A stretch of DNA of 48,636 nt from an uncultured Sutterella sp. Lineage in GTDB: Bacteria; Pseudomonadota; Gammaproteobacteria; Burkholderiales; Burkholderiaceae_F. Made by a program: the position numbers and the translations under genes. The notes beneath the pieces are model-generated. The model saw only the letters and a program-made list of their open reading frames with translations, made no database searches and had not been told where the DNA came from. The first letter of the stretch is position 1, and every line of letters begins with the position of its first letter. The stretch covers positions 1 to 48,636 of the forward strand of contig OMXR01000017.1 in assembly GCA_900315045.1 (NCBI GenBank), given 5' to 3'. Shown piece after piece: positions 1 through 48,636 of the stretch.

Positions 1-99
1 GGCATCGTCCGTCATGGCGAGACACTGTAAGACCGGCATAAGTCGGCAGGTGTCGCTTGAGCCTGGAATCCTCTGCCTCTAGGCAGGGGAGGATGTCAA
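1..99 (+). mobile_element. Right end of an IS200/IS605-family (TnpB-type) element, partial
   Basis: An imperfect hairpin (CCTCTGCC at 70-77, loop TCTA, GGCAGGGG at 82-89) sits on the stop codon of a reading frame open from the window edge and is followed by GAGGATGTCAA, ending at 99. A TnpB stop codon overlapping a short GC hairpin and an end of the GGAGGATGTCAA type is what I remember of many IS200/IS605 right ends, where this part also forms the 3' end of the TnpB guide RNA. The rest of the element would lie to the left of the window. I recognise this from the end sequence only; it is not a database match. Confidence 0.55.
2..82 (+). CDS. C-terminal tail of a probable TnpB/OrfB protein (partial)
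   Basis: The frame starting at base 2 is open from the window edge to a TAG at 80-82 and gives 26 residues ending SLEPGILCL. Short tails of the form LE-x-G-I-P-x-L just before the end hairpin are common in IS605 OrfB proteins. No catalytic residue of TnpB is inside the window, so the call rests on the tail and on the hairpin that overlaps the stop codon. It could instead be chance coding beside an unrelated hairpin. Confidence 0.4.
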   Translation, partial: ASSVMARHCKTGISRQVSLEPGILCL

Positions 100-240
100 G
101 CGGAAGGCATGCGGGTTTTCGTCTCAGTCATGTCAGCCGAACAGATGAAGACACTTTCTGGCAAAGGGCGTAAATTCAGGCTCAATATGGCATACTAAAC
201 GCTTGTTCAGCCTTCTTTTGCGGGCTGTTGATGGATACGC
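100..240. other. Intergenic region before the mla operon
   Basis: This stretch separates the putative IS605 end from mlaF. If the element call is right, the first 15-20 bases after position 99 would be the guide segment of its guide RNA. The mla promoter should also be here, but I see no convincing -35/-10 pair, only AT-rich patches near 170-200. The mlaF ribosome binding site is weak (GGA at 233-235). Confidence 0.4.
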
Positions 241-1050
241 ATGGCACTCAATGATCCTTTTTTAACCATTCAGGACGTCACGTTCGGGTACAACGACTCG
301 CGCGTGATTCTTGACGATGTGACGCTCAAGTTCGGCCGCGGGCAGGTTGTTGCCATCATGGGCGGCTCGGGCATGGGCAAGACGACGCTCCTGAAGCTGA
401 TCGGCGGTCTGATCAGGCCGCAGAAGGGACGCATCATTCTGGGCGGGGAGACCGTTGATCCCGGCAATGAAAAGAGCCTCTACCACCTGCGCCGCCGCAT
501 GGGCATGCTCTTTCAGTTCGGAGCGCTGTTTACCGACCTGTCGGTGTTCGAGAACGTGGCTTTCCCGCTGCGCGAGCAGACCGATCTTGATGACGAGACG
601 ATCCGCGATCTCGTGCTGATGAAGCTGAACGCAGTGGGCCTGAGAGGCGCTGCCCAGCTCATGCCCTCGGCCATTTCCGGCGGCATGGCAAGGCGCGTGG
701 CCCTCGCACGCGCCATTGCGCTCGATCCCGAGCTCATCATGTACGACGAGCCCTTTGCGGGGCTTGACCCGATCTCCATGGGCATCACCGCGCAGCTGAT
801 CCGCAAGCTTTCCGATGCGCTCAATGCCACCGCGATCATCGTGACGCACGACGTGCAGGAGACGTTTGACATTGCTGATTATGTCTACATGCTCAATGCG
901 GGAAAGATCTCCGGAGAGGGTACTCCCGAGCAGCTCTCGGCTTCGACCGATCCGTACGTGCGGCAGTTCCTGGATGCGGAGCCCGACGGGCCGGTGCGCT
1001 TCCACTATCCGGCCTGTACGATTGAGAAGGATTTCGGGGTGACGCCATGA
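241..1050 (+). CDS. mlaF: MlaF, ATPase of the Mla phospholipid ABC transporter
   Basis: MlaF is the cytoplasmic ATPase of the MlaFEDB inner-membrane complex, which moves phospholipids between the inner membrane and the periplasmic carrier MlaC and so helps keep outer-membrane asymmetry. The 269 residues contain Walker A (GGSGMGKTT near residue 41), a signature ISGGMARRVALARA in the MlaF-type form SGGM, Walker B with the DEPFAGLDP box and the switch histidine in VTHD. Length is typical. It is the first gene of six in the order mlaFEDACB, and its TGA overlaps the mlaE start by 4 bp, which suggests translational coupling. Confidence 0.97.
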   Translation: MALNDPFLTIQDVTFGYNDSRVILDDVTLKFGRGQVVAIMGGSGMGKTTLLKLIGGLIRPQKGRIILGGETVDPGNEKSLYHLRRRMGMLFQFGALFTDLSVFENVAFPLREQTDLDDETIRDLVLMKLNAVGLRGAAQLMPSAISGGMARRVALARAIALDPELIMYDEPFAGLDPISMGITAQLIRKLSDALNATAIIVTHDVQETFDIADYVYMLNAGKISGEGTPEQLSASTDPYVRQFLDAEPDGPVRFHYPACTIEKDFGVTP

Positions 1051-1832
1051 ACATGCTCACATCTCTGTTTACGGCCCTCGGCCAGTTTACGCTGGTGCAG
1101 CTCAGGGGCGTGGGCAAGCTCACGCTTTTCACGCTCGAGGTCATGAAGCGCGTGCCATCGTCGCTCGCACGCTTCTTCCTAATCGTGCAGCAGGTGCACT
1201 TCATCGGCAACTACTCGCTGGTGATTATTGCCGTTTCGGGACTGTTCGTTGGATTTGTGCTAGGCCTTCAGGGCTACTACACGCTCGTGATGTACAACAG
1301 CGAGCAGGCGCTTGGCGTGCTGGTGGCTCTTGCGCTTGCGCGCGAGCTCGGCCCCGTTGTGACGGCGCTCCTCTTTGCCGGGCGTGCAGGCACGTCGCTT
1401 ACGGCCGAGATCGGCCTCATGCGCGCGGGCGAGCAACTAGCCGCAATGGAAATGATGGGCGTCGATCCGCTGCGCCGCATCATCGCTCCGCGCTTTGTCG
1501 GCACGGTGATTTCGATGCCGGTGCTCGCGGCGATTTTCTCAGCGGTGGGTATCGTGGGCGCCTGGATCGTGGGCGTCGGCATGATCGGAATTGACAACGG
1601 CGCCTTCTGGAGCCAGATGCAAAGCGGCGTCGATGTGTACTCGGATGTGATGAATGGCGTGATCAAGTCCTTTGTCTTCGGCATCGCCGCCGGACTTGTG
1701 GCGCTTTTTCAGGGATACCACTCGCGGCCAACGCCCGAGGGCGTGTCCCGTGCAACGACCCGCACGGTCGTGATCACGTCGCTTCTTGTGCTCGGGCTGG
1801 ATTTTATGATGACCGCCCTCATGTTCTCCTAG
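1047..1832 (+). CDS. mlaE: MlaE, permease of the Mla phospholipid transporter
   Basis: MlaE is the integral-membrane permease that dimerises in the MlaFEDB complex. The 261-residue protein has an N-terminal interfacial helix, then about five hydrophobic segments (for example residues near 50-75, 145-175, 200-220 and 240-260). It carries the family core ELGPVVTALLFAGRAGTSLTAEIG, including the charged EIGLMRAGEQ element that contacts the ATPase. It overlaps mlaF by 4 bp and is 20 bp from mlaD, with GGAGAG before the mlaD start. Confidence 0.96.
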   Translation: MNMLTSLFTALGQFTLVQLRGVGKLTLFTLEVMKRVPSSLARFFLIVQQVHFIGNYSLVIIAVSGLFVGFVLGLQGYYTLVMYNSEQALGVLVALALARELGPVVTALLFAGRAGTSLTAEIGLMRAGEQLAAMEMMGVDPLRRIIAPRFVGTVISMPVLAAIFSAVGIVGAWIVGVGMIGIDNGAFWSQMQSGVDVYSDVMNGVIKSFVFGIAAGLVALFQGYHSRPTPEGVSRATTRTVVITSLLVLGLDFMMTALMFS

Positions 1833-1852
1833 GGAAAGGGTGGAGAGAAACT

Positions 1853-2326
1853 ATGGAACGCAAAAAACTTGAATTTTTCGTCGGCGTCTTCGTTTTCGCG
1901 GGCTTTCTCGCGCTGCTGTTTGTCTCGATGCAGGCAGCCAATCTCGGCAGCTTTTCCTTTGGCGGGCACACGTACAGCGTAACGGCAAACTTCGACAACA
2001 TCGGCGGTCTTAAGGCCCGCGCGCCCGTCAAGAGCGCCGGCGTCGTGGTCGGCCGCGTGAAGTCGATCGCCTTTGACGCCCAGCGCTTTCAGGCCAAGGT
2101 GACGATGGACATTGATTCGAAATACCAGTTCCCGAGCGACACCTCGGCCCAGATCCTCACCTCAGGGCTTCTTGGCGAGCAGTACATCGGACTGAGCGCC
2201 GGGGGCGAGGAGGAGAATCTCAAGAGCGGCAGCAAGATTGCCCAGACGCAGTCCGCGGTCGTGCTTGAAAACCTGATCAGCCAGTTCATGTATCAGATGG
2301 CAGAGAAGGGCGGAGACAAGAAATGA
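1853..2326 (+). CDS. mlaD: MlaD, MCE-domain subunit of the Mla transporter
   Basis: MlaD is anchored in the inner membrane and forms a hexameric periplasmic ring that accepts lipids. The start MERKKLEFFVGVFVFAGF gives one N-terminal transmembrane helix (residues about 8-28), followed by one MCE domain with the usual YSVTANFDNIGGLK and SAGVVVGRV motifs and a C-terminal helix (LENLISQFMYQMAEK). At 157 residues it is near the usual size. Its stop overlaps the start of mlaA by 4 bp. Confidence 0.95.
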   Translation: MERKKLEFFVGVFVFAGFLALLFVSMQAANLGSFSFGGHTYSVTANFDNIGGLKARAPVKSAGVVVGRVKSIAFDAQRFQAKVTMDIDSKYQFPSDTSAQILTSGLLGEQYIGLSAGGEEENLKSGSKIAQTQSAVVLENLISQFMYQMAEKGGDKK

Positions 2327-3087
2327 AACTGAAGAGGTACCTGCCGGTTCTCGCGGCCGCGGCGATTCTTGCCGGCTGCGCCGAGGTTCCCCCTGGCGCC
2401 GGGGAGAACCCCGCCGATCCGTGGGAAAAGATGAATCGGCAGACGAATGCGTTCAACTACATCGTGGATACCTATACGGTTAGACCCGTTGCAAAGGCCT
2501 ACATCAAGGTGGTCCCCCAGGGCGCGCGCGACAGCGTGAACAACGTGTTCGAAAACATGGGCGAGCCCAAGAACGCCCTGAATAATGCTCTGCAGGGCAA
2601 GGGCGAGCGCACGCTCGCAAGTGTGTTCCGATTCCTCATCAACACGTCGTTCGGGCTGGGCGGCCTGTTTGACGTTGCCGGCAGCGTCGGCAACCAGCCG
2701 GTTTGCAAGGAAGACTTTGGGCAGACGCTGCGCGTCTGGGGCGTGCCTCAGGGACCCTATGTCGTTCTTCCGTTCCTCGGACCCTCAACCGTCACCGATG
2801 CTGCGGGATCAGCCGTCGGCTGGTACACGGAGCCCTTTGCCTATGCGGAGAACGACTACGTGAAGTGGGGTTGGACTGCGGCCGACCTGTTCAACCTGAG
2901 GGTGCAGATGATGCCGCTCACCGACAGCCTGCGCGACGCCGTCGATCCCTATGTGATGGCGCGCGAGGGCTATCTTGCCCACCGCACGAACGTTCAGTAC
3001 GACGGCAATCCGCCCGTCGTGCTGCTCAAGGATGAATTTGAAGACGAGGACGATGAAAAGGCGCCCGTCAAGAAGGAGAGCAAATGA
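2323..3087 (+). CDS. mlaA: MlaA (VacJ), outer-membrane lipoprotein
   Basis: MlaA sits in the outer membrane and removes misplaced phospholipids from the outer leaflet, passing them to MlaC. The protein has a lipoprotein signal with lipobox LAGC and Cys19 as the lipidated residue. It then shows the family motifs DPWEKMNRQTNAFN, NVFENMGEP, LINTSFGLGGLFDVA and GVPQGPYVVLPFLGPS. The 254-residue length fits. The C-terminal 25 residues are strongly charged (DEFEDEDDEKAPVKKESK), which is common at the end of VacJ proteins. mlaA lies inside the mla operon here, whereas E. coli keeps it elsewhere. Confidence 0.96.
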   Translation: MKLKRYLPVLAAAAILAGCAEVPPGAGENPADPWEKMNRQTNAFNYIVDTYTVRPVAKAYIKVVPQGARDSVNNVFENMGEPKNALNNALQGKGERTLASVFRFLINTSFGLGGLFDVAGSVGNQPVCKEDFGQTLRVWGVPQGPYVVLPFLGPSTVTDAAGSAVGWYTEPFAYAENDYVKWGWTAADLFNLRVQMMPLTDSLRDAVDPYVMAREGYLAHRTNVQYDGNPPVVLLKDEFEDEDDEKAPVKKESK

Positions 3088-3722
3088 TGCAACGCCGTGA
3101 ATTCGCCGCCGCGCTTTGTGCCGCGGTTCTCTGCGGTTCCTCCGCTTTTGCATGGGCCGCTCCTGATCCCAAGGGCGATCCCGAGAAGTGGATTCTGGAT
3201 CTGAGCAACGAGATGCTCGCCACGATCCGCGCCGATGCGGCTCTGCGCAGCGGAGATGCCGCCGCGGTGCAGGCATTCGTGAGCAGGAAGGTGATGCCGT
3301 GCGTGGATTTCGTGCGCATGACCCGCATGGCGGTCGGACCGAGCTGGAGAAGCGCGAACCCCGAGCAGCGGGCAGAACTTCAGCGGCTTTTCCGTGAGCT
3401 GCTGATCCGCGTGTATTCGGGGGCGCTTTCCATGGTTTCCAACCAGAGCGTGGAGCTTGCGCCCTCGCGTGTGAAGCCCGAGGGGGACGACGTTGTTGTG
3501 CGCACGCTCATGAAGCAGCCCGGCAAGCCCGAAATGCACCTTGACTACCGCGTGAAGTTCGTCAAGGGTGAGTGGCGCATCATCAACGTCAACGCCGAAG
3601 GCGTTTGGATCGTTGAGAACTACCGCTCCCAGTTTGCCCCCATCGCGGCTTCCAAGGGCAACGAGGGGCTGATTGAGGCGCTTCGTGAGAAGATCGCTAC
3701 GTACAACAAGAACAAGAAATAA
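3084..3722 (+). CDS. mlaC: MlaC, periplasmic phospholipid carrier
   Basis: MlaC shuttles phospholipids across the periplasm between MlaA and the MlaFEDB complex. A signal peptide (MMQRREFAAALCAAVLCGSSAFAWA, cleavage near residue 26) precedes a Tol_Tol_Ttg2-type domain of about 185 residues. Recognisable parts are FVSRKVMPCVDFVRMTRMAVG, the LYRVKF-like strand DYRVKFVKGEWRIINVNAEGVWIVENYRSQF and the C-terminal GLIEALREKIATYN. Two adjacent ATG codons (3084 and 3087) are possible starts; the first overlaps the mlaA stop. Confidence 0.95.
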   Translation: MMQRREFAAALCAAVLCGSSAFAWAAPDPKGDPEKWILDLSNEMLATIRADAALRSGDAAAVQAFVSRKVMPCVDFVRMTRMAVGPSWRSANPEQRAELQRLFRELLIRVYSGALSMVSNQSVELAPSRVKPEGDDVVVRTLMKQPGKPEMHLDYRVKFVKGEWRIINVNAEGVWIVENYRSQFAPIAASKGNEGLIEALREKIATYNKNKK

Positions 3723-3728
3723 GTCAGC

Positions 3729-4001
3729 ATGAAGATCGAACAGACCTCCGTGACGCGCAGAAATGCGGCCGCGGTCAAGAAGGCAGTGATCGAAGCCGCA
3801 GGGCGACTGGACAACGAACTCGACTGGTCGGCGGTCACGGTTGTGGACAGCTCGGCCGTGGCGGTGCTGCTTGCGTGGATCAGAAGAGAGCAGACCTACG
3901 GGCTCAGTCCCAAGGTGTATTCCGTTCCGGAAAAGATGGTGTCGCTTGCCAGGCTCTACGGAACGTACGATCTGGTGAAGCCCTACCTCGCGGAGCGCTG
4001 A
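3729..4001 (+). CDS. mlaB: MlaB, STAS-domain subunit of the Mla transporter
   Basis: MlaB is a small cytoplasmic STAS-domain protein that binds MlaF and is needed for assembly and activity of the complex. The 90 residues contain the STAS hallmark VVDSSAVAVLLAWIRR around residues 39-54 and a typical second half, PKVYSVPEKMVSLARLYG. It is the last gene of the mla operon, 6 bp after mlaC. The segment after it (4002-4062) shows no clear terminator. Confidence 0.92.
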   Translation: MKIEQTSVTRRNAAAVKKAVIEAAGRLDNELDWSAVTVVDSSAVAVLLAWIRREQTYGLSPKVYSVPEKMVSLARLYGTYDLVKPYLAER

Positions 4002-4062
4002 GCCAGCCTGCCGCGGACAGTCGGATTCGATCGAATTGACAGGCGAAAAAATTGTCCGCGAC

Positions 4063-4090
4063 TTGACAGAGGAAAAAACACAAATATAAT
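4063..4090 (+). promoter_or_regulatory. Consensus sigma-70 promoter of tRNA-Met
   Basis: TTGACA at 4063-4068 and TATAAT at 4085-4090 are both perfect hexamers separated by 16 bp. Transcription would start near 4097, just before the tRNA at 4103. Confidence 0.85.
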
Positions 4091-4102
4091 TCGCTTCTCT
4101 TT

Positions 4103-4179
4103 GGCGCATTAGCTCAGTCGGTTAGAGCAGAGGAATCATAATCCTTGTGTCCGCGGTTCGAGTCCGTGATGCGCCACCA
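4103..4179 (+). tRNA. tRNA-Met (CAT), elongator type
   Basis: A full cloverleaf of 77 nt with encoded CCA: acceptor GGCGCAT/ATGCGCC, D arm GCTC-GAGC, anticodon stem GAGGA/TCCTT with loop ATCATAA (anticodon CAT) and T arm with TTCGAGT. The first acceptor pair is a normal G-C pair, so this is not the initiator. A tRNA-Ile2 with lysidine at C34 is the other CAT option, but the acceptor and anticodon stems look like betaproteobacterial elongator tRNA-Met. Confidence 0.93.
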
Positions 4180-4212
4180 GATTCAGTGCTTCCGAAGGGA
4201 AGTGCGAGAAAG

Positions 4213-4250
4213 CCGCCAGAAAGACTTGCGTCAGTTCTGGCGGTTTTTTT
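4213..4250 (+). terminator. Rho-independent terminator of tRNA-Met
   Basis: Stem CCGCCAGAA (4213-4221) pairs with TTCTGGCGG (4235-4243) over a 13-nt loop and is followed by seven T. Confidence 0.85.
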
Positions 4251-4449
4251 ATTCCCGGCGGCTACACGCCGGCTCTGCCTAGACGCAAAAACTGCTATTT
4301 CTTTGCCGGCAAATTTCGCAAGGGTGCAAGCAGCAGGGTAAACTAACAAGTTTGTGAGCACGGCCATCGGCCGGTTTGTCTCAGAACAGATTTTTTTCGT
4401 GTTAATCAGTCGGGCCTTCCGGTCCGGCGTTTGCTGATTCGGAGTACGT

Positions 4450-6249
4450 ATGCGTACTGTTTATTGTGGCCTCGTTGATGAGAAGTTCATCGGCAAGACT
4501 GTCACGCTGTGTGGCTGGGCGCATCGCCGCCGTGACCATGGCGGCGTGATTTTTATTGACCTGCGCGACCGCGAGGGTCTGGTTCAGGTGGTTTGCGATC
4601 CGGACCGTCCCGAGGTGTTTGCCACTGCGGACAAGATCCGCAATGAGTACTGCCTGAAGGTTGTCGGCCTGGTTCGCGCCCGTCCCGAGGGAACCAAGAA
4701 CGAGAATCTCATCTCCGGCGGCGTCGAAGTGCTCTGCCAGGAGCTCGAGATCCTCAATCCGTCTCTTACGCCTCCGTTCCAGCTCGACGACGATACGGTG
4801 AGCGAATCGGCCCGCCTGACCTATCGCGTGCTCGATCTGCGCCGTCCTCAGATGCAGAAGAACCTGAAGCTGCGCTTCCATGTCACCCAGGCGGTGCGCC
4901 GCTTCCTTGACGAGCACGGCTTCATTGACATCGAAACGCCGGTTCTCACGAAGGCCACCCCCGAAGGCGCCCGCGACTACCTCGTTCCGTCCCGTGTCCA
5001 GGATGGCTGCTTCTTTGCCCTGCCGCAGTCTCCGCAGCTGTTCAAGCAGCTGCTGATGATCGCCGGCTTTGACCGCTACTATCAGATCGTCAAGTGCTTC
5101 CGCGACGAAGACCTGCGTGCCGACCGCCAGCCCGAATTCACCCAGATCGATCTGGAAACCTCGTTCCTTTCCGAAGAGGAGATCCGCGCTCTGTTCGAAG
5201 AGATGATCGTGACCGTCTTCAAGAAGGTTCTGGACGTGAATCTGGTTGCCCCCGGCACCCGCTTCCCGATCATGACCTGGGACGAGGCCATGGCGCGCTA
5301 CGGTTCGGACAAGCCCGATCTGCGCGTCAAGCTCGAGCTCACGGAAGTGACCGACATCGTTGCCAACAGCAACTTCAAGGTGTTCAGCACCGTGAACACC
5401 CTGCACAACGGCAAGGTCGTTGCACTGCGCGTTCCGGGTGCCGCCGCCATGCCTCGCTCGGAGATCGACAGCTACACCGAGTTTGTCAAGATCTACGGCG
5501 CCAAGGGCCTGGCCTACATCAAGGTGAACGATCTCTCCAAGGGGCGCGAAGGCCTGCAGGGTCCTGTCGTGAAGAACCTCTCCGACGAGGAGTTCACGAA
5601 GATCCTTGAGGTCACCGGTGCTAAGACGGGCGACGTGGTGTTCTTCGGCGCCGACAAGGCCAAGATCGTCTGGGACAGCCTGGGCGCCCTGCGCCTGAAG
5701 ATCGGCCACAGCGAATTCGGCAAGAAGCACGGTCTGTTCGAGGAAGGCTGGAAGCCCCTGTGGGTCATCAACTTCCCGATGTTCGAGTTCTCCGAGGAAG
5801 AGAACCGCTGGATGGCAAGCCATCATCCGTTCACCAGCCCGCGCGACTCCGATGTGGACAAGCTCATCAGCGATCCGGAGCACTGCTACGCCAAGGCCTA
5901 CGACATGGTGCTCAACGGCTGGGAAATCGGCGGCGGCTCCGTGCGTATCCATCGCGCCGACGTCCAGAGCAAGGTGTTCGAAGCGCTCAAGATCGGTCCG
6001 GAGGAGGCCAAGAGGAAGTTCGGCTTCCTGCTCGATGCCCTGCAGTACGGTGCGCCTCCCCATGGCGGCCTCGCATTCGGCCTTGACCGCATCGTGACGA
6101 TGATGACCGGTGCTCCGTCCATCCGTGACGTGATTGCGTTCCCGAAGACGCAGCGCGCCCAGTGCCTGCTGACCGGCGCTCCGACTCCGGTCGACGAGAA
6201 GCAGCTGCGCGAACTGCACATCCGTCTGCGCAATGAGCCGAAGAACTAG
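4450..6249 (+). CDS. aspS: AspS, aspartyl-tRNA synthetase
   Basis: This class II synthetase charges tRNA-Asp (and in non-discriminating forms tRNA-Asn). The 599-residue protein has the N-terminal OB-fold anticodon-binding domain ([27 protein letters not shown]). The catalytic domain has the bacterial GAD insertion, motif 2 ([20 protein letters not shown]) and motif 3 ([15 protein letters not shown]). Length is that of the bacterial long form. About 200 bp lie between the tRNA-Met terminator and the start and contain no gene; I found no strong promoter hexamers there. The start [11 protein letters not shown] matches the family N-terminus. Confidence 0.97.
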
Positions 6250-6338
6250 GCAAAGCGCTCTCTGAGCGAGTCTGTCTAGAGAAACTGGCCGCGGCTTGGA
6301 GATTTTCCGCCGCGGCCGTTTTGCAATCTGAGCCTGAC

Positions 6339-7247
6339 ATGTCTGATCCCTGCAATCTGTGTCCGCGCGCGTGCGGAGCTGACCGTTCGACCCCGAAGGG
6401 CCGGAAAATCAGCATCTGCCGGGCGCCCGATGAAGTGAAGATCGCCCTCGTAAGCCTTCACCCCTGGGAGGAGCCCTGCATCAGCGGCAGGAGCGGAGCG
6501 GGAACGGTCTTCTTTTCGCACTGCAACCTGCGCTGCTGCTTTTGCCAGAACCATGAGATCAGCGCAGGGGGCGCCGGAATCGCCGTGAGCGAGGATCGCC
6601 TTGCCGAGATCTTCCTTGAGCAGCAGGACCGGGGCGCCGCCTGCCTTGAGCTTGTGACGCCGGGGCACTATACCGGGCCGATCGTGCGCTCGCTCGAGCG
6701 CGCCAAGAGCCGGGGGCTTTCCGTCCCCGTCGTCTACAACTCCAATGGCTATGAGCTGGTCGAAACCTTGCGGCGTCTTGAGGGGCTCGTCGACGTGTAT
6801 GTGCCAGACCTGAAGTACTTTGATTCGCGCTACGGGGAGAAGTATTCCGGGGTTCCGAAATACTTTGAGTTCGCAAGCCGGGCGATCGCCGAGATGTTCC
6901 GCCAGAGCGGCCCGGCAAGGTTTTCTTCGGACGGCATCATGGAGCACGGCATGATCGTGCGCCATCTGATCCTTCCCGGACTCTGGCGCGACAGCATCGA
7001 GTGCGTGCGCTGGCTGCATGAGACCTTTGGCGAAGCGATCTACATTTCGCTCATGAACCAGTACATGCCGCTATACAAGGCGGCGCGGCACCCAGAGATC
7101 AACCGCCCCCTGATGACGCTTGAGTACCAGAAGGTCGTGCGCTATGCGCGCTCGCTCGGCATCACGCATGCGTTCATTCAGGTCGGACTGACGGCGCAGA
7201 GCAAGTTCATCCCTGATTTCAATGGCGAGAACGTGCTTGCGAACTAG
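6339..7247 (+). CDS. Radical SAM protein related to PflA-type activating enzymes
   Basis: A radical S-adenosylmethionine protein of the PflX/COG1313 group, whose physiological substrate is not established. The 302-residue product has the 4Fe-4S motif C-x3-C-x2-C at Cys62, Cys66 and Cys69 (HCNLRCCFCQN). It also has an extra cysteine set at the N-terminus (CNLCPRACGADR), typical of this subgroup, and later SAM-binding strands (ELVTPGHYTGPIV, YNSNGYE, DVYVPDLKYFD). The start at 6339 (MSDPCNLCPRAC) is preferred over the upstream TTG at 6321. It stands alone between aspS and a small regulator, so neighbours give no clue to the substrate. Confidence 0.85.
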   Translation: MSDPCNLCPRACGADRSTPKGRKISICRAPDEVKIALVSLHPWEEPCISGRSGAGTVFFSHCNLRCCFCQNHEISAGGAGIAVSEDRLAEIFLEQQDRGAACLELVTPGHYTGPIVRSLERAKSRGLSVPVVYNSNGYELVETLRRLEGLVDVYVPDLKYFDSRYGEKYSGVPKYFEFASRAIAEMFRQSGPARFSSDGIMEHGMIVRHLILPGLWRDSIECVRWLHETFGEAIYISLMNQYMPLYKAARHPEINRPLMTLEYQKVVRYARSLGITHAFIQVGLTAQSKFIPDFNGENVLAN

Positions 7248-7336
7248 CCCGATCATTGGCCGCTTTCTGTTTTTCAGCCGCTTGGACCCTGCCTTATACT
7301 TATCGGATGACCAACTGATGGATTTCCAGTCGAAAC

Positions 7337-7723
7337 ATGGCGCTAACCACAACCAAGCAGCGGCGGATGATCGGAGAACGGATTCGGGACGAGCGCGAGC
7401 GTCTGGGCTATACGGAGCTGCAGATCGCTCAGCTTCTGGGTATTCCGCTCGAAACTTATCAGGCCCAGGAGCGGGGGGAATCCGATCCGGGGCTGTTTTC
7501 GCTGCCCAGGCTTGAAGCCTGCGGGTTTGACATTCTGTTCATCGTGACCGGGGAGCGCAACAAGCCCGTGCAGGAAGAAAGCGAACTGCTGCAGCGGTTC
7601 CGGGAGCTCTCGGCCAAGGGCAGGGCGTCGATCTTCATGACGCTTGATGCGCTCGAGCGCCTTGCGCCCAATCTGCGCCAGAAAATTCGCCAGAAGTTTG
7701 ACGACACGTTTAAAGATTACTGA
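7337..7723 (+). CDS. Small XRE-type helix-turn-helix protein
   Basis: A 128-residue protein with an N-terminal helix-turn-helix of the Cro/CI (XRE) type: residues about 10-60, with IRDERERLGYTELQIAQLLGIPLETYQAQERGESDPGLFSLPRLEACGFDILFIVTGER. This layout is seen in prophage-like and chromosomal repressors. The C-terminal half is charged and helical (LLQRFRELSAKGRASIFMTLDALERL) and resembles no known effector domain. Target genes are unknown. A perfect hairpin follows the gene at 7731-7757. Confidence 0.7.
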   Translation: MALTTTKQRRMIGERIRDERERLGYTELQIAQLLGIPLETYQAQERGESDPGLFSLPRLEACGFDILFIVTGERNKPVQEESELLQRFRELSAKGRASIFMTLDALERLAPNLRQKIRQKFDDTFKDY

Positions 7724-7730
7724 AAGGACA

Positions 7731-7757
7731 GTCAGCGGGCGCAAGAAGCCCGCTGAC
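7731..7757. other. Perfect hairpin between the HTH gene and the AsmA-like gene
   Basis: GTCAGCGGGC (7731-7740) and GCCCGCTGAC (7748-7757) form a 10-bp perfect stem over a 7-nt loop. No run of T follows, so it is either a weak terminator or an mRNA-stabilising hairpin. Confidence 0.5.
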
Positions 7758-7770
7758 TTGTGCAGGACAA

Positions 7771-10086
7771 ATGCTTCGAATCATTCGCGCCATTCTGATT
7801 GTTCTTACCACGGTGACGGTTGCCATCTCGGCCGGCATCTGCACGGTTGTCTATCGGCTCAACAACGGAGCGGCCGAAGAGGCAATCGAACGCGTGAGCC
7901 GAGAGGCGTTCGGCGCGACCGCCAAGCTGGCTGGTCCCGTGACGGTGAAGCCGTTCCCGCAGCTTGTCGTGCATATCCCGGCCGTGCGCTTTGTTGATCC
8001 GCAAAGCGGGCGGCAGATGGGCTCGATCGAGTCGGCCAGGCTCAATGTTGCCATGTGGTCTCTGCCCCTAGGCGCAATCCGCGTTTCCGAGGGGGTTGTG
8101 ACGGGGGCAAAGGGCGAGATCACGCTGAACGGCGTTTCGATCAAGTCGATTTTTGAGAACTCGCTGGGAGCGCTGACCTTTCCGAAGGGCCTGCGCCTTG
8201 GCACGATGCGCTTTGAGCAGTCCGAGCTCACGGTCAGAGTGCTTGAGGGTGGCGCTGAGAGCCGCTATGTCCTCGGCAATCTTTCGGCCGGGTTTGAAGG
8301 GCTTTCTCCTGAGATGAGAGGAGCCGTGACCTGGAGCGCGGATGTCCGAAAGGTTGCGGCCGAGGAAACGCCTGCTGCAAACGGGCAGCAGCCGCAGACG
8401 GCTCAGACGGAGGGCGCACCTGCGGCTGGGCAGGCTGAGGAAGCCCCCAACGCGAGTGCGGATGCTCCCAAGGTTGCGGCCGAGGAAACGTCTGCCGCAA
8501 ACGAGCAGCAGCCGCAGACGGCTCAGACGGAGGGCGCACCTGCAGCTGGGCAGGCTGAGGAATCCCTCAAGGCGAGTCCAAATGCAACTCTTCGTCTGCC
8601 CGAATGGGCTCGCGCCTTTGAGGGCTTCCAGCAGGGGCTCTTCAACGGATCTGCGACTTTGTCGCTGTCGGCGAGCTCGCGCGTTGCGACATTGGAAAAT
8701 GCACAGGTTTCTCTGCAGGGACAGGCTTCAGAGGGCAAGGTGCTCGCGGCCGGGCGCGCAGTGCGGTTCGGGGTTCATGGCCCGGCAATCCTCGTGAGCC
8801 GTGCGGCTCTGACCATTGCAAGGCCCGATCGCAGCCCTTCGGATATTCGCATTGACATTGAGGACATGCGGTACGAGAAGGGCGTCTTCCAGAGTCCGAG
8901 GAGCCGCATTCAGCTCACGGAGAAAAGCGCAGAGCGCATGACGGTGGTTGATCTTGCCGGGCGGCTCGAAGGGGACGTTGCGGCGCGCAAGCTTATCTGT
9001 CCGGATTTTGAAGGGACGGTTGCTGTTTCTGGCGATCCCACGCTTCCCGGGGACTTCTCCGCCCGCATGAAAGGGGTTGTTCAGGTGGACGGCGAGCATG
9101 CCGCCGGGGTCGATCTGAAGGGGCAGCTTGCCGGCGCTCCCGTTGCCTTTGCGGGCACGCTGACGGCGTTTCCGGACAAGCCGACGCTGCGCGGCCGGCT
9201 CTCGATCGGCAAGCTCGATTTTGCCGCTCTTCCTGCCCCGCGGAGCATGGACTGGATGCAGCACTTCGTCTTTGACGGAACGGTTGACCTGACCAATGTC
9301 CGATACAGGACTTTTGCCGCCAGGGACCTCACGGGCAAGCTGCGGCTCAAGGACGGCGTCCTCACGCTCGAGGATGGCGCTTTTGAGAGTGCGGCAGGCG
9401 TTGTGCGGGTGTCGGGCAGCATCAATCAACATGCCCGGTGGTCAGCATCGGGCCGGGCGGACGCGCTGGAAGTCACCGCCCTTGCCGCGCTTTTTGGCGA
9501 AAAGACCCCGGTTTACGGAGCACTTGCCGGCACGTTTGCCGCCGAAGGCGAGGGCTGGAACCTCAAGGCGGGCGGAACGGGCAAGCTTTCCTCGGGTGCG
9601 TATCAGGGGCTTGATGCCAAGGGCGTGCACGACGCCATCCTCTCCGGGGTGGACTGGTCATCGACTCGGTCTGATGAAGCGACGGTCATCCAGAATGCAA
9701 GCGGCACGTGGTCGTTTGCGGACGGAGTTCTTCGGGTGGAGAACTTCTCTGCGAACTCGGTGGATATGCGTGCCGAAGGCGCCTTTGCGGTGAAAACCGC
9801 CGAAGGCGAGCAGCAGGGCGCGCTGCAGTTCCATTTCCCGGCCATGGACGGGACGCCGGCGCTCAGCATCAATGGCAAGCTGACGGGCACGGTGTTCATC
9901 CCGGTCTGGCAGTTCGACTACGCGCCGCCCCGCGCCGAGATGCGGAAGTTCCGCAGCCTCATGCCGCTCAGGGAGCCTGAAGCGGGGGCTGCGCCTGAAT
10001 CGCAGCCTGCAGACGAGGGTGATCTCGCCGAGCGAATCGAGGAAACGGTCAAGGACGCCTGGGGCGCGGTGAAGAAGCTCTTCTGA
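7771..10086 (+). CDS. AsmA-family protein with an internal tandem repeat
   Basis: A 771-residue protein with one N-terminal transmembrane segment (residues about 5-27) and a long periplasmic beta-rich region. The start LRIIRAILIVLTTVTVAISAGICTVVYRL followed by VKPFPQLVVHIPAVRF resembles AsmA-family proteins, which are thought to help move phospholipids towards the outer membrane. The C-terminal part (LAALFGEKTPVYGALAGTFAAEGEG, GALQFHFPAMDG) also fits. The linker at residues about 190-270 is Ala/Glu/Gln-rich, is made of two 40-residue repeats and looks disordered. The link to the Mla operon a few kilobases away is thematic only. Confidence 0.75.
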   Translation: MLRIIRAILIVLTTVTVAISAGICTVVYRLNNGAAEEAIERVSREAFGATAKLAGPVTVKPFPQLVVHIPAVRFVDPQSGRQMGSIESARLNVAMWSLPLGAIRVSEGVVTGAKGEITLNGVSIKSIFENSLGALTFPKGLRLGTMRFEQSELTVRVLEGGAESRYVLGNLSAGFEGLSPEMRGAVTWSADVRKVAAEETPAANGQQPQTAQTEGAPAAGQAEEAPNASADAPKVAAEETSAANEQQPQTAQTEGAPAAGQAEESLKASPNATLRLPEWARAFEGFQQGLFNGSATLSLSASSRVATLENAQVSLQGQASEGKVLAAGRAVRFGVHGPAILVSRAALTIARPDRSPSDIRIDIEDMRYEKGVFQSPRSRIQLTEKSAERMTVVDLAGRLEGDVAARKLICPDFEGTVAVSGDPTLPGDFSARMKGVVQVDGEHAAGVDLKGQLAGAPVAFAGTLTAFPDKPTLRGRLSIGKLDFAALPAPRSMDWMQHFVFDGTVDLTNVRYRTFAARDLTGKLRLKDGVLTLEDGAFESAAGVVRVSGSINQHARWSASGRADALEVTALAALFGEKTPVYGALAGTFAAEGEGWNLKAGGTGKLSSGAYQGLDAKGVHDAILSGVDWSSTRSDEATVIQNASGTWSFADGVLRVENFSANSVDMRAEGAFAVKTAEGEQQGALQFHFPAMDGTPALSINGKLTGTVFIPVWQFDYAPPRAEMRKFRSLMPLREPEAGAAPESQPADEGDLAERIEETVKDAWGAVKKLF
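8341..8580 (+). repeat. 120-bp tandem repeat, two copies, inside the AsmA-like gene
   Basis: The blocks 8341-8460 and 8461-8580 are nearly identical with a period of exactly 120 bp (40 codons), so the frame is kept. Both encode KVAAEET-x-AAN-x-QQPQTAQTEGAPAAGQAEE. Scattered substitutions between the copies show the duplication is not brand new. Confidence 0.92.
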
Positions 10087-10100
10087 CTGCCGAAGAGGCG

Positions 10101-10574
10101 CTAGAAATCCTCATCCAGCCCGCCCTCGATCACCTTGCCGATCACATCAAAGGAAAAGCCGCGGGAGGCAAGGAATCGGATCTGGCGCGCCCGCTCCCGG
10201 GCATCCTGCGGCGGCTCCGAGAACTTGCGTGCCCAGACGGCGCGCGCCCGCTCGAGTTCGTCTCCCGATTGATTGAGCGCCTCCCGGATCGATTCGTCGT
10301 CAACGCCGCTCATGCGCAGCTCGTAGGCGAGCCGCGCATTGCCGTAGCGCGCTTCGCGGCTGCGCACGCGGCTCTCGGCAAAGCGCTCGTTGGAGAGATA
10401 GCCTCTTGACTGGAGCGTATCGAGCGTTTCATTGACGTCATCGATCGTCTCTCCTTCCTGCAGCGTGCGGCTGAGTTTGCGAAAGAGTTCAAGGCGTGAG
10501 TGCTCCCGCCTCGAAAGCAGATCGATGCCCCGCATCAGAAGCGTGCGGGGCTGGCCTTTGCGGATTTCTGTCAC
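10101..10574 (-). CDS. recX: RecX, regulatory protein of RecA
   Basis: RecX binds RecA filaments and limits their extension. The 157-residue protein shows the RecX layout of three-helix repeats: LLSRREHSRLELFRKLSRT, LDTLQSRGYLSNERFAESRVRSR and IRFLASRGFSFDVIGKVIEG at the C-terminus. It lies 12 bp downstream of recA on the same strand, the common recA-recX arrangement, and ends 14 bp from the convergent AsmA-like gene. Confidence 0.93.
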   Translation of the reverse strand: MTEIRKGQPRTLLMRGIDLLSRREHSRLELFRKLSRTLQEGETIDDVNETLDTLQSRGYLSNERFAESRVRSREARYGNARLAYELRMSGVDDESIREALNQSGDELERARAVWARKFSEPPQDARERARQIRFLASRGFSFDVIGKVIEGGLDEDF

Positions 10575-10586
10575 AGTGCCGCCGGC

Positions 10587-11783
10587 TTACTGGTAGAGGT
10601 CCTCGGGCTCGATCTGGCTGTCCGAGCCGATGTCCTCGGGTTCGGCGATCTCGGGCGCCGCCTTGCGGGCCTTCTTTTCCGGCTCCCGCGGCTGCTCGAG
10701 CGCTTCGGGCGTCACGTCGCCGGGGGTGAGCGAGGTCGGACGCGGCTTCATGCCCTTGATGGCGCGGATCTTGTTTTCGATCTCAAGGGCGATCTCGGGA
10801 TTGCTGCGCAGGAATTCGCGCGCATTGTCCTTGCCCTGGCCGATGCGCTGGCCGCCGTAGCTGTACCAGGCGCCGCTCTTTTCGAGCACGTCAAGATCCG
10901 AGCCGATGTCAAGGAGCTCGCCCTCGCGGGAGATTCCCTGGCCGTAGAGGATGTCAAAAACCGCTTCCTTGAAGGGCGGGGAGACTTTGTTCTTCACAAC
11001 TTTGACGCGGGTTTCCGAGCCGTAGATCTCGTCGCCCTTCTTGAGCGTGCCCTTGCGGCGGATGTCAATGCGCACGGAGCTGTAGAACTTGAGCGCGTTT
11101 CCGCCCGTGGTGGTTTCGGGGCTTCCGTAGGAGACGCCGATCTTCATGCGGATCTGGTTGATGAAGATGACAAGGGTCTTGGTGCGGGTGATGGAGGCCG
11201 TGAGCTTTCTGAGCGCCTGGCTCATCAGGCGGGCCTGCAGGCCGGGCAGCGCGTCTCCCATGTCGCCTTCGATTTCGCTCTTGGGCGTGAGCGCCGCGAC
11301 CGAGTCGATGACGATCAGGTCGACCGATCCCGAGCGCACGAGCGCGTCGGTGATTTCAAGGGCCTGCTCGCCGGTGTCGGGCTGGGAAAGAAGCAGATCG
11401 TCGAGCTTGACGCCGAGCTTTTGCGCGTAGACGACGTCCAGAGCGTGCTCGGCATCGATGAAGGCGCAGGTGCCGCCGATCTTCTGCATTTCCGCAATGA
11501 CCTGCAGGGTGAGGGTGGTCTTGCCCGAGCTTTCCGGCCCGAAGATCTCGATGATGCGGCCGCGGGGCAGTCCGCCTACGCCAAGGGCCAGATCCAGCCC
11601 CATCGAGCCGGTGCTCACCACTTCGACGTCGTCGTACTTGGTGGAGTCGTCCATGCGCATGATCGAGCCCTTGCCGAACTGCTTTTCAATGTAGGCGAGG
11701 GCGGCCGACAGAGCCTTCTTGCGTTCATTCTGATCACTGATTCGAACCGGGCGCTGGGGTTCGTTCTTTTTCTTTTCAGCCAT
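10587..11783 (-). CDS. recA: RecA recombinase
   Basis: RecA forms filaments on single-stranded DNA for homologous recombination and triggers LexA cleavage in the SOS response. The 398-residue protein has Walker [10 protein letters not shown] and Walker [11 protein letters not shown]. Loop 2 carries the standard [15 protein letters not shown] region. The C-terminus is long and acidic ([18 protein letters not shown]), which fits the longer RecA proteins. recX follows in the same transcript. Upstream, at 11883-11898, there is a LexA-like site. Confidence 0.98.
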
Positions 11784-11882
11784 GGAGTTACCTCTGTGTT
11801 TGTTAATAGTTAAAAACTATGTAATGTGACGGTTTCTTCAAGATCTCGGAAACAGGTGGATCAATAAATCGGACATTTTTGC

Positions 11883-11898
11883 CTGTTTGATCTACCAG
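11883..11898 (-). promoter_or_regulatory. Candidate LexA (SOS) box of recA
   Basis: CTG and CAG half sites are separated by exactly 10 bp (CTGTTTGATCTACCAG on the plus strand), which matches the proteobacterial CTG-N10-CAG rule with one deviation from CTGT-N8-ACAG. It lies about 100 bp upstream of the recA start. No clean -35/-10 pair is visible next to it, so the call is tentative. Confidence 0.4.
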
Positions 11899-11987
11899 CC
11901 CAGTGTTTTCAATGGTTGGGCCGTGTTTCTCAAATCTTCATGACGCAATCATGCACTGTTTTTTGCAGAAAAGCGAGGGGGTTTCGT

Positions 11988-12023
11988 GTCAAATTTGTTA
12001 GTGTTAACCCTAACAAATTTGAC
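11988..12023. repeat. 36-bp near-perfect palindrome
   Basis: The arms GTCAAATTTGTTAG (11988-12001) and CTAACAAATTTGAC (12010-12023) are perfect 14-bp inverted repeats. The 8-bp centre TGTTAACC is itself palindromic except at its outer bases, so 34 of 36 positions are symmetric. There is no T-run on either side, which speaks against a terminator and for a protein-binding site. It lies between recA (205 bp away) and the tRNA-Lys cluster. Confidence 0.9.
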
Positions 12024-12151
12024 TGGCTATCCGTGCAAAAAATTATGAAATATCTATTTTCTCTAGGAAAGTAGAGTGATGCGGAATCACCTTGCGAGCG
12101 TTCGGCGCCAGAACCTTTCAGGGTGGAAATAAGAAAAAATTCCAAAAAGGC

Positions 12152-12180
12152 TTGACAAGTCCTTCAAAAGCGTGTTTAAT
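12152..12180 (+). promoter_or_regulatory. Promoter of the tRNA-Lys cluster
   Basis: TTGACA (12152-12157) and TTTAAT (12175-12180) are separated by 17 bp, about 55 bp ahead of the first tRNA. Confidence 0.8.
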
Positions 12181-12236
12181 CTCACTTCTCGGTGAGTGTT
12201 CCTCTGCCATCATGGGCAAGCCGCCAAGATGTTTGG

Positions 12237-12312
12237 GGGTCGTTAGCTCAGTCGGTAGAGCAGCGGACTTTTAATCCGTTGGTCGTGAGTTCGAATCTCG
12301 CACGACCCACCA
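12237..12312 (+). tRNA. tRNA-Lys (TTT)
   Basis: A 76-nt cloverleaf with encoded CCA: acceptor GGGTCGT/ACGACCC, anticodon stem GCGGA/TCCGT and loop CTTTTAA with anticodon TTT. It is the first gene of a three-tRNA transcript. Confidence 0.95.
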
Positions 12313-12331
12313 AGAGCACACAATCGAGAAT

Positions 12332-12407
12332 GGGAGCGTAGCTCAGTTGGTAGAGCAGCGGACTCTTAATCCGTCGGTCCAGAGTTCGAGTCTCTGCGCT
12401 CCCACCA
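12332..12407 (+). tRNA. tRNA-Lys (CTT), copy 1
   Basis: A 76-nt cloverleaf with encoded CCA: acceptor GGGAGCG/CGCTCCC, anticodon stem GCGGA/TCCGT and loop CTCTTAA with anticodon CTT. It is identical to the next tRNA. Confidence 0.95.
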
Positions 12408-12459
12408 CAATTCATCAGGCATCGGGTCTTCTGGCCGGGTGTCTTTTATACGGAATCCT

Positions 12460-12535
12460 GGGAGCGTAGCTCAGTTGGTAGAGCAGCGGACTCTTAATCC
12501 GTCGGTCCAGAGTTCGAGTCTCTGCGCTCCCACCA
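12460..12535 (+). tRNA. tRNA-Lys (CTT), copy 2
   Basis: Identical in sequence to the tRNA at 12332-12407, 52 bp further on. The spacers between the copies are not alike, so the duplication involves the gene body only or is old and kept uniform by conversion. Confidence 0.95.
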
Positions 12536-12563
12536 GGAACCTCAAAGGCCTGAGAGTCCATGC

Positions 12564-12582
12564 GACCTCGGGTCTTTTTTTT
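12564..12582 (+). terminator. Possible terminator of the tRNA-Lys cluster
   Basis: A short stem GACC-TCG-GGTC (12564-12574) is followed by eight T. The stem has only 4 bp, so the T-run carries most of the signal. Confidence 0.5.
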
Positions 12583-12603
12583 ACTGCTGCGACCGAGGCG
12601 GGC

Positions 12604-12639
12604 GCAAAAAAAGCGGAGCAACTCGCAGCGCTCCGCTTT
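12604..12639 (-). terminator. Terminator of the hisE-hinT-tatABC transcript
   Basis: On the minus strand, AAGCGGAGC pairs with GCTCCGCTT (plus-strand 12611-12639) and is followed by a run of T (plus-strand A at 12606-12612). It lies 24 bp after the tatC stop. Confidence 0.85.
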
Positions 12640-12662
12640 GCGGCCGGGAAAGTTCGTGCCGG

Positions 12663-13445
12663 CTACTCGTCCTCCGCGTCATCCTCCGGCGGCGTGTCCT
12701 TGCCGAAGATCTTCACGACGATCAGCCCGACTTCATAGAGAATCACGAGCGGGACGGCAAGCAGCAGCTGGCTCAGCACATCGGGCGGCGTAAAGATCGC
12801 CGCGAGCACGAATGCGCCGACGATCACGAACGGGCGCACCTTGACCAGCTTTTCGCGCGAGGCGATGCCCACGCGGTTCAGTACGGTCACCAGAATCGGC
12901 ACCTCGAACGTCACGCCGAAGGCAAAGAACATCGTGAGAACGAAGCTGAAGTAGCTGTCGATGTCCGGGGCGAAGTTCACCGAATCGGGCGAGAATCCGG
13001 CGATGAACTTGAACACCATGCCGAAAACGATGAAGTAGCAGTACGCCATGCCGATGGCGAACATCACCACGCACGACACGATCACCGGCAGAACGAGCTT
13101 CTTTTCGCGCCGGTAGAGTGCGGGCGCGATATAGGCCCAGATTTGATAGAGCACGTAGGGGAGTGCGACGACAAACGCCGCGAAGAGCGTCACCTTGAGC
13201 GGCACCATGAAGGGCGCCACGACGCCGGTGGCAAGCAGCTTGACGCCCTGCGGCAGGGCCACCATCAGGGGCCGGGACAGGAAGTCGAAGATTTCCTTCA
13301 TGAACGGGGACATGCAGGCGAACACGACCAGAATGGCGACGGCCGAGCGCACGATGCGGTTGCGAAGCTCGATCAGATGCTGCACGAGCGGCTGCTCGTT
13401 GGCCGGATCCTCCGGAGCCTCAAGTTGCTTAGTTCCTTCTGCCAT
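12663..13445 (-). CDS. tatC: TatC, twin-arginine translocase receptor
   Basis: TatC recognises twin-arginine signal peptides and, with TatA and TatB, exports folded proteins. The 260-residue protein has the N-terminal LVQHLIELRNRIVRS motif and six hydrophobic segments. The central block YQIWAYIAPALYRREKK is conserved in TatC, as is FGVTFEVPILVTVLNRVGI. It follows tatB after 9 bp. Likely clients in this window are NapA, NapG and the metallo-beta-lactamase-fold protein at 17494-18606. Confidence 0.97.
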   Translation of the reverse strand: MAEGTKQLEAPEDPANEQPLVQHLIELRNRIVRSAVAILVVFACMSPFMKEIFDFLSRPLMVALPQGVKLLATGVVAPFMVPLKVTLFAAFVVALPYVLYQIWAYIAPALYRREKKLVLPVIVSCVVMFAIGMAYCYFIVFGMVFKFIAGFSPDSVNFAPDIDSYFSFVLTMFFAFGVTFEVPILVTVLNRVGIASREKLVKVRPFVIVGAFVLAAIFTPPDVLSQLLLAVPLVILYEVGLIVVKIFGKDTPPEDDAEDE

Positions 13446-13454
13446 GAAAATCTC

Positions 13455-14195
13455 TTAACGATAGATGCGGACGCGGTTGGTGCGGGCGCGGACCACATAC
13501 CTGCGGTTGTTTCCGCCGAACTTGGGCGAGCGGTCGCCGATTTCGGTCTTCAGGCGCTCGAGCTGATCGGCAAGCTCGTCGATGCTGGGGCCGGATTTGT
13601 AGCGCTTGGCAAACACCTTGCCCTGAGGTTCGCTCGCGTAGGTGTATTCGCTGTCTTCGTCCCAGGAGTAGTCGTAGCCGTCTTCCGATCCCGGATCGTC
13701 CTCAGAACTGCTCACGACCTGGGCGCCGGACTCGTCTTCAGCGTCATCGGAGACGGATGCCGTTCCGGCGGTCTGCGTCTCGCTGGACTGCGCGGCATCC
13801 GAGGCCGGGCCGATTTCCGTCGGGGTGTCGGCGGAGACCGGGGAGACGGCCTGCTCGGCCGAGGCGCCGATTTCGCCAGCCTTCTTTTCAATTTCCGAGG
13901 CGCTCCTGTTCACGTCGCTCGTGATGGAGCTGAATTCCTTTTCCAGAAGCCCGGCTTCGCCCTTGATCGTCTGGGTGAGATTGTCGGCAATGCCCTTGGC
14001 TTCGTCCTGAATTTTCTTAAGCTCGGAGAGCTCTGTTTCCCGCTCGATGTCGCTCTTGACCTGCTGCACCATGCGCTGGGCCTTGCCCAGCCAGCTGCCT
14101 GCTGTTTTGGCAACCATCGGAAGCTTTTCCGGGCCAAGCACGACAAGCGCAACGGATCCGATGATGGCAAGTTCTGAAAAGCTCAGATCAATCAT
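13455..14195 (-). CDS. tatB: TatB, twin-arginine translocase subunit
   Basis: TatB works with TatC in the receptor complex. The start at 14195 gives MIDLSFSELAIIGSVALVVLGPEKLP, the standard TatB N-terminus with one membrane helix and the hinge Gly-Pro. An amphipathic helix follows (residues about 30-90). The remaining C-terminal part (to residue 246) is long, acidic and low in complexity (SSEDDPGSEDGYDYSWDEDSEYTY) and longer than in E. coli. A longer frame upstream to 14282 is unlikely because it would add a non-TatB leader. Confidence 0.93.
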   Translation of the reverse strand: MIDLSFSELAIIGSVALVVLGPEKLPMVAKTAGSWLGKAQRMVQQVKSDIERETELSELKKIQDEAKGIADNLTQTIKGEAGLLEKEFSSITSDVNRSASEIEKKAGEIGASAEQAVSPVSADTPTEIGPASDAAQSSETQTAGTASVSDDAEDESGAQVVSSSEDDPGSEDGYDYSWDEDSEYTYASEPQGKVFAKRYKSGPSIDELADQLERLKTEIGDRSPKFGGNNRRYVVRARTNRVRIYR

Positions 14196-14308
14196 GTCCC
14201 TAAATCCGGGGTTTGCAAATACAACAAAGAGGTGACCAGCTCGCGGCCGGCCACCTTCTGGGGATGGTTTCGCGAGCGGCACAGGTGCGCGCCCGCGGTC
14301 TCATCGAT

Positions 14309-14542
14309 TTAGGCCTCGGTCTTTTCCTTGGCCTTGCCTTCAACCGTTTCGGCGGTCTTGGCAACTTCGACCTTGGGCGTTTCAGCCTTGGCAGCCGGAG
14401 CATCGCCCTCGTTCAGGCCTTCCTTGAAGCCCTTGATGGCGCCGCCGACATCCTTGCCCAGGTTCTTGAGCTTGCCGGTGCCGAACACGAGAACAACGAT
14501 TGCAAGCACGATCAGCCAGTGCCAAATCGAAAGAGAGCCCAT
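14309..14542 (-). CDS. tatA: TatA, twin-arginine translocase pore subunit
   Basis: TatA oligomers form the translocation route. The 77-residue protein begins [42 protein letters not shown], which is the canonical membrane helix, the FGTGKL hinge and the amphipathic helix. The tail is charged and Ala/Lys/Glu-rich. It lies 113 bp ahead of tatB and 53 bp after hinT on the same strand. Confidence 0.96.
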
Positions 14543-14595
14543 TTTTATCTCCTACTCAGATATGTGTGGTATTGCGCGGATCGCGCAGCACGTTT

Positions 14596-14937
14596 CTAAA
14601 TCTTCCAGGGGTGCGGACCGCCCAGAACATGGATGTGCAGGTGGGGCACTTCCTGTCCGCCGTCCTTGCCGGTATTGATGATGGTCCGGAACCCGTTTTC
14701 GCAGCCGCACTGTTTGGCAAGCACCGGCACGAGAGCGAGCATTTTACCTAAAAGAGGCGTGTCCTCGGCGCTCGCGTGCGCAAGCGACGTGAGGTGCTGC
14801 TTGGGGATGATCAGGAAGTGCACGGGTGCCTTCGGGCTGATGTCATTGAACGCGAGAACCTCGTCGTCCTCATAGACCTTGCTTGCGCCGATTTCTCCGC
14901 GGGCAATTTTGCAAAACAGACAGTCGTCAAGCTGCAT
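14596..14937 (-). CDS. hinT: HIT-family nucleotide phosphoramidase (HinT)
   Basis: HinT hydrolyses nucleoside phosphoramidates such as aminoacyl-AMP. The 113-residue product starts MQLDDCLFCKIARGEIGASKVYEDD and ends with the histidine triad HLHIHVLGG. The start at 14937 matches the family; an upstream ATG at 14997 would add an unusual 20-residue leader. It lies between hisE and tatA, an arrangement often seen in betaproteobacteria. Confidence 0.93.
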   Translation of the reverse strand: MQLDDCLFCKIARGEIGASKVYEDDEVLAFNDISPKAPVHFLIIPKQHLTSLAHASAEDTPLLGKMLALVPVLAKQCGCENGFRTIINTGKDGGQEVPHLHIHVLGGPHPWKI

Positions 14938-14965
14938 GAGTGATCTCCTTATAGGGAAGAAATGT

Positions 14966-15331
14966 CTATCGGTCGCCGCGGCGGGCTTTCTCCTCAAGCC
15001 CGCTCAGCCCTTCGCGCCGCTCAAGCTCTGCGAGAACCATTTCGGGGCGAAGGCCGTGCTGGCTGAGCAGCACGAGACTGTGAAACCACAGGTCGGCCAC
15101 TTCATAGATGATGTCTTTGGGGGAATTGTCCTTGGAGGCCATGACGCATTCGGTGGCCTCCTCGCCGATCTTCTTGAGCACGCCGTCGGGGGCCTTGGCA
15201 AAGAGCTTGGCGACGTAGCTGCGGGCGGGGTCGGCCCCCTTGCGGCTTTCAATGACGTCGGCCAGGGCCGCGAGAACGCCGCTCACATCGCGGGCTGGCA
15301 TTTCGGTGCTGACGCAGGAGTGATCGGACAT
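14966..15331 (-). CDS. hisE: HisE, phosphoribosyl-ATP pyrophosphatase
   Basis: HisE hydrolyses phosphoribosyl-ATP to phosphoribosyl-AMP, the second step of histidine synthesis. The 121 residues are one MazG-like all-alpha domain with [36 protein letters not shown], which carries the metal-binding Glu/Asp set. No other his gene is present on either side: the next gene upstream is the divergent hemB. It is 28 bp from hinT and probably cotranscribed with it. Confidence 0.93.
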
Positions 15332-15589
15332 GGGAAATTCCTTGTTCCAGAAAACGCATGATTGCCGCTCATCCTAGCAAAACAAAACCTTCCTGAAACT
15401 GAAAAGGAGCGAAAGAGCCCTGAGCCGGCGGGCGGGGCGCCTTTCGCCGGTTTGCTCAAACGCAATAAAGGCGGAGGGACGCGAGCCTCACGCGGCCCGC
15501 ATTCAGACTGATGAAAGTTGCCGGTGTCAGAATGCGCCCGCTTGGCCGGAGATGTGCAGTTCCGGCTTGAAACGACATTTTTCCGATAG

Positions 15590-16615
<1,026 letters not shown>

Positions 16616-16640
16616 TCCCGTCGGCGCCGCAGGCGCGCCT

Positions 16641-16682
16641 GCATGAAAAAAAGCCGGACTTGCCGCCCGGCTTTTTTCATGC
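16641..16682. terminator. Bidirectional terminator between hemB and engB
   Basis: GCATG, a run of seven A and GCCGG (16641-16657) pair with CCGGC, six T and CATGC (16667-16682) with one bulge. Each strand therefore carries a GC stem followed by a T-run. It serves the convergent genes hemB and engB. Confidence 0.88.
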
Positions 16683-16691
16683 CCGCTTCGT

Positions 16692-17333
16692 TCAGGCGAA
16701 TCGTCCCTCGGGATCGATCCAGCCAAGAAGCGTCCGGGAGAGCTCTTCGGTCCCCGTTTTCTTCAGGCCGGAGAAGAGCTGCACGGAGACCTGAGGGCCG
16801 ACCTGCGCGGCCCGCTGCTTGGCAAGGCGCATCACGGCGGCCTTCTCGGCAGTCTTGATCTGGTCGGCCTTGTTGAGCAGCCAGTGCTGGCGGATATGGG
16901 GCTGGGAGCGGAAGAAATCGAGCACCCATTCGTCGGCCGGCATGAAGGGGCGCCTTGCGTCCATCACGATGACGACTCCCGTGAGATTGGGGCGCGTTGC
17001 GACGTATCCGCCTACGAGCTCGCTCCAGGAGGCGCGCACGTCCGGAGCGCTTTTTGCGTAGCCGTAGCCGGGCAGGTCAACGAGAAAGGCGATATCTTCG
17101 CGCTCGGTGCTCTCGGGAATCTTGCGCGTGAGCTTGAAGAAGTTGATGAGCTGGGTGCGTCCCGGCGTTTTCGAAGCGAAGGCAAGCCGCCCCTGGCGCG
17201 TGAGCACATTGATCGTCGTGGATTTACCCGCGTTCGAGCGCCCCGCGAAGGCGATTTCCGGAATCCCGGCGCCGGGCAGGTCGGTCAGCTTTGCGGCCGA
17301 GGTGAAAAAACGGGCGGATTCGAAAATGGACAT
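16692..17333 (-). CDS. engB: EngB (YsxC/YihA), ribosome-assembly GTPase
   Basis: EngB is an essential small GTPase in 50S subunit maturation. The 213 residues carry G1 (GRSNAGKST near residue 31), G3 (DLPGYGYAKSAP) and G4 (NKADQI). The N-terminus SARFFTSAAKLTDLPGAGIPEIAFAGRSN is typical. The gene is single, convergent with hemB and divergent from the metallo-beta-lactamase-fold gene. Confidence 0.96.
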   Translation of the reverse strand: MSIFESARFFTSAAKLTDLPGAGIPEIAFAGRSNAGKSTTINVLTRQGRLAFASKTPGRTQLINFFKLTRKIPESTEREDIAFLVDLPGYGYAKSAPDVRASWSELVGGYVATRPNLTGVVIVMDARRPFMPADEWVLDFFRSQPHIRQHWLLNKADQIKTAEKAAVMRLAKQRAAQVGPQVSVQLFSGLKKTGTEELSRTLLGWIDPEGRFA

Positions 17334-17493
17334 GGGGCGGAGCTCCTCGCCGCAAAGCGCGGCAGCGTGTGTTTGCTTCAGGCCGCTATCTTAATCGAGC
17401 AGCTGCAAGAAAAAAGCACAAACTCGCAAGGATCGGATGAGACGGGCAAAGGCGTGTTTCCTACAATTCCGTCGCACTAAACGGATCCAAGCG

Positions 17494-18606
17494 ATGAGCA
17501 AGCTATTTTCTGACGATTTTTCTCTGGATGCAGCCATGAGCAGACGCAACGCACTGAAGACGGCAGCCGCCTGCGCTGCGGCGAGTCTTTTCTCTGCGGG
17601 CTGCGCGCACGCGTCGCCGAATTTCCCTCCCAGCGACCACTGGGATGCGCAAAGCGGCAGGTTCTTTCCTCTCGACCCGATGCGCGAGGCGAGGGGCGTG
17701 TTCGGTGCGCTCTGGACCATGAGTTTCCATGAACGGGACGAAGGCCGGCATCCCGGCAAGCCTCTGCCCGTCGCGCGTCCCGACTGGAAGCGCTTCGAGG
17801 CCGAGCGCGAGCGGCCGCAGTACGTCTGGCTCGGCCACAGTTCCATACTGATGCGCCAGGCCGGCGTCACGGTTGCCGTCGACCCGGTGGTGGGCGAGTG
17901 CGTTTCGCCCGTTCCCGTGATGATGCACCGCTTTCAGGCGCCGCCCGTGCCGCTTAGCGAGTTTCCGGCGGTTGACGTCGTGCTGATTACGCATTCGCAC
18001 TACGACCACCTTGAAGAGCCCACGGTGCGCAAGCTTGCCGCGCGCGGCAGCCGATTTGTCTGTCCGCTTGGCGTCGGGGAGCTTCTGCGCGGCTGGGATA
18101 TTGCCGCGGACCGGATCCGGGAGCTTGACTGGTGGCAGAGCGAGACGCTTGCCGAGAACCTCACCGTGACCGCCGTGCCGGGGCGCCACATGACGGGCCG
18201 GAGCCTGACCGATCAGAACAGGACGCTTTGGTGCGGGTACTTCACTCAGGGGCTTGGCGGCAATACCTATTTTTCCGGAGACACTTCCTGGGGGCGGCAC
18301 TTTGCGATGATCCGCGAGCGGCTGCCCGCGCCCGATGTGGCGTTCATCGAGAACGGCCAGTACAACGAGCGCTGGCGGGACGTGCACATGTTCCCCGAGG
18401 AGACCGCCCGGGCGGCAAGGGAGCTGCGGGCAGGGCGCTTCGTTCCGATCCACTGGGGCGCGTATTCGCTTGCGCTGCATGCATGGAATGCCTCGGTCAG
18501 CCAGAGCACGGCAAAGGCCCGGGAGCTCGGCGTATCAACGCTTACGCCGCATCTGGGCGAAGTGTTTGACAGCGGCACGGTGAGTACGGACTGGTTTGCG
18601 GCCTGA
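17494..18606 (+). CDS. Exported metallo-beta-lactamase-fold hydrolase (NAPE-PLD/UlaG-like)
   Basis: The 370-residue product has the metal-binding motif THSHYDHLEEP, the downstream histidine in PGRHMTGR, the aspartate in FSGDTSWGRHF and the final histidine in PIHWGAYSLALHAW. This set is typical of the COG2220 group, which includes N-acylphosphatidylethanolamine phospholipase D-like enzymes. The substrate is unknown. The N-terminus SRRNALKTAAACAAASLFSAGCAHA resembles a twin-arginine signal ending in a lipobox-like AGC, so export as a lipoprotein is possible. The start may be at 17494 or at 17536 (MSRRNALK), the latter giving a more normal signal peptide. Confidence 0.78.
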   Translation: MSKLFSDDFSLDAAMSRRNALKTAAACAAASLFSAGCAHASPNFPPSDHWDAQSGRFFPLDPMREARGVFGALWTMSFHERDEGRHPGKPLPVARPDWKRFEAERERPQYVWLGHSSILMRQAGVTVAVDPVVGECVSPVPVMMHRFQAPPVPLSEFPAVDVVLITHSHYDHLEEPTVRKLAARGSRFVCPLGVGELLRGWDIAADRIRELDWWQSETLAENLTVTAVPGRHMTGRSLTDQNRTLWCGYFTQGLGGNTYFSGDTSWGRHFAMIRERLPAPDVAFIENGQYNERWRDVHMFPEETARAARELRAGRFVPIHWGAYSLALHAWNASVSQSTAKARELGVSTLTPHLGEVFDSGTVSTDWFAA

Positions 18607-18620
18607 CGGGCGAAGGCAAG

Positions 18621-18656
18621 AGAAAAGCGGCAGCTTTCGCTGAGGGAACCTGCCGC
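18621..18656 (-). terminator. Terminator of ilvE
   Basis: On the minus strand, GCGGCAG and CTGCCGC (plus-strand 18627-18656) form a 7-bp stem followed by TTTTCTCTT. It lies about 55 bp after the ilvE stop. Confidence 0.65.
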
Positions 18657-18709
18657 CTGGCATCCTGCGGCCTTTCAGGAAAGCCGCAGGGGGAGCGCTT
18701 TGAGCCGAA

Positions 18710-19735
18710 TTAGCAGACCTTGACGATCCAGCCCTCGGGCGCTTCGATTTCGCCGTTCTGGATGCCGGTGAGCGTTGTGCGCAGCTTGGCGCTCACTTCG
18801 CCCATCTTATCCATTCCGGAAGGCAGCGCGATCACGCCTTCCTTGGTGTGAATCTCGCCCACCGGAGCGAGCACGGCAGCCGTGCCGCACAGGGCGCATT
18901 CCTTGAAGCCCTTGACCTCTTCAAGCGCAACCGGACGCTCGATCACATTCAGGCCAAGATACTTCTGGCCGACGTACACGAGCGAGCGGCGGGTGATGGA
19001 GGGCAGGATCGAATCGCTCTTCGGAACGATGAGATTGTTGTCCTTGTCGACGAAGAGGATGTTTGCGCCGCCCGTTTCCTCCACATACGTGCGCGTGGCC
19101 GGATCCAGGTAGATGTTCTCGGCAAAGCCCTCGCGGTGCGCTTCCATCGTCGGATGCAGACTCATTGCATAGTTCAAGCCGGCCTTGATGTGGCCCGTGC
19201 CGCGGGGAGCAGCGCGGTCAAAGTCGGAGACGCGCACGCGAAGCGGCTTGACTGCGCCCTTGAAGTAGGCGCCCACCGGCATCACGAAGACGCGGAACAT
19301 GTAGGAGGGGGCTGGGGCCACGCCGATCTGGGGACCCGAGCCGATCATCACGGGGCGCACGTATAGCGAGCAGCCCGTGCCGTAGGGCGGAACCCAGGCG
19401 GCGTTGGCGTGGATCGTTTCGATCACGGCATGCACGAACTTGTCCTTCGGGTAGACGGGCATTTCCAGACGGGCAGCCGAATCCATCATGCGCTCGGCGT
19501 TCATGTCGGGACGGAACGTGACGATGTCGCCGTTCTTGGTGGTGTAGGCCTTCATGCCCTCGAAGCAGCTCTGGGAATAGTGGAACACGCAGGCGCTTTC
19601 GAGCAGGTGGATGTATTCATCAGAAACGAGGCCGCCCTCGTCCCATGCGCCGTCCTTCCACTCGCTGTGCCAGCGGTAGTCCGTGCGGGTGTAGCCGAAG
19701 CCAAGCTTGCTCCAGTCGATGTTCTTCTTTTCCAT
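18710..19735 (-). CDS. ilvE: Branched-chain amino acid aminotransferase
   Basis: This PLP enzyme of fold type IV transfers the amino group in the last step of Leu, Ile and Val synthesis. The 341-residue form starting MEKKNIDWSKLGFGYTRTDYRW belongs to the longer BCAT group. It has SQSCFEGMKAYTTKNGDIVTFRPDMNAERM, the PLP-lysine region GTGHIKAGLNYAMS and EETGGANILFVDKD. The start at 19735 is preferred over an upstream extension to 19861, because family proteins begin here. The gene is followed by its own terminator. Confidence 0.93.
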   Translation of the reverse strand: MEKKNIDWSKLGFGYTRTDYRWHSEWKDGAWDEGGLVSDEYIHLLESACVFHYSQSCFEGMKAYTTKNGDIVTFRPDMNAERMMDSAARLEMPVYPKDKFVHAVIETIHANAAWVPPYGTGCSLYVRPVMIGSGPQIGVAPAPSYMFRVFVMPVGAYFKGAVKPLRVRVSDFDRAAPRGTGHIKAGLNYAMSLHPTMEAHREGFAENIYLDPATRTYVEETGGANILFVDKDNNLIVPKSDSILPSITRRSLVYVGQKYLGLNVIERPVALEEVKGFKECALCGTAAVLAPVGEIHTKEGVIALPSGMDKMGEVSAKLRTTLTGIQNGEIEAPEGWIVKVC

Positions 19736-19821
19736 GATGGTATCCCTTTCCTGGTAAATGCCTGAATTATCAGTGGCAAGCAACCTGCCGCAGGAGGCTT
19801 GCCGCACAATCTTAGATGATA

Positions 19822-20904
19822 CTACTTGCGCACGGCGTCGATGAATCCTCCGCCAAGGCACACTTCACCCTGATAGAGCACCGCGCTCTGGCCCGGCGTA
19901 GCCGCCCACTGCGGCTCGGGAAATCCGAGGCGCATGGCGTGTTCCTCAAGCGAAAGCAGCCGGCATGCGCCATCGGGGGCCCGGTACCTGGTCTTGACGG
20001 TCACGGATTCGGAAACGTCCGGAGCCGAGCCCGAGCACCAGCTCGTCTTCACCGCCGTGAGCTCGTGCGAGAGCAGCCATGGGTGGTCGTGCCCCTGCAC
20101 GACCCAGAGCGTGTTTGTCTTGAGGTCCTTTCTGGCGACAAACCAGGGCTCGCCGCTGCCCTCGCGGCTGCCGCCGATGCCGATGCCCTTTCTTTGGCCG
20201 AGCGTGTAGAAGGACAGGCCGATGTGCTCGCCGATTTTTCTGCCGTCGCTCGTGCGGATGGGGCCGGGCCTGGTGGGCAGGTAGCGGTTCAGGAATTCCC
20301 GAAAGGGGCGCTCGCCGATGAAGCAGATGCCGGTGGAATCCTTCTTGTCCGCGACGGACAGCCCGATCTCCCGGGCCAGGGCCCGGACATCCTTCTTGAG
20401 CATGCCGCCCACGGGAAAGACCGCCTTGGAGAGCTGCGCCTGATTGAGCCGGTGCAGGAAGTAGCTCTGATCCTTGGATGGATCCGATCCCCGGAGCAGT
20501 TCAAAGAGCCCGTTGCGTTCGCGCACGCGGCAGTAGTGGCCGGTTGCGATGTGGTCTGCGCCCATGCGCATCGCGTGATCGAGGAACGCCTTGAATTTGA
20601 TCTCCGCGTTGCACAGGACATCGGGGTTGGGCGTGCGGCCTGCCGAGTATTCTTCAAGGAAATTGGAGAAGACCCGTTCCTTGTACTCCTTGGCAAAGTT
20701 CACGGCCTCAAGGTCGATTCCGATGATGTCGGCTGCGCTTGCGGCATCGATGAGGTCCTGGCGGCTCGAGCAGTACTCGGAGTCGTCATCGTCCTCCCAG
20801 TTCTTCATGAAAAGCCCGATGACCTCGTAGCCCGCCTTTTTCAGGAGGTAGGCGCTCACGGCGCTGTCCACGCCGCCGCTCATTCCGATCACAACTGTAC
20901 GCAT
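19822..20904 (-). CDS. mnmA: MnmA, tRNA 2-thiouridylase
   Basis: MnmA inserts sulfur at C2 of the wobble uridine in tRNA-Lys, Glu and Gln. The 360-residue protein has the PP-loop [12 protein letters not shown] at the N-terminus. The catalytic cysteines are Cys98 ([14 protein letters not shown]) and Cys194 ([10 protein letters not shown]). The start at 20904 ([11 protein letters not shown]) matches the family; the frame runs further upstream without reason. It is the second PP-loop sulfur-transfer enzyme type in the window, with TtcA and LarE at 30951-32716. Confidence 0.96.
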
Positions 20905-21006
20905 TGTCTGAAAAAGCTCTGTTTTTGTTTGGAAACGAGGATTATAAAAAGGCACCGCCCGGCCGAGCCGGACAGTGCCCTAAATGCAGGCCAGTTTCGG
21001 GAGAAG

Positions 21007-22290
21007 TTAGTGAACGGTCTCCACAAGCGGCTCAGCGTCGGACTGCTGCACGTGGCAGAACGTGCACAGGTGGCGCGAGCCATGCATCACGAGCTCGCCC
21101 TTGTCGTTCTTGGTCCAGTGGGTCGAGGGCATCGACTGGGGCTGCTTCCTCACCTTGGGCTGATCGATCTTCTCGGGATTGCCGTGGCACATCAGGCAGG
21201 AGTTGTATTCAGCAAGCATCTTGTAGTTCTCGATGGCATGCGGAATGATGGCGGGCGTGCCGAAGGGCGTCTCGCGGATCTTGCCGGCGTTCATCTCGAA
21301 GGCTTCGGGCTGGGGAACGTCAAACGGGCTGGTTTTTTCCAGACTGGTCGAATCGATGTCCATCTGGTTGAGGGCCGCCGCTGCGTCACCGGCAAGGGCG
21401 GCGTGCGAGAAGGCGGCCAGGGCGCCCATCGTTTGGTTGGGCTTCGCGTTGAAACGAAGACCGAACTGAATGGCGTCCTGCGGGCAGACTGCAATGCAGC
21501 GGCCGCAGTTGAGGCACGCTCCGGATTTGACAAAACCGTTTTCGGCGGCATCCTTCAGGCCCATGACATGCGGTTCCGGACAGATGCGGATGCATTTGGC
21601 GCACTTGTCGCACTTGCTTGCGTCAAACATCGGACGGATGATGCCGACTCTGCCCACGGTGCTCCAGAAGGCTCCGAGCGGGCAGAGGTGCCCGCACCAG
21701 CCGCGCCGCATGCCGAGCAGGTCAAGCGCAAACACGCCCAAGACGGCGCTTGCGCAGCCCCAGCCAAGGCCCCAGACGAGTTCTCGCCAGAGGAAAGCCT
21801 GCGGGCTCACCCACTCGAACGCGGCAACGCCGCTCACCGCCGAAGCGGCCAGGGCGCCGACGGCAACCGCGTAACGGGCGTTCTGATGAATGCGCAGCAT
21901 GTCGGACTTGATGCCGAGTGATGTCCGCAGCAGATCAGCAAGGTCCGTCACAAGGTTCATGGGGCACATCCAGGCGCAGAAGCTTCTGCCTCCGAGCACG
22001 ATCCAGGCGGCGAGCACGATGAGCGAACCCGTGATCATGGTGAGTTCGGGCGTGTGGCCGGCGCAGAGCTTCTGAAGCACAGCGAACGGATCGGAGAGCG
22101 GCACGAGGCCGAGCAGCAGGCTCGAAGTGAAGTCGCCCGAAAGGAGCGGCTGGCCAAAGAGCGTCCAGCCAAGGCGCGCCGTCCCGATGAACAGGCCGAG
22201 GATCGCAAGCTGCACGAGGCGGCGGGCGATCGTGTAGCGCCACCGGTATCCTCTTGATGCGGAGGCCGCGGGCTTCTTGTCGATGCTCAT
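21007..22290 (-). CDS. napH: NapH-NapB fusion: quinol dehydrogenase membrane subunit joined to a dihaem cytochrome
   Basis: Residues 1-287 match NapH, which takes electrons from quinol for periplasmic nitrate reductase. They contain about four membrane helices, the two C-x3-CP motifs (CAWMCP, CGHLCP) and two 4Fe-4S ferredoxin clusters (CDKCAKCIRICPEP, CLNCGRCIAVCP). Residues 288-427 match NapB: PHAIENY with His351, haem motif CLMCH (365-369), STHW with His391 and haem motif CTFCH (409-413). Separate NapH is about 287 residues and NapB about 140-150, so the join is at the gene border. Codon 286 is CAA, one transition from TAA. Met288 starts a weak signal-like stretch (GALAAFSHAALAGDAAA) without a ribosome binding site. 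The start overlaps napG by 4 bp. Confidence 0.88.
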   Translation of the reverse strand: MSIDKKPAASASRGYRWRYTIARRLVQLAILGLFIGTARLGWTLFGQPLLSGDFTSSLLLGLVPLSDPFAVLQKLCAGHTPELTMITGSLIVLAAWIVLGGRSFCAWMCPMNLVTDLADLLRTSLGIKSDMLRIHQNARYAVAVGALAASAVSGVAAFEWVSPQAFLWRELVWGLGWGCASAVLGVFALDLLGMRRGWCGHLCPLGAFWSTVGRVGIIRPMFDASKCDKCAKCIRICPEPHVMGLKDAAENGFVKSGACLNCGRCIAVCPQDAIQFGLRFNAKPNQTMGALAAFSHAALAGDAAAALNQMDIDSTSLEKTSPFDVPQPEAFEMNAGKIRETPFGTPAIIPHAIENYKMLAEYNSCLMCHGNPEKIDQPKVRKQPQSMPSTHWTKNDKGELVMHGSRHLCTFCHVQQSDAEPLVETVH

Positions 22291-23039
22291 ATCGGATCCT
22301 CCATGTTGTTGAGGAAGTCAGCGCCGGCGGGCCGGGTCTCCTCCTCCTTGGTGCGGGGGAGCTTGGGCGGAGCCGGATTGTGCGGCTGATCGTCGAGCCA
22401 TCCGAGGCGGTAGTGGTCGCCGATGTGCCCGAGGAAGGTCTTGCGGTCAAGAATGTTGATCGCGGGCTTCTGGGTCGGACAGCTCCAAGTGCACAGGCCG
22501 CAGCCCGTGCACTTGTTCGGATCGACCACGGGAACGAACACGGCGTGCTTTGAGAGGCCGCGCGGATGCGGAGCAAGCTTGAGCGCAGAGTCCTTGACGG
22601 GACAGTCTCGGTAGCACACTTCGCAGCGCAGACCCTGCCAGGAAAGACAGGACGAGGGGTCGATGACGGCAATGCCCATGCGGGCCTTCTTGATGTCATC
22701 GAGATCACGCTTCAAGGCACCGCTTGGGCAGACCTTCACGCAGGGAACGTCCTGACACATGTAGCAGGGAATGTCCCGAGGCTCGAAGAACGGGGTCCCG
22801 AGGGGCGCGCGGTCTCCGAGCTTTGCGAGTTTCAATGTACCGTACGGGCAGGCTTTCACGCACAGACCGCACTTCATGCACAGATTGGCGAAGTCCTCGG
22901 CAGCTCCGGGGGGACGGGGCGCCCAGCTCTGACTGCGGGCGCCCTGGGCAAGCCCGAGCAGCCCGAGTCCGGAGCAGGCTGCGAGCCCGGTCCCCTGGAC
23001 GGCGATCTGCAAAAATTCACGGCGATTGGTTTTCACCAT
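22287..23039 (-). CDS. napG: NapG, periplasmic ferredoxin-type quinol dehydrogenase subunit
   Basis: NapG is exported by the Tat system and, with NapH, passes electrons from menaquinol or ubiquinol to NapB. The 250-residue protein begins with a twin-arginine signal (NRREFLQIAVQGTGLAACSGLGLLGLAQGARS). Four 4Fe-4S cluster motifs follow: CMKCGLCVKACPYG, CYMCQDVPCVKVCPSG, CLSWQGLRCEVCYRDCP and CTGCGLCTWSCP. It lies between napA (22 bp away) and napH (4-bp overlap). Confidence 0.95.
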   Translation of the reverse strand: MVKTNRREFLQIAVQGTGLAACSGLGLLGLAQGARSQSWAPRPPGAAEDFANLCMKCGLCVKACPYGTLKLAKLGDRAPLGTPFFEPRDIPCYMCQDVPCVKVCPSGALKRDLDDIKKARMGIAVIDPSSCLSWQGLRCEVCYRDCPVKDSALKLAPHPRGLSKHAVFVPVVDPNKCTGCGLCTWSCPTQKPAINILDRKTFLGHIGDHYRLGWLDDQPHNPAPPKLPRTKEEETRPAGADFLNNMEDPI

Positions 23040-23061
23040 CTGGTTTCGTCCTTGGCAGTGC

Positions 23062-25797
23062 CTAGATCTTCTTCACGAAGACTGCGTTCTTCTTATAGTC
23101 GGGCTCTCCGGAGATCGGATCGGTGGCGTCCACGCAGAGCTTGTTGACCTGAACCGACTCATCGAAGAAGGCCATCCAGCAGAAGCCCCGGTGCATCTTC
23201 ATGCGGCCCTGGGTCTCGACGCGGGACTTGATCGAGCCGCGGCGGCTGGTGATCTCGACGAGGTCATTGCGCTTGATGCCGCGCTCTTCAGCGTCCTTCG
23301 GGTTCATGTACAGAACGGCGTGCGGAGCGGCGCGGTGCAGCTCGGGCACGCGGCGCGTCATGGTGCCGGTATGCCAGTGCTCAAGAATGCGGCCCGTGCA
23401 GAGCATGAGGTCGTACTTGTCGTCGGTCTTCTCAACGGGTTCGGCGAACGGGCGGAAGAAGATCTTCGCACGGCCGGGCAGAGGCTTGGGAGTCTTGTCC
23501 GTGACGCCCTTCAGGTTGCCGCTCGGGATCGCCTTCATCAGCGGGCCGTAGAACTCGAAGTCGCCATTTTTCACGAACGGATCGAACTTCGCGTTGAAGC
23601 GGTACTTGGTGCCCTTGCCGTCGACGACCGGCCAGGTCAGGCCGTGGACGCTGGGATCCATGTAGGTGTCGAAGTCCGCGAGGTCGTGGCCGCCGAGCGT
23701 GAACAGGCGGTACTCGTTAAAGAGCGCCTTCTCGGGGAACCAGTTCAGGCCCATCTGCTCGGCGGTCGAGCAGTGCTTGCCCGGGTACTTCGGATCGGGC
23801 CAGGGCGTTTCCTTGGCGGTCTTCATGCCGGCAAAGAGCGCGTCGTACAGGCTCATCTCGGGATCGTACCCCATGGCCCTGCCGGCTTCGATGACGTTGG
23901 GCAGCGTGATGTCGCCGACCTTCTGCTCGCACCAGCACTCCTTGATCTTGAAGCGCTTGCAGAGCTCGAACATCATGGCGATGTCCGTGCGGGCCTGGCC
24001 GACGGGCTCAACCATCTGCGTCCAGCCCTGGGTGCGGCGCTCGGCATTGCCGTACAGGCCCCACTTCTCGAAGATCATGGCCGCGGGCAGGATCACGTCG
24101 GCGACCTTTGCCGAGAGCGTCGGGTAGGCGTCGGCCACAACGATGAAGTTCTCGGGCTTGCGGGCAGCCTTGAGCCAGTGATTGGCGTTGGGGGCGGACT
24201 GGAACACGTTGACGACCTGGGTCCACATGAAGTTCACGGAGCCGTCCTCAAGACCGCGCATCAGACCCATGAGGGGCTTGCCGAGTTTGGGATTGATGGT
24301 GCCGGCCGGAACATTCCAGATCTTTTCGGTCTTTGCACGATGCTTGGGATTGCCAACGAGCATGTCGGCGGGCAGGCGGTGGGAGAACGCGCCGACTTCG
24401 CGGGCCGAACCGCAGGCCGAGGGCTGGCCGGTGAGCGAGAAGGCGCCGTTGCCGGGGCGGGCCTGCTTGGCGGTGAGAAGATGCAGTGCGTAGACCTGCT
24501 CGTTCATCCACACGCCGCGCACGTGCTGGTTGCCGCCCATGCACCAGAAGGAGAGGATGTCCTTCTTGGCATCGCAGTAGAAGTCGGCAAGCATCTGCAG
24601 CTTCTTCTTGAACTCGTCGAGCGGCTCGTCGGGATCGCCCTTGGCAAGCGGAGCGACGAAGTCAAGCGTGTAGGGCTCGAGCCCCTTGCAGTATTCGTCG
24701 AAGGTGATGTGCCAGTGCGCACCGTTGTTGCCCTGGTTCTTCTGCTCGACAACCTTGCCTTCCATTTCGGGGCGGTGCTGGCCGATGGCTTCGGCCTTGG
24801 TGAGGACGATCTTGTTCTGCTTGGCCTGAGTGTCCTTTTCCGCTTCGAAGGCGAACTTGTCGGTCGGGCGCATGCCGTAGCCGATGTCGACGACGCCGGT
24901 GGCGAAGATGCAGTGATCGTCGATGAATTTCTTGTCGTAAGCCTTGCGCTTGATGATTTCGCGGGCAATGTAGTTGAGGATGGCAAGGTCCGTGTTCGGC
25001 TTGAAGATGATCTCGACGTCGGAGAGCCCGGAGCACAGGTTCGAATGCGTCGTGACATTGAAGATGCGCGTTTCTTTCTTGGTGAGCTTGGTGTTGGTGA
25101 CGCGGGACCACAGCACCGGATGGGCTTCGGCCATGTTGTTGCCCCAGAGCACCATCGTGTTGGCGATCTCAATGTCGTCGTAGCAGTTGCTGGGTTCGTC
25201 AACGCCGAAGGTCTGATAGAAGCCGACCACGGCCGAGGCCATGCAAAGGCGTGCGTTCGGATCGATGTTGTGGGTGCGGAAGCCCGCCTTGAGCATCTTG
25301 CTCACGGTGTAGGCCTCGGGAATCGTGTACTGGCCTGAACCGACGAAGGACACGCCGGTGGGGCCCTTTTCCCTGTAGACGCGACGGAACTGCTTTTCGA
25401 TCTCATTCATCGCCTCTTCCCAGGAGACGGGCTCGAAACGGCCGTTCTTGTCGAACTTGCCGTTCTTCTTGCGCATGAGCGGCTGGTTCAGGCGGTCCTT
25501 GCCGTACAGGATCTTGGCGTTGAAGTAGCCCTTGATGCAGTTCAAGCCGCGATTGACGGGGGCGTCCGGATCACCCTTGGTTGCAACAATCTGGCCGTTC
25601 ATGGTGCCGACCTGCAGTCCGCAGCCCGTGCCGCAGAAGCGGCATACGCCCTTGGTCCAGGTGATGCCCTTGTCGGCTTCCTGGGCGGCGTTCGCGGCGA
25701 TCGGGGTGATGGGGATGCCGACAGCAAGAGCCGTGGAGGCGGCGACGCCGGACTTGATCAGACTGCGGCGGGAAATGTTTGCTGCACTCGTTTGCAT
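23062..25797 (-). CDS. napA: NapA, catalytic subunit of periplasmic nitrate reductase
   Basis: NapA reduces nitrate to nitrite at a molybdenum bis-MGD centre with one 4Fe-4S cluster. The 911-residue precursor has a twin-arginine signal (ISRRSLIKSGVAAS). The cluster cysteines are Cys52, Cys55, Cys59 (CRFCGTGC) and Cys87 (GLNCIKGYF), and the likely molybdenum ligand is Cys185 (NARLCMASAVVGF). The C-terminal part has TGRILEHWHTGTMTRRVPEL and SRRGSIKSRVETQGRM. It is longer than the 828-residue E. coli enzyme and closer in length to epsilonproteobacterial NapA. It sits between napD and napG. Confidence 0.96.
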   Translation of the reverse strand: MQTSAANISRRSLIKSGVAASTALAVGIPITPIAANAAQEADKGITWTKGVCRFCGTGCGLQVGTMNGQIVATKGDPDAPVNRGLNCIKGYFNAKILYGKDRLNQPLMRKKNGKFDKNGRFEPVSWEEAMNEIEKQFRRVYREKGPTGVSFVGSGQYTIPEAYTVSKMLKAGFRTHNIDPNARLCMASAVVGFYQTFGVDEPSNCYDDIEIANTMVLWGNNMAEAHPVLWSRVTNTKLTKKETRIFNVTTHSNLCSGLSDVEIIFKPNTDLAILNYIAREIIKRKAYDKKFIDDHCIFATGVVDIGYGMRPTDKFAFEAEKDTQAKQNKIVLTKAEAIGQHRPEMEGKVVEQKNQGNNGAHWHITFDEYCKGLEPYTLDFVAPLAKGDPDEPLDEFKKKLQMLADFYCDAKKDILSFWCMGGNQHVRGVWMNEQVYALHLLTAKQARPGNGAFSLTGQPSACGSAREVGAFSHRLPADMLVGNPKHRAKTEKIWNVPAGTINPKLGKPLMGLMRGLEDGSVNFMWTQVVNVFQSAPNANHWLKAARKPENFIVVADAYPTLSAKVADVILPAAMIFEKWGLYGNAERRTQGWTQMVEPVGQARTDIAMMFELCKRFKIKECWCEQKVGDITLPNVIEAGRAMGYDPEMSLYDALFAGMKTAKETPWPDPKYPGKHCSTAEQMGLNWFPEKALFNEYRLFTLGGHDLADFDTYMDPSVHGLTWPVVDGKGTKYRFNAKFDPFVKNGDFEFYGPLMKAIPSGNLKGVTDKTPKPLPGRAKIFFRPFAEPVEKTDDKYDLMLCTGRILEHWHTGTMTRRVPELHRAAPHAVLYMNPKDAEERGIKRNDLVEITSRRGSIKSRVETQGRMKMHRGFCWMAFFDESVQVNKLCVDATDPISGEPDYKKNAVFVKKI

Positions 25798-25911
25798 AAG
25801 GTTTTCTCCTTTGTAGGCCTGGCCCGAGGTGATGTCTGCATGGGCTTTCAGGACGCTAGATCAAACTTGGGTTGACGAAAAACTGGATCGAATTTCCAGA
25901 ACGGCGCACAC

Positions 25912-26169
25912 TCAGCTGAGTGCTGCGGGCGCCTGTTCGCCTTCGGCGCGGTGCACGACCAGAGCGGCGTCGGCAACTTCGGGCAGGAAGCGGATCTTGG
26001 AAAAGAGGTCGCTCTCCTGCTGGATGGAATCTGCTTCAATGACCGCGACGAAGCGCAGGTTCTCCTCGTCCCTCTGGTGAATCTCAACACCGGGCAGCTT
26101 GGCCACGGCATCTGCGGCCGGGGCAAAGAGACCAGGCTTGCTCGTAATAAGAATTCCGGAATAGAACAT
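25912..26169 (-). CDS. napD: NapD, chaperone of NapA
   Basis: NapD binds the twin-arginine signal of NapA and holds it back until the cofactor is inserted. The 85 residues start MFYSGILITSKPGLFAPAADAVAKLPGVEIHQRDEE and show the ferredoxin-like fold pattern with VVHRAEGE at the end, as in other NapD proteins. It is the first gene of the nap transcript, 114 bp before napA. No napF or napC is present. Confidence 0.88.
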   Translation of the reverse strand: MFYSGILITSKPGLFAPAADAVAKLPGVEIHQRDEENLRFVAVIEADSIQQESDLFSKIRFLPEVADAALVVHRAEGEQAPAALS

Positions 26170-26220
26170 ATCTATGAACGGTTGATTGGATCTGGGCCAA
26201 TTCCGGGGGAGGTGGAATTT

Positions 26221-26232
26221 TTAGCCGGCTAA
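26221..26232. promoter_or_regulatory. 12-bp perfect palindrome upstream of napD
   Basis: TTAGCCGGCTAA is fully symmetric and lies about 52 bp before the napD start. A possible -10 hexamer TATAGT for napD is next to it (26245-26240, minus strand), without a recognisable -35. A regulator site is plausible, but I cannot name the protein. Confidence 0.4.
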
Positions 26233-26344
26233 TTTGGTAACTATAGCAAGATCCTTTCAGAGTAACACTAATAAAAACAGTGCGTTATGTTCTTTCGGGA
26301 ATAGCGGATTGACCTGTTGTCCTTGTGGGCCATTTTGGGTTCGC

Positions 26345-26460
26345 GCCGTTCCGAGGGGAGGCGGGAAACACCTTCCCGGCCTCGGCGAGGCTGGTGAGCG
26401 CTTCCTGGTGCCTGAAAACCAGTTATTCCCCAATGGGTTGGCGCTCGGATGTTTTCAGGC
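26345..26460 (-). ncRNA. Structured leader upstream of napD, possible molybdenum-cofactor riboswitch
   Basis: Read on the minus strand, the region begins with a 10-bp perfect stem (GCCTGAAAAC at 26460-26451, GTTTTCAGGC at 26419-26410). TCCGAG (26449-26444) can pair with CTCGGA (26355-26350). Inside are the hairpins GCCTC-GCC-GAGGC (26391-26379) and CGGGAA-GGTGT-TTCCCG (26378-26362), followed by CCTCCC. CCGAG, an ACCAGG segment and a hairpin followed by CCTCC before the closing stem resemble the Moco RNA family as I remember it, and NapA needs that cofactor. The distance to napD is about 180 nt. Only a covariance search could confirm this. Confidence 0.4.
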
Positions 26461-26822
26461 GGGGAGCGGTTTTCTCAAACTGCTGGCGCAGGGCGTTCGA
26501 AGCGGGGAGCTGAGAGTGATTCTCATCTTGGCTTCTCTTGTCCGCAGCCAGCCGGTCACAGGAAGGGCGCAGGAAAATGAAGATGTTTGCGAAGACGCAA
26601 GGAATACCTCTAAATAGGTAAGACCTCTCGTGACGCAGGCCAGGCAAGACACTGGGGTTAACACTCATTCTCCCTGAAATGAAGCGGGAAATCCTGTAAT
26701 CAAATGTAAAAGATGAGAAGGCGACCGATACAAAAATCATGGAATCCGTGCCGTTTTTTGGGCAATCGATCTGAAAAATGCAACAAACGAGGGTTTACCC
26801 TATATACAAATTAACTATGCCT

Positions 26823-26836
26823 TCGACACAGATCAA
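26823..26836 (+). promoter_or_regulatory. FNR/CRP-like site before the dcu-type gene
   Basis: TCGAC-ACAG-ATCAA matches the FNR pattern TTGAT-N4-ATCAA at 8 of 10 positions. It lies about 48 bp before the expected transcription start, near a usual activator position. FNR control would fit a dicarboxylate carrier used without oxygen. Confidence 0.3.
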
Positions 26837-26841
26837 AAAAT

Positions 26842-26870
26842 TTGAATCCTTTACTTCTTTTGGATTAAAA
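26842..26870 (+). promoter_or_regulatory. Possible promoter of the dcu-type gene
   Basis: TTGAAT (26842-26847) and TTAAAA (26865-26870) are 17 bp apart, about 48 bp before the start codon. The hexamers are only partly consensus. A good ribosome binding site (GGGGAAAAG) precedes the ATG. Confidence 0.4.
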
Positions 26871-26917
26871 AGTGCGCCATCATTGCGGACGTCCTATTCA
26901 CCTAGGGGAAAAGAAAA

Positions 26918-28264
26918 ATGGAACTGGGTCTTAACTTTTGGCTAGAGCTTGCTGTTCTTCTGGCATGCTTGTTCTACGCTGCTCCCAAGGGCGGCATGAC
27001 GCTCGGTCTGATGGGCGGCATCGGCCTTATCATCTTCGTCTTCGGCTTCGGCCTGAAGCCCGGCAAGCCGCCGGTTGACGTGATCCTCACGATTATGGCG
27101 GTTGTGTGCGCCAGCTCTGCTCTGCAGGCTGCTGGCGGTCTTGACTGCCTGCTGCAGATTGCTGAACGCGTGCTGCGTAACCATCCGCGCGCCGTCTGCT
27201 ATCTGGCTCCGTACCTCTGCTGGATGCTGACCGTTCTCTGCGGTACCGGCCACACTGTGTACACGATGCTCCCGATTATCTATGACGTTGCCATCAAGAA
27301 TGGCATCCGTCCGGAGCGTCCGATGGCTGCCTCCACGATCGCTGCCCAGATGGGCGTGATCTGCTCGCCGGCTGCCGTGGCCTGCGTCTCGATGGTCGCC
27401 CTGATGGACGGCCAGCTCGTCGGTGGCAAGCCCTTCTCTCTGGTCACTCTGCTTAGCATCACCATCCCGGCTGCTCTCGTCGGTCTGTTCGCTGTCGGCA
27501 CGTTCTCCGTGTTCCGCGGCAAGGATCTGGACAAGGACGAGAAGTTCCAGGCTCTGATCGCTGATCCGGAACAGAAGAAGTACGTCTACGGCGAAACCAC
27601 CACCCTGCTCGGCGTTAAGTTCAACCAGAAGCAGTGGGGCTCCCTGTGGATCTTCCTCGCAACCGTTGCCATCGTTGCCGTTCTCGGCTCCACGCCTGAA
27701 CTGCGTCCGCTCGTCGGCAAGAAGCGTCTGTCGATGACCCTGGTCATCCAGATGTTCATGCTGCTCGCCGGTATCCTGATGGTCATGTTCTGCGACGCCA
27801 AGAAGATCAACAAGACCAGCGTGTTCAACGCCGGTATGGTTGCCATCGTTTCCGTGTACGGCGTTGCCTGGATGTCCGATACGATGTTCTCGAACCACAT
27901 CGGCCAGCTCAAGGTCGGTCTGACCGAGTGGGTCAAGGCCGCTCCGTGGACCTTCGGTATCGTTCTGCTGCTCGTGTCCAAGCTCGTGAACTCCCAGGCT
28001 GCTGCAGTTGCCATCGTCGTTCCGGTCGCTATCCAGATCGGCACGCCTGCTGGCATCATCTGCGCCATGGCTTCCGCCTGCTACGGCTACTACATCCTTC
28101 CGACGTATCCGTCTGACCTTGCTGCTCTGACGTTCGACCGCTCCGGCACGACGCACATCGGCAAGTTCGTGATCAACCATTCCTTCATCCTTCCGGGCCT
28201 GATCGGTGTTCTCACCGCTGTGGCCGTCGGCTGGGTGCTCGGCATGTTCTACGGCTACATCTAA
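26918..28264 (+). CDS. Anaerobic C4-dicarboxylate transporter, DcuA/DcuB family
   Basis: Dcu carriers exchange or take up fumarate, malate, aspartate and succinate during anaerobic growth. The 448-residue protein has 10-12 hydrophobic segments and the family landmarks VDVILTIMAVVCASSALQAAGGLDCLL, APYLCWMLTVLCGTGHTVYTMLPII, GVAWMSDTMFSNHI, SQAAAVAIVVPVA and FILPTYPSDLAALTFDRSGTTHIGKFVINH. DcuA and DcuB cannot be told apart here. It stands alone, divergent from nap. Codon use is notably biased, as in highly expressed genes. The class I fumarase at 37189 is a plausible metabolic partner. Confidence 0.9.
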   Translation: MELGLNFWLELAVLLACLFYAAPKGGMTLGLMGGIGLIIFVFGFGLKPGKPPVDVILTIMAVVCASSALQAAGGLDCLLQIAERVLRNHPRAVCYLAPYLCWMLTVLCGTGHTVYTMLPIIYDVAIKNGIRPERPMAASTIAAQMGVICSPAAVACVSMVALMDGQLVGGKPFSLVTLLSITIPAALVGLFAVGTFSVFRGKDLDKDEKFQALIADPEQKKYVYGETTTLLGVKFNQKQWGSLWIFLATVAIVAVLGSTPELRPLVGKKRLSMTLVIQMFMLLAGILMVMFCDAKKINKTSVFNAGMVAIVSVYGVAWMSDTMFSNHIGQLKVGLTEWVKAAPWTFGIVLLLVSKLVNSQAAAVAIVVPVAIQIGTPAGIICAMASACYGYYILPTYPSDLAALTFDRSGTTHIGKFVINHSFILPGLIGVLTAVAVGWVLGMFYGYI

Positions 28265-28316
28265 TCGGATAGCCGTCTACAAAAAGTAAAATTTGTGATA
28301 GGACGATTCGTCTAGA

Positions 28317-28336
28317 GGCCGGGGGAGACCCCGGCC
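28317..28336 (+). terminator. GC hairpin after the dcu-type gene
   Basis: GGCCGGGG (28317-28324), loop GAGA and CCCCGGCC (28329-28336) form a perfect 8-bp stem without a T-run. It stands directly before the main terminator and may protect the mRNA end. Confidence 0.6.
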
Positions 28337-28339
28337 TTG

Positions 28340-28384
28340 CCAGACAAAAAAAGGAGAGCCGCGTGGCTCTCTTTTTTTGTCTGG
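28340..28384. terminator. Bidirectional terminator between the dcu-type gene and the rhodanese gene
   Basis: CCAGAC, seven A, GGAGAGCC (28340-28360) pair with GGCTCTC, seven T, GTCTGG (28365-28384) with one bulged G. The stem is about 20 bp with T-runs on both strands and serves both convergent genes. Confidence 0.9.
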
Positions 28385-28396
28385 AAAAAATGGTGC

Positions 28397-28777
28397 TTAG
28401 CGCTCGATTTCGTACGGCCAGTCGAGGATGCCGCCGAGATTGCAGGCATTCTTGAAGCCCAGAGCCTCCAGAAGCTTTACGGCGAGAGCGCTCCTTCTGC
28501 CGCTGCGGCAGTAGACGAAATACAGCCGGTTCTTGTCGTCGAGCTGGGCGGGAAGCTTTCCTTTCACAATTTCGGCTACGGGCAGGTTGATGGCCCCGGG
28601 GATGCGCTCTGAGCGGAATTCCTCAGGCGTGCGGACATCGAGGATCACTGCGTCGGGATGCTTGGCCATCAGCTCCTTTGCCAGCCGTGGCGCTATGAAG
28701 GTGCTGGGAACGGACCTCGCAAGGGAGGCTGAAATCGGAGCCAGGGCAAGGCCGGCAAGAAAGAGTCTGCGCTGCAT
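28397..28777 (-). CDS. Secreted single-domain rhodanese
   Basis: A 126-residue protein with a signal peptide (MQRRLFLAGLALAPISASLARS) and one rhodanese domain. It shows AVILDVRTPEEFRSERIPGAINLP and the active-site loop YCRSGRRS with Cys90. Periplasmic rhodaneses of this kind are sulfur-transfer proteins of mostly unknown partner. The start at 28777 fits the signal peptide; a longer frame to 28927 has no such sense. It is convergent with the dcu-type gene. Confidence 0.85.
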   Translation of the reverse strand: MQRRLFLAGLALAPISASLARSVPSTFIAPRLAKELMAKHPDAVILDVRTPEEFRSERIPGAINLPVAEIVKGKLPAQLDDKNRLYFVYCRSGRRSALAVKLLEALGFKNACNLGGILDWPYEIER

Positions 28778-28858
28778 GGAAAATCTCCCGTGGGTCGTTG
28801 CGGCAAATGCTATCAGGAGACCGGGTTCGGGAAGCTTCAGGATGGCAAAAAAAGACTT

Positions 28859-28887
28859 TTGAGAGTCTTCCCGCCCGGGGCTAAAAT
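28859..28887 (+). promoter_or_regulatory. Promoter of the phosphomannomutase gene
   Basis: TTGAGA (28859-28864) and TAAAAT (28882-28887) are separated by 17 bp, giving a leader of about 77 nt. Confidence 0.6.
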
Positions 28888-28970
28888 GAATCGGCTTATA
28901 TCTGATGACTGGCGGGGCAAGCTTCAAGGGAAGATGCCTCGTCTTGTTTGAACTTCCTCAAGGATTTTTT

Positions 28971-30353
28971 ATGCAGCCTGACCGTTCAATTTTCAAGGCT
29001 TATGACATTCGTGGAATCGTGGGCAAGACGCTGACCGAAGAAGTTGTCTACCAGGTTGGACTGGTTCTTGGCTCCATGGCAGCCGGCAAGGGAATCGCAA
29101 GCCTGTGCGTCGGCCGCGACGGCAGACTCTCCGGCCCGGCGCTCAGCAAGGCGCTCATGCAGGGCATTGCCGATGCGGGCGTGGATGTCAAGGACATCGG
29201 CATGGTGCCGACCCCCGTGCTGTACTTCGCGACGAACTATCTCGGCAACGGTTCCGGCGTTGCCGTGACCGGCTCGCACAATCCGGCCGACTACAACGGC
29301 CTCAAAATGATGATGGCCGGGCTGACGCTCTACGGACCGGACATCCAGGACATCTATGAGAAGATCGTTGCGGGCGCCTGCTCCAAGGCCGAAAAGCCGG
29401 GCAGGATTGAGCAGGTTGACGTGCTGCCCGCCTACATCGAGAAGGTTCTGGGCGACGTGAAGCTCGCTCGTCCCATGAAGATCGCGATCGACTGCGGCAA
29501 CGGCGTTGCCGGTCCCACTGCGCGCAGGATCTTCTCCGGCCTCGGCTGCGAATTCACCGAGCTCTACATGGATATCGACGGGCACTTCCCGAACCATCAT
29601 CCCGATCCGTCCAAGCCCGCCAACCTCAAGGATCTGATCGAATGCGTCACAAAGGGCGACGCGGAAGTGGGCATTGCCTTTGACGGCGACGCAGACCGGC
29701 TGGGCGTGGTGACCCGTTCGGGCGCAATCATCTATCCCGACCGTCAAATGATGCTGTTTGCCGCCGATGTCCTGCGCGCACACCCGGGTAAGCAGATCAT
29801 CTATGACGTCAAGTGCACGCGGCGCCTGGTGCCCTGGATCCGCGAGCACGGCGGCGTGCCCACGATCAGCTGCACGGGACATTCGCTCGTGAAGAAGAAG
29901 CTGCGCGAAACCGGCGCGCCCTTTGCGGGAGAAATGTCCGGCCACCTTTTCTTCAACGACGGCCGCTGGCCCGGATTTGACGACGGCATCTATGCCGGCG
30001 CCCGGCTGCTCGAGATTCTTTCCCGCACGGAGAATCCCTCGGCAACGCTCGACGCCCTGCCCACGGCGGTGAATACGCCTGAGTTGCAGATCCAGATGAA
30101 GGAAGGTGAGAACAAGGAGCTGGTCAGCAAGCTGCAGAAGGCTGCCAGATTCGACGATGCCGAAGACGTCATCCTGATTGACGGCGTGCGCATCGAGTTC
30201 AAGGACGGTTTTGCGCTGGCGCGGTCTTCGAACACGACGCCTGTTGTCGTGCTTCGCCTTGAGGGCGACAACGAGCAGGCGCTCGAGCGCATCAAGAAGC
30301 GCTTCGGCGAATTCCTGCTGAGCGTGGAGCCTTCGCTCAAGCTTCCGTTCTAA
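28971..30353 (+). CDS. Phosphomannomutase/phosphoglucomutase (ManB/AlgC type)
   Basis: This alpha-D-phosphohexomutase interconverts the 6- and 1-phosphates of mannose or glucose for sugar-nucleotide and LPS synthesis. The 460-residue protein has the phosphoserine loop VTGSHNPADYNG (Ser102), the metal loop DGDADRLG, the sugar loop GEMSGHLFFND and the phosphate-binding loop RSSNTTPVVVLRLEG. The start at 28971 has AAGGA 6 bases ahead. Length and motifs match Pseudomonas AlgC. It is a single-gene unit with its own promoter and terminator. Confidence 0.94.
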   Translation: MQPDRSIFKAYDIRGIVGKTLTEEVVYQVGLVLGSMAAGKGIASLCVGRDGRLSGPALSKALMQGIADAGVDVKDIGMVPTPVLYFATNYLGNGSGVAVTGSHNPADYNGLKMMMAGLTLYGPDIQDIYEKIVAGACSKAEKPGRIEQVDVLPAYIEKVLGDVKLARPMKIAIDCGNGVAGPTARRIFSGLGCEFTELYMDIDGHFPNHHPDPSKPANLKDLIECVTKGDAEVGIAFDGDADRLGVVTRSGAIIYPDRQMMLFAADVLRAHPGKQIIYDVKCTRRLVPWIREHGGVPTISCTGHSLVKKKLRETGAPFAGEMSGHLFFNDGRWPGFDDGIYAGARLLEILSRTENPSATLDALPTAVNTPELQIQMKEGENKELVSKLQKAARFDDAEDVILIDGVRIEFKDGFALARSSNTTPVVVLRLEGDNEQALERIKKRFGEFLLSVEPSLKLPF

Positions 30354-30372
30354 CGGACGGCCGCCACCCAAG

Positions 30373-30407
30373 CAAAACGCCTCCCCTTGAACCGGGAGGC
30401 GTTTTTG
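30373..30407. terminator. Terminator after the phosphomannomutase gene
   Basis: CAAAACGCCTCCC (30373-30385) pairs with GGGAGGCGTTTTTG (30394-30407), followed by T on both strands. It also serves the convergent PEBP gene. Confidence 0.88.
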
Positions 30408-30443
30408 TCCGGAGCGCCGGAAGAGTCCGCGCTGAGCGCGGCG

Positions 30444-30917
30444 TTAGCGGTTGGTGCTCAGCAGATAGGTGCCGAATGTTTCGGCACTTGCAAGAACGTG
30501 CCCCTGCATGGCCGCTTCAATCGGAGCGCGGCCAAAGGGCCGGGGCGGCACTTCAAGGACGCAGTCCAGTGCATAGAGCTTGAAGAAGTATCTGTGCGTG
30601 CCGATCGGAGGCCGGGGACCGGCCCAGCCTTCGTTTCCGCTGTCGTTCATGCCGGCAACGGTGCCGGGGGGCAGATGCCGGATGCCTTCGGCGAGCTGCC
30701 TCGTGCTGGCGGGGAGATTGATGAGAAGCCAGTGCAGCCAGACGAGCTTGGGCGCCTTCGGATCCGGTGCATCCGGGTCGTCGGCGATCAGCACAAGGCT
30801 TTTCGTGCCCGCAGGGATTTGCTCAAAGATGAGTTCGGGGGAGAGGTCTTCGGCTTCCTGAGTGTTCCTCATCGGGATCTCGCCGCCCGTTTCAAACGCC
30901 GTGCTGTAGATGCGCAT
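30444..30917 (-). CDS. YbhB/YbcL-family (PEBP-like) protein
   Basis: A 157-residue phosphatidylethanolamine-binding-protein-like product. It has DLSPELIFEQIPAGTKSLVLIADDPDAPDP, WLHWLLINLPAS and GYxGPRPPIGTHRYFFKLYALD (here WAGPRPPIGTHRYFFKLYALD), the hallmarks of the bacterial YbhB group. The function in bacteria is not established. It lies 33 bp downstream of ttcA on the same strand and may be the last gene of the larBCE-ttcA transcript. Confidence 0.88.
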   Translation of the reverse strand: MRIYSTAFETGGEIPMRNTQEAEDLSPELIFEQIPAGTKSLVLIADDPDAPDPKAPKLVWLHWLLINLPASTRQLAEGIRHLPPGTVAGMNDSGNEGWAGPRPPIGTHRYFFKLYALDCVLEVPPRPFGRAPIEAAMQGHVLASAETFGTYLLSTNR

Positions 30918-30950
30918 ACGTGCCTCCAGAAAAAACGAGGGTGCGCGCGT

Positions 30951-31892
30951 TTACTCGTCCGCCGCCAGCTCTTCCGCCGGTTCGCCAGGCACTTCGTTCC
31001 CGCTCAGGCGGGTGAAGGTGCTGAAGTCAAACAGCGTCTTGTCCGAGAGCTGGGAAGCGGCAACGCGCGTCGTGCTCATGAACAGATTGTAGATTCTGCT
31101 GTCGTACTTTTTGTCCCATTCGGCAATGAGTTCCTTGATCTCGCGGCGCTTCTTGTTTTCAGACACGCCGCACAGGTTCTTGGGCATGAGCGGATAGTTG
31201 CGGATCTTCGCCCATTTTGCGGTTTCGTATTCGCGCACGTAGATCAGGGGGCGTATCACGATGGCCGTTTTGGCGTCGTTGCGAAGCACGGGAGGCATGG
31301 CCTTGATGCGTCCGCCGTAGAACATGTTCAGAAGCAGCGTCGAGACCACGTCATCCATCTGGTGGCCCAGAGCGATCTTGGTGCAGCCCAGTTCCCGGCT
31401 CACCCGGTAGATGATGCCTCTGCGCAGTCTCGCGCAGAGCGAACAGATGTTCTTGCCGTCGGGAATGAGCCTGCGCACGATGGAGTTCGTGTCCTGGTCC
31501 TCGATGTGCCAAGGTGAGCCGCAATGCTCGAGATATTCGCGCAGGATGTGCTCGGGGGCGCCGGGGATGTGCTGGTTGATGTGCACGGCCACGATGTCAA
31601 AATGGATCGGGGCCCGCCCCTGGAGTTTCTGAAGCGCCTCAAGGAGCACGTAGCTGTCCTTGCCGCCGCTCATGGCGACCATGACCTTGTCGCCTTCCTC
31701 GATCATACCGTAATCGGTAATCGCCTGCGCGGTGAGGCGCACGATGCGCTTTTCAAGCTTGCGCACCGAGACGCTGGCCTTGACATGGCGGCCTGGGGCG
31801 ACCTCGATGCGCTTGCCCCTGATGCTGCTTTGCTCAAGCGCGGGGGACTCGGGGATGATGGGGAGGGGCTGGCTCTCGGTCATGATGGTCAC
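30951..31892 (-). CDS. ttcA: TtcA, tRNA 2-thiocytidine synthetase
   Basis: TtcA thiolates C32 of certain tRNAs using an Fe-S cluster. The 313-residue protein has the PP-loop MSGGKDSYVLLE, the cysteine pair CSLCARLRRG, and GHQMDDVVSTLLLNMFYGGRIKAMPP, all typical of the TtcA/TtuA family. The start could be Met1 at 31892 or Met4 a few codons later. Its start overlaps the larE stop by 4 bp, which couples tRNA thiolation to the racemase-cofactor genes in one transcript. Confidence 0.94.
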   Translation of the reverse strand: MTIMTESQPLPIIPESPALEQSSIRGKRIEVAPGRHVKASVSVRKLEKRIVRLTAQAITDYGMIEEGDKVMVAMSGGKDSYVLLEALQKLQGRAPIHFDIVAVHINQHIPGAPEHILREYLEHCGSPWHIEDQDTNSIVRRLIPDGKNICSLCARLRRGIIYRVSRELGCTKIALGHQMDDVVSTLLLNMFYGGRIKAMPPVLRNDAKTAIVIRPLIYVREYETAKWAKIRNYPLMPKNLCGVSENKKRREIKELIAEWDKKYDSRIYNLFMSTTRVAASQLSDKTLFDFSTFTRLSGNEVPGEPAEELAADE

Positions 31893-32716
31893 TTTCGGTC
31901 GTAGAACCCCGAAAGCGTATCAAGAATTTCGACGGGAAGCCCGAGCAGGTTCGGGAATGCATCCCGCAGATCGTGCTGGAGCCGGGAAAGATGTTCAAAC
32001 GGGCGATCGGGAAGACTGGCCCTGGCGATGTGCAGCTGCGGGCCGTCGCTGTCCGGCACCCGGACGCGGAAGGCAAGCGTTTTTCCGAACGGGTGATTCG
32101 CGATGAACTCTTCGATCCGTACCACTGCCTGAATCATTTCCTCGCTGGGCTTGAAGCCGTAGGGAAAGCGTGTGAGCAGGCACGGCCGGGCGGCCTGATC
32201 GGGATTGGCAAAACCCATTTGCCTGCCAATCGCACGGATCTGCTCCTTGCTGATGCCCGCTTCGCAAAGCGGCGAGCGGATGCCGAGTTCTTCAAGCGCT
32301 TTTTTCCCTGGCCGGAAGACAGAGAGATCCGACGCGTTGGAGCCATCGCAAAGGGTTGCGCCAGGGGGCAGCTGATCGAGCAGGGTGGAAAAGATGGTCT
32401 TCTTGCACTCGTAGCAGCGGTTCTTGCCCGCTTCCCAGATGGCGGGATTCTCCAGCGGATCGATGCGAATCAGGGTGGGGGTGAGTCCCATGTCGCTGGC
32501 ACGGGCGATCGCCTGCGCGGTGTCGCTTGCGGCAATGTGCGGCCCCTGGACGTGAAAGAGCTGCGGAGCGAGTCCGCAGCGCAGTGAAAAGAACGCCAGA
32601 AAGCGGCTGTCCAGCCCGCCAGAGTAGGCGATGCAGACCGGACCCTTGCCGGCGAGGTCGAGAAGAATGTCCTTCAGGCGCTGCGCCTTGGCAGCCAGTT
32701 CTTCATTGTTTTCCAT
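31889..32716 (-). CDS. larE: LarE, sulfur transferase for nickel-pincer cofactor synthesis
   Basis: LarE adenylates and then thiolates pyridinium-3,5-biscarboxylic acid mononucleotide during synthesis of the nickel-pincer cofactor of lactate racemase. The 275 residues have the PP-loop YSGGLDSRFLA, NRCYECKKTIFS and ARPCLLTRFPYG. Cys179 lies where the sacrificial Cys176 is found in Lactiplantibacillus plantarum LarE. The gene follows larC after 14 bp and overlaps ttcA by 4 bp. Confidence 0.9.
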   Translation of the reverse strand: MENNEELAAKAQRLKDILLDLAGKGPVCIAYSGGLDSRFLAFFSLRCGLAPQLFHVQGPHIAASDTAQAIARASDMGLTPTLIRIDPLENPAIWEAGKNRCYECKKTIFSTLLDQLPPGATLCDGSNASDLSVFRPGKKALEELGIRSPLCEAGISKEQIRAIGRQMGFANPDQAARPCLLTRFPYGFKPSEEMIQAVVRIEEFIANHPFGKTLAFRVRVPDSDGPQLHIARASLPDRPFEHLSRLQHDLRDAFPNLLGLPVEILDTLSGFYDRK

Positions 32717-32730
32717 TGTTCTGAATTTTC

Positions 32731-33468
32731 CTAAAGCGGCTCGCCCATCGCGAACAGGGTTCCGTTGGGGACGCCTTCAAAAATTTTCCCAGGCACGAAG
32801 ACTGTTGCATGCTTTCTGACGGTCATTTCGGGCCATGGGCCGAATGCGGCGCCAAAGCCGAGCAGGGCGCCAAGCCCGGTTGGCGTGATCGCCTCTCCCT
32901 CACCGAGGAAGGGGCGCACGGGCACGCCGTCAAGCATGGCAAAAGTGGAAGGGGCGGGGTTGGGAACCGCGCCGTGCGCGCAGAGCACAGTTCCGTCGCC
33001 GAGCGGAATCGGGCTGGCAATCAGGCGCTCGGGCTGGATTGCGCAAAGCAGCTCGGCGGCAAGTCCGATGGAGACGATATTCGCTAGCCTGCCGACTTCA
33101 TGGAAATGCACCGACTCGAGACTTTCTCCGTGCACGGCGGCTTCGGCGGCAGCGATCACGTGCCAGACGTTCATGGCTAGATCGCGCGCGGCCTCCGAGA
33201 GCGCACTCGCCGCATAGATGCTTGCAATGTCGGCCACGTGCCGATGCACGTGCTCGTGCGGCGCCTGCAGGTTTAGGGACCACCCGGCGATGTCGTTGAC
33301 CGAGGCGGGCGAGAGCGCAAGGGAGACGTTTTCAAGATTCGGAAAGCGGGCCTTGAGCAGTTCCGCAGGAGGCAGAAGCGGCGAGGCGGTCAGAGCCAGA
33401 AGCCCGGCAAGGAACGAGCCGGCATTGAAGCCGGCGTGGATGCGCAGTGTGATGACGGGGCGAGTCAT
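32731..33468 (-). CDS. larC: LarC-like protein limited to the first domain
   Basis: LarC inserts nickel into the pincer cofactor in a CTP-dependent reaction. The 245 residues align with the N-terminal half (LarC1): a His-rich stretch HEHVHRHV, AEAAVHGESLESVHFHEVG, ASPIPLGDGTV, HGAVPNPAPSTFAML and GEAITPTGLGALL. The second domain (LarC2), which binds CTP in the known enzyme, is absent: the stop is 14 bp from larE. The usual start DCFSGISGDMFLGALL has become RIHAGFNAGSFLAGLLAL, losing the conserved Asp, and HEVGAVDSI has become HEVGRLANI. It may be a divergent or degenerate form; the missing part could be encoded elsewhere. Confidence 0.8.
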   Translation of the reverse strand: MTRPVITLRIHAGFNAGSFLAGLLALTASPLLPPAELLKARFPNLENVSLALSPASVNDIAGWSLNLQAPHEHVHRHVADIASIYAASALSEAARDLAMNVWHVIAAAEAAVHGESLESVHFHEVGRLANIVSIGLAAELLCAIQPERLIASPIPLGDGTVLCAHGAVPNPAPSTFAMLDGVPVRPFLGEGEAITPTGLGALLGFGAAFGPWPEMTVRKHATVFVPGKIFEGVPNGTLFAMGEPL

Positions 33469-33472
33469 GCGA

Positions 33473-34138
33473 CTACTCCCTGTAGATGGCGTTGAGCACG
33501 CGAGCGGCAGCGCATGCGGCTCCGTAGCCGTTGTCGATATTGAACACGCCGATCCCTGGGGCGCAGGACACGAGCATGCTCGTGAGCGCGGATTTGCCGT
33601 GTTCGGCTATGCCGTAGCCGACACTGGTGGGCACGGCAAAAAGCGGCTTGCTTGTGAGCCCACCGACCACGCTTGCAATCGCGGCATCAAGCCCCGCGAT
33701 CACCACCACCACGTCGGCCTTGTTGATGTCTTCAATTGCCTGCTGAATCCGCCAAAGGCCCGCCACCCCGCAGTCTTCGTATCGGATCGCCGTCCAGCCG
33801 AGATATTCAAGCGTGCGGCTCACCTCCCGGGCAACGGCGCCGTCGGCGGTTCCGGCGGACACGACGGCGACGCTGCCGTGCGGGCGCCGCGGCAGGGTGT
33901 GGCTCCAGGCAGTCCGCGAGAGCGGCTCATAGTTGTAGGCGCTCTTGAGCTGCTCGGGCAGACGGCTGAAAAAGTCCGGGTCCAAGCGCGTGAACAGGAT
34001 CGGCTTTTCGGCTGGATCGGCAAAGCGTTCGAGCAGGGTGATGAGCGCGCGCTGCGGCTTGCCTTCGCAAAAAACCGCTTCGGGCAGCCCGATGCGTCTG
34101 TCTCGGTCAATATCAAACCGGATGCAGGGTGTGGACAT
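33473..34138 (-). CDS. larB: LarB, carboxylase of nickel-pincer cofactor synthesis
   Basis: LarB carboxylates and hydrolyses nicotinic acid adenine dinucleotide, the first step of the pincer cofactor route. The 221-residue protein is PurE-like in its C-terminal half: VAVVSAGTADGAVAREVSRTLEYLG, YEDCGVAGLWR, VVVVIAGLDAAIASVVGGL and PLFAVPTSVGYG. All are LarB signatures. The gene is 4 bp from larC. A terminator-like hairpin separates it from larA, which lies upstream on the same strand. Confidence 0.93.
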   Translation of the reverse strand: MSTPCIRFDIDRDRRIGLPEAVFCEGKPQRALITLLERFADPAEKPILFTRLDPDFFSRLPEQLKSAYNYEPLSRTAWSHTLPRRPHGSVAVVSAGTADGAVAREVSRTLEYLGWTAIRYEDCGVAGLWRIQQAIEDINKADVVVVIAGLDAAIASVVGGLTSKPLFAVPTSVGYGIAEHGKSALTSMLVSCAPGIGVFNIDNGYGAACAAARVLNAIYRE

Positions 34139-34243
34139 GAATCATTCCGTTCAGATGGACGTTGATGCGCGGGATGCTACCAGCCGCAGACAGCGGCGCG
34201 GCGGCCGTGGCGCGCAATCGGCAGATTTAGCAAGGAAACTGAG

Positions 34244-34276
34244 AAAAACGGCTCCCTTCGAAAACGAAAGGAGCCG
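34244..34276 (-). terminator. Terminator-like hairpin between larA and larB
   Basis: Plus-strand CGGCTCCCTTCG (34249-34260) and CGAAAGGAGCCG (34265-34276) form a 12-bp stem with one mismatch over loop AAAA. On the minus strand a T-run follows. larA may be made in excess of larBCE, with partial read-through. Confidence 0.75.
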
Positions 34277-34297
34277 CTTTTCGGGTGCCCGGGCGGA

Positions 34298-35578
34298 TTA
34301 GCCGACGCGCGGCACCGTGAGGCTGCCCTCGGGCATGAGGATCACAGAGGGATTCTCGCCGACGTACTGCTTGGCGATCTGCAGAGCCTCTTCAACCGTG
34401 TCGACGGCACCCGAGAAGAGCATGTCCTTGGCAAGCTGCCGGTCAAGGCGCGTGACAAGAATGTAGCGGGCCTTGGAGATCGGACGCGTTACGGCAAAGG
34501 CCTTGTTGGCGCCGATCTTGAAGTTCTTCTCGAGTTCAGCCTTGATGGCCTCGGGAGTCTTCAGACGGCGGAAGGTTTCTTCCAGAACCTTCGAGCCCGA
34601 GCCTTCTTCGCAGTCGGCAAGCAGAATGACGCAGCCGCCCTTGCGCACGGCGCAGGCCGAGTTGTCCATCGTCTTTTGCATCTGATAGACGTTGATGTCT
34701 TTGGGAAAGCCGCCGCAGGAGGCGATCACGAGGTCGGCCTCGCGCGGAATGACGCAGCCGTAGACTTCGTCAACGAACTTGCAGGCCTCGTTGTGCGCCT
34801 CGATGTAGTCGCCCGCGAACATGCGCAGGAACTCATGCTTGGCGTTGAGGATGGCGTTGAACAGGAACACGCTGCGGCCCTTGGCCCAGAGCGCGACGCC
34901 TTCCATCTGGTCTTCGTAGCAGGGGTTGCCCTTAGTCAGCCCGAGCCCTGCGTGCTCGTCAAGCATGAAGCTGTGGTTGACGCGCACCGTTTCCATCGCG
35001 GCGCAGCCGGGCAGCACGGCCTTGCGGCCGCCGCCGTAGCCGGAGAAGTAGTGGTGCACGATCGTGCCGGTGAGGATCACATGGTCGACATGGTTGATAT
35101 GCTTGTTGATGAGCACGGGCGTGCCGCGTGATGTCGTGCCGAAGCTTTCAAAATCTTCATCCTTGGTGCAGGTGCTGTTGTACATCTTCAGGCGCGAGGC
35201 GACGTTCTCGCCGACGGCCTCGACCATTTCCTCGTGCGTCATGTCGCGGTGCGTGCCGAGCGAGAAGACGATGTGCATGTCCTCGTCCTTCACGCCGAGC
35301 CGGTTCATCTCGTCGACGAGCACGGGCATGAAGTCATAGCTGTTGGCAACGCGCGTTGGATCGTTGCAGATGAAGGCAACGGTCTGGCCCGGCTTGATGA
35401 TCTCGCAAAGGGGCTTGCTGCCGATCGGGTTCTTGTTGACGGCGTCGAGCACACCCTGACGGATGTCCTTCATCGGTTCGAAGGAGGCCGTGCGCACCTC
35501 CTTGATGATGTTCGTGTCGTCAAGGTCAAATTCCTTGCGGCCGCGGCCATATGCGAAATTGAAGTGCTTAAGAGCCAT
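34298..35578 (-). CDS. larA: LarA-family nickel-dependent 2-hydroxyacid racemase
   Basis: LarA interconverts D- and L-lactate with the nickel-pincer cofactor bound to a lysine; relatives act on malate and other 2-hydroxyacids. In the 426-residue protein starting at 35578, the key residues are all present at +2 from L. plantarum LarA. They are His110 (SLGTHRD), His176 (VHHYFSGYGGG), Lys186 (the cofactor lysine in GGGRKAVLPG) and His202 (RVNHSF). Arg76 and the pair Gln299/Lys302 (YQMQK) are also in place. An active racemase is therefore likely, but the substrate cannot be read from the sequence. Confidence 0.9.
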   Translation of the reverse strand: MALKHFNFAYGRGRKEFDLDDTNIIKEVRTASFEPMKDIRQGVLDAVNKNPIGSKPLCEIIKPGQTVAFICNDPTRVANSYDFMPVLVDEMNRLGVKDEDMHIVFSLGTHRDMTHEEMVEAVGENVASRLKMYNSTCTKDEDFESFGTTSRGTPVLINKHINHVDHVILTGTIVHHYFSGYGGGRKAVLPGCAAMETVRVNHSFMLDEHAGLGLTKGNPCYEDQMEGVALWAKGRSVFLFNAILNAKHEFLRMFAGDYIEAHNEACKFVDEVYGCVIPREADLVIASCGGFPKDINVYQMQKTMDNSACAVRKGGCVILLADCEEGSGSKVLEETFRRLKTPEAIKAELEKNFKIGANKAFAVTRPISKARYILVTRLDRQLAKDMLFSGAVDTVEEALQIAKQYVGENPSVILMPEGSLTVPRVG

Positions 35579-35633
35579 GATGGAAATCTCCGCTGATAGA
35601 TAATTCTTCGAGGACAAGGCGGATACCTATTTT

Positions 35634-35664
35634 TAGGTAACTCTCGTCCGTCAAGACACATCCA
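35634..35664 (-). promoter_or_regulatory. Candidate larA promoter with an inverted repeat
   Basis: On the minus strand TTGACG (35664-35659) is a possible -35. The inverted repeat TACCTA-TTTT-TAGGTA (35634-35649) lies where the -10 region would be, about 56 bp before the larA start. The arrangement suggests a repressor site. Confidence 0.4.
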
Positions 35665-35694
35665 ATAATTATAGTTCTTTCACTGGAAAGTCAT

Positions 35695-35738
35695 GAAAAA
35701 AGAAAACTCGCCCAAACTGCACAAGGCAGCGGGCGAGT
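35695..35738 (-). terminator. Terminator of aroD
   Basis: On the minus strand ACTCGCCC and GGGCGAGT (plus-strand 35706-35738) form an 8-bp stem followed by a T-rich tail (plus-strand AAAAAAGAAAA). Confidence 0.8.
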
Positions 35739-35766
35739 CATGGCCTCAATCGAAGGTGGTAGCGCC

Positions 35767-36537
35767 TTAGCGGGAGGGGCGCAACTGCTTGAGAATCGCC
35801 GAAACCATGCTGACGGGAATTTGCCCCGGAGCCGATGCGGCAAGCCCGGCGGCAAACGTGGCGCAGGATCCGAAGAGTGCGCCGGAGATGCGGGTCGGAG
35901 AGCCGAGCTCGCCCATCGCCATGGTGAACATCGGCTGCTCGAACTGGCGGCGTGCCTCGATCGTGGCCTGCATGAGCGTGATGACATCCTCGGGCTTCTG
36001 CGGCATGACCGAGACCTTGAAGATATCGGCTCCGGCAGCGTTCATGCGCTTCATGACGGACAGGATGTCATCCTTGGACGGGGTGCCAGCGAAGTTGTGG
36101 AAGCTCGCGATGACGGGCGTGCCGGCGGCGTGCGCGTTCTTGATGAGATCAACGGCGCGGTCGCGGCGGATTTCAACGTCCACGGCATCCATCAGTCCTG
36201 ACTCCCCAATTTCGTTGACGCACGAGAAGTACGCATCCTCGTCCAGATCCGCCATGCCGCCTTCTCGCACCGTGCGCATGGTGAAGATGATCGGTTTTTC
36301 CGCATTGTGCTTGATCTTGTAGGCGGTGGCTCTCAGGTGATGCGGATCCTTATTGTCAAACCAGTCGGCGCGCCACTCGAAAATGTCGATGGGGTAGCTC
36401 TGGATCGACTGGGCGCTGTAGACGAGACCGGAGTCATCCACAGCCATCAGGCTGGTCAGAATCTTGACAGGAAGCGGCCCCAGAACGACATTGCCGATGC
36501 GGACAGCCTTGGCCGGGTCGGGAAGAAAGTTGGGCAT
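35767..36537 (-). CDS. aroD: Type I 3-dehydroquinate dehydratase
   Basis: AroD dehydrates 3-dehydroquinate in the shikimate pathway through a Schiff base. The 256-residue form from 36537 has the base/acid residues of the type I fold. FEWRADWF carries the substrate Glu-Arg, ASFHNFAGTP the catalytic histidine, DIFKVSVMPQ the Schiff-base lysine and GELGSPTRISGALFGSCATFA the Ser/Arg region. The frame upstream to 36603 is not needed. It is a single-gene unit; in many betaproteobacteria the type II enzyme AroQ is used instead. Confidence 0.92.
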   Translation of the reverse strand: MPNFLPDPAKAVRIGNVVLGPLPVKILTSLMAVDDSGLVYSAQSIQSYPIDIFEWRADWFDNKDPHHLRATAYKIKHNAEKPIIFTMRTVREGGMADLDEDAYFSCVNEIGESGLMDAVDVEIRRDRAVDLIKNAHAAGTPVIASFHNFAGTPSKDDILSVMKRMNAAGADIFKVSVMPQKPEDVITLMQATIEARRQFEQPMFTMAMGELGSPTRISGALFGSCATFAAGLAASAPGQIPVSMVSAILKQLRPSR

Positions 36538-36619
36538 GTGAGGGCACCTCTGAGAAAAAGGGGAATATGATCCATCAATTCTACTAACGACGATCTCGGT
36601 CAATCACTGTTTTTTCCTT

Positions 36620-37030
36620 ATGACAGCAGAACTTACATCAGTGCGCATCGACAAATGGCTGTGGGCCGCCCGGTTTTTCAAGACGCGCTCTCTTGCGCAG
36701 GACGCGGTTGAACTTGGCCGGGTGCGGGTGGACGGCCAGCGCATCAAGCCTTCGCGGGAGGTGAGGGGCGGCGAAATGCTGATGATCGAGCGCTCGGGCG
36801 AGCGGATCGAGATTCGGGTTGCCGCGCTTTCCGTGGTTCGCGGACCGGCAAGCGTGGCGCAAAAGCTCTACGAGGAAACCGAAGAGTCAAGACTGCGGCG
36901 CGAGCGCCAGGCGGCGATGCGCAAGCTTGCGAGCGAGCCCGCACTCGCTATCCCCAAAGGGAGACCGACAAAGCGCGATGCACGGGCTCTGCGGCGCTTC
37001 CGCGAAGGCTGGGATTCCGGGCAAGACTAG
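36620..37030 (+). CDS. hslR: Hsp15-type S4-domain RNA-binding protein
   Basis: Hsp15 recycles free 50S subunits that carry a blocked nascent chain, after heat shock. The 136-residue protein is an S4 domain at residues about 9-70 (VRIDKWLWAARFFKTRSLAQDAVELGRVRVDGQRIKPSREV) followed by a basic tail (RRERQAAMRKLAS and KGRPTKRDARALRRFR), as in the family. It is divergent from aroD. Confidence 0.9.
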   Translation: MTAELTSVRIDKWLWAARFFKTRSLAQDAVELGRVRVDGQRIKPSREVRGGEMLMIERSGERIEIRVAALSVVRGPASVAQKLYEETEESRLRRERQAAMRKLASEPALAIPKGRPTKRDARALRRFREGWDSGQD

Positions 37031-37066
37031 TTATTTCGGCCGATTTGGCTTAATATCTAGGGGAAT

Positions 37067-37122
37067 TTGCTGAGAACGAAATGTGGATACCTATTGATGG
37101 GTATCTTTTTCGTTGCCAGCAA
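37067..37122 (+). other. Three-tier nested hairpin between hslR and the fumarase gene
   Basis: Three stems are stacked on each other: TTGCTG/CAGCAA (37067-37072, 37117-37122), AACGAAA/TTTCGTT (37075-37081, 37108-37114) and GATACC/GGTATC (37086-37091, 37100-37105). TTTTT follows the inner stem, so it could be the hslR terminator. A possible -10 TAATAT at 37051-37056 would start a transcript near 37063 and make it a fumarase leader. Confidence 0.55.
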
Positions 37123-37188
37123 TAAGCGGAGCGAGCAAAAAACGCTTCCGGATGATCAACAGCTATCAATCTTTAGAAGGGAATTGCG

Positions 37189-38844
<1,656 letters not shown>

Positions 38845-38865
38845 TCGGCTTCTGATCGCGAGAAG

Positions 38866-38891
38866 GGGTGCGAAACTGCGGTTTCGCACCC
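38866..38891 (+). other. Stable hairpin after the fumarase stop
   Basis: GGGTGCGAAAC (38866-38876) and GTTTCGCACCC (38881-38891) form an 11-bp perfect stem over TGCG. No T-run follows; it stands directly before the terminator and may stabilise the transcript. Confidence 0.7.
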
Positions 38892-38894
38892 GGC

Positions 38895-38933
38895 AAGCCT
38901 CCTTTGGGATTTCGCCTGAAGGGGGCTTTTCTC
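38895..38933 (+). terminator. Terminator of the fumarase gene
   Basis: AAGCCTCCTT (38895-38904) pairs with AAGGGGGCTT (38919-38928) with one G-T pair, followed by TTCTC. Confidence 0.7.
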
Positions 38934-38940
38934 ATGCCCC

Positions 38941-38978
38941 AAAACAATCGGCCCGCCGAAGGGAATCGGGCGGGCCGA
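38941..38978 (-). terminator. Terminator of trpS
   Basis: On the minus strand TCGGCCCGCC pairs with GGCGGGCCGA (plus-strand 38948-38978), followed by TTGTTTT. Confidence 0.75.
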
Positions 38979-39000
38979 AGGCGGAATCGGATCAGCCGTC

Positions 39001-40299
39001 TCAGGCGTTGAGAAGCGCAATCGCCTTGGCAACATCCTCGGCGCTCACGCCTTCGCAAAGGGTTACCTTGCCCGCGAGCTCGTCGGTGAGCCCAGTCTTT
39101 TTGAGCGCACCGACCGTCATGCCGGCATCCCGCCCGCTCTCAAATCCGATGGAGACCAGAAGCAGCCTGCCGCTCTCGGACTCAAGCTTGAAATAGAACT
39201 TCCCGTCCTTTTCGCGATACTGCTTGAAGACGGGCTTTGCCGCCTTCTTTGCCGCAGCCTTCTTTTCCTGCTTGCCGGACATCGCGGTGAAGCTGCGCAG
39301 TCCCACGGCGTGCCGCAGCTCTTCGATGAAGGGGGTTGCGATTTTCCGGGCCTTGACGGCGCCTTGCTGGAGAATGTCTTCCAGCACTGCAGGGTGCGCA
39401 ACGTAGTAGTCGTACTTTTCGCGCATCGGGCCGATCTCTTCGTTGATCTTGTCGGCAAGGCGCTTTTTGGCTTCGCCCCATCCGAGACCGTCGCGCAGTT
39501 CAGCGCGGAACGCCTCGCGCTCGCTCTTGCCGGCAAAAGCGTCGTAGATCAGCGTGAGCGAGGTGCTGTCGGGATCCTTGGGCTCGCCAGGCAGCTTGCT
39601 GTCCGTCACGACACGGCTGATTGCTTCGCGCAGCGCCTTTTCTCCGCCGTCAAAGAGCGGAATGACGTTGTTGTAGCTCTTGCTCATCTTTCGGCCGTCA
39701 AGGCCTGGCAGCAGCGCCACATCCTGATCAACAGCCTCAAAGGGCAGCACGAAGAAGTCCTTTCCGCGGCCGTAGATATTGTTGAATCGCGTGGCGATGT
39801 CCCGGGCCATCTCCAGATGTTGGATTTGATCCCTGCCCACGGGGACGCGGTTCGCGTTGAACATCAATATGTCGGCCGTCATGAGCACCGGGTAGCAGAA
39901 AAGCCCCATCGAGACGCCTGCGTCGACGTCCTGGCTGCTCGCGGCATTTGCTTCGACAAAGGCCTTGTATGCATGGGCGCGGTTCATGAGGCCCTTCGAG
40001 CACACGCAGTTGAGCATCCAGTTCAGCAGGGGGATTTCGGGGATGTCGCTCTGGCGGTACAGCGTGACGTGTTCGGGATCAAGGCCTGCGGCAAGCCAGC
40101 AGGCGGCAATCTGCATGCGGCTTCTCTCAAGCCTTTCGGGATCCTGGCACTTGATCAGGGCATGCAGGTCGGCAAGGAAAAAGAAGCTTTCCACATCCGG
40201 GTTTTTGGAGGCCTTCACGCAGGGGCGCAGGGCGCCGCAATAGTTTCCGAGGTGAAGTGTTCCGGTCGTGTTGATTCCGGTAAGAACGCGTTCGGTCAT
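39001..40299 (-). CDS. trpS: TrpS, tryptophanyl-tRNA synthetase with a C-terminal extension
   Basis: This class I synthetase charges tRNA-Trp. In the 432-residue protein the HIGH-like motif is TGTLHLGNYCGAL and the KMSKS motif is DGRKMSKSYNNVIPLF. The catalytic part ends near residue 340, the usual TrpS length. A Lys/Ala-rich linker (KQEKKAAAKKAAKP) then leads into about 75 extra residues. The first part (DGKFYFKLESESGRLLLVSIGFESGRDAGMTVGALKKTG) looks like a DUF1508/YegP-type repeat, while the end (ELAGKVTLCEGVSAEDVAKAIALL) does not. Whether the extension binds tRNA is unknown. Confidence 0.95.
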   Translation of the reverse strand: MTERVLTGINTTGTLHLGNYCGALRPCVKASKNPDVESFFFLADLHALIKCQDPERLERSRMQIAACWLAAGLDPEHVTLYRQSDIPEIPLLNWMLNCVCSKGLMNRAHAYKAFVEANAASSQDVDAGVSMGLFCYPVLMTADILMFNANRVPVGRDQIQHLEMARDIATRFNNIYGRGKDFFVLPFEAVDQDVALLPGLDGRKMSKSYNNVIPLFDGGEKALREAISRVVTDSKLPGEPKDPDSTSLTLIYDAFAGKSEREAFRAELRDGLGWGEAKKRLADKINEEIGPMREKYDYYVAHPAVLEDILQQGAVKARKIATPFIEELRHAVGLRSFTAMSGKQEKKAAAKKAAKPVFKQYREKDGKFYFKLESESGRLLLVSIGFESGRDAGMTVGALKKTGLTDELAGKVTLCEGVSAEDVAKAIALLNA

Positions 40300-40433
40300 G
40301 ACAGAAAAAACTCACGTATGAACAGGTAAGGGGGAGACTTTAGCAAATCCGCCCGGAGCGGTCGAACTGATGAGCAAGAAAACGCAAGGCAAATCAGAAA
40401 AGAGGCATGCAGAAACAGGCCTGACCGCCCCAA

Positions 40434-40461
40434 TAAAAAGCCGCCTGGAGATCAGGCGGCT
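40434..40461 (-). terminator. Terminator of the His/Pro-rich gene cluster
   Basis: On the minus strand AGCCGCCTG pairs with CAGGCGGCT (plus-strand 40439-40461), followed by a T-run. It lies 20 bp after the last gene. Confidence 0.85.
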
Positions 40462-40481
40462 CTTACGCGGTGAACGATGAA

Positions 40482-40934
40482 TTACTGAGCCGGAACCTGG
40501 CGCCAGCCGGTCGGGCAGGAGCGGACGTCCGGATAGTAGCCGCGGGGTTCATCGCACCAGTAGACGTAGCGGACAACCTGCGAGCCCTGGGACTGGTAGA
40601 GCGTTGCGGGATCCTGCTGGTACGTGTAGTTGCTCGACGAGTTGGAAGAGCGCGCGAGCTCAGCCAGGCCGAACAGAATGGCGCCAGCGGCCACACCCGC
40701 CGCAACCGCATTGCGCGTGCTGTGGCGGCTGTGATGATGATGGTCGTCGCGGCGCGGCGGCGGTGCGCTCCTATGCTGCGGTGCGCGGTGACCGGACGAG
40801 TGGTGGGAACTGTGCGGTGCATGGGCGCCGGGGCCGCCGTGCCCCTTTGGCGGAGGAGCGGCAAAGGAGGCACTTGCCAGAGCAAGCGACGCAACAGCCG
40901 CAATCGCAAGAACCGAACGGGAAAGAGTTGACAT
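40482..40934 (-). CDS. Secreted His-rich protein with WCD-PRGYYP C-terminal motif, paralogue 3
   Basis: A 150-residue protein with a signal peptide (MSTLSRSVLAIAAVASLALASASFA). A His/Pro/Gly-rich region follows (HGGPGAHAPHSSHHSSGHRAP, then RRDDHHHHSRH). Then come a hydrophobic stretch (NAVAAGVAAGAILFGLAELA) that could be a membrane or packing segment, and the C-terminal motif VYWCDEPRGYYPDVRSCPTGWRQVPAQ, which has two cysteines. The motif is shared with the next two genes. The function is unknown; metal binding through the histidines is an inference. The start at 40934 is chosen for the signal peptide. Confidence 0.72.
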   Translation of the reverse strand: MSTLSRSVLAIAAVASLALASASFAAPPPKGHGGPGAHAPHSSHHSSGHRAPQHRSAPPPRRDDHHHHSRHSTRNAVAAGVAAGAILFGLAELARSSNSSSNYTYQQDPATLYQSQGSQVVRYVYWCDEPRGYYPDVRSCPTGWRQVPAQ

Positions 40935-41006
40935 CGACAAACTCCTAAAAAACGAAGTCCCAGACGGAGCAGCAATCACCGCACTCCGTCCGGGGCAAAC
41001 TGTCAC

Positions 41007-41306
41007 TTAATAGCGGCGCGGATGCGCAGGGATCCGATGCCAGCCGGTCCGGCAGTGGCGAACGTCCGGATAGTAGCCTCTCGGATGGTCACACCAGTTC
41101 ACAAAGCGCTGCTGAGGCGGCCGGTGATGCGCATGCGGCGGGGGCGGCGGCTTGTGGTAGCGGGGCGGCGGCGCATGGTGGTGATGCGCTGCAGGCGGCG
41201 CTGCATGCGGATGATGATGCGGACCGGGCTGGGCCATCGCGGACGTTGAGAACGCCAAAATTGCGGAAGCAGCCAAGGCGATCATAGAGGGAATGTGCAA
41301 CTTCAT
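41007..41306 (-). CDS. Secreted His/Pro-rich small protein, paralogue 2
   Basis: A 99-residue protein with a signal peptide (MKLHIPSMIALAASAILAFSTSAMAQ), a 45-residue region made almost entirely of His, Pro, Ala and aromatic residues (HHHPHAAPPAAHHHH, PPPRYHKPPPPPHAHHRPPQQ), and the C-terminal motif NWCDHPRGYYPDVRHCRTGWHRIPAHP. The tail is more compact than in paralogue 3. Nothing identifies the function. It lies 72 bp from paralogue 3 and 30 bp from paralogue 1 on the same strand. Confidence 0.75.
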   Translation of the reverse strand: MKLHIPSMIALAASAILAFSTSAMAQPGPHHHPHAAPPAAHHHHAPPPRYHKPPPPPHAHHRPPQQRFVNWCDHPRGYYPDVRHCRTGWHRIPAHPRRY

Positions 41307-41336
41307 AATGTGCCCTCCGGGGGAAAAACATTCAAG

Positions 41337-41657
41337 TCAATAATAGCGGCGCGGAGGCGGTGGAGGACCACGGCGGACCGGGACGCGATGCCAGCCGCTC
41401 GGGCAATGGCGGACAGCCGGGTAATAGCCTCTCGGATAGTCGCACCAGCTCCTATACCTTGGAGGAGGCGGGGGTGGCGGACGGTGATAGTGCCGGGGCG
41501 GTGGCGGCGGCCTGTGATAGCGCGGAGGCGGCGGTGGCGGCCTATGATAGCGCGGAGGCGGAGCATAGTATCCCGGCTGGGCGAGTGCTGCTGGCGCCGA
41601 GAGCCCCATGAACAGCGCGGCGATGATGGCGAAAAGCGATGCAATGAACCTCTTCAT
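41337..41657 (-). CDS. Secreted His/Pro-rich small protein, paralogue 1
   Basis: A 106-residue protein with a signal peptide (MKRFIASLFAIIAALFMGLSAPAALAQ). A proline-rich repeat of the form PPPPRYHRPPPPP follows, and then the motif SWCDYPRGYYPAVRHCPSGWHRVPVRR with a Pro-rich tail. It is the promoter-proximal gene of the three. The ribosome binding site is AAGAGG, 7 bases ahead of the start. The upstream region (41660-41760) is AT-rich with several TATA-like hexamers, so a promoter is likely there. Confidence 0.75.
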   Translation of the reverse strand: MKRFIASLFAIIAALFMGLSAPAALAQPGYYAPPPRYHRPPPPPPRYHRPPPPPRHYHRPPPPPPPRYRSWCDYPRGYYPAVRHCPSGWHRVPVRRGPPPPPRRYY

Positions 41658-41819
41658 ATCGATGCCTCTTGTTGTTAGGGGGAGTCGAACGACCCGTTTC
41701 CTTCACTATCACTATATACGATTTATTACTTGAGAGTGTTTTATCCAAATATATTTACGAGACTTTGCAAACGCGGTGATGAGAACGGACCAAACCGCAC
41801 AGTTCAGGAAGACGCACGC

Positions 41820-41846
41820 AAAACGGCCCGGGAAGGTGCCGGGCCG
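41820..41846 (-). terminator. Terminator of metK
   Basis: On the minus strand CGGCCCGG pairs with CCGGGCCG (plus-strand 41824-41846), followed by TTTT. Confidence 0.8.
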
Positions 41847-41873
41847 ATGGGAAAGTGCATGCAAAAGAACGGA

Positions 41874-43052
41874 TTACAGGCCTGCGTCGGCGCGAAGCAG
41901 TCTTGCCTTGTCAGTCTTTTCCCAAGTGAATTCGGGCTCTTCACGGCCGAAGTGGCCGTAGGCGGCGGTCTTGGAGTAGATTGGCCGGCGCAAGTCGAGC
42001 ATCTGGATGATGCCGCCCGGACGCAGATCGAAGTGTGCGCGGACAAGCTCGGCGATCTTCTCGTCGGCGATCAGGCCGGTGCCGTTGGTCCGGACCGTGA
42101 TGTTGGTGGGCTCGGCAACGCCGATTGCATACGCCACCTGAACCTGGCATTCGCGGGCAAGACCTGCGGCGACCACGTTCTTGGCGACATAGCGGCAGGC
42201 ATAGGCAGCCGAGCGGTCAACCTTGGTGGGATCCTTTCCTGAGAATGCGCCGCCGCCGTGCGGGCAGGAGCCGCCATAGGTGTCGACGATGATCTTGCGG
42301 CCGGTGAGGCCGCAGTCGCCCTGCGGGCCGCCGACGACAAACCGGCCCGTCGGGTTCACGAGGAACTTGGTATTTTCCAGCCATTCGGCGGGCATCACGG
42401 GGCGGATGATGTTTTCGATGACGGCCTCGACGAATTCGGGCTTCATGTTCCTGCCGTCGGACCACTCGGGCGCATGCTGGCTCGAAAGCACGATCGTGTC
42501 GGCAGCCACGGGACGGCCGTCCACGTAGCGCAGCGTCACCTGGCTCTTTGCGTCCGGACGCAGATAGGGCATGACGCCGTTGCGGCGCACGATGGACTGC
42601 TGCTCGACGAGACGGTGCGCGTAGTAGATGGCGGCGGGCATGAGCGTCGGCGTCTCATCGCAGGCGTAGCCGAACATCAGACCCTGGTCGCCCGCGCCCT
42701 GGGTGAGGGGATCGTTGTCCTTTTCATCCACGCCCTGGGCAATGTCGCCGGACTGCTTGTCGTAGCAGATGTGCACCGAGCAGCCCCGGTGATCGATGCC
42801 GTATTCGGAGTTGTCGTACCCGATGCGTTTCAGCACATCGCGGGTGATGCCGATGTAGTCGACGTTGGCATTCGTCGTGATTTCGCCTGCCAGCACGACA
42901 AGTCCCGTCGTGCAGAGCGTCTCGGCCGCCACGCGGCTCAGGGGGTCCTGCTCGAGGCAGGCGTCCAGAACGGCATCGGAGATTTGATCGGCCACCTTGT
43001 CGGGATGACCTTCACTCACGGATTCGGAGGTAAAAAGAAAATCGCTGGCCAT
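41874..43052 (-). CDS. metK: MetK, S-adenosylmethionine synthetase
   Basis: MetK makes S-adenosylmethionine from methionine and ATP. The 392-residue protein has [38 protein letters not shown] and [19 protein letters not shown], the three family signatures. The start is decided by the ribosome binding site: AAGGAG at 43065-43060 is only 1 base from the ATG at 43058 but 7 bases from the ATG at 43052, so the protein begins MASDFLF. A folded leader lies upstream (43087-43145). Confidence 0.97.
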
Positions 43053-43086
43053 TGCCATGCTCCTTACAAAGTGCGCCAAAAGCGCC

Positions 43087-43145
43087 ATACCGCGGAGCGA
43101 TGGATTGGATCCAGCGACATCATGAGTGCGACGCTTTAGCGGTAT
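43087..43145 (-). other. Folded region in the metK leader
   Basis: ATACCGC (plus-strand 43087-43093) and GCGGTAT (43139-43145) form a 7-bp stem that closes 45 nt. Inside is a second stem TGGAT-TGG-ATCCA (43101-43113). It ends 34 nt before the metK start. I could not match it to a SAM- or SAH-riboswitch consensus. Confidence 0.4.
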
Positions 43146-43271
43146 TTATTCAGTTCGCCCCGCAAGTTGTCTTCTTAACTCGGCGAATGTGGGCGTCATC
43201 ATACGCCAAAAAACTGAACTCGGACTGAAGAGTCCTTGCCAGGCGCCGCGGCTGGGCGGTCTGGGGAATTC

Positions 43272-44075
43272 CTACGGGCTGTTCATGTAGCGGCGCCCGA
43301 CGACGAAATTCACCAGGGAAACGGGCAGGAGTCTCTGAAGAATGCAGACGGCTTTGTTTGCAAAACCGATGGCATAAAGAGGCTTGACCGTCTTTTTCAG
43401 CGCGATGTCCGCGATCAGGCGGGCAGCTGTCTGGACGGGCATTCCGTTCCGCTCATCCCGTTCCATCCTGCCGACGCTTTTGCCGATGATGCCTGAATAC
43501 ACGTCATCGCCGACAGGAGATTTCTCTCTGTTTCGGGTGAAGGATGTCGCAATGTCGCCTGGCTGAATCGCGCATACCGAGATATTGAATGCCTTAAGTT
43601 CGTTGGCTAGCGCACAGGTGTAGGAGTTCATTGCAGCCTTGCTTGCGCTGTAAAAGGCTTGGAACGGAATCGGTATGACGGCCGCGAGAGAGGAGATGTT
43701 CACGATCCGGCCCGAGCGCCTTTCCCTCATATGGCGGATGACAGCCCTGTTGACATTCACCATGCCGAAGAAATTGACGTCGAACTGCTTTTTGGCTTCG
43801 GCGCTTTCGGTAAATTCAACCGCGCCGGAAATGCCGAAACCGGCGCAGTTGATGACAAGATCGATCCGACCGTGCTCGTTCACGATTTTGTCAACGGCCT
43901 GCGTGACGCTTTTTTCATCCGTCACATCGACCCTCATATGGGTCGCAAGCCCCGACCCGGCCGCATCGCTCCTGCTGAACTCGTAAACCCTGAACCCTCT
44001 GGATGAAAGAATGCGGACTGTCTCCTTTCCGATGCCGGAAGAACCGCCGGTCACGAGACAGACCCGTTCGTTCAT
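43272..44075 (-). CDS. Short-chain dehydrogenase/reductase, candidate 3-ketosphinganine reductase
   Basis: A classical SDR of 267 residues: cofactor motif TGGSSGIG (residues 9-16), NCAGFG (76-81), the catalytic Ser in NISSLA and Tyr142/Lys146 in FYSASKAAM. The start at 44075 (MNERVCLVTGG) overlaps the stop of the serine palmitoyltransferase-like gene by 4 bp, so the two are translationally coupled. The position suggests it reduces the ketone product of that enzyme, but SDR specificity cannot be read from sequence. Its C-terminal 40 residues (VCILQRLLPVSLVNFVVGRRYMNSP) are hydrophobic and suggest membrane contact. Confidence 0.72.
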   Translation of the reverse strand: MNERVCLVTGGSSGIGKETVRILSSRGFRVYEFSRSDAAGSGLATHMRVDVTDEKSVTQAVDKIVNEHGRIDLVINCAGFGISGAVEFTESAEAKKQFDVNFFGMVNVNRAVIRHMRERRSGRIVNISSLAAVIPIPFQAFYSASKAAMNSYTCALANELKAFNISVCAIQPGDIATSFTRNREKSPVGDDVYSGIIGKSVGRMERDERNGMPVQTAARLIADIALKKTVKPLYAIGFANKAVCILQRLLPVSLVNFVVGRRYMNSP

Positions 44076-45259
44076 ACGCCGTGCTCCTTGAGTACCTCGT
44101 GGATGATGCCGACTGCCTCGTCGATGAGCTGGTGCGTGTGGGTCGACATCAGGCTGATGCGCAGCAGACACTCGCCAGGAGCGACGGCGGGCGGCAGCGA
44201 GCAATTGACAAAGACCCCCTTCTCATAAAGTTCTTTTGTGATGGTGAGAGTCTTAACCATATCGTAGGTGTAGATGGGAATGATCGGCACCTGATCGCCG
44301 CTCGATTCGCGCATCTTGATGCCGTATTCTCTGAGCTTCTGGCGCATGTATCTGGAATTGTCCTGAAGCGTCTGCACGAGCTGGGGATTGTTTTCCAGGA
44401 TCTCGAGCGACTTGATGGCCGATGCACAGCTTGCCGGGGTCATGGACGCCGAGAAGATAAACGGACGCGACGTATGCTTGACATAGTCGATGACCCTTTC
44501 GTCCGCCGCAATATATCCGCCCAGAGACGCAAGCGACTTGGAAAGCGTTCCCATGTAAATGTCCACTTTGTCTTCAAGTCCGAAGTACGATGCGGTTCCC
44601 CGGCCTCCCTTGCCCAGCACGCCAAGGCCGTGCGCATCATCAACCATGACTCGCGCACCGTATTTCTCCGCCAGCGCACAGATCTCCGGAAGATTCGCAA
44701 TATCGCCTCCCATGGAGAAAACCCCGTCCGTGACGATGAGGCTGCCGCAGTCTTCGGGCACTTTCTGGAGTTGGTTTTCAAGATCGGCCATGTCGTTGTG
44801 GCGGTACCTGAGCATCGTTCCGTACGAAAGCCTGCAGCCGTCATAGAGCGAAGCGTGATTTTCCTTGTCCATGATCACGTAATCGCGCTTGGTGACCATG
44901 GCGCTGATCAGTCCGAGATTCGACTGGAAACCCGTTGAGAAAGTCATTGCCGCCTGCTTGCCCAGGAACTTTGCAATTTTCTCTTCGAATTCAAGATGGA
45001 GTTTGAGTGTGCCGTTCAGGAAGCGCGACCCGGAGCACCCGGAGCCGTATTCCTTGTAGGCCTTGATGCCGGCTTCAATCACATCGTCGTTGATGGTGAG
45101 GCCGAGATAGTTGTTGGAGCCAAGCATGATCCTGCGCTTGCCTTCCATCGTAACAACCGTATCCTGCCTCGACTCAAGTGCATGAAAATAAGGATAAATG
45201 TTCATTGCCCTGGCCATGTCAGCCCGGGATTCCTTAAAGCACTTTGCAAAAATATCCAT
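44072..45259 (-). CDS. Alpha-oxoamine synthase of serine palmitoyltransferase type
   Basis: A PLP enzyme that condenses an acyl-CoA with an amino acid. The 395 residues follow the Bacteroides serine palmitoyltransferase pattern more closely than KBL or BioF. They show IYPYFHALES, GSGCSGSRFLNGTLKLHLE, HASLYDGCRLSYG, RHNDMADLENQLQK, VTDGVFSMGGDIANLPEI, VDDAHGLGVLGKGGRG, the PLP lysine Lys241 (GTLSKSLASLGGYI), and RISLMSTHTHQLIDEAV. His135 would stack on PLP. The product would be 3-ketosphinganine if serine and palmitoyl-CoA are the substrates. Cysteate or alanine as the amino donor are alternatives. The downstream gene is a reductase. Confidence 0.78.
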   Translation of the reverse strand: MDIFAKCFKESRADMARAMNIYPYFHALESRQDTVVTMEGKRRIMLGSNNYLGLTINDDVIEAGIKAYKEYGSGCSGSRFLNGTLKLHLEFEEKIAKFLGKQAAMTFSTGFQSNLGLISAMVTKRDYVIMDKENHASLYDGCRLSYGTMLRYRHNDMADLENQLQKVPEDCGSLIVTDGVFSMGGDIANLPEICALAEKYGARVMVDDAHGLGVLGKGGRGTASYFGLEDKVDIYMGTLSKSLASLGGYIAADERVIDYVKHTSRPFIFSASMTPASCASAIKSLEILENNPQLVQTLQDNSRYMRQKLREYGIKMRESSGDQVPIIPIYTYDMVKTLTITKELYEKGVFVNCSLPPAVAPGECLLRISLMSTHTHQLIDEAVGIIHEVLKEHGV

Positions 45260-45654
45260 TCGTCATTCCTTCCAATTAAGACGATAGCAAGCAAAAACCA
45301 CCGCCTGCGGCAGGCATTGAATCCGCCCCTCCCTCTGAATGTCATGGAGATGCAGGGAAAGATTCGCCTTCCGAGCGCTTTGTCGCTTCTCGACATGGCG
45401 TTTGCACACTATCGCATCATGCCGATTCTACAGGAAAAGCCTGTCAAGTCTCAGGGTTTGCCCCATGACTGCATGGTTGATGCGCAAGGATTTCTGTATC
45501 TTGACATTCGATGTATTCTCCCTCAGCCTCAAGATTCAGGGCAGCTTCGCCGAGCAGGTAACATATGGCTAGGAGATTGCGGTCCGATTTTGTTCCTGTG
45601 CGTCAGGAGCCGCAAAAGAATAATCCGAGATCATAGCTCGAGGTGTCTGAAGAG
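45260..45654. other. Intergenic region between the palmitoyltransferase-like gene and mutY
   Basis: About 395 bp between divergent genes without a supported gene. It contains a short hairpin (GCCTG-CGG-CAGGC at 45303-45315) in the untranslated leader of the palmitoyltransferase-like gene. Several TTGACA-like hexamers are present without well-placed -10 partners. Base composition is lower in GC than in the flanking genes. The open frames here have no ribosome binding site or recognisable content. Confidence 0.6.
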
Positions 45655-46656
45655 ATGGGAGAGGAAGAAAAGCAGGAATTTGCCGAGCGCCTTGTCGCAT
45701 GGCAGATCAGATTTGGCCGGCACGGCCTGCCCTGGATGACCGAAGATCCCTACCGCAGGTGGCTTTCCGAAGTCATGCTGCAGCAGACGCAGGTGAGCGT
45801 TGTGGTGGAGTACTTCGAGCGGTTCCTGAAGGTCTTTCCCAGCGTTCAGGCGCTCAGTGCGGCTAGCGAAGAGGATGTGATGCGGCTTTGGGCTGGGCTG
45901 GGCTACTACTCGCGGGCAAGAAACCTGCATGCTTGTGCGAAACGGGTGGTGGCTGAGCACGCAGGCGCCTTTCCTCGCTCGGTCGAACAGCTTGAACGGC
46001 TTCCGGGAATAGGACGCAGCACGGCAGGAGCCATTGCGAGTTTTTGCTTTCAGATTCCTGCGCCGATCCTTGACGGGAACGTGAGGCGCGTCTTTGCGCG
46101 TCTTGTCTGTCTGCCCGAGCCGGTGGACAGCGCAAAAGCTGTAAAAATGCTCTGGGCGATGGCTGAAGAGTGTGTCTCCCGCAGGGAGCCTGGCATCTAC
46201 AACCAGGCTCTGATGGATCTGGGGGCGATGGTCTGCACGAGATCCAGTCCGCACTGCGAGAGATGCCCCGTCAGAAGCTTCTGCAAGGCTCATGAGCAGG
46301 GGCAGACGGACCGTTATCCCGTTCCCAAGGTGAAAAAGCCGCTGCCGCTTATCGAGCGCAGCATGATCCTGTACAGGGTTGGGGACAGGGTGCTTCTCGT
46401 GCACCGCGAGGGGAAAGGAGTCTGGCGCGGCCTCTGGAGCCTGCCGGAGGCGGACGAGATTCCTCCGAACGCACAGATGGTCGGAGAGTTCAGTCACCGG
46501 TTCACGCACTACGCGCTCCATGCGCGGGTGTTCTCGGTTCCGGTCGGCCGGAGGACGGCGCCGGAAATTCCTGACGGCCGGTGGGTCAGCCGTCAGGAGA
46601 TGCAGACCGAGGCGATTCCTACGCCCGTGCGCCGGTTTCTGCTCCCGCTGGGCTAG
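45655..46656 (+). CDS. mutY: MutY, adenine DNA glycosylase
   Basis: MutY removes adenine opposite 8-oxoguanine. The protein (333 residues from ATG 45655) has the catalytic glutamate in SEVMLQQTQ and the helix-hairpin-helix LPGIGRSTAGAIASF. The catalytic aspartate is in ILDGNVRRVFARL, and the 4Fe-4S motif C-x6-C-x2-C-x5-C is CTRSSPHCERCPVRSFC. A Nudix-like C-terminal domain recognises 8-oxoguanine. An in-frame GTG at 45643 is a possible alternative start; GAGG at 45640 favours the ATG. Its TAG and the rapZ stop share the bases CTAG. Confidence 0.95.
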   Translation: MGEEEKQEFAERLVAWQIRFGRHGLPWMTEDPYRRWLSEVMLQQTQVSVVVEYFERFLKVFPSVQALSAASEEDVMRLWAGLGYYSRARNLHACAKRVVAEHAGAFPRSVEQLERLPGIGRSTAGAIASFCFQIPAPILDGNVRRVFARLVCLPEPVDSAKAVKMLWAMAEECVSRREPGIYNQALMDLGAMVCTRSSPHCERCPVRSFCKAHEQGQTDRYPVPKVKKPLPLIERSMILYRVGDRVLLVHREGKGVWRGLWSLPEADEIPPNAQMVGEFSHRFTHYALHARVFSVPVGRRTAPEIPDGRWVSRQEMQTEAIPTPVRRFLLPLG

Positions 46657-47567
46657 GCCGACTGGGACGCGTCCAGTTCCGCCTTCTCGGCCTTGCGGCT
46701 TAACTGGCGGTGCCTGACCACGGTGCCCGAGATGTCTGAAAAGCGCTTCTTGAGCGTCTCGGCGACGTAGACGCTCCGGTGCTGGCCGCCCGTGCAGCCG
46801 ATGGCAACCGTGAAGTAGTGGCGATGCTGGGACTCGAATGTCGGCAGCCACTTGCGGATGAAGCGGCTGATGTCCTCAATCATTTCCTGGACTTCGCTGC
46901 AATTGTCCAGATAGTCGATGATGGGTTTGTCCCTGCCGGTGTAGGGGCGAAGCTCCGGGTCATAGTACGGGTTGGGCAGGTTGCGGACATCGAACACGAA
47001 GTCTGCGGCAACCGGAATTCCGTGCTTGAAGGCAAAGCTCTCGAAAGCAATGGTCATCATGCTCTCGGGCGCATCGGAAAAGCGGCGTACCCACTCGCGT
47101 AGCGTGTTTGCCGGCAAATCCGACGTGTCGATGATGCACGCACCGATGGCAAGGGGGCTGAGCAGTTCCCGCTCAAAGGCAATTGCTTCGGGGAGCGTCT
47201 TTTCCTGCATGCCCGTGGGATTGGGGAGCGAAAGCGGATGCCGGCGCCGAGTCTCCGAATAGCGGCGCACTAGGCAGGGCGAGGAGGCCGTGAGAAAGAG
47301 CGTGCGAACGTCCCAGCCGTCCGATGCGAGGTTCGCAAGCTGCTCCTTGGCAAGCGGAATGCTGCTCTTGCTGCGGGCATCCACGGAGACGGCAACCCGT
47401 GTGTGGCCATGGTCCCGGAGGTCGCTGGCGACTCGGGTGAGGAACGACACGGGCAAGTTGTCGATGCAGTAAAAGCCGCTGTCTTCAAGCTGCCGGATCG
47501 CAATCGATTTTCCGGAGCCGGAAAGGCCTGTGACCACGACGAGACGGACGTTGGATGCTGAGGTCAT
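46653..47567 (-). CDS. rapZ: RapZ (YvcJ), nucleotide-binding RNA adaptor protein
   Basis: RapZ in enterobacteria binds small RNAs and directs their decay; in other bacteria its role is less clear. The 304-residue form from 47567 has Walker A VTGLSGSGKSIAI and the C-terminal domain with FVFDVRNLPNPYY, LRPYTGRDKPIIDYL, FTVAIGCTGGQHRSVYVAE and RHRQL, all family signatures. It follows ptsN on the same strand after 81 bp. The stop overlaps that of convergent mutY, so no transcriptional terminator fits between them. Confidence 0.95.
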   Translation of the reverse strand: MTSASNVRLVVVTGLSGSGKSIAIRQLEDSGFYCIDNLPVSFLTRVASDLRDHGHTRVAVSVDARSKSSIPLAKEQLANLASDGWDVRTLFLTASSPCLVRRYSETRRRHPLSLPNPTGMQEKTLPEAIAFERELLSPLAIGACIIDTSDLPANTLREWVRRFSDAPESMMTIAFESFAFKHGIPVAADFVFDVRNLPNPYYDPELRPYTGRDKPIIDYLDNCSEVQEMIEDISRFIRKWLPTFESQHRHYFTVAIGCTGGQHRSVYVAETLKKRFSDISGTVVRHRQLSRKAEKAELDASQSA

Positions 47568-47648
47568 GATGAACCACTCTTGCGTTGACTGCCTGGGAGA
47601 GCAGGGATGATGCCACGGAGCGCGGCCGGGCACAATCGGTTGTTTCGC

Positions 47649-48131
47649 CTATGGCTCTGGCTGCGGAGGATCCGGAGGATTCCAGTTTCCGATCAGCTGG
47701 CACAGTTCGAGGGGAGTTTTAGCCTTCATGAGCGAGATCTTGAACTCCGTGTTTTCAACAATGGAGCGGACCTCATGAACGATCTGGGGAAAGTGCGCGC
47801 TGCCTTCCTGAGGGATCACGACGACAAAAAAGAGCTTTGCCCGCCGGTTGTCAATGGCTCTCGTGTGCAGAGACTGTGTTGTCCTGATCACGGCAATGCG
47901 CAGCGTCGGAGCCGATCCGAGGCGCGCATGCGGCAGGGACACGCCGCCCCCAAGACACGTGTTGCCAAGCTTCTCCCGGGCAATGAGCGCGGTGAAAATC
48001 GTCTGATGGTCAATTCCCACGTCTTTTTCCAGCATGAGGCTGGCCGTTTCGATCACGCGCTTCATGCTGGTCAGATTCAGGTCAAGCGCGACATTGTCGA
48101 GTGTCAGAAATGAACTCAGGGTATTGGACAT
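47649..48131 (-). CDS. ptsN: PtsN, EIIA-Ntr of the nitrogen phosphotransferase system
   Basis: PtsN is the phosphoacceptor of the nitrogen-related PTS and regulates potassium uptake and other processes. The 160-residue protein has the phosphorylated His68 in GGGVSLPHARL, ALIAREKLGNTCLGGG ahead of it and the C-terminal helix LMKAKTPLELCQLI. It is between rpoN and rapZ, as in many proteobacteria. The C-terminus ends in a short proline-rich tail (NPPDPPQPEP). Confidence 0.94.
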   Translation of the reverse strand: MSNTLSSFLTLDNVALDLNLTSMKRVIETASLMLEKDVGIDHQTIFTALIAREKLGNTCLGGGVSLPHARLGSAPTLRIAVIRTTQSLHTRAIDNRRAKLFFVVVIPQEGSAHFPQIVHEVRSIVENTEFKISLMKAKTPLELCQLIGNWNPPDPPQPEP

Positions 48132-48178
48132 TGCTGTCTGCTCAGGAATAAGGGAGATCTGTTCAGGATCTTAGCCGA

Positions 48179-48636
48179 TCAGCTGGAGCGTTTGCGCTCG
48201 GACTTGGGCGCAATGCCTTCCATCTCGCGATATTTTGCAACGGTTCTTCTGGCAAGCCTGATCCCCTCGGCTGCCAGCGTTTCGGCGATCGCGGCGTCTG
48301 AAAGCGGATGCGAAGGATCCTCTGCGCGCACTAGGGAGCGGATCCTTTCGCGAGCCGCCTTCGAGCTGACCGACTCGCCCTCGGAAGACGAGGGCAGGGC
48401 GCTGCTGAAGAAATGCTTGAGCTCAAATGTGCCTCTGGGCGTCTGCATGTATTTGCCGGAAGTGACCCGGCTCACGGTCGAGACGGAAATCCCCAGCGAT
48501 CCGGCAATGTCCTTGAGGGTCATCGGGTGAAGCGCTCCATCCCCCCGGCGGAAAAAATCGGGTTGCTGGCGCAGAATTTCGCGGGCCACGGCAAGCAGTG
48601 TTGCGGCACGCTGCTCAAGCGCGTGAACAAAGCCCC
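48179..48636 (-). CDS. rpoN: RpoN, sigma-54 factor, C-terminal part
   Basis: RpoN directs RNA polymerase to -24/-12 promoters. The frame stays open to the window edge (FVHALEQRAATLLAVAREIL precedes the in-frame GTG at 48589), so only the last 152 residues are seen. They include LKDIAGSLGISVSTVSRV, TPRGTFELKHFFSSALPS and the RpoN box ARRTVAKYRE near the end. It is followed by ptsN after about 47 bp. Confidence 0.95.
   Translation of the reverse strand, partial: GFVHALEQRAATLLAVAREILRQQPDFFRRGDGALHPMTLKDIAGSLGISVSTVSRVTSGKYMQTPRGTFELKHFFSSALPSSSEGESVSSKAARERIRSLVRAEDPSHPLSDAAIAETLAAEGIRLARRTVAKYREMEGIAPKSERKRSS

Follow-up and report, generated by a model that had tools for sequence, protein, structure and literature searches.

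Described counterparts of the locus considered here are known from the Bacteroidota. The serine palmitoyltransferase (SPT) BT_0870 has been named in Bacteroides (PMC10865984), and for BT_0972, a 3-ketodihydrosphingosine reductase (KDSR), PMC9278070 names a Gly-rich motif for NADPH together with catalytic Ser, Tyr and Lys. In the same paper, BtSPT and BT_0972 were expressed in E. coli and assayed by LC-MS for 3-ketosphinganine and sphinganine. SPT-like genes have been reported from many phyla, 40 in the account given by PMC11334938, the main text of which mentions neither Firmicutes nor Bacillota, and bacterial sphingolipids of the gut are, according to PMC12816596, usually credited to Bacteroides and Prevotella. 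The Caulobacter-type pathway (Spt-bCerS-CerR) also starts with an Spt, but there acylation takes place before reduction by the epimerase-like CerR (PMC11087976), whereas the window described below holds a KdsR-type reductase and no ceramide synthase was found with the profiles applied to its host genome. SPT, KDSR and their order are already known and, given that NCBIfam already includes a betaproteobacterial SPT model, finding an SPT in this class is in itself no novelty. No report of a Clostridia-type coupled pair, or of its presence in this host, was found in the open literature (one open library).

The window, which is the whole stretch of 48,636 nucleotides analysed here, originates from an uncultured Sutterella sp. 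and contains the following features around the pair:

43272..44075, minus strand: short-chain dehydrogenase/reductase (SDR), 267 aa; best profile KdsR, SDR motifs
44072..45259, minus strand: SPT-like alpha-oxoamine synthase, 395 aa, ATG start; ORF, profile, PDB match, residues
44072..44075, minus strand: shared ATGA of 4 bases, made up of the SPT stop TGA (44074-44072) and the SDR start ATG (44075-44073)
43216..43235, minus strand: terminator-like hairpin, 37 bases 3' of the SDR stop; consensus match only
43089..45642, no strand: metK-mutY interval holding the SPT-SDR pair
41874-43088, minus strand: metK; profile match above cut-off
45643-46656, plus strand: mutY; profile match above cut-off

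The four-base overlap of the two genes, already pointed out in a preliminary description of this DNA, was confirmed as the shared ATGA, and such an overlap suggests translational coupling of SPT and SDR. The SDR start was set at ATG 44075 (MNERV...), in preference to the longest ORF, which reaches 44204 from an upstream TTG, given that the KdsR profile match starts at residue 2 of the shorter version. Terminator-like sites in the region number 8 vs 2.8 in shuffles, and the promoter scan of the region returned one site against 1.3 expected, which is chance level. The chromosomal flanks of the pair (trpS, metK, mutY, rapZ) are conserved, and a search around the pair for flanking repeats of a mobile element returned none. 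In the plasmid collection trpS is best matched by Pseudomonas sequences at 56-60%, consistent with a host from the Pseudomonadota. A defence role for the pair was also considered and was rejected, PADLOC giving no match.

Among curated profiles, the synthase is best matched by the Bacteroidota-type SPT model NF047600 (SerpalmtaseCFB) with 537.3 bits, which lies below the curated cut-off of 640. Two Clostridia relatives are likewise below this cut-off (526 and 531 bits), and a Paraprevotella protein scores 676. Given its score, we file the synthase as an SPT-like enzyme of a sister clade and not as a member of the CFB equivalog. The best match in a PDB search was the SPT of Sphingobacterium multivorum (SmSPT, 3A2B; 427 bits, E 3.6e-127, query residues 15-392), with lower scores for Sphingomonas-type SPTs (279-297 bits), Kbl (up to 262 bits) and CFAT 28EH (232 bits). 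Segments quoted in the preliminary description as Bacteroides-like have their counterparts in SmSPT as GTGCAGSRFLNGTL, HNNMEDL and LMATHT. All ten of the positions checked (N49, H135, D207, D208, H210, K241, S242, A244, A271 and R367) carry the same residue in SmSPT. The PLP-site set comprises D207, H210 and the catalytic K241 along with the stacking histidine H135 and with N49 and R367, which serve the carboxylate, while S242, A244 and A271 are of the SPT type. The synthase thus resembles the Bacteroidota-type SPTs (SmSPT 3A2B/8GUH, BT_0870, NF047600) in its full-length alignment, its ten checked residues and its best profile, but differs from them in its identity of 49-55% to seven such loci, its score below the model cut-off, its separate clade and its directly adjacent SDR.

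The SDR is best matched by NF049977 KdsR (3-ketodihydrosphingosine reductase; 244.6 bits, residues 2-261), the next profile scoring 209. The curated cut-off of this model is 400, and a Clostridia relative (L048) scores 226.7. The protein contains TGGSSGIG at 9, NISS at 126 and YSASK at 142, corresponding to the Gly-X3-Gly-X-Gly and Ser-Tyr-Lys motifs that are common to many SDRs. BT_0972 is likened to it through its NADPH and catalytic motifs (PMC9278070); the window SDR is distinguished from the BT_0972/NF049977 type by its score of 245 vs the cut-off of 400 and by its position directly behind an SPT. These comparisons support the view that the SDR is 3-ketosphinganine-reductase-like. The earlier proposal of an SPT-like synthase joined to a short-chain reductase is therefore borne out by profiles, residues and overlap.

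A scan of the collection with search patterns built from the query, which favour close relatives, gave 264 relatives, and the best 80 were kept. Most of these 80 (69) are Bacillota with 59-78% identity to the synthase; they belong to Lachnospiraceae, Oscillospiraceae and further Clostridia, the majority being of rumen or gut origin, and almost every Clostridia locus comes from a record titled MAG or uncultured. Seven are Bacteroidota (49-55% identity), and the remaining four comprise a pair from Kiritimatiellae and single loci from Brachyspira and Nitrospirae. An SDR gene lies directly behind the SPT gene in 58 of the 80 best relatives (57 of the 69 Bacillota and one Kiritimatiellae), which places the pairing beyond chance; 11 of the 12 Bacillota loci without an adjacent SDR gave no SDR match and one stops at a contig edge. 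In 47 of the 58 paired relatives the SPT stop and the closest start of an SDR overlap, by exactly four bases in 21, and the SDRs of the Clostridia-type pairs are up to 65% identical to that of the window. Clostridia-type SPT-KDSR pairs from gut and rumen MAGs (L031-L098, L107) hence share with the window the same genes, the same order and often the same overlap, and an SDR adjoins the SPT in none of the seven Bacteroidota loci. A search for a third cassette gene within 7 kb of the 80 loci returned, as the largest neighbour family, an ABC ATPase present at 11 loci at scattered offsets, so that no conserved third gene emerged.

Phylogenetic analysis of the synthase began with a tree of 90 rows, in which the smallest starred set with the window contained 21 rows (99/93) and two rows (L003 and L004) had branch lengths of 4 and 2.5, being probably wrong-strand translations. 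A careful tree of 70 rows left out L003, L004, L012, L013 and L030 as well as 15 SPT rows that were near-duplicates, partial or long-branch (L043, L044, L047, L048, L063, L069, L075, L080, L081, L082, L087, L092, L093, L100 and L105); its bootstrap stayed short of full convergence (0.988). In this tree the window is grouped within 18 rows, the other 17 of which are all Bacillota (99/92), and a Clostridia-type clade of 57 rows, one of them from Kiritimatiellae, includes the window in addition (97/93). Eight Bacteroidota rows including SmSPT fall apart from this clade, which appears to be the sister group of the Bacteroidota SPTs. Grouping of the window with the Bacteroidota was rejected by the AU test (p 0.00107), whereas in the careful tree a placement outside the Clostridia-type clade was not rejected (delta lnL 22.75, p 0.155), and a quick tree of 71 rows preferred that outside placement by 14.19 lnL (AU p 0.709). 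The SDR tree, computed without an outgroup, places the window inside a 27-row starred set (95/85). Given that the Bacteroidota grouping was rejected and the outside placement was not, kinship with the Clostridia-type SPTs is firm on these alignments, nesting inside their clade is favoured but not proven, and we infer the direction of transfer. The term Bacteroides-style used in the preliminary description therefore holds for the SPT-like nature of the enzyme and fails for its origin: direct descent from Bacteroidota is rejected by the AU test, and the relatives in Bacillota are closer (59-78% vs 49-55%).

GC content is no proof of transfer, given that not only SPT (0.542) and SDR (0.555) but also ptsN (0.561) lie below the window value of 0.602 and that 17 Clostridia SPT genes span 0.493-0.634. 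Regarding possible vehicles, tblastn against plasmids at E up to 1e-80 returned nine plasmid records, all with less than 60% identity; distant blastn returned 18 plasmid records, in all of which coverage of the pair stayed below 80%; and 127 stretches matched in a viral contig collection, none encoding a relative. Carriage of the pair by a plasmid or phage is rejected on these searches. A Priestia megaterium plasmid (L139, NZ_CP137804.1) carries an SPT-like synthase (47%) that adjoins acyltransferase and methyltransferase genes, with no SDR annotated alongside. A Bacteroides finegoldii record labelled as plasmid (L140, NZ_OY725929.1) has its SPT beside aspS, lon and tgt and looks chromosomal.

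We contend that the pair is probably a coupled long-chain-base cassette from the gene pool of gut Clostridia that makes sphinganine-type bases, with N-acylation absent or performed by an unrecognised enzyme. This reading builds on the family, the residues, the coupling, the conserved pairing and the relationship of the pair set out above. SPT and KDSR chemistry is established and provides the basis for the substrates and products that we infer for both enzymes. The synthase would condense L-serine with a fatty acyl thioester in a PLP-dependent, decarboxylating reaction to give 3-ketosphinganine, the ketone of which would be reduced by the SDR with NADPH to yield sphinganine, although the serine and acyl specificity of the synthase is beyond what sequence alone can give. 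Given that no recognisable ceramide synthase was detected in the host, free sphinganine or a non-N-acylated derivative would be the expected product, unless an unrecognised acyltransferase completes ceramide; that the pathway stops at sphinganine is less certain. A precedent for stopping before ceramide is the gammaproteobacterium Pseudomonas fluorescens MYb115 with its free sphinganines and phosphoglycerol derivatives, which, however, depend on SgaAB, a polyketide synthase and an alpha-oxoamine synthase, and not on an SPT-KDSR pair (PMC12134224). Against the cassette reading count the scores of both proteins below the curated cut-offs (537/640 and 245/400), the failure to find a characterised member of the Clostridia-type clade, and the AU result that leaves room for the window outside that clade. 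If the cassette works, some Clostridia, along with one or more lineages of proteobacteria, become candidate sources of gut sphingolipids, and surveys that count Bacteroides spt genes alone would miss the pair. The SPT-SDR pair is small enough to travel together, and a host limited to the first two steps would allow one to ask what role unacylated long-chain bases have for the bacterium or its host.

A complete ceramide pathway, in which the host possesses a ceramide synthase (CerS) unlike the profile used and makes Bacteroides-like dihydroceramide-based lipids, is unlikely but deserves to be weighed in full. The SPT-KDSR order corresponds to the eukaryote-like route of Bacteroides (PMC9278070), and the GNAT superfamily is large enough for convergent enzymes to be possible. 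The profile in question has three rows, taken from loci in which a 378-aa GNAT gene follows SPT and precedes an epimerase-like reductase (L102, L103) or in which the order is epimerase, SPT, GNAT (L109); the CerS identity comes from these neighbourhoods. NCBIfam has no model that names this GNAT, and Pfam gives the GNAT domain only. By analogy with the bcerS and cerR genes described (PMC11087976), the GNAT beside SPT at the three loci fits a presumed CerS; ceramide synthases that have been characterised include BF9343_4218 of Bacteroides and CCNA_01212 of Caulobacter. All three Bacteroidota control genomes match the profile (one match with two in-frame TAA), as do seven of nine SPT-bearing Clostridia genomes (G456-G459 and G461-G463, with misses in G460 and G464), the nine having been picked from the 69 loci mostly for their long contigs. 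The host genome carrying the pair (G000; 161 contigs, 96% complete, 2.84% contamination) and its congener G001 gave no match to the three-row profile, which sets the host apart from most of the Clostridia-type genomes and argues against a complete pathway, as far as a three-row profile of presumed CerS identity and a fragmented, 96% complete assembly can show. PF04339 was absent from all six genus genomes searched, including G000, a weak test given that the control Bacteroides ihuae was also negative. The preliminary description had suggested looking for a ceramide synthase at other sites of the genome; in G000 this came back empty with both the profile and PF04339.

In the family to which G458 belongs, 200 genomes were covered: the GNAT (1e-30) was detected in eight, SPT (1e-95) in three and both in two, an association with a Fisher p of 0.004, which rises to 0.069 once the centre genome is left out. 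This association is not exclusive, given that six of the 197 SPT-negative genomes of that family carry the GNAT (G503, G508, G519, G539, G573 and G584), and in these the CerS-like protein may have another role too. Gut and rumen Clostridia with SPT(-KDSR) (L031-L098, L107) and a CerS-like GNAT elsewhere are possible unrecognised sphingolipid makers. It can be speculated, with less than even confidence, that gut Clostridia are largely unrecognised producers of sphingolipids equipped with a coupled SPT-KDSR cassette and a ceramide synthase, and that only the cassette passed to the proteobacterium, where it would yield unacylated sphingoid bases, free or headgroup-bearing.

A synthase with a preference for alanine or some further amino acid, or for a different acyl chain, would make the pair a producer of 1-deoxysphingolipids or other amino-alcohols, with the SDR reducing the aminoketone. 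Spt can take alanine in place of serine according to PMC11334938, and the sub-cut-off scores of both proteins in the curated equivalog models leave room for such a shift; the identity with SmSPT at ten of ten checked active-site residues and the lead of 146 bits of the SPT profile over the next family make it rather improbable.

The distribution of the synthase in the host lineage supports the long-chain-base cassette as an acquired trait and bears on the contig itself. A genus search at 1e-20 gave matches in three of ten genomes: G000, G001, where a 105-aa fragment (gene start) at a contig edge is 92% identical, and G007, where the match is 31% identical and BioF-like by profile. NF047600 at 1e-100 was found in one of 67 family genomes, the G001 fragment being too short to count, and the synthase protein at 1e-95 in one of 399 order genomes. 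At 1e-60, 28 of 101 relatives of the host matched, with 33-41% identity apart from G000 and G001. This rarity in family and order, together with the placement in the Clostridia-type clade, supports transfer into the host, as had been suggested beforehand. Between G000 and G001, the SPT fragment (315 bases) shows dN 0.037 and dS 0.57, compared with dN 0.007 and dS 0.85 for metK, values that indicate purifying selection and an acquisition no younger than a common ancestor of the two genomes would require. The SPT position differs between the two genomes: metK-mutM-mutY-rapZ lie on one G001 contig, and SPT lies on another, next to a nuclease, a Sel1 protein, a flavodoxin and a pepT-like gene.

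A Clostridia fragment misjoined into a proteobacterial contig would be conceivable in an assembly as fragmented and slightly contaminated as G000, but host-type genes on both sides of the pair (metK, mutY, rapZ), the start of the same gene in G001 and the 73% match in G000 of the pepT-like gene on that G001 contig make such an artefact very improbable.

The metK-mutY interval is variable across the genus (L113, L123, L124, L130), containing mutM, a formate/nitrite transporter or the SPT-SDR pair. The mutM gene lies between metK and mutY in G001, G007 and G008 and adjoins mutY in G003; at 1e-10 it gave no match in G000 or G002, and in G002 the interval is filled by the formate/nitrite transporter.

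Capnine-type sulfonolipid synthesis with cysteate as substrate, an alternative raised in the preliminary description, is disfavoured to the point of being highly improbable. SulA and CFAT share superfamily and fold with the synthase, and CFAT 28EH matches at 232 bits, which is nevertheless 195 bits below SmSPT. Ala versus a conserved Lys at SulA position 281 separates SPT from sulfonolipid enzymes (PMC9304779), and the synthase carries A271 at this position, as do 79 of 80 relatives with Ala, the other having Thr.

A Kbl or BioF, that is, an enzyme of threonine breakdown or of biotin metabolism next to an SDR with no relation to it, scarcely deserves consideration: the Kbl and BioF profiles, which match any alpha-oxoamine synthase strongly, score 391 bits (cut-off 460) and 382 bits (cut-off 426) and rank behind the SPT profile at 537, true Kbl rows from the order reach 640-658 with Kbl and 310-326 with SPT, and six Burkholderiales Kbl/BioF-like rows (three typed as Kbl by profile) have A in place of S242, G in place of A244 and N or T in place of A271. 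Moving the window across a branch to the side of Kbl was also disfavoured (delta lnL 14.59, AU p 0.0198), a weak test that moving the root can satisfy. The betaproteobacterial and alphaproteobacterial SPT models gave 389 and 336 bits, and the CqsA-type model for alpha-hydroxyketone autoinducers (NF005526) gave 216 bits against a cut-off of 428. The comparison with Kbl, BioF and CqsA proposed earlier thus sets the synthase apart, and on profiles and residues these three are rejected as its identity, as is cysteate synthase.

Elsewhere in the window, three small adjacent ORFs on the minus strand (40482-41006, 41007-41306 and 41337-41657, within 40482-41657) have signal-like starts and the common ending WC..PRGYYP.V..C..GW.
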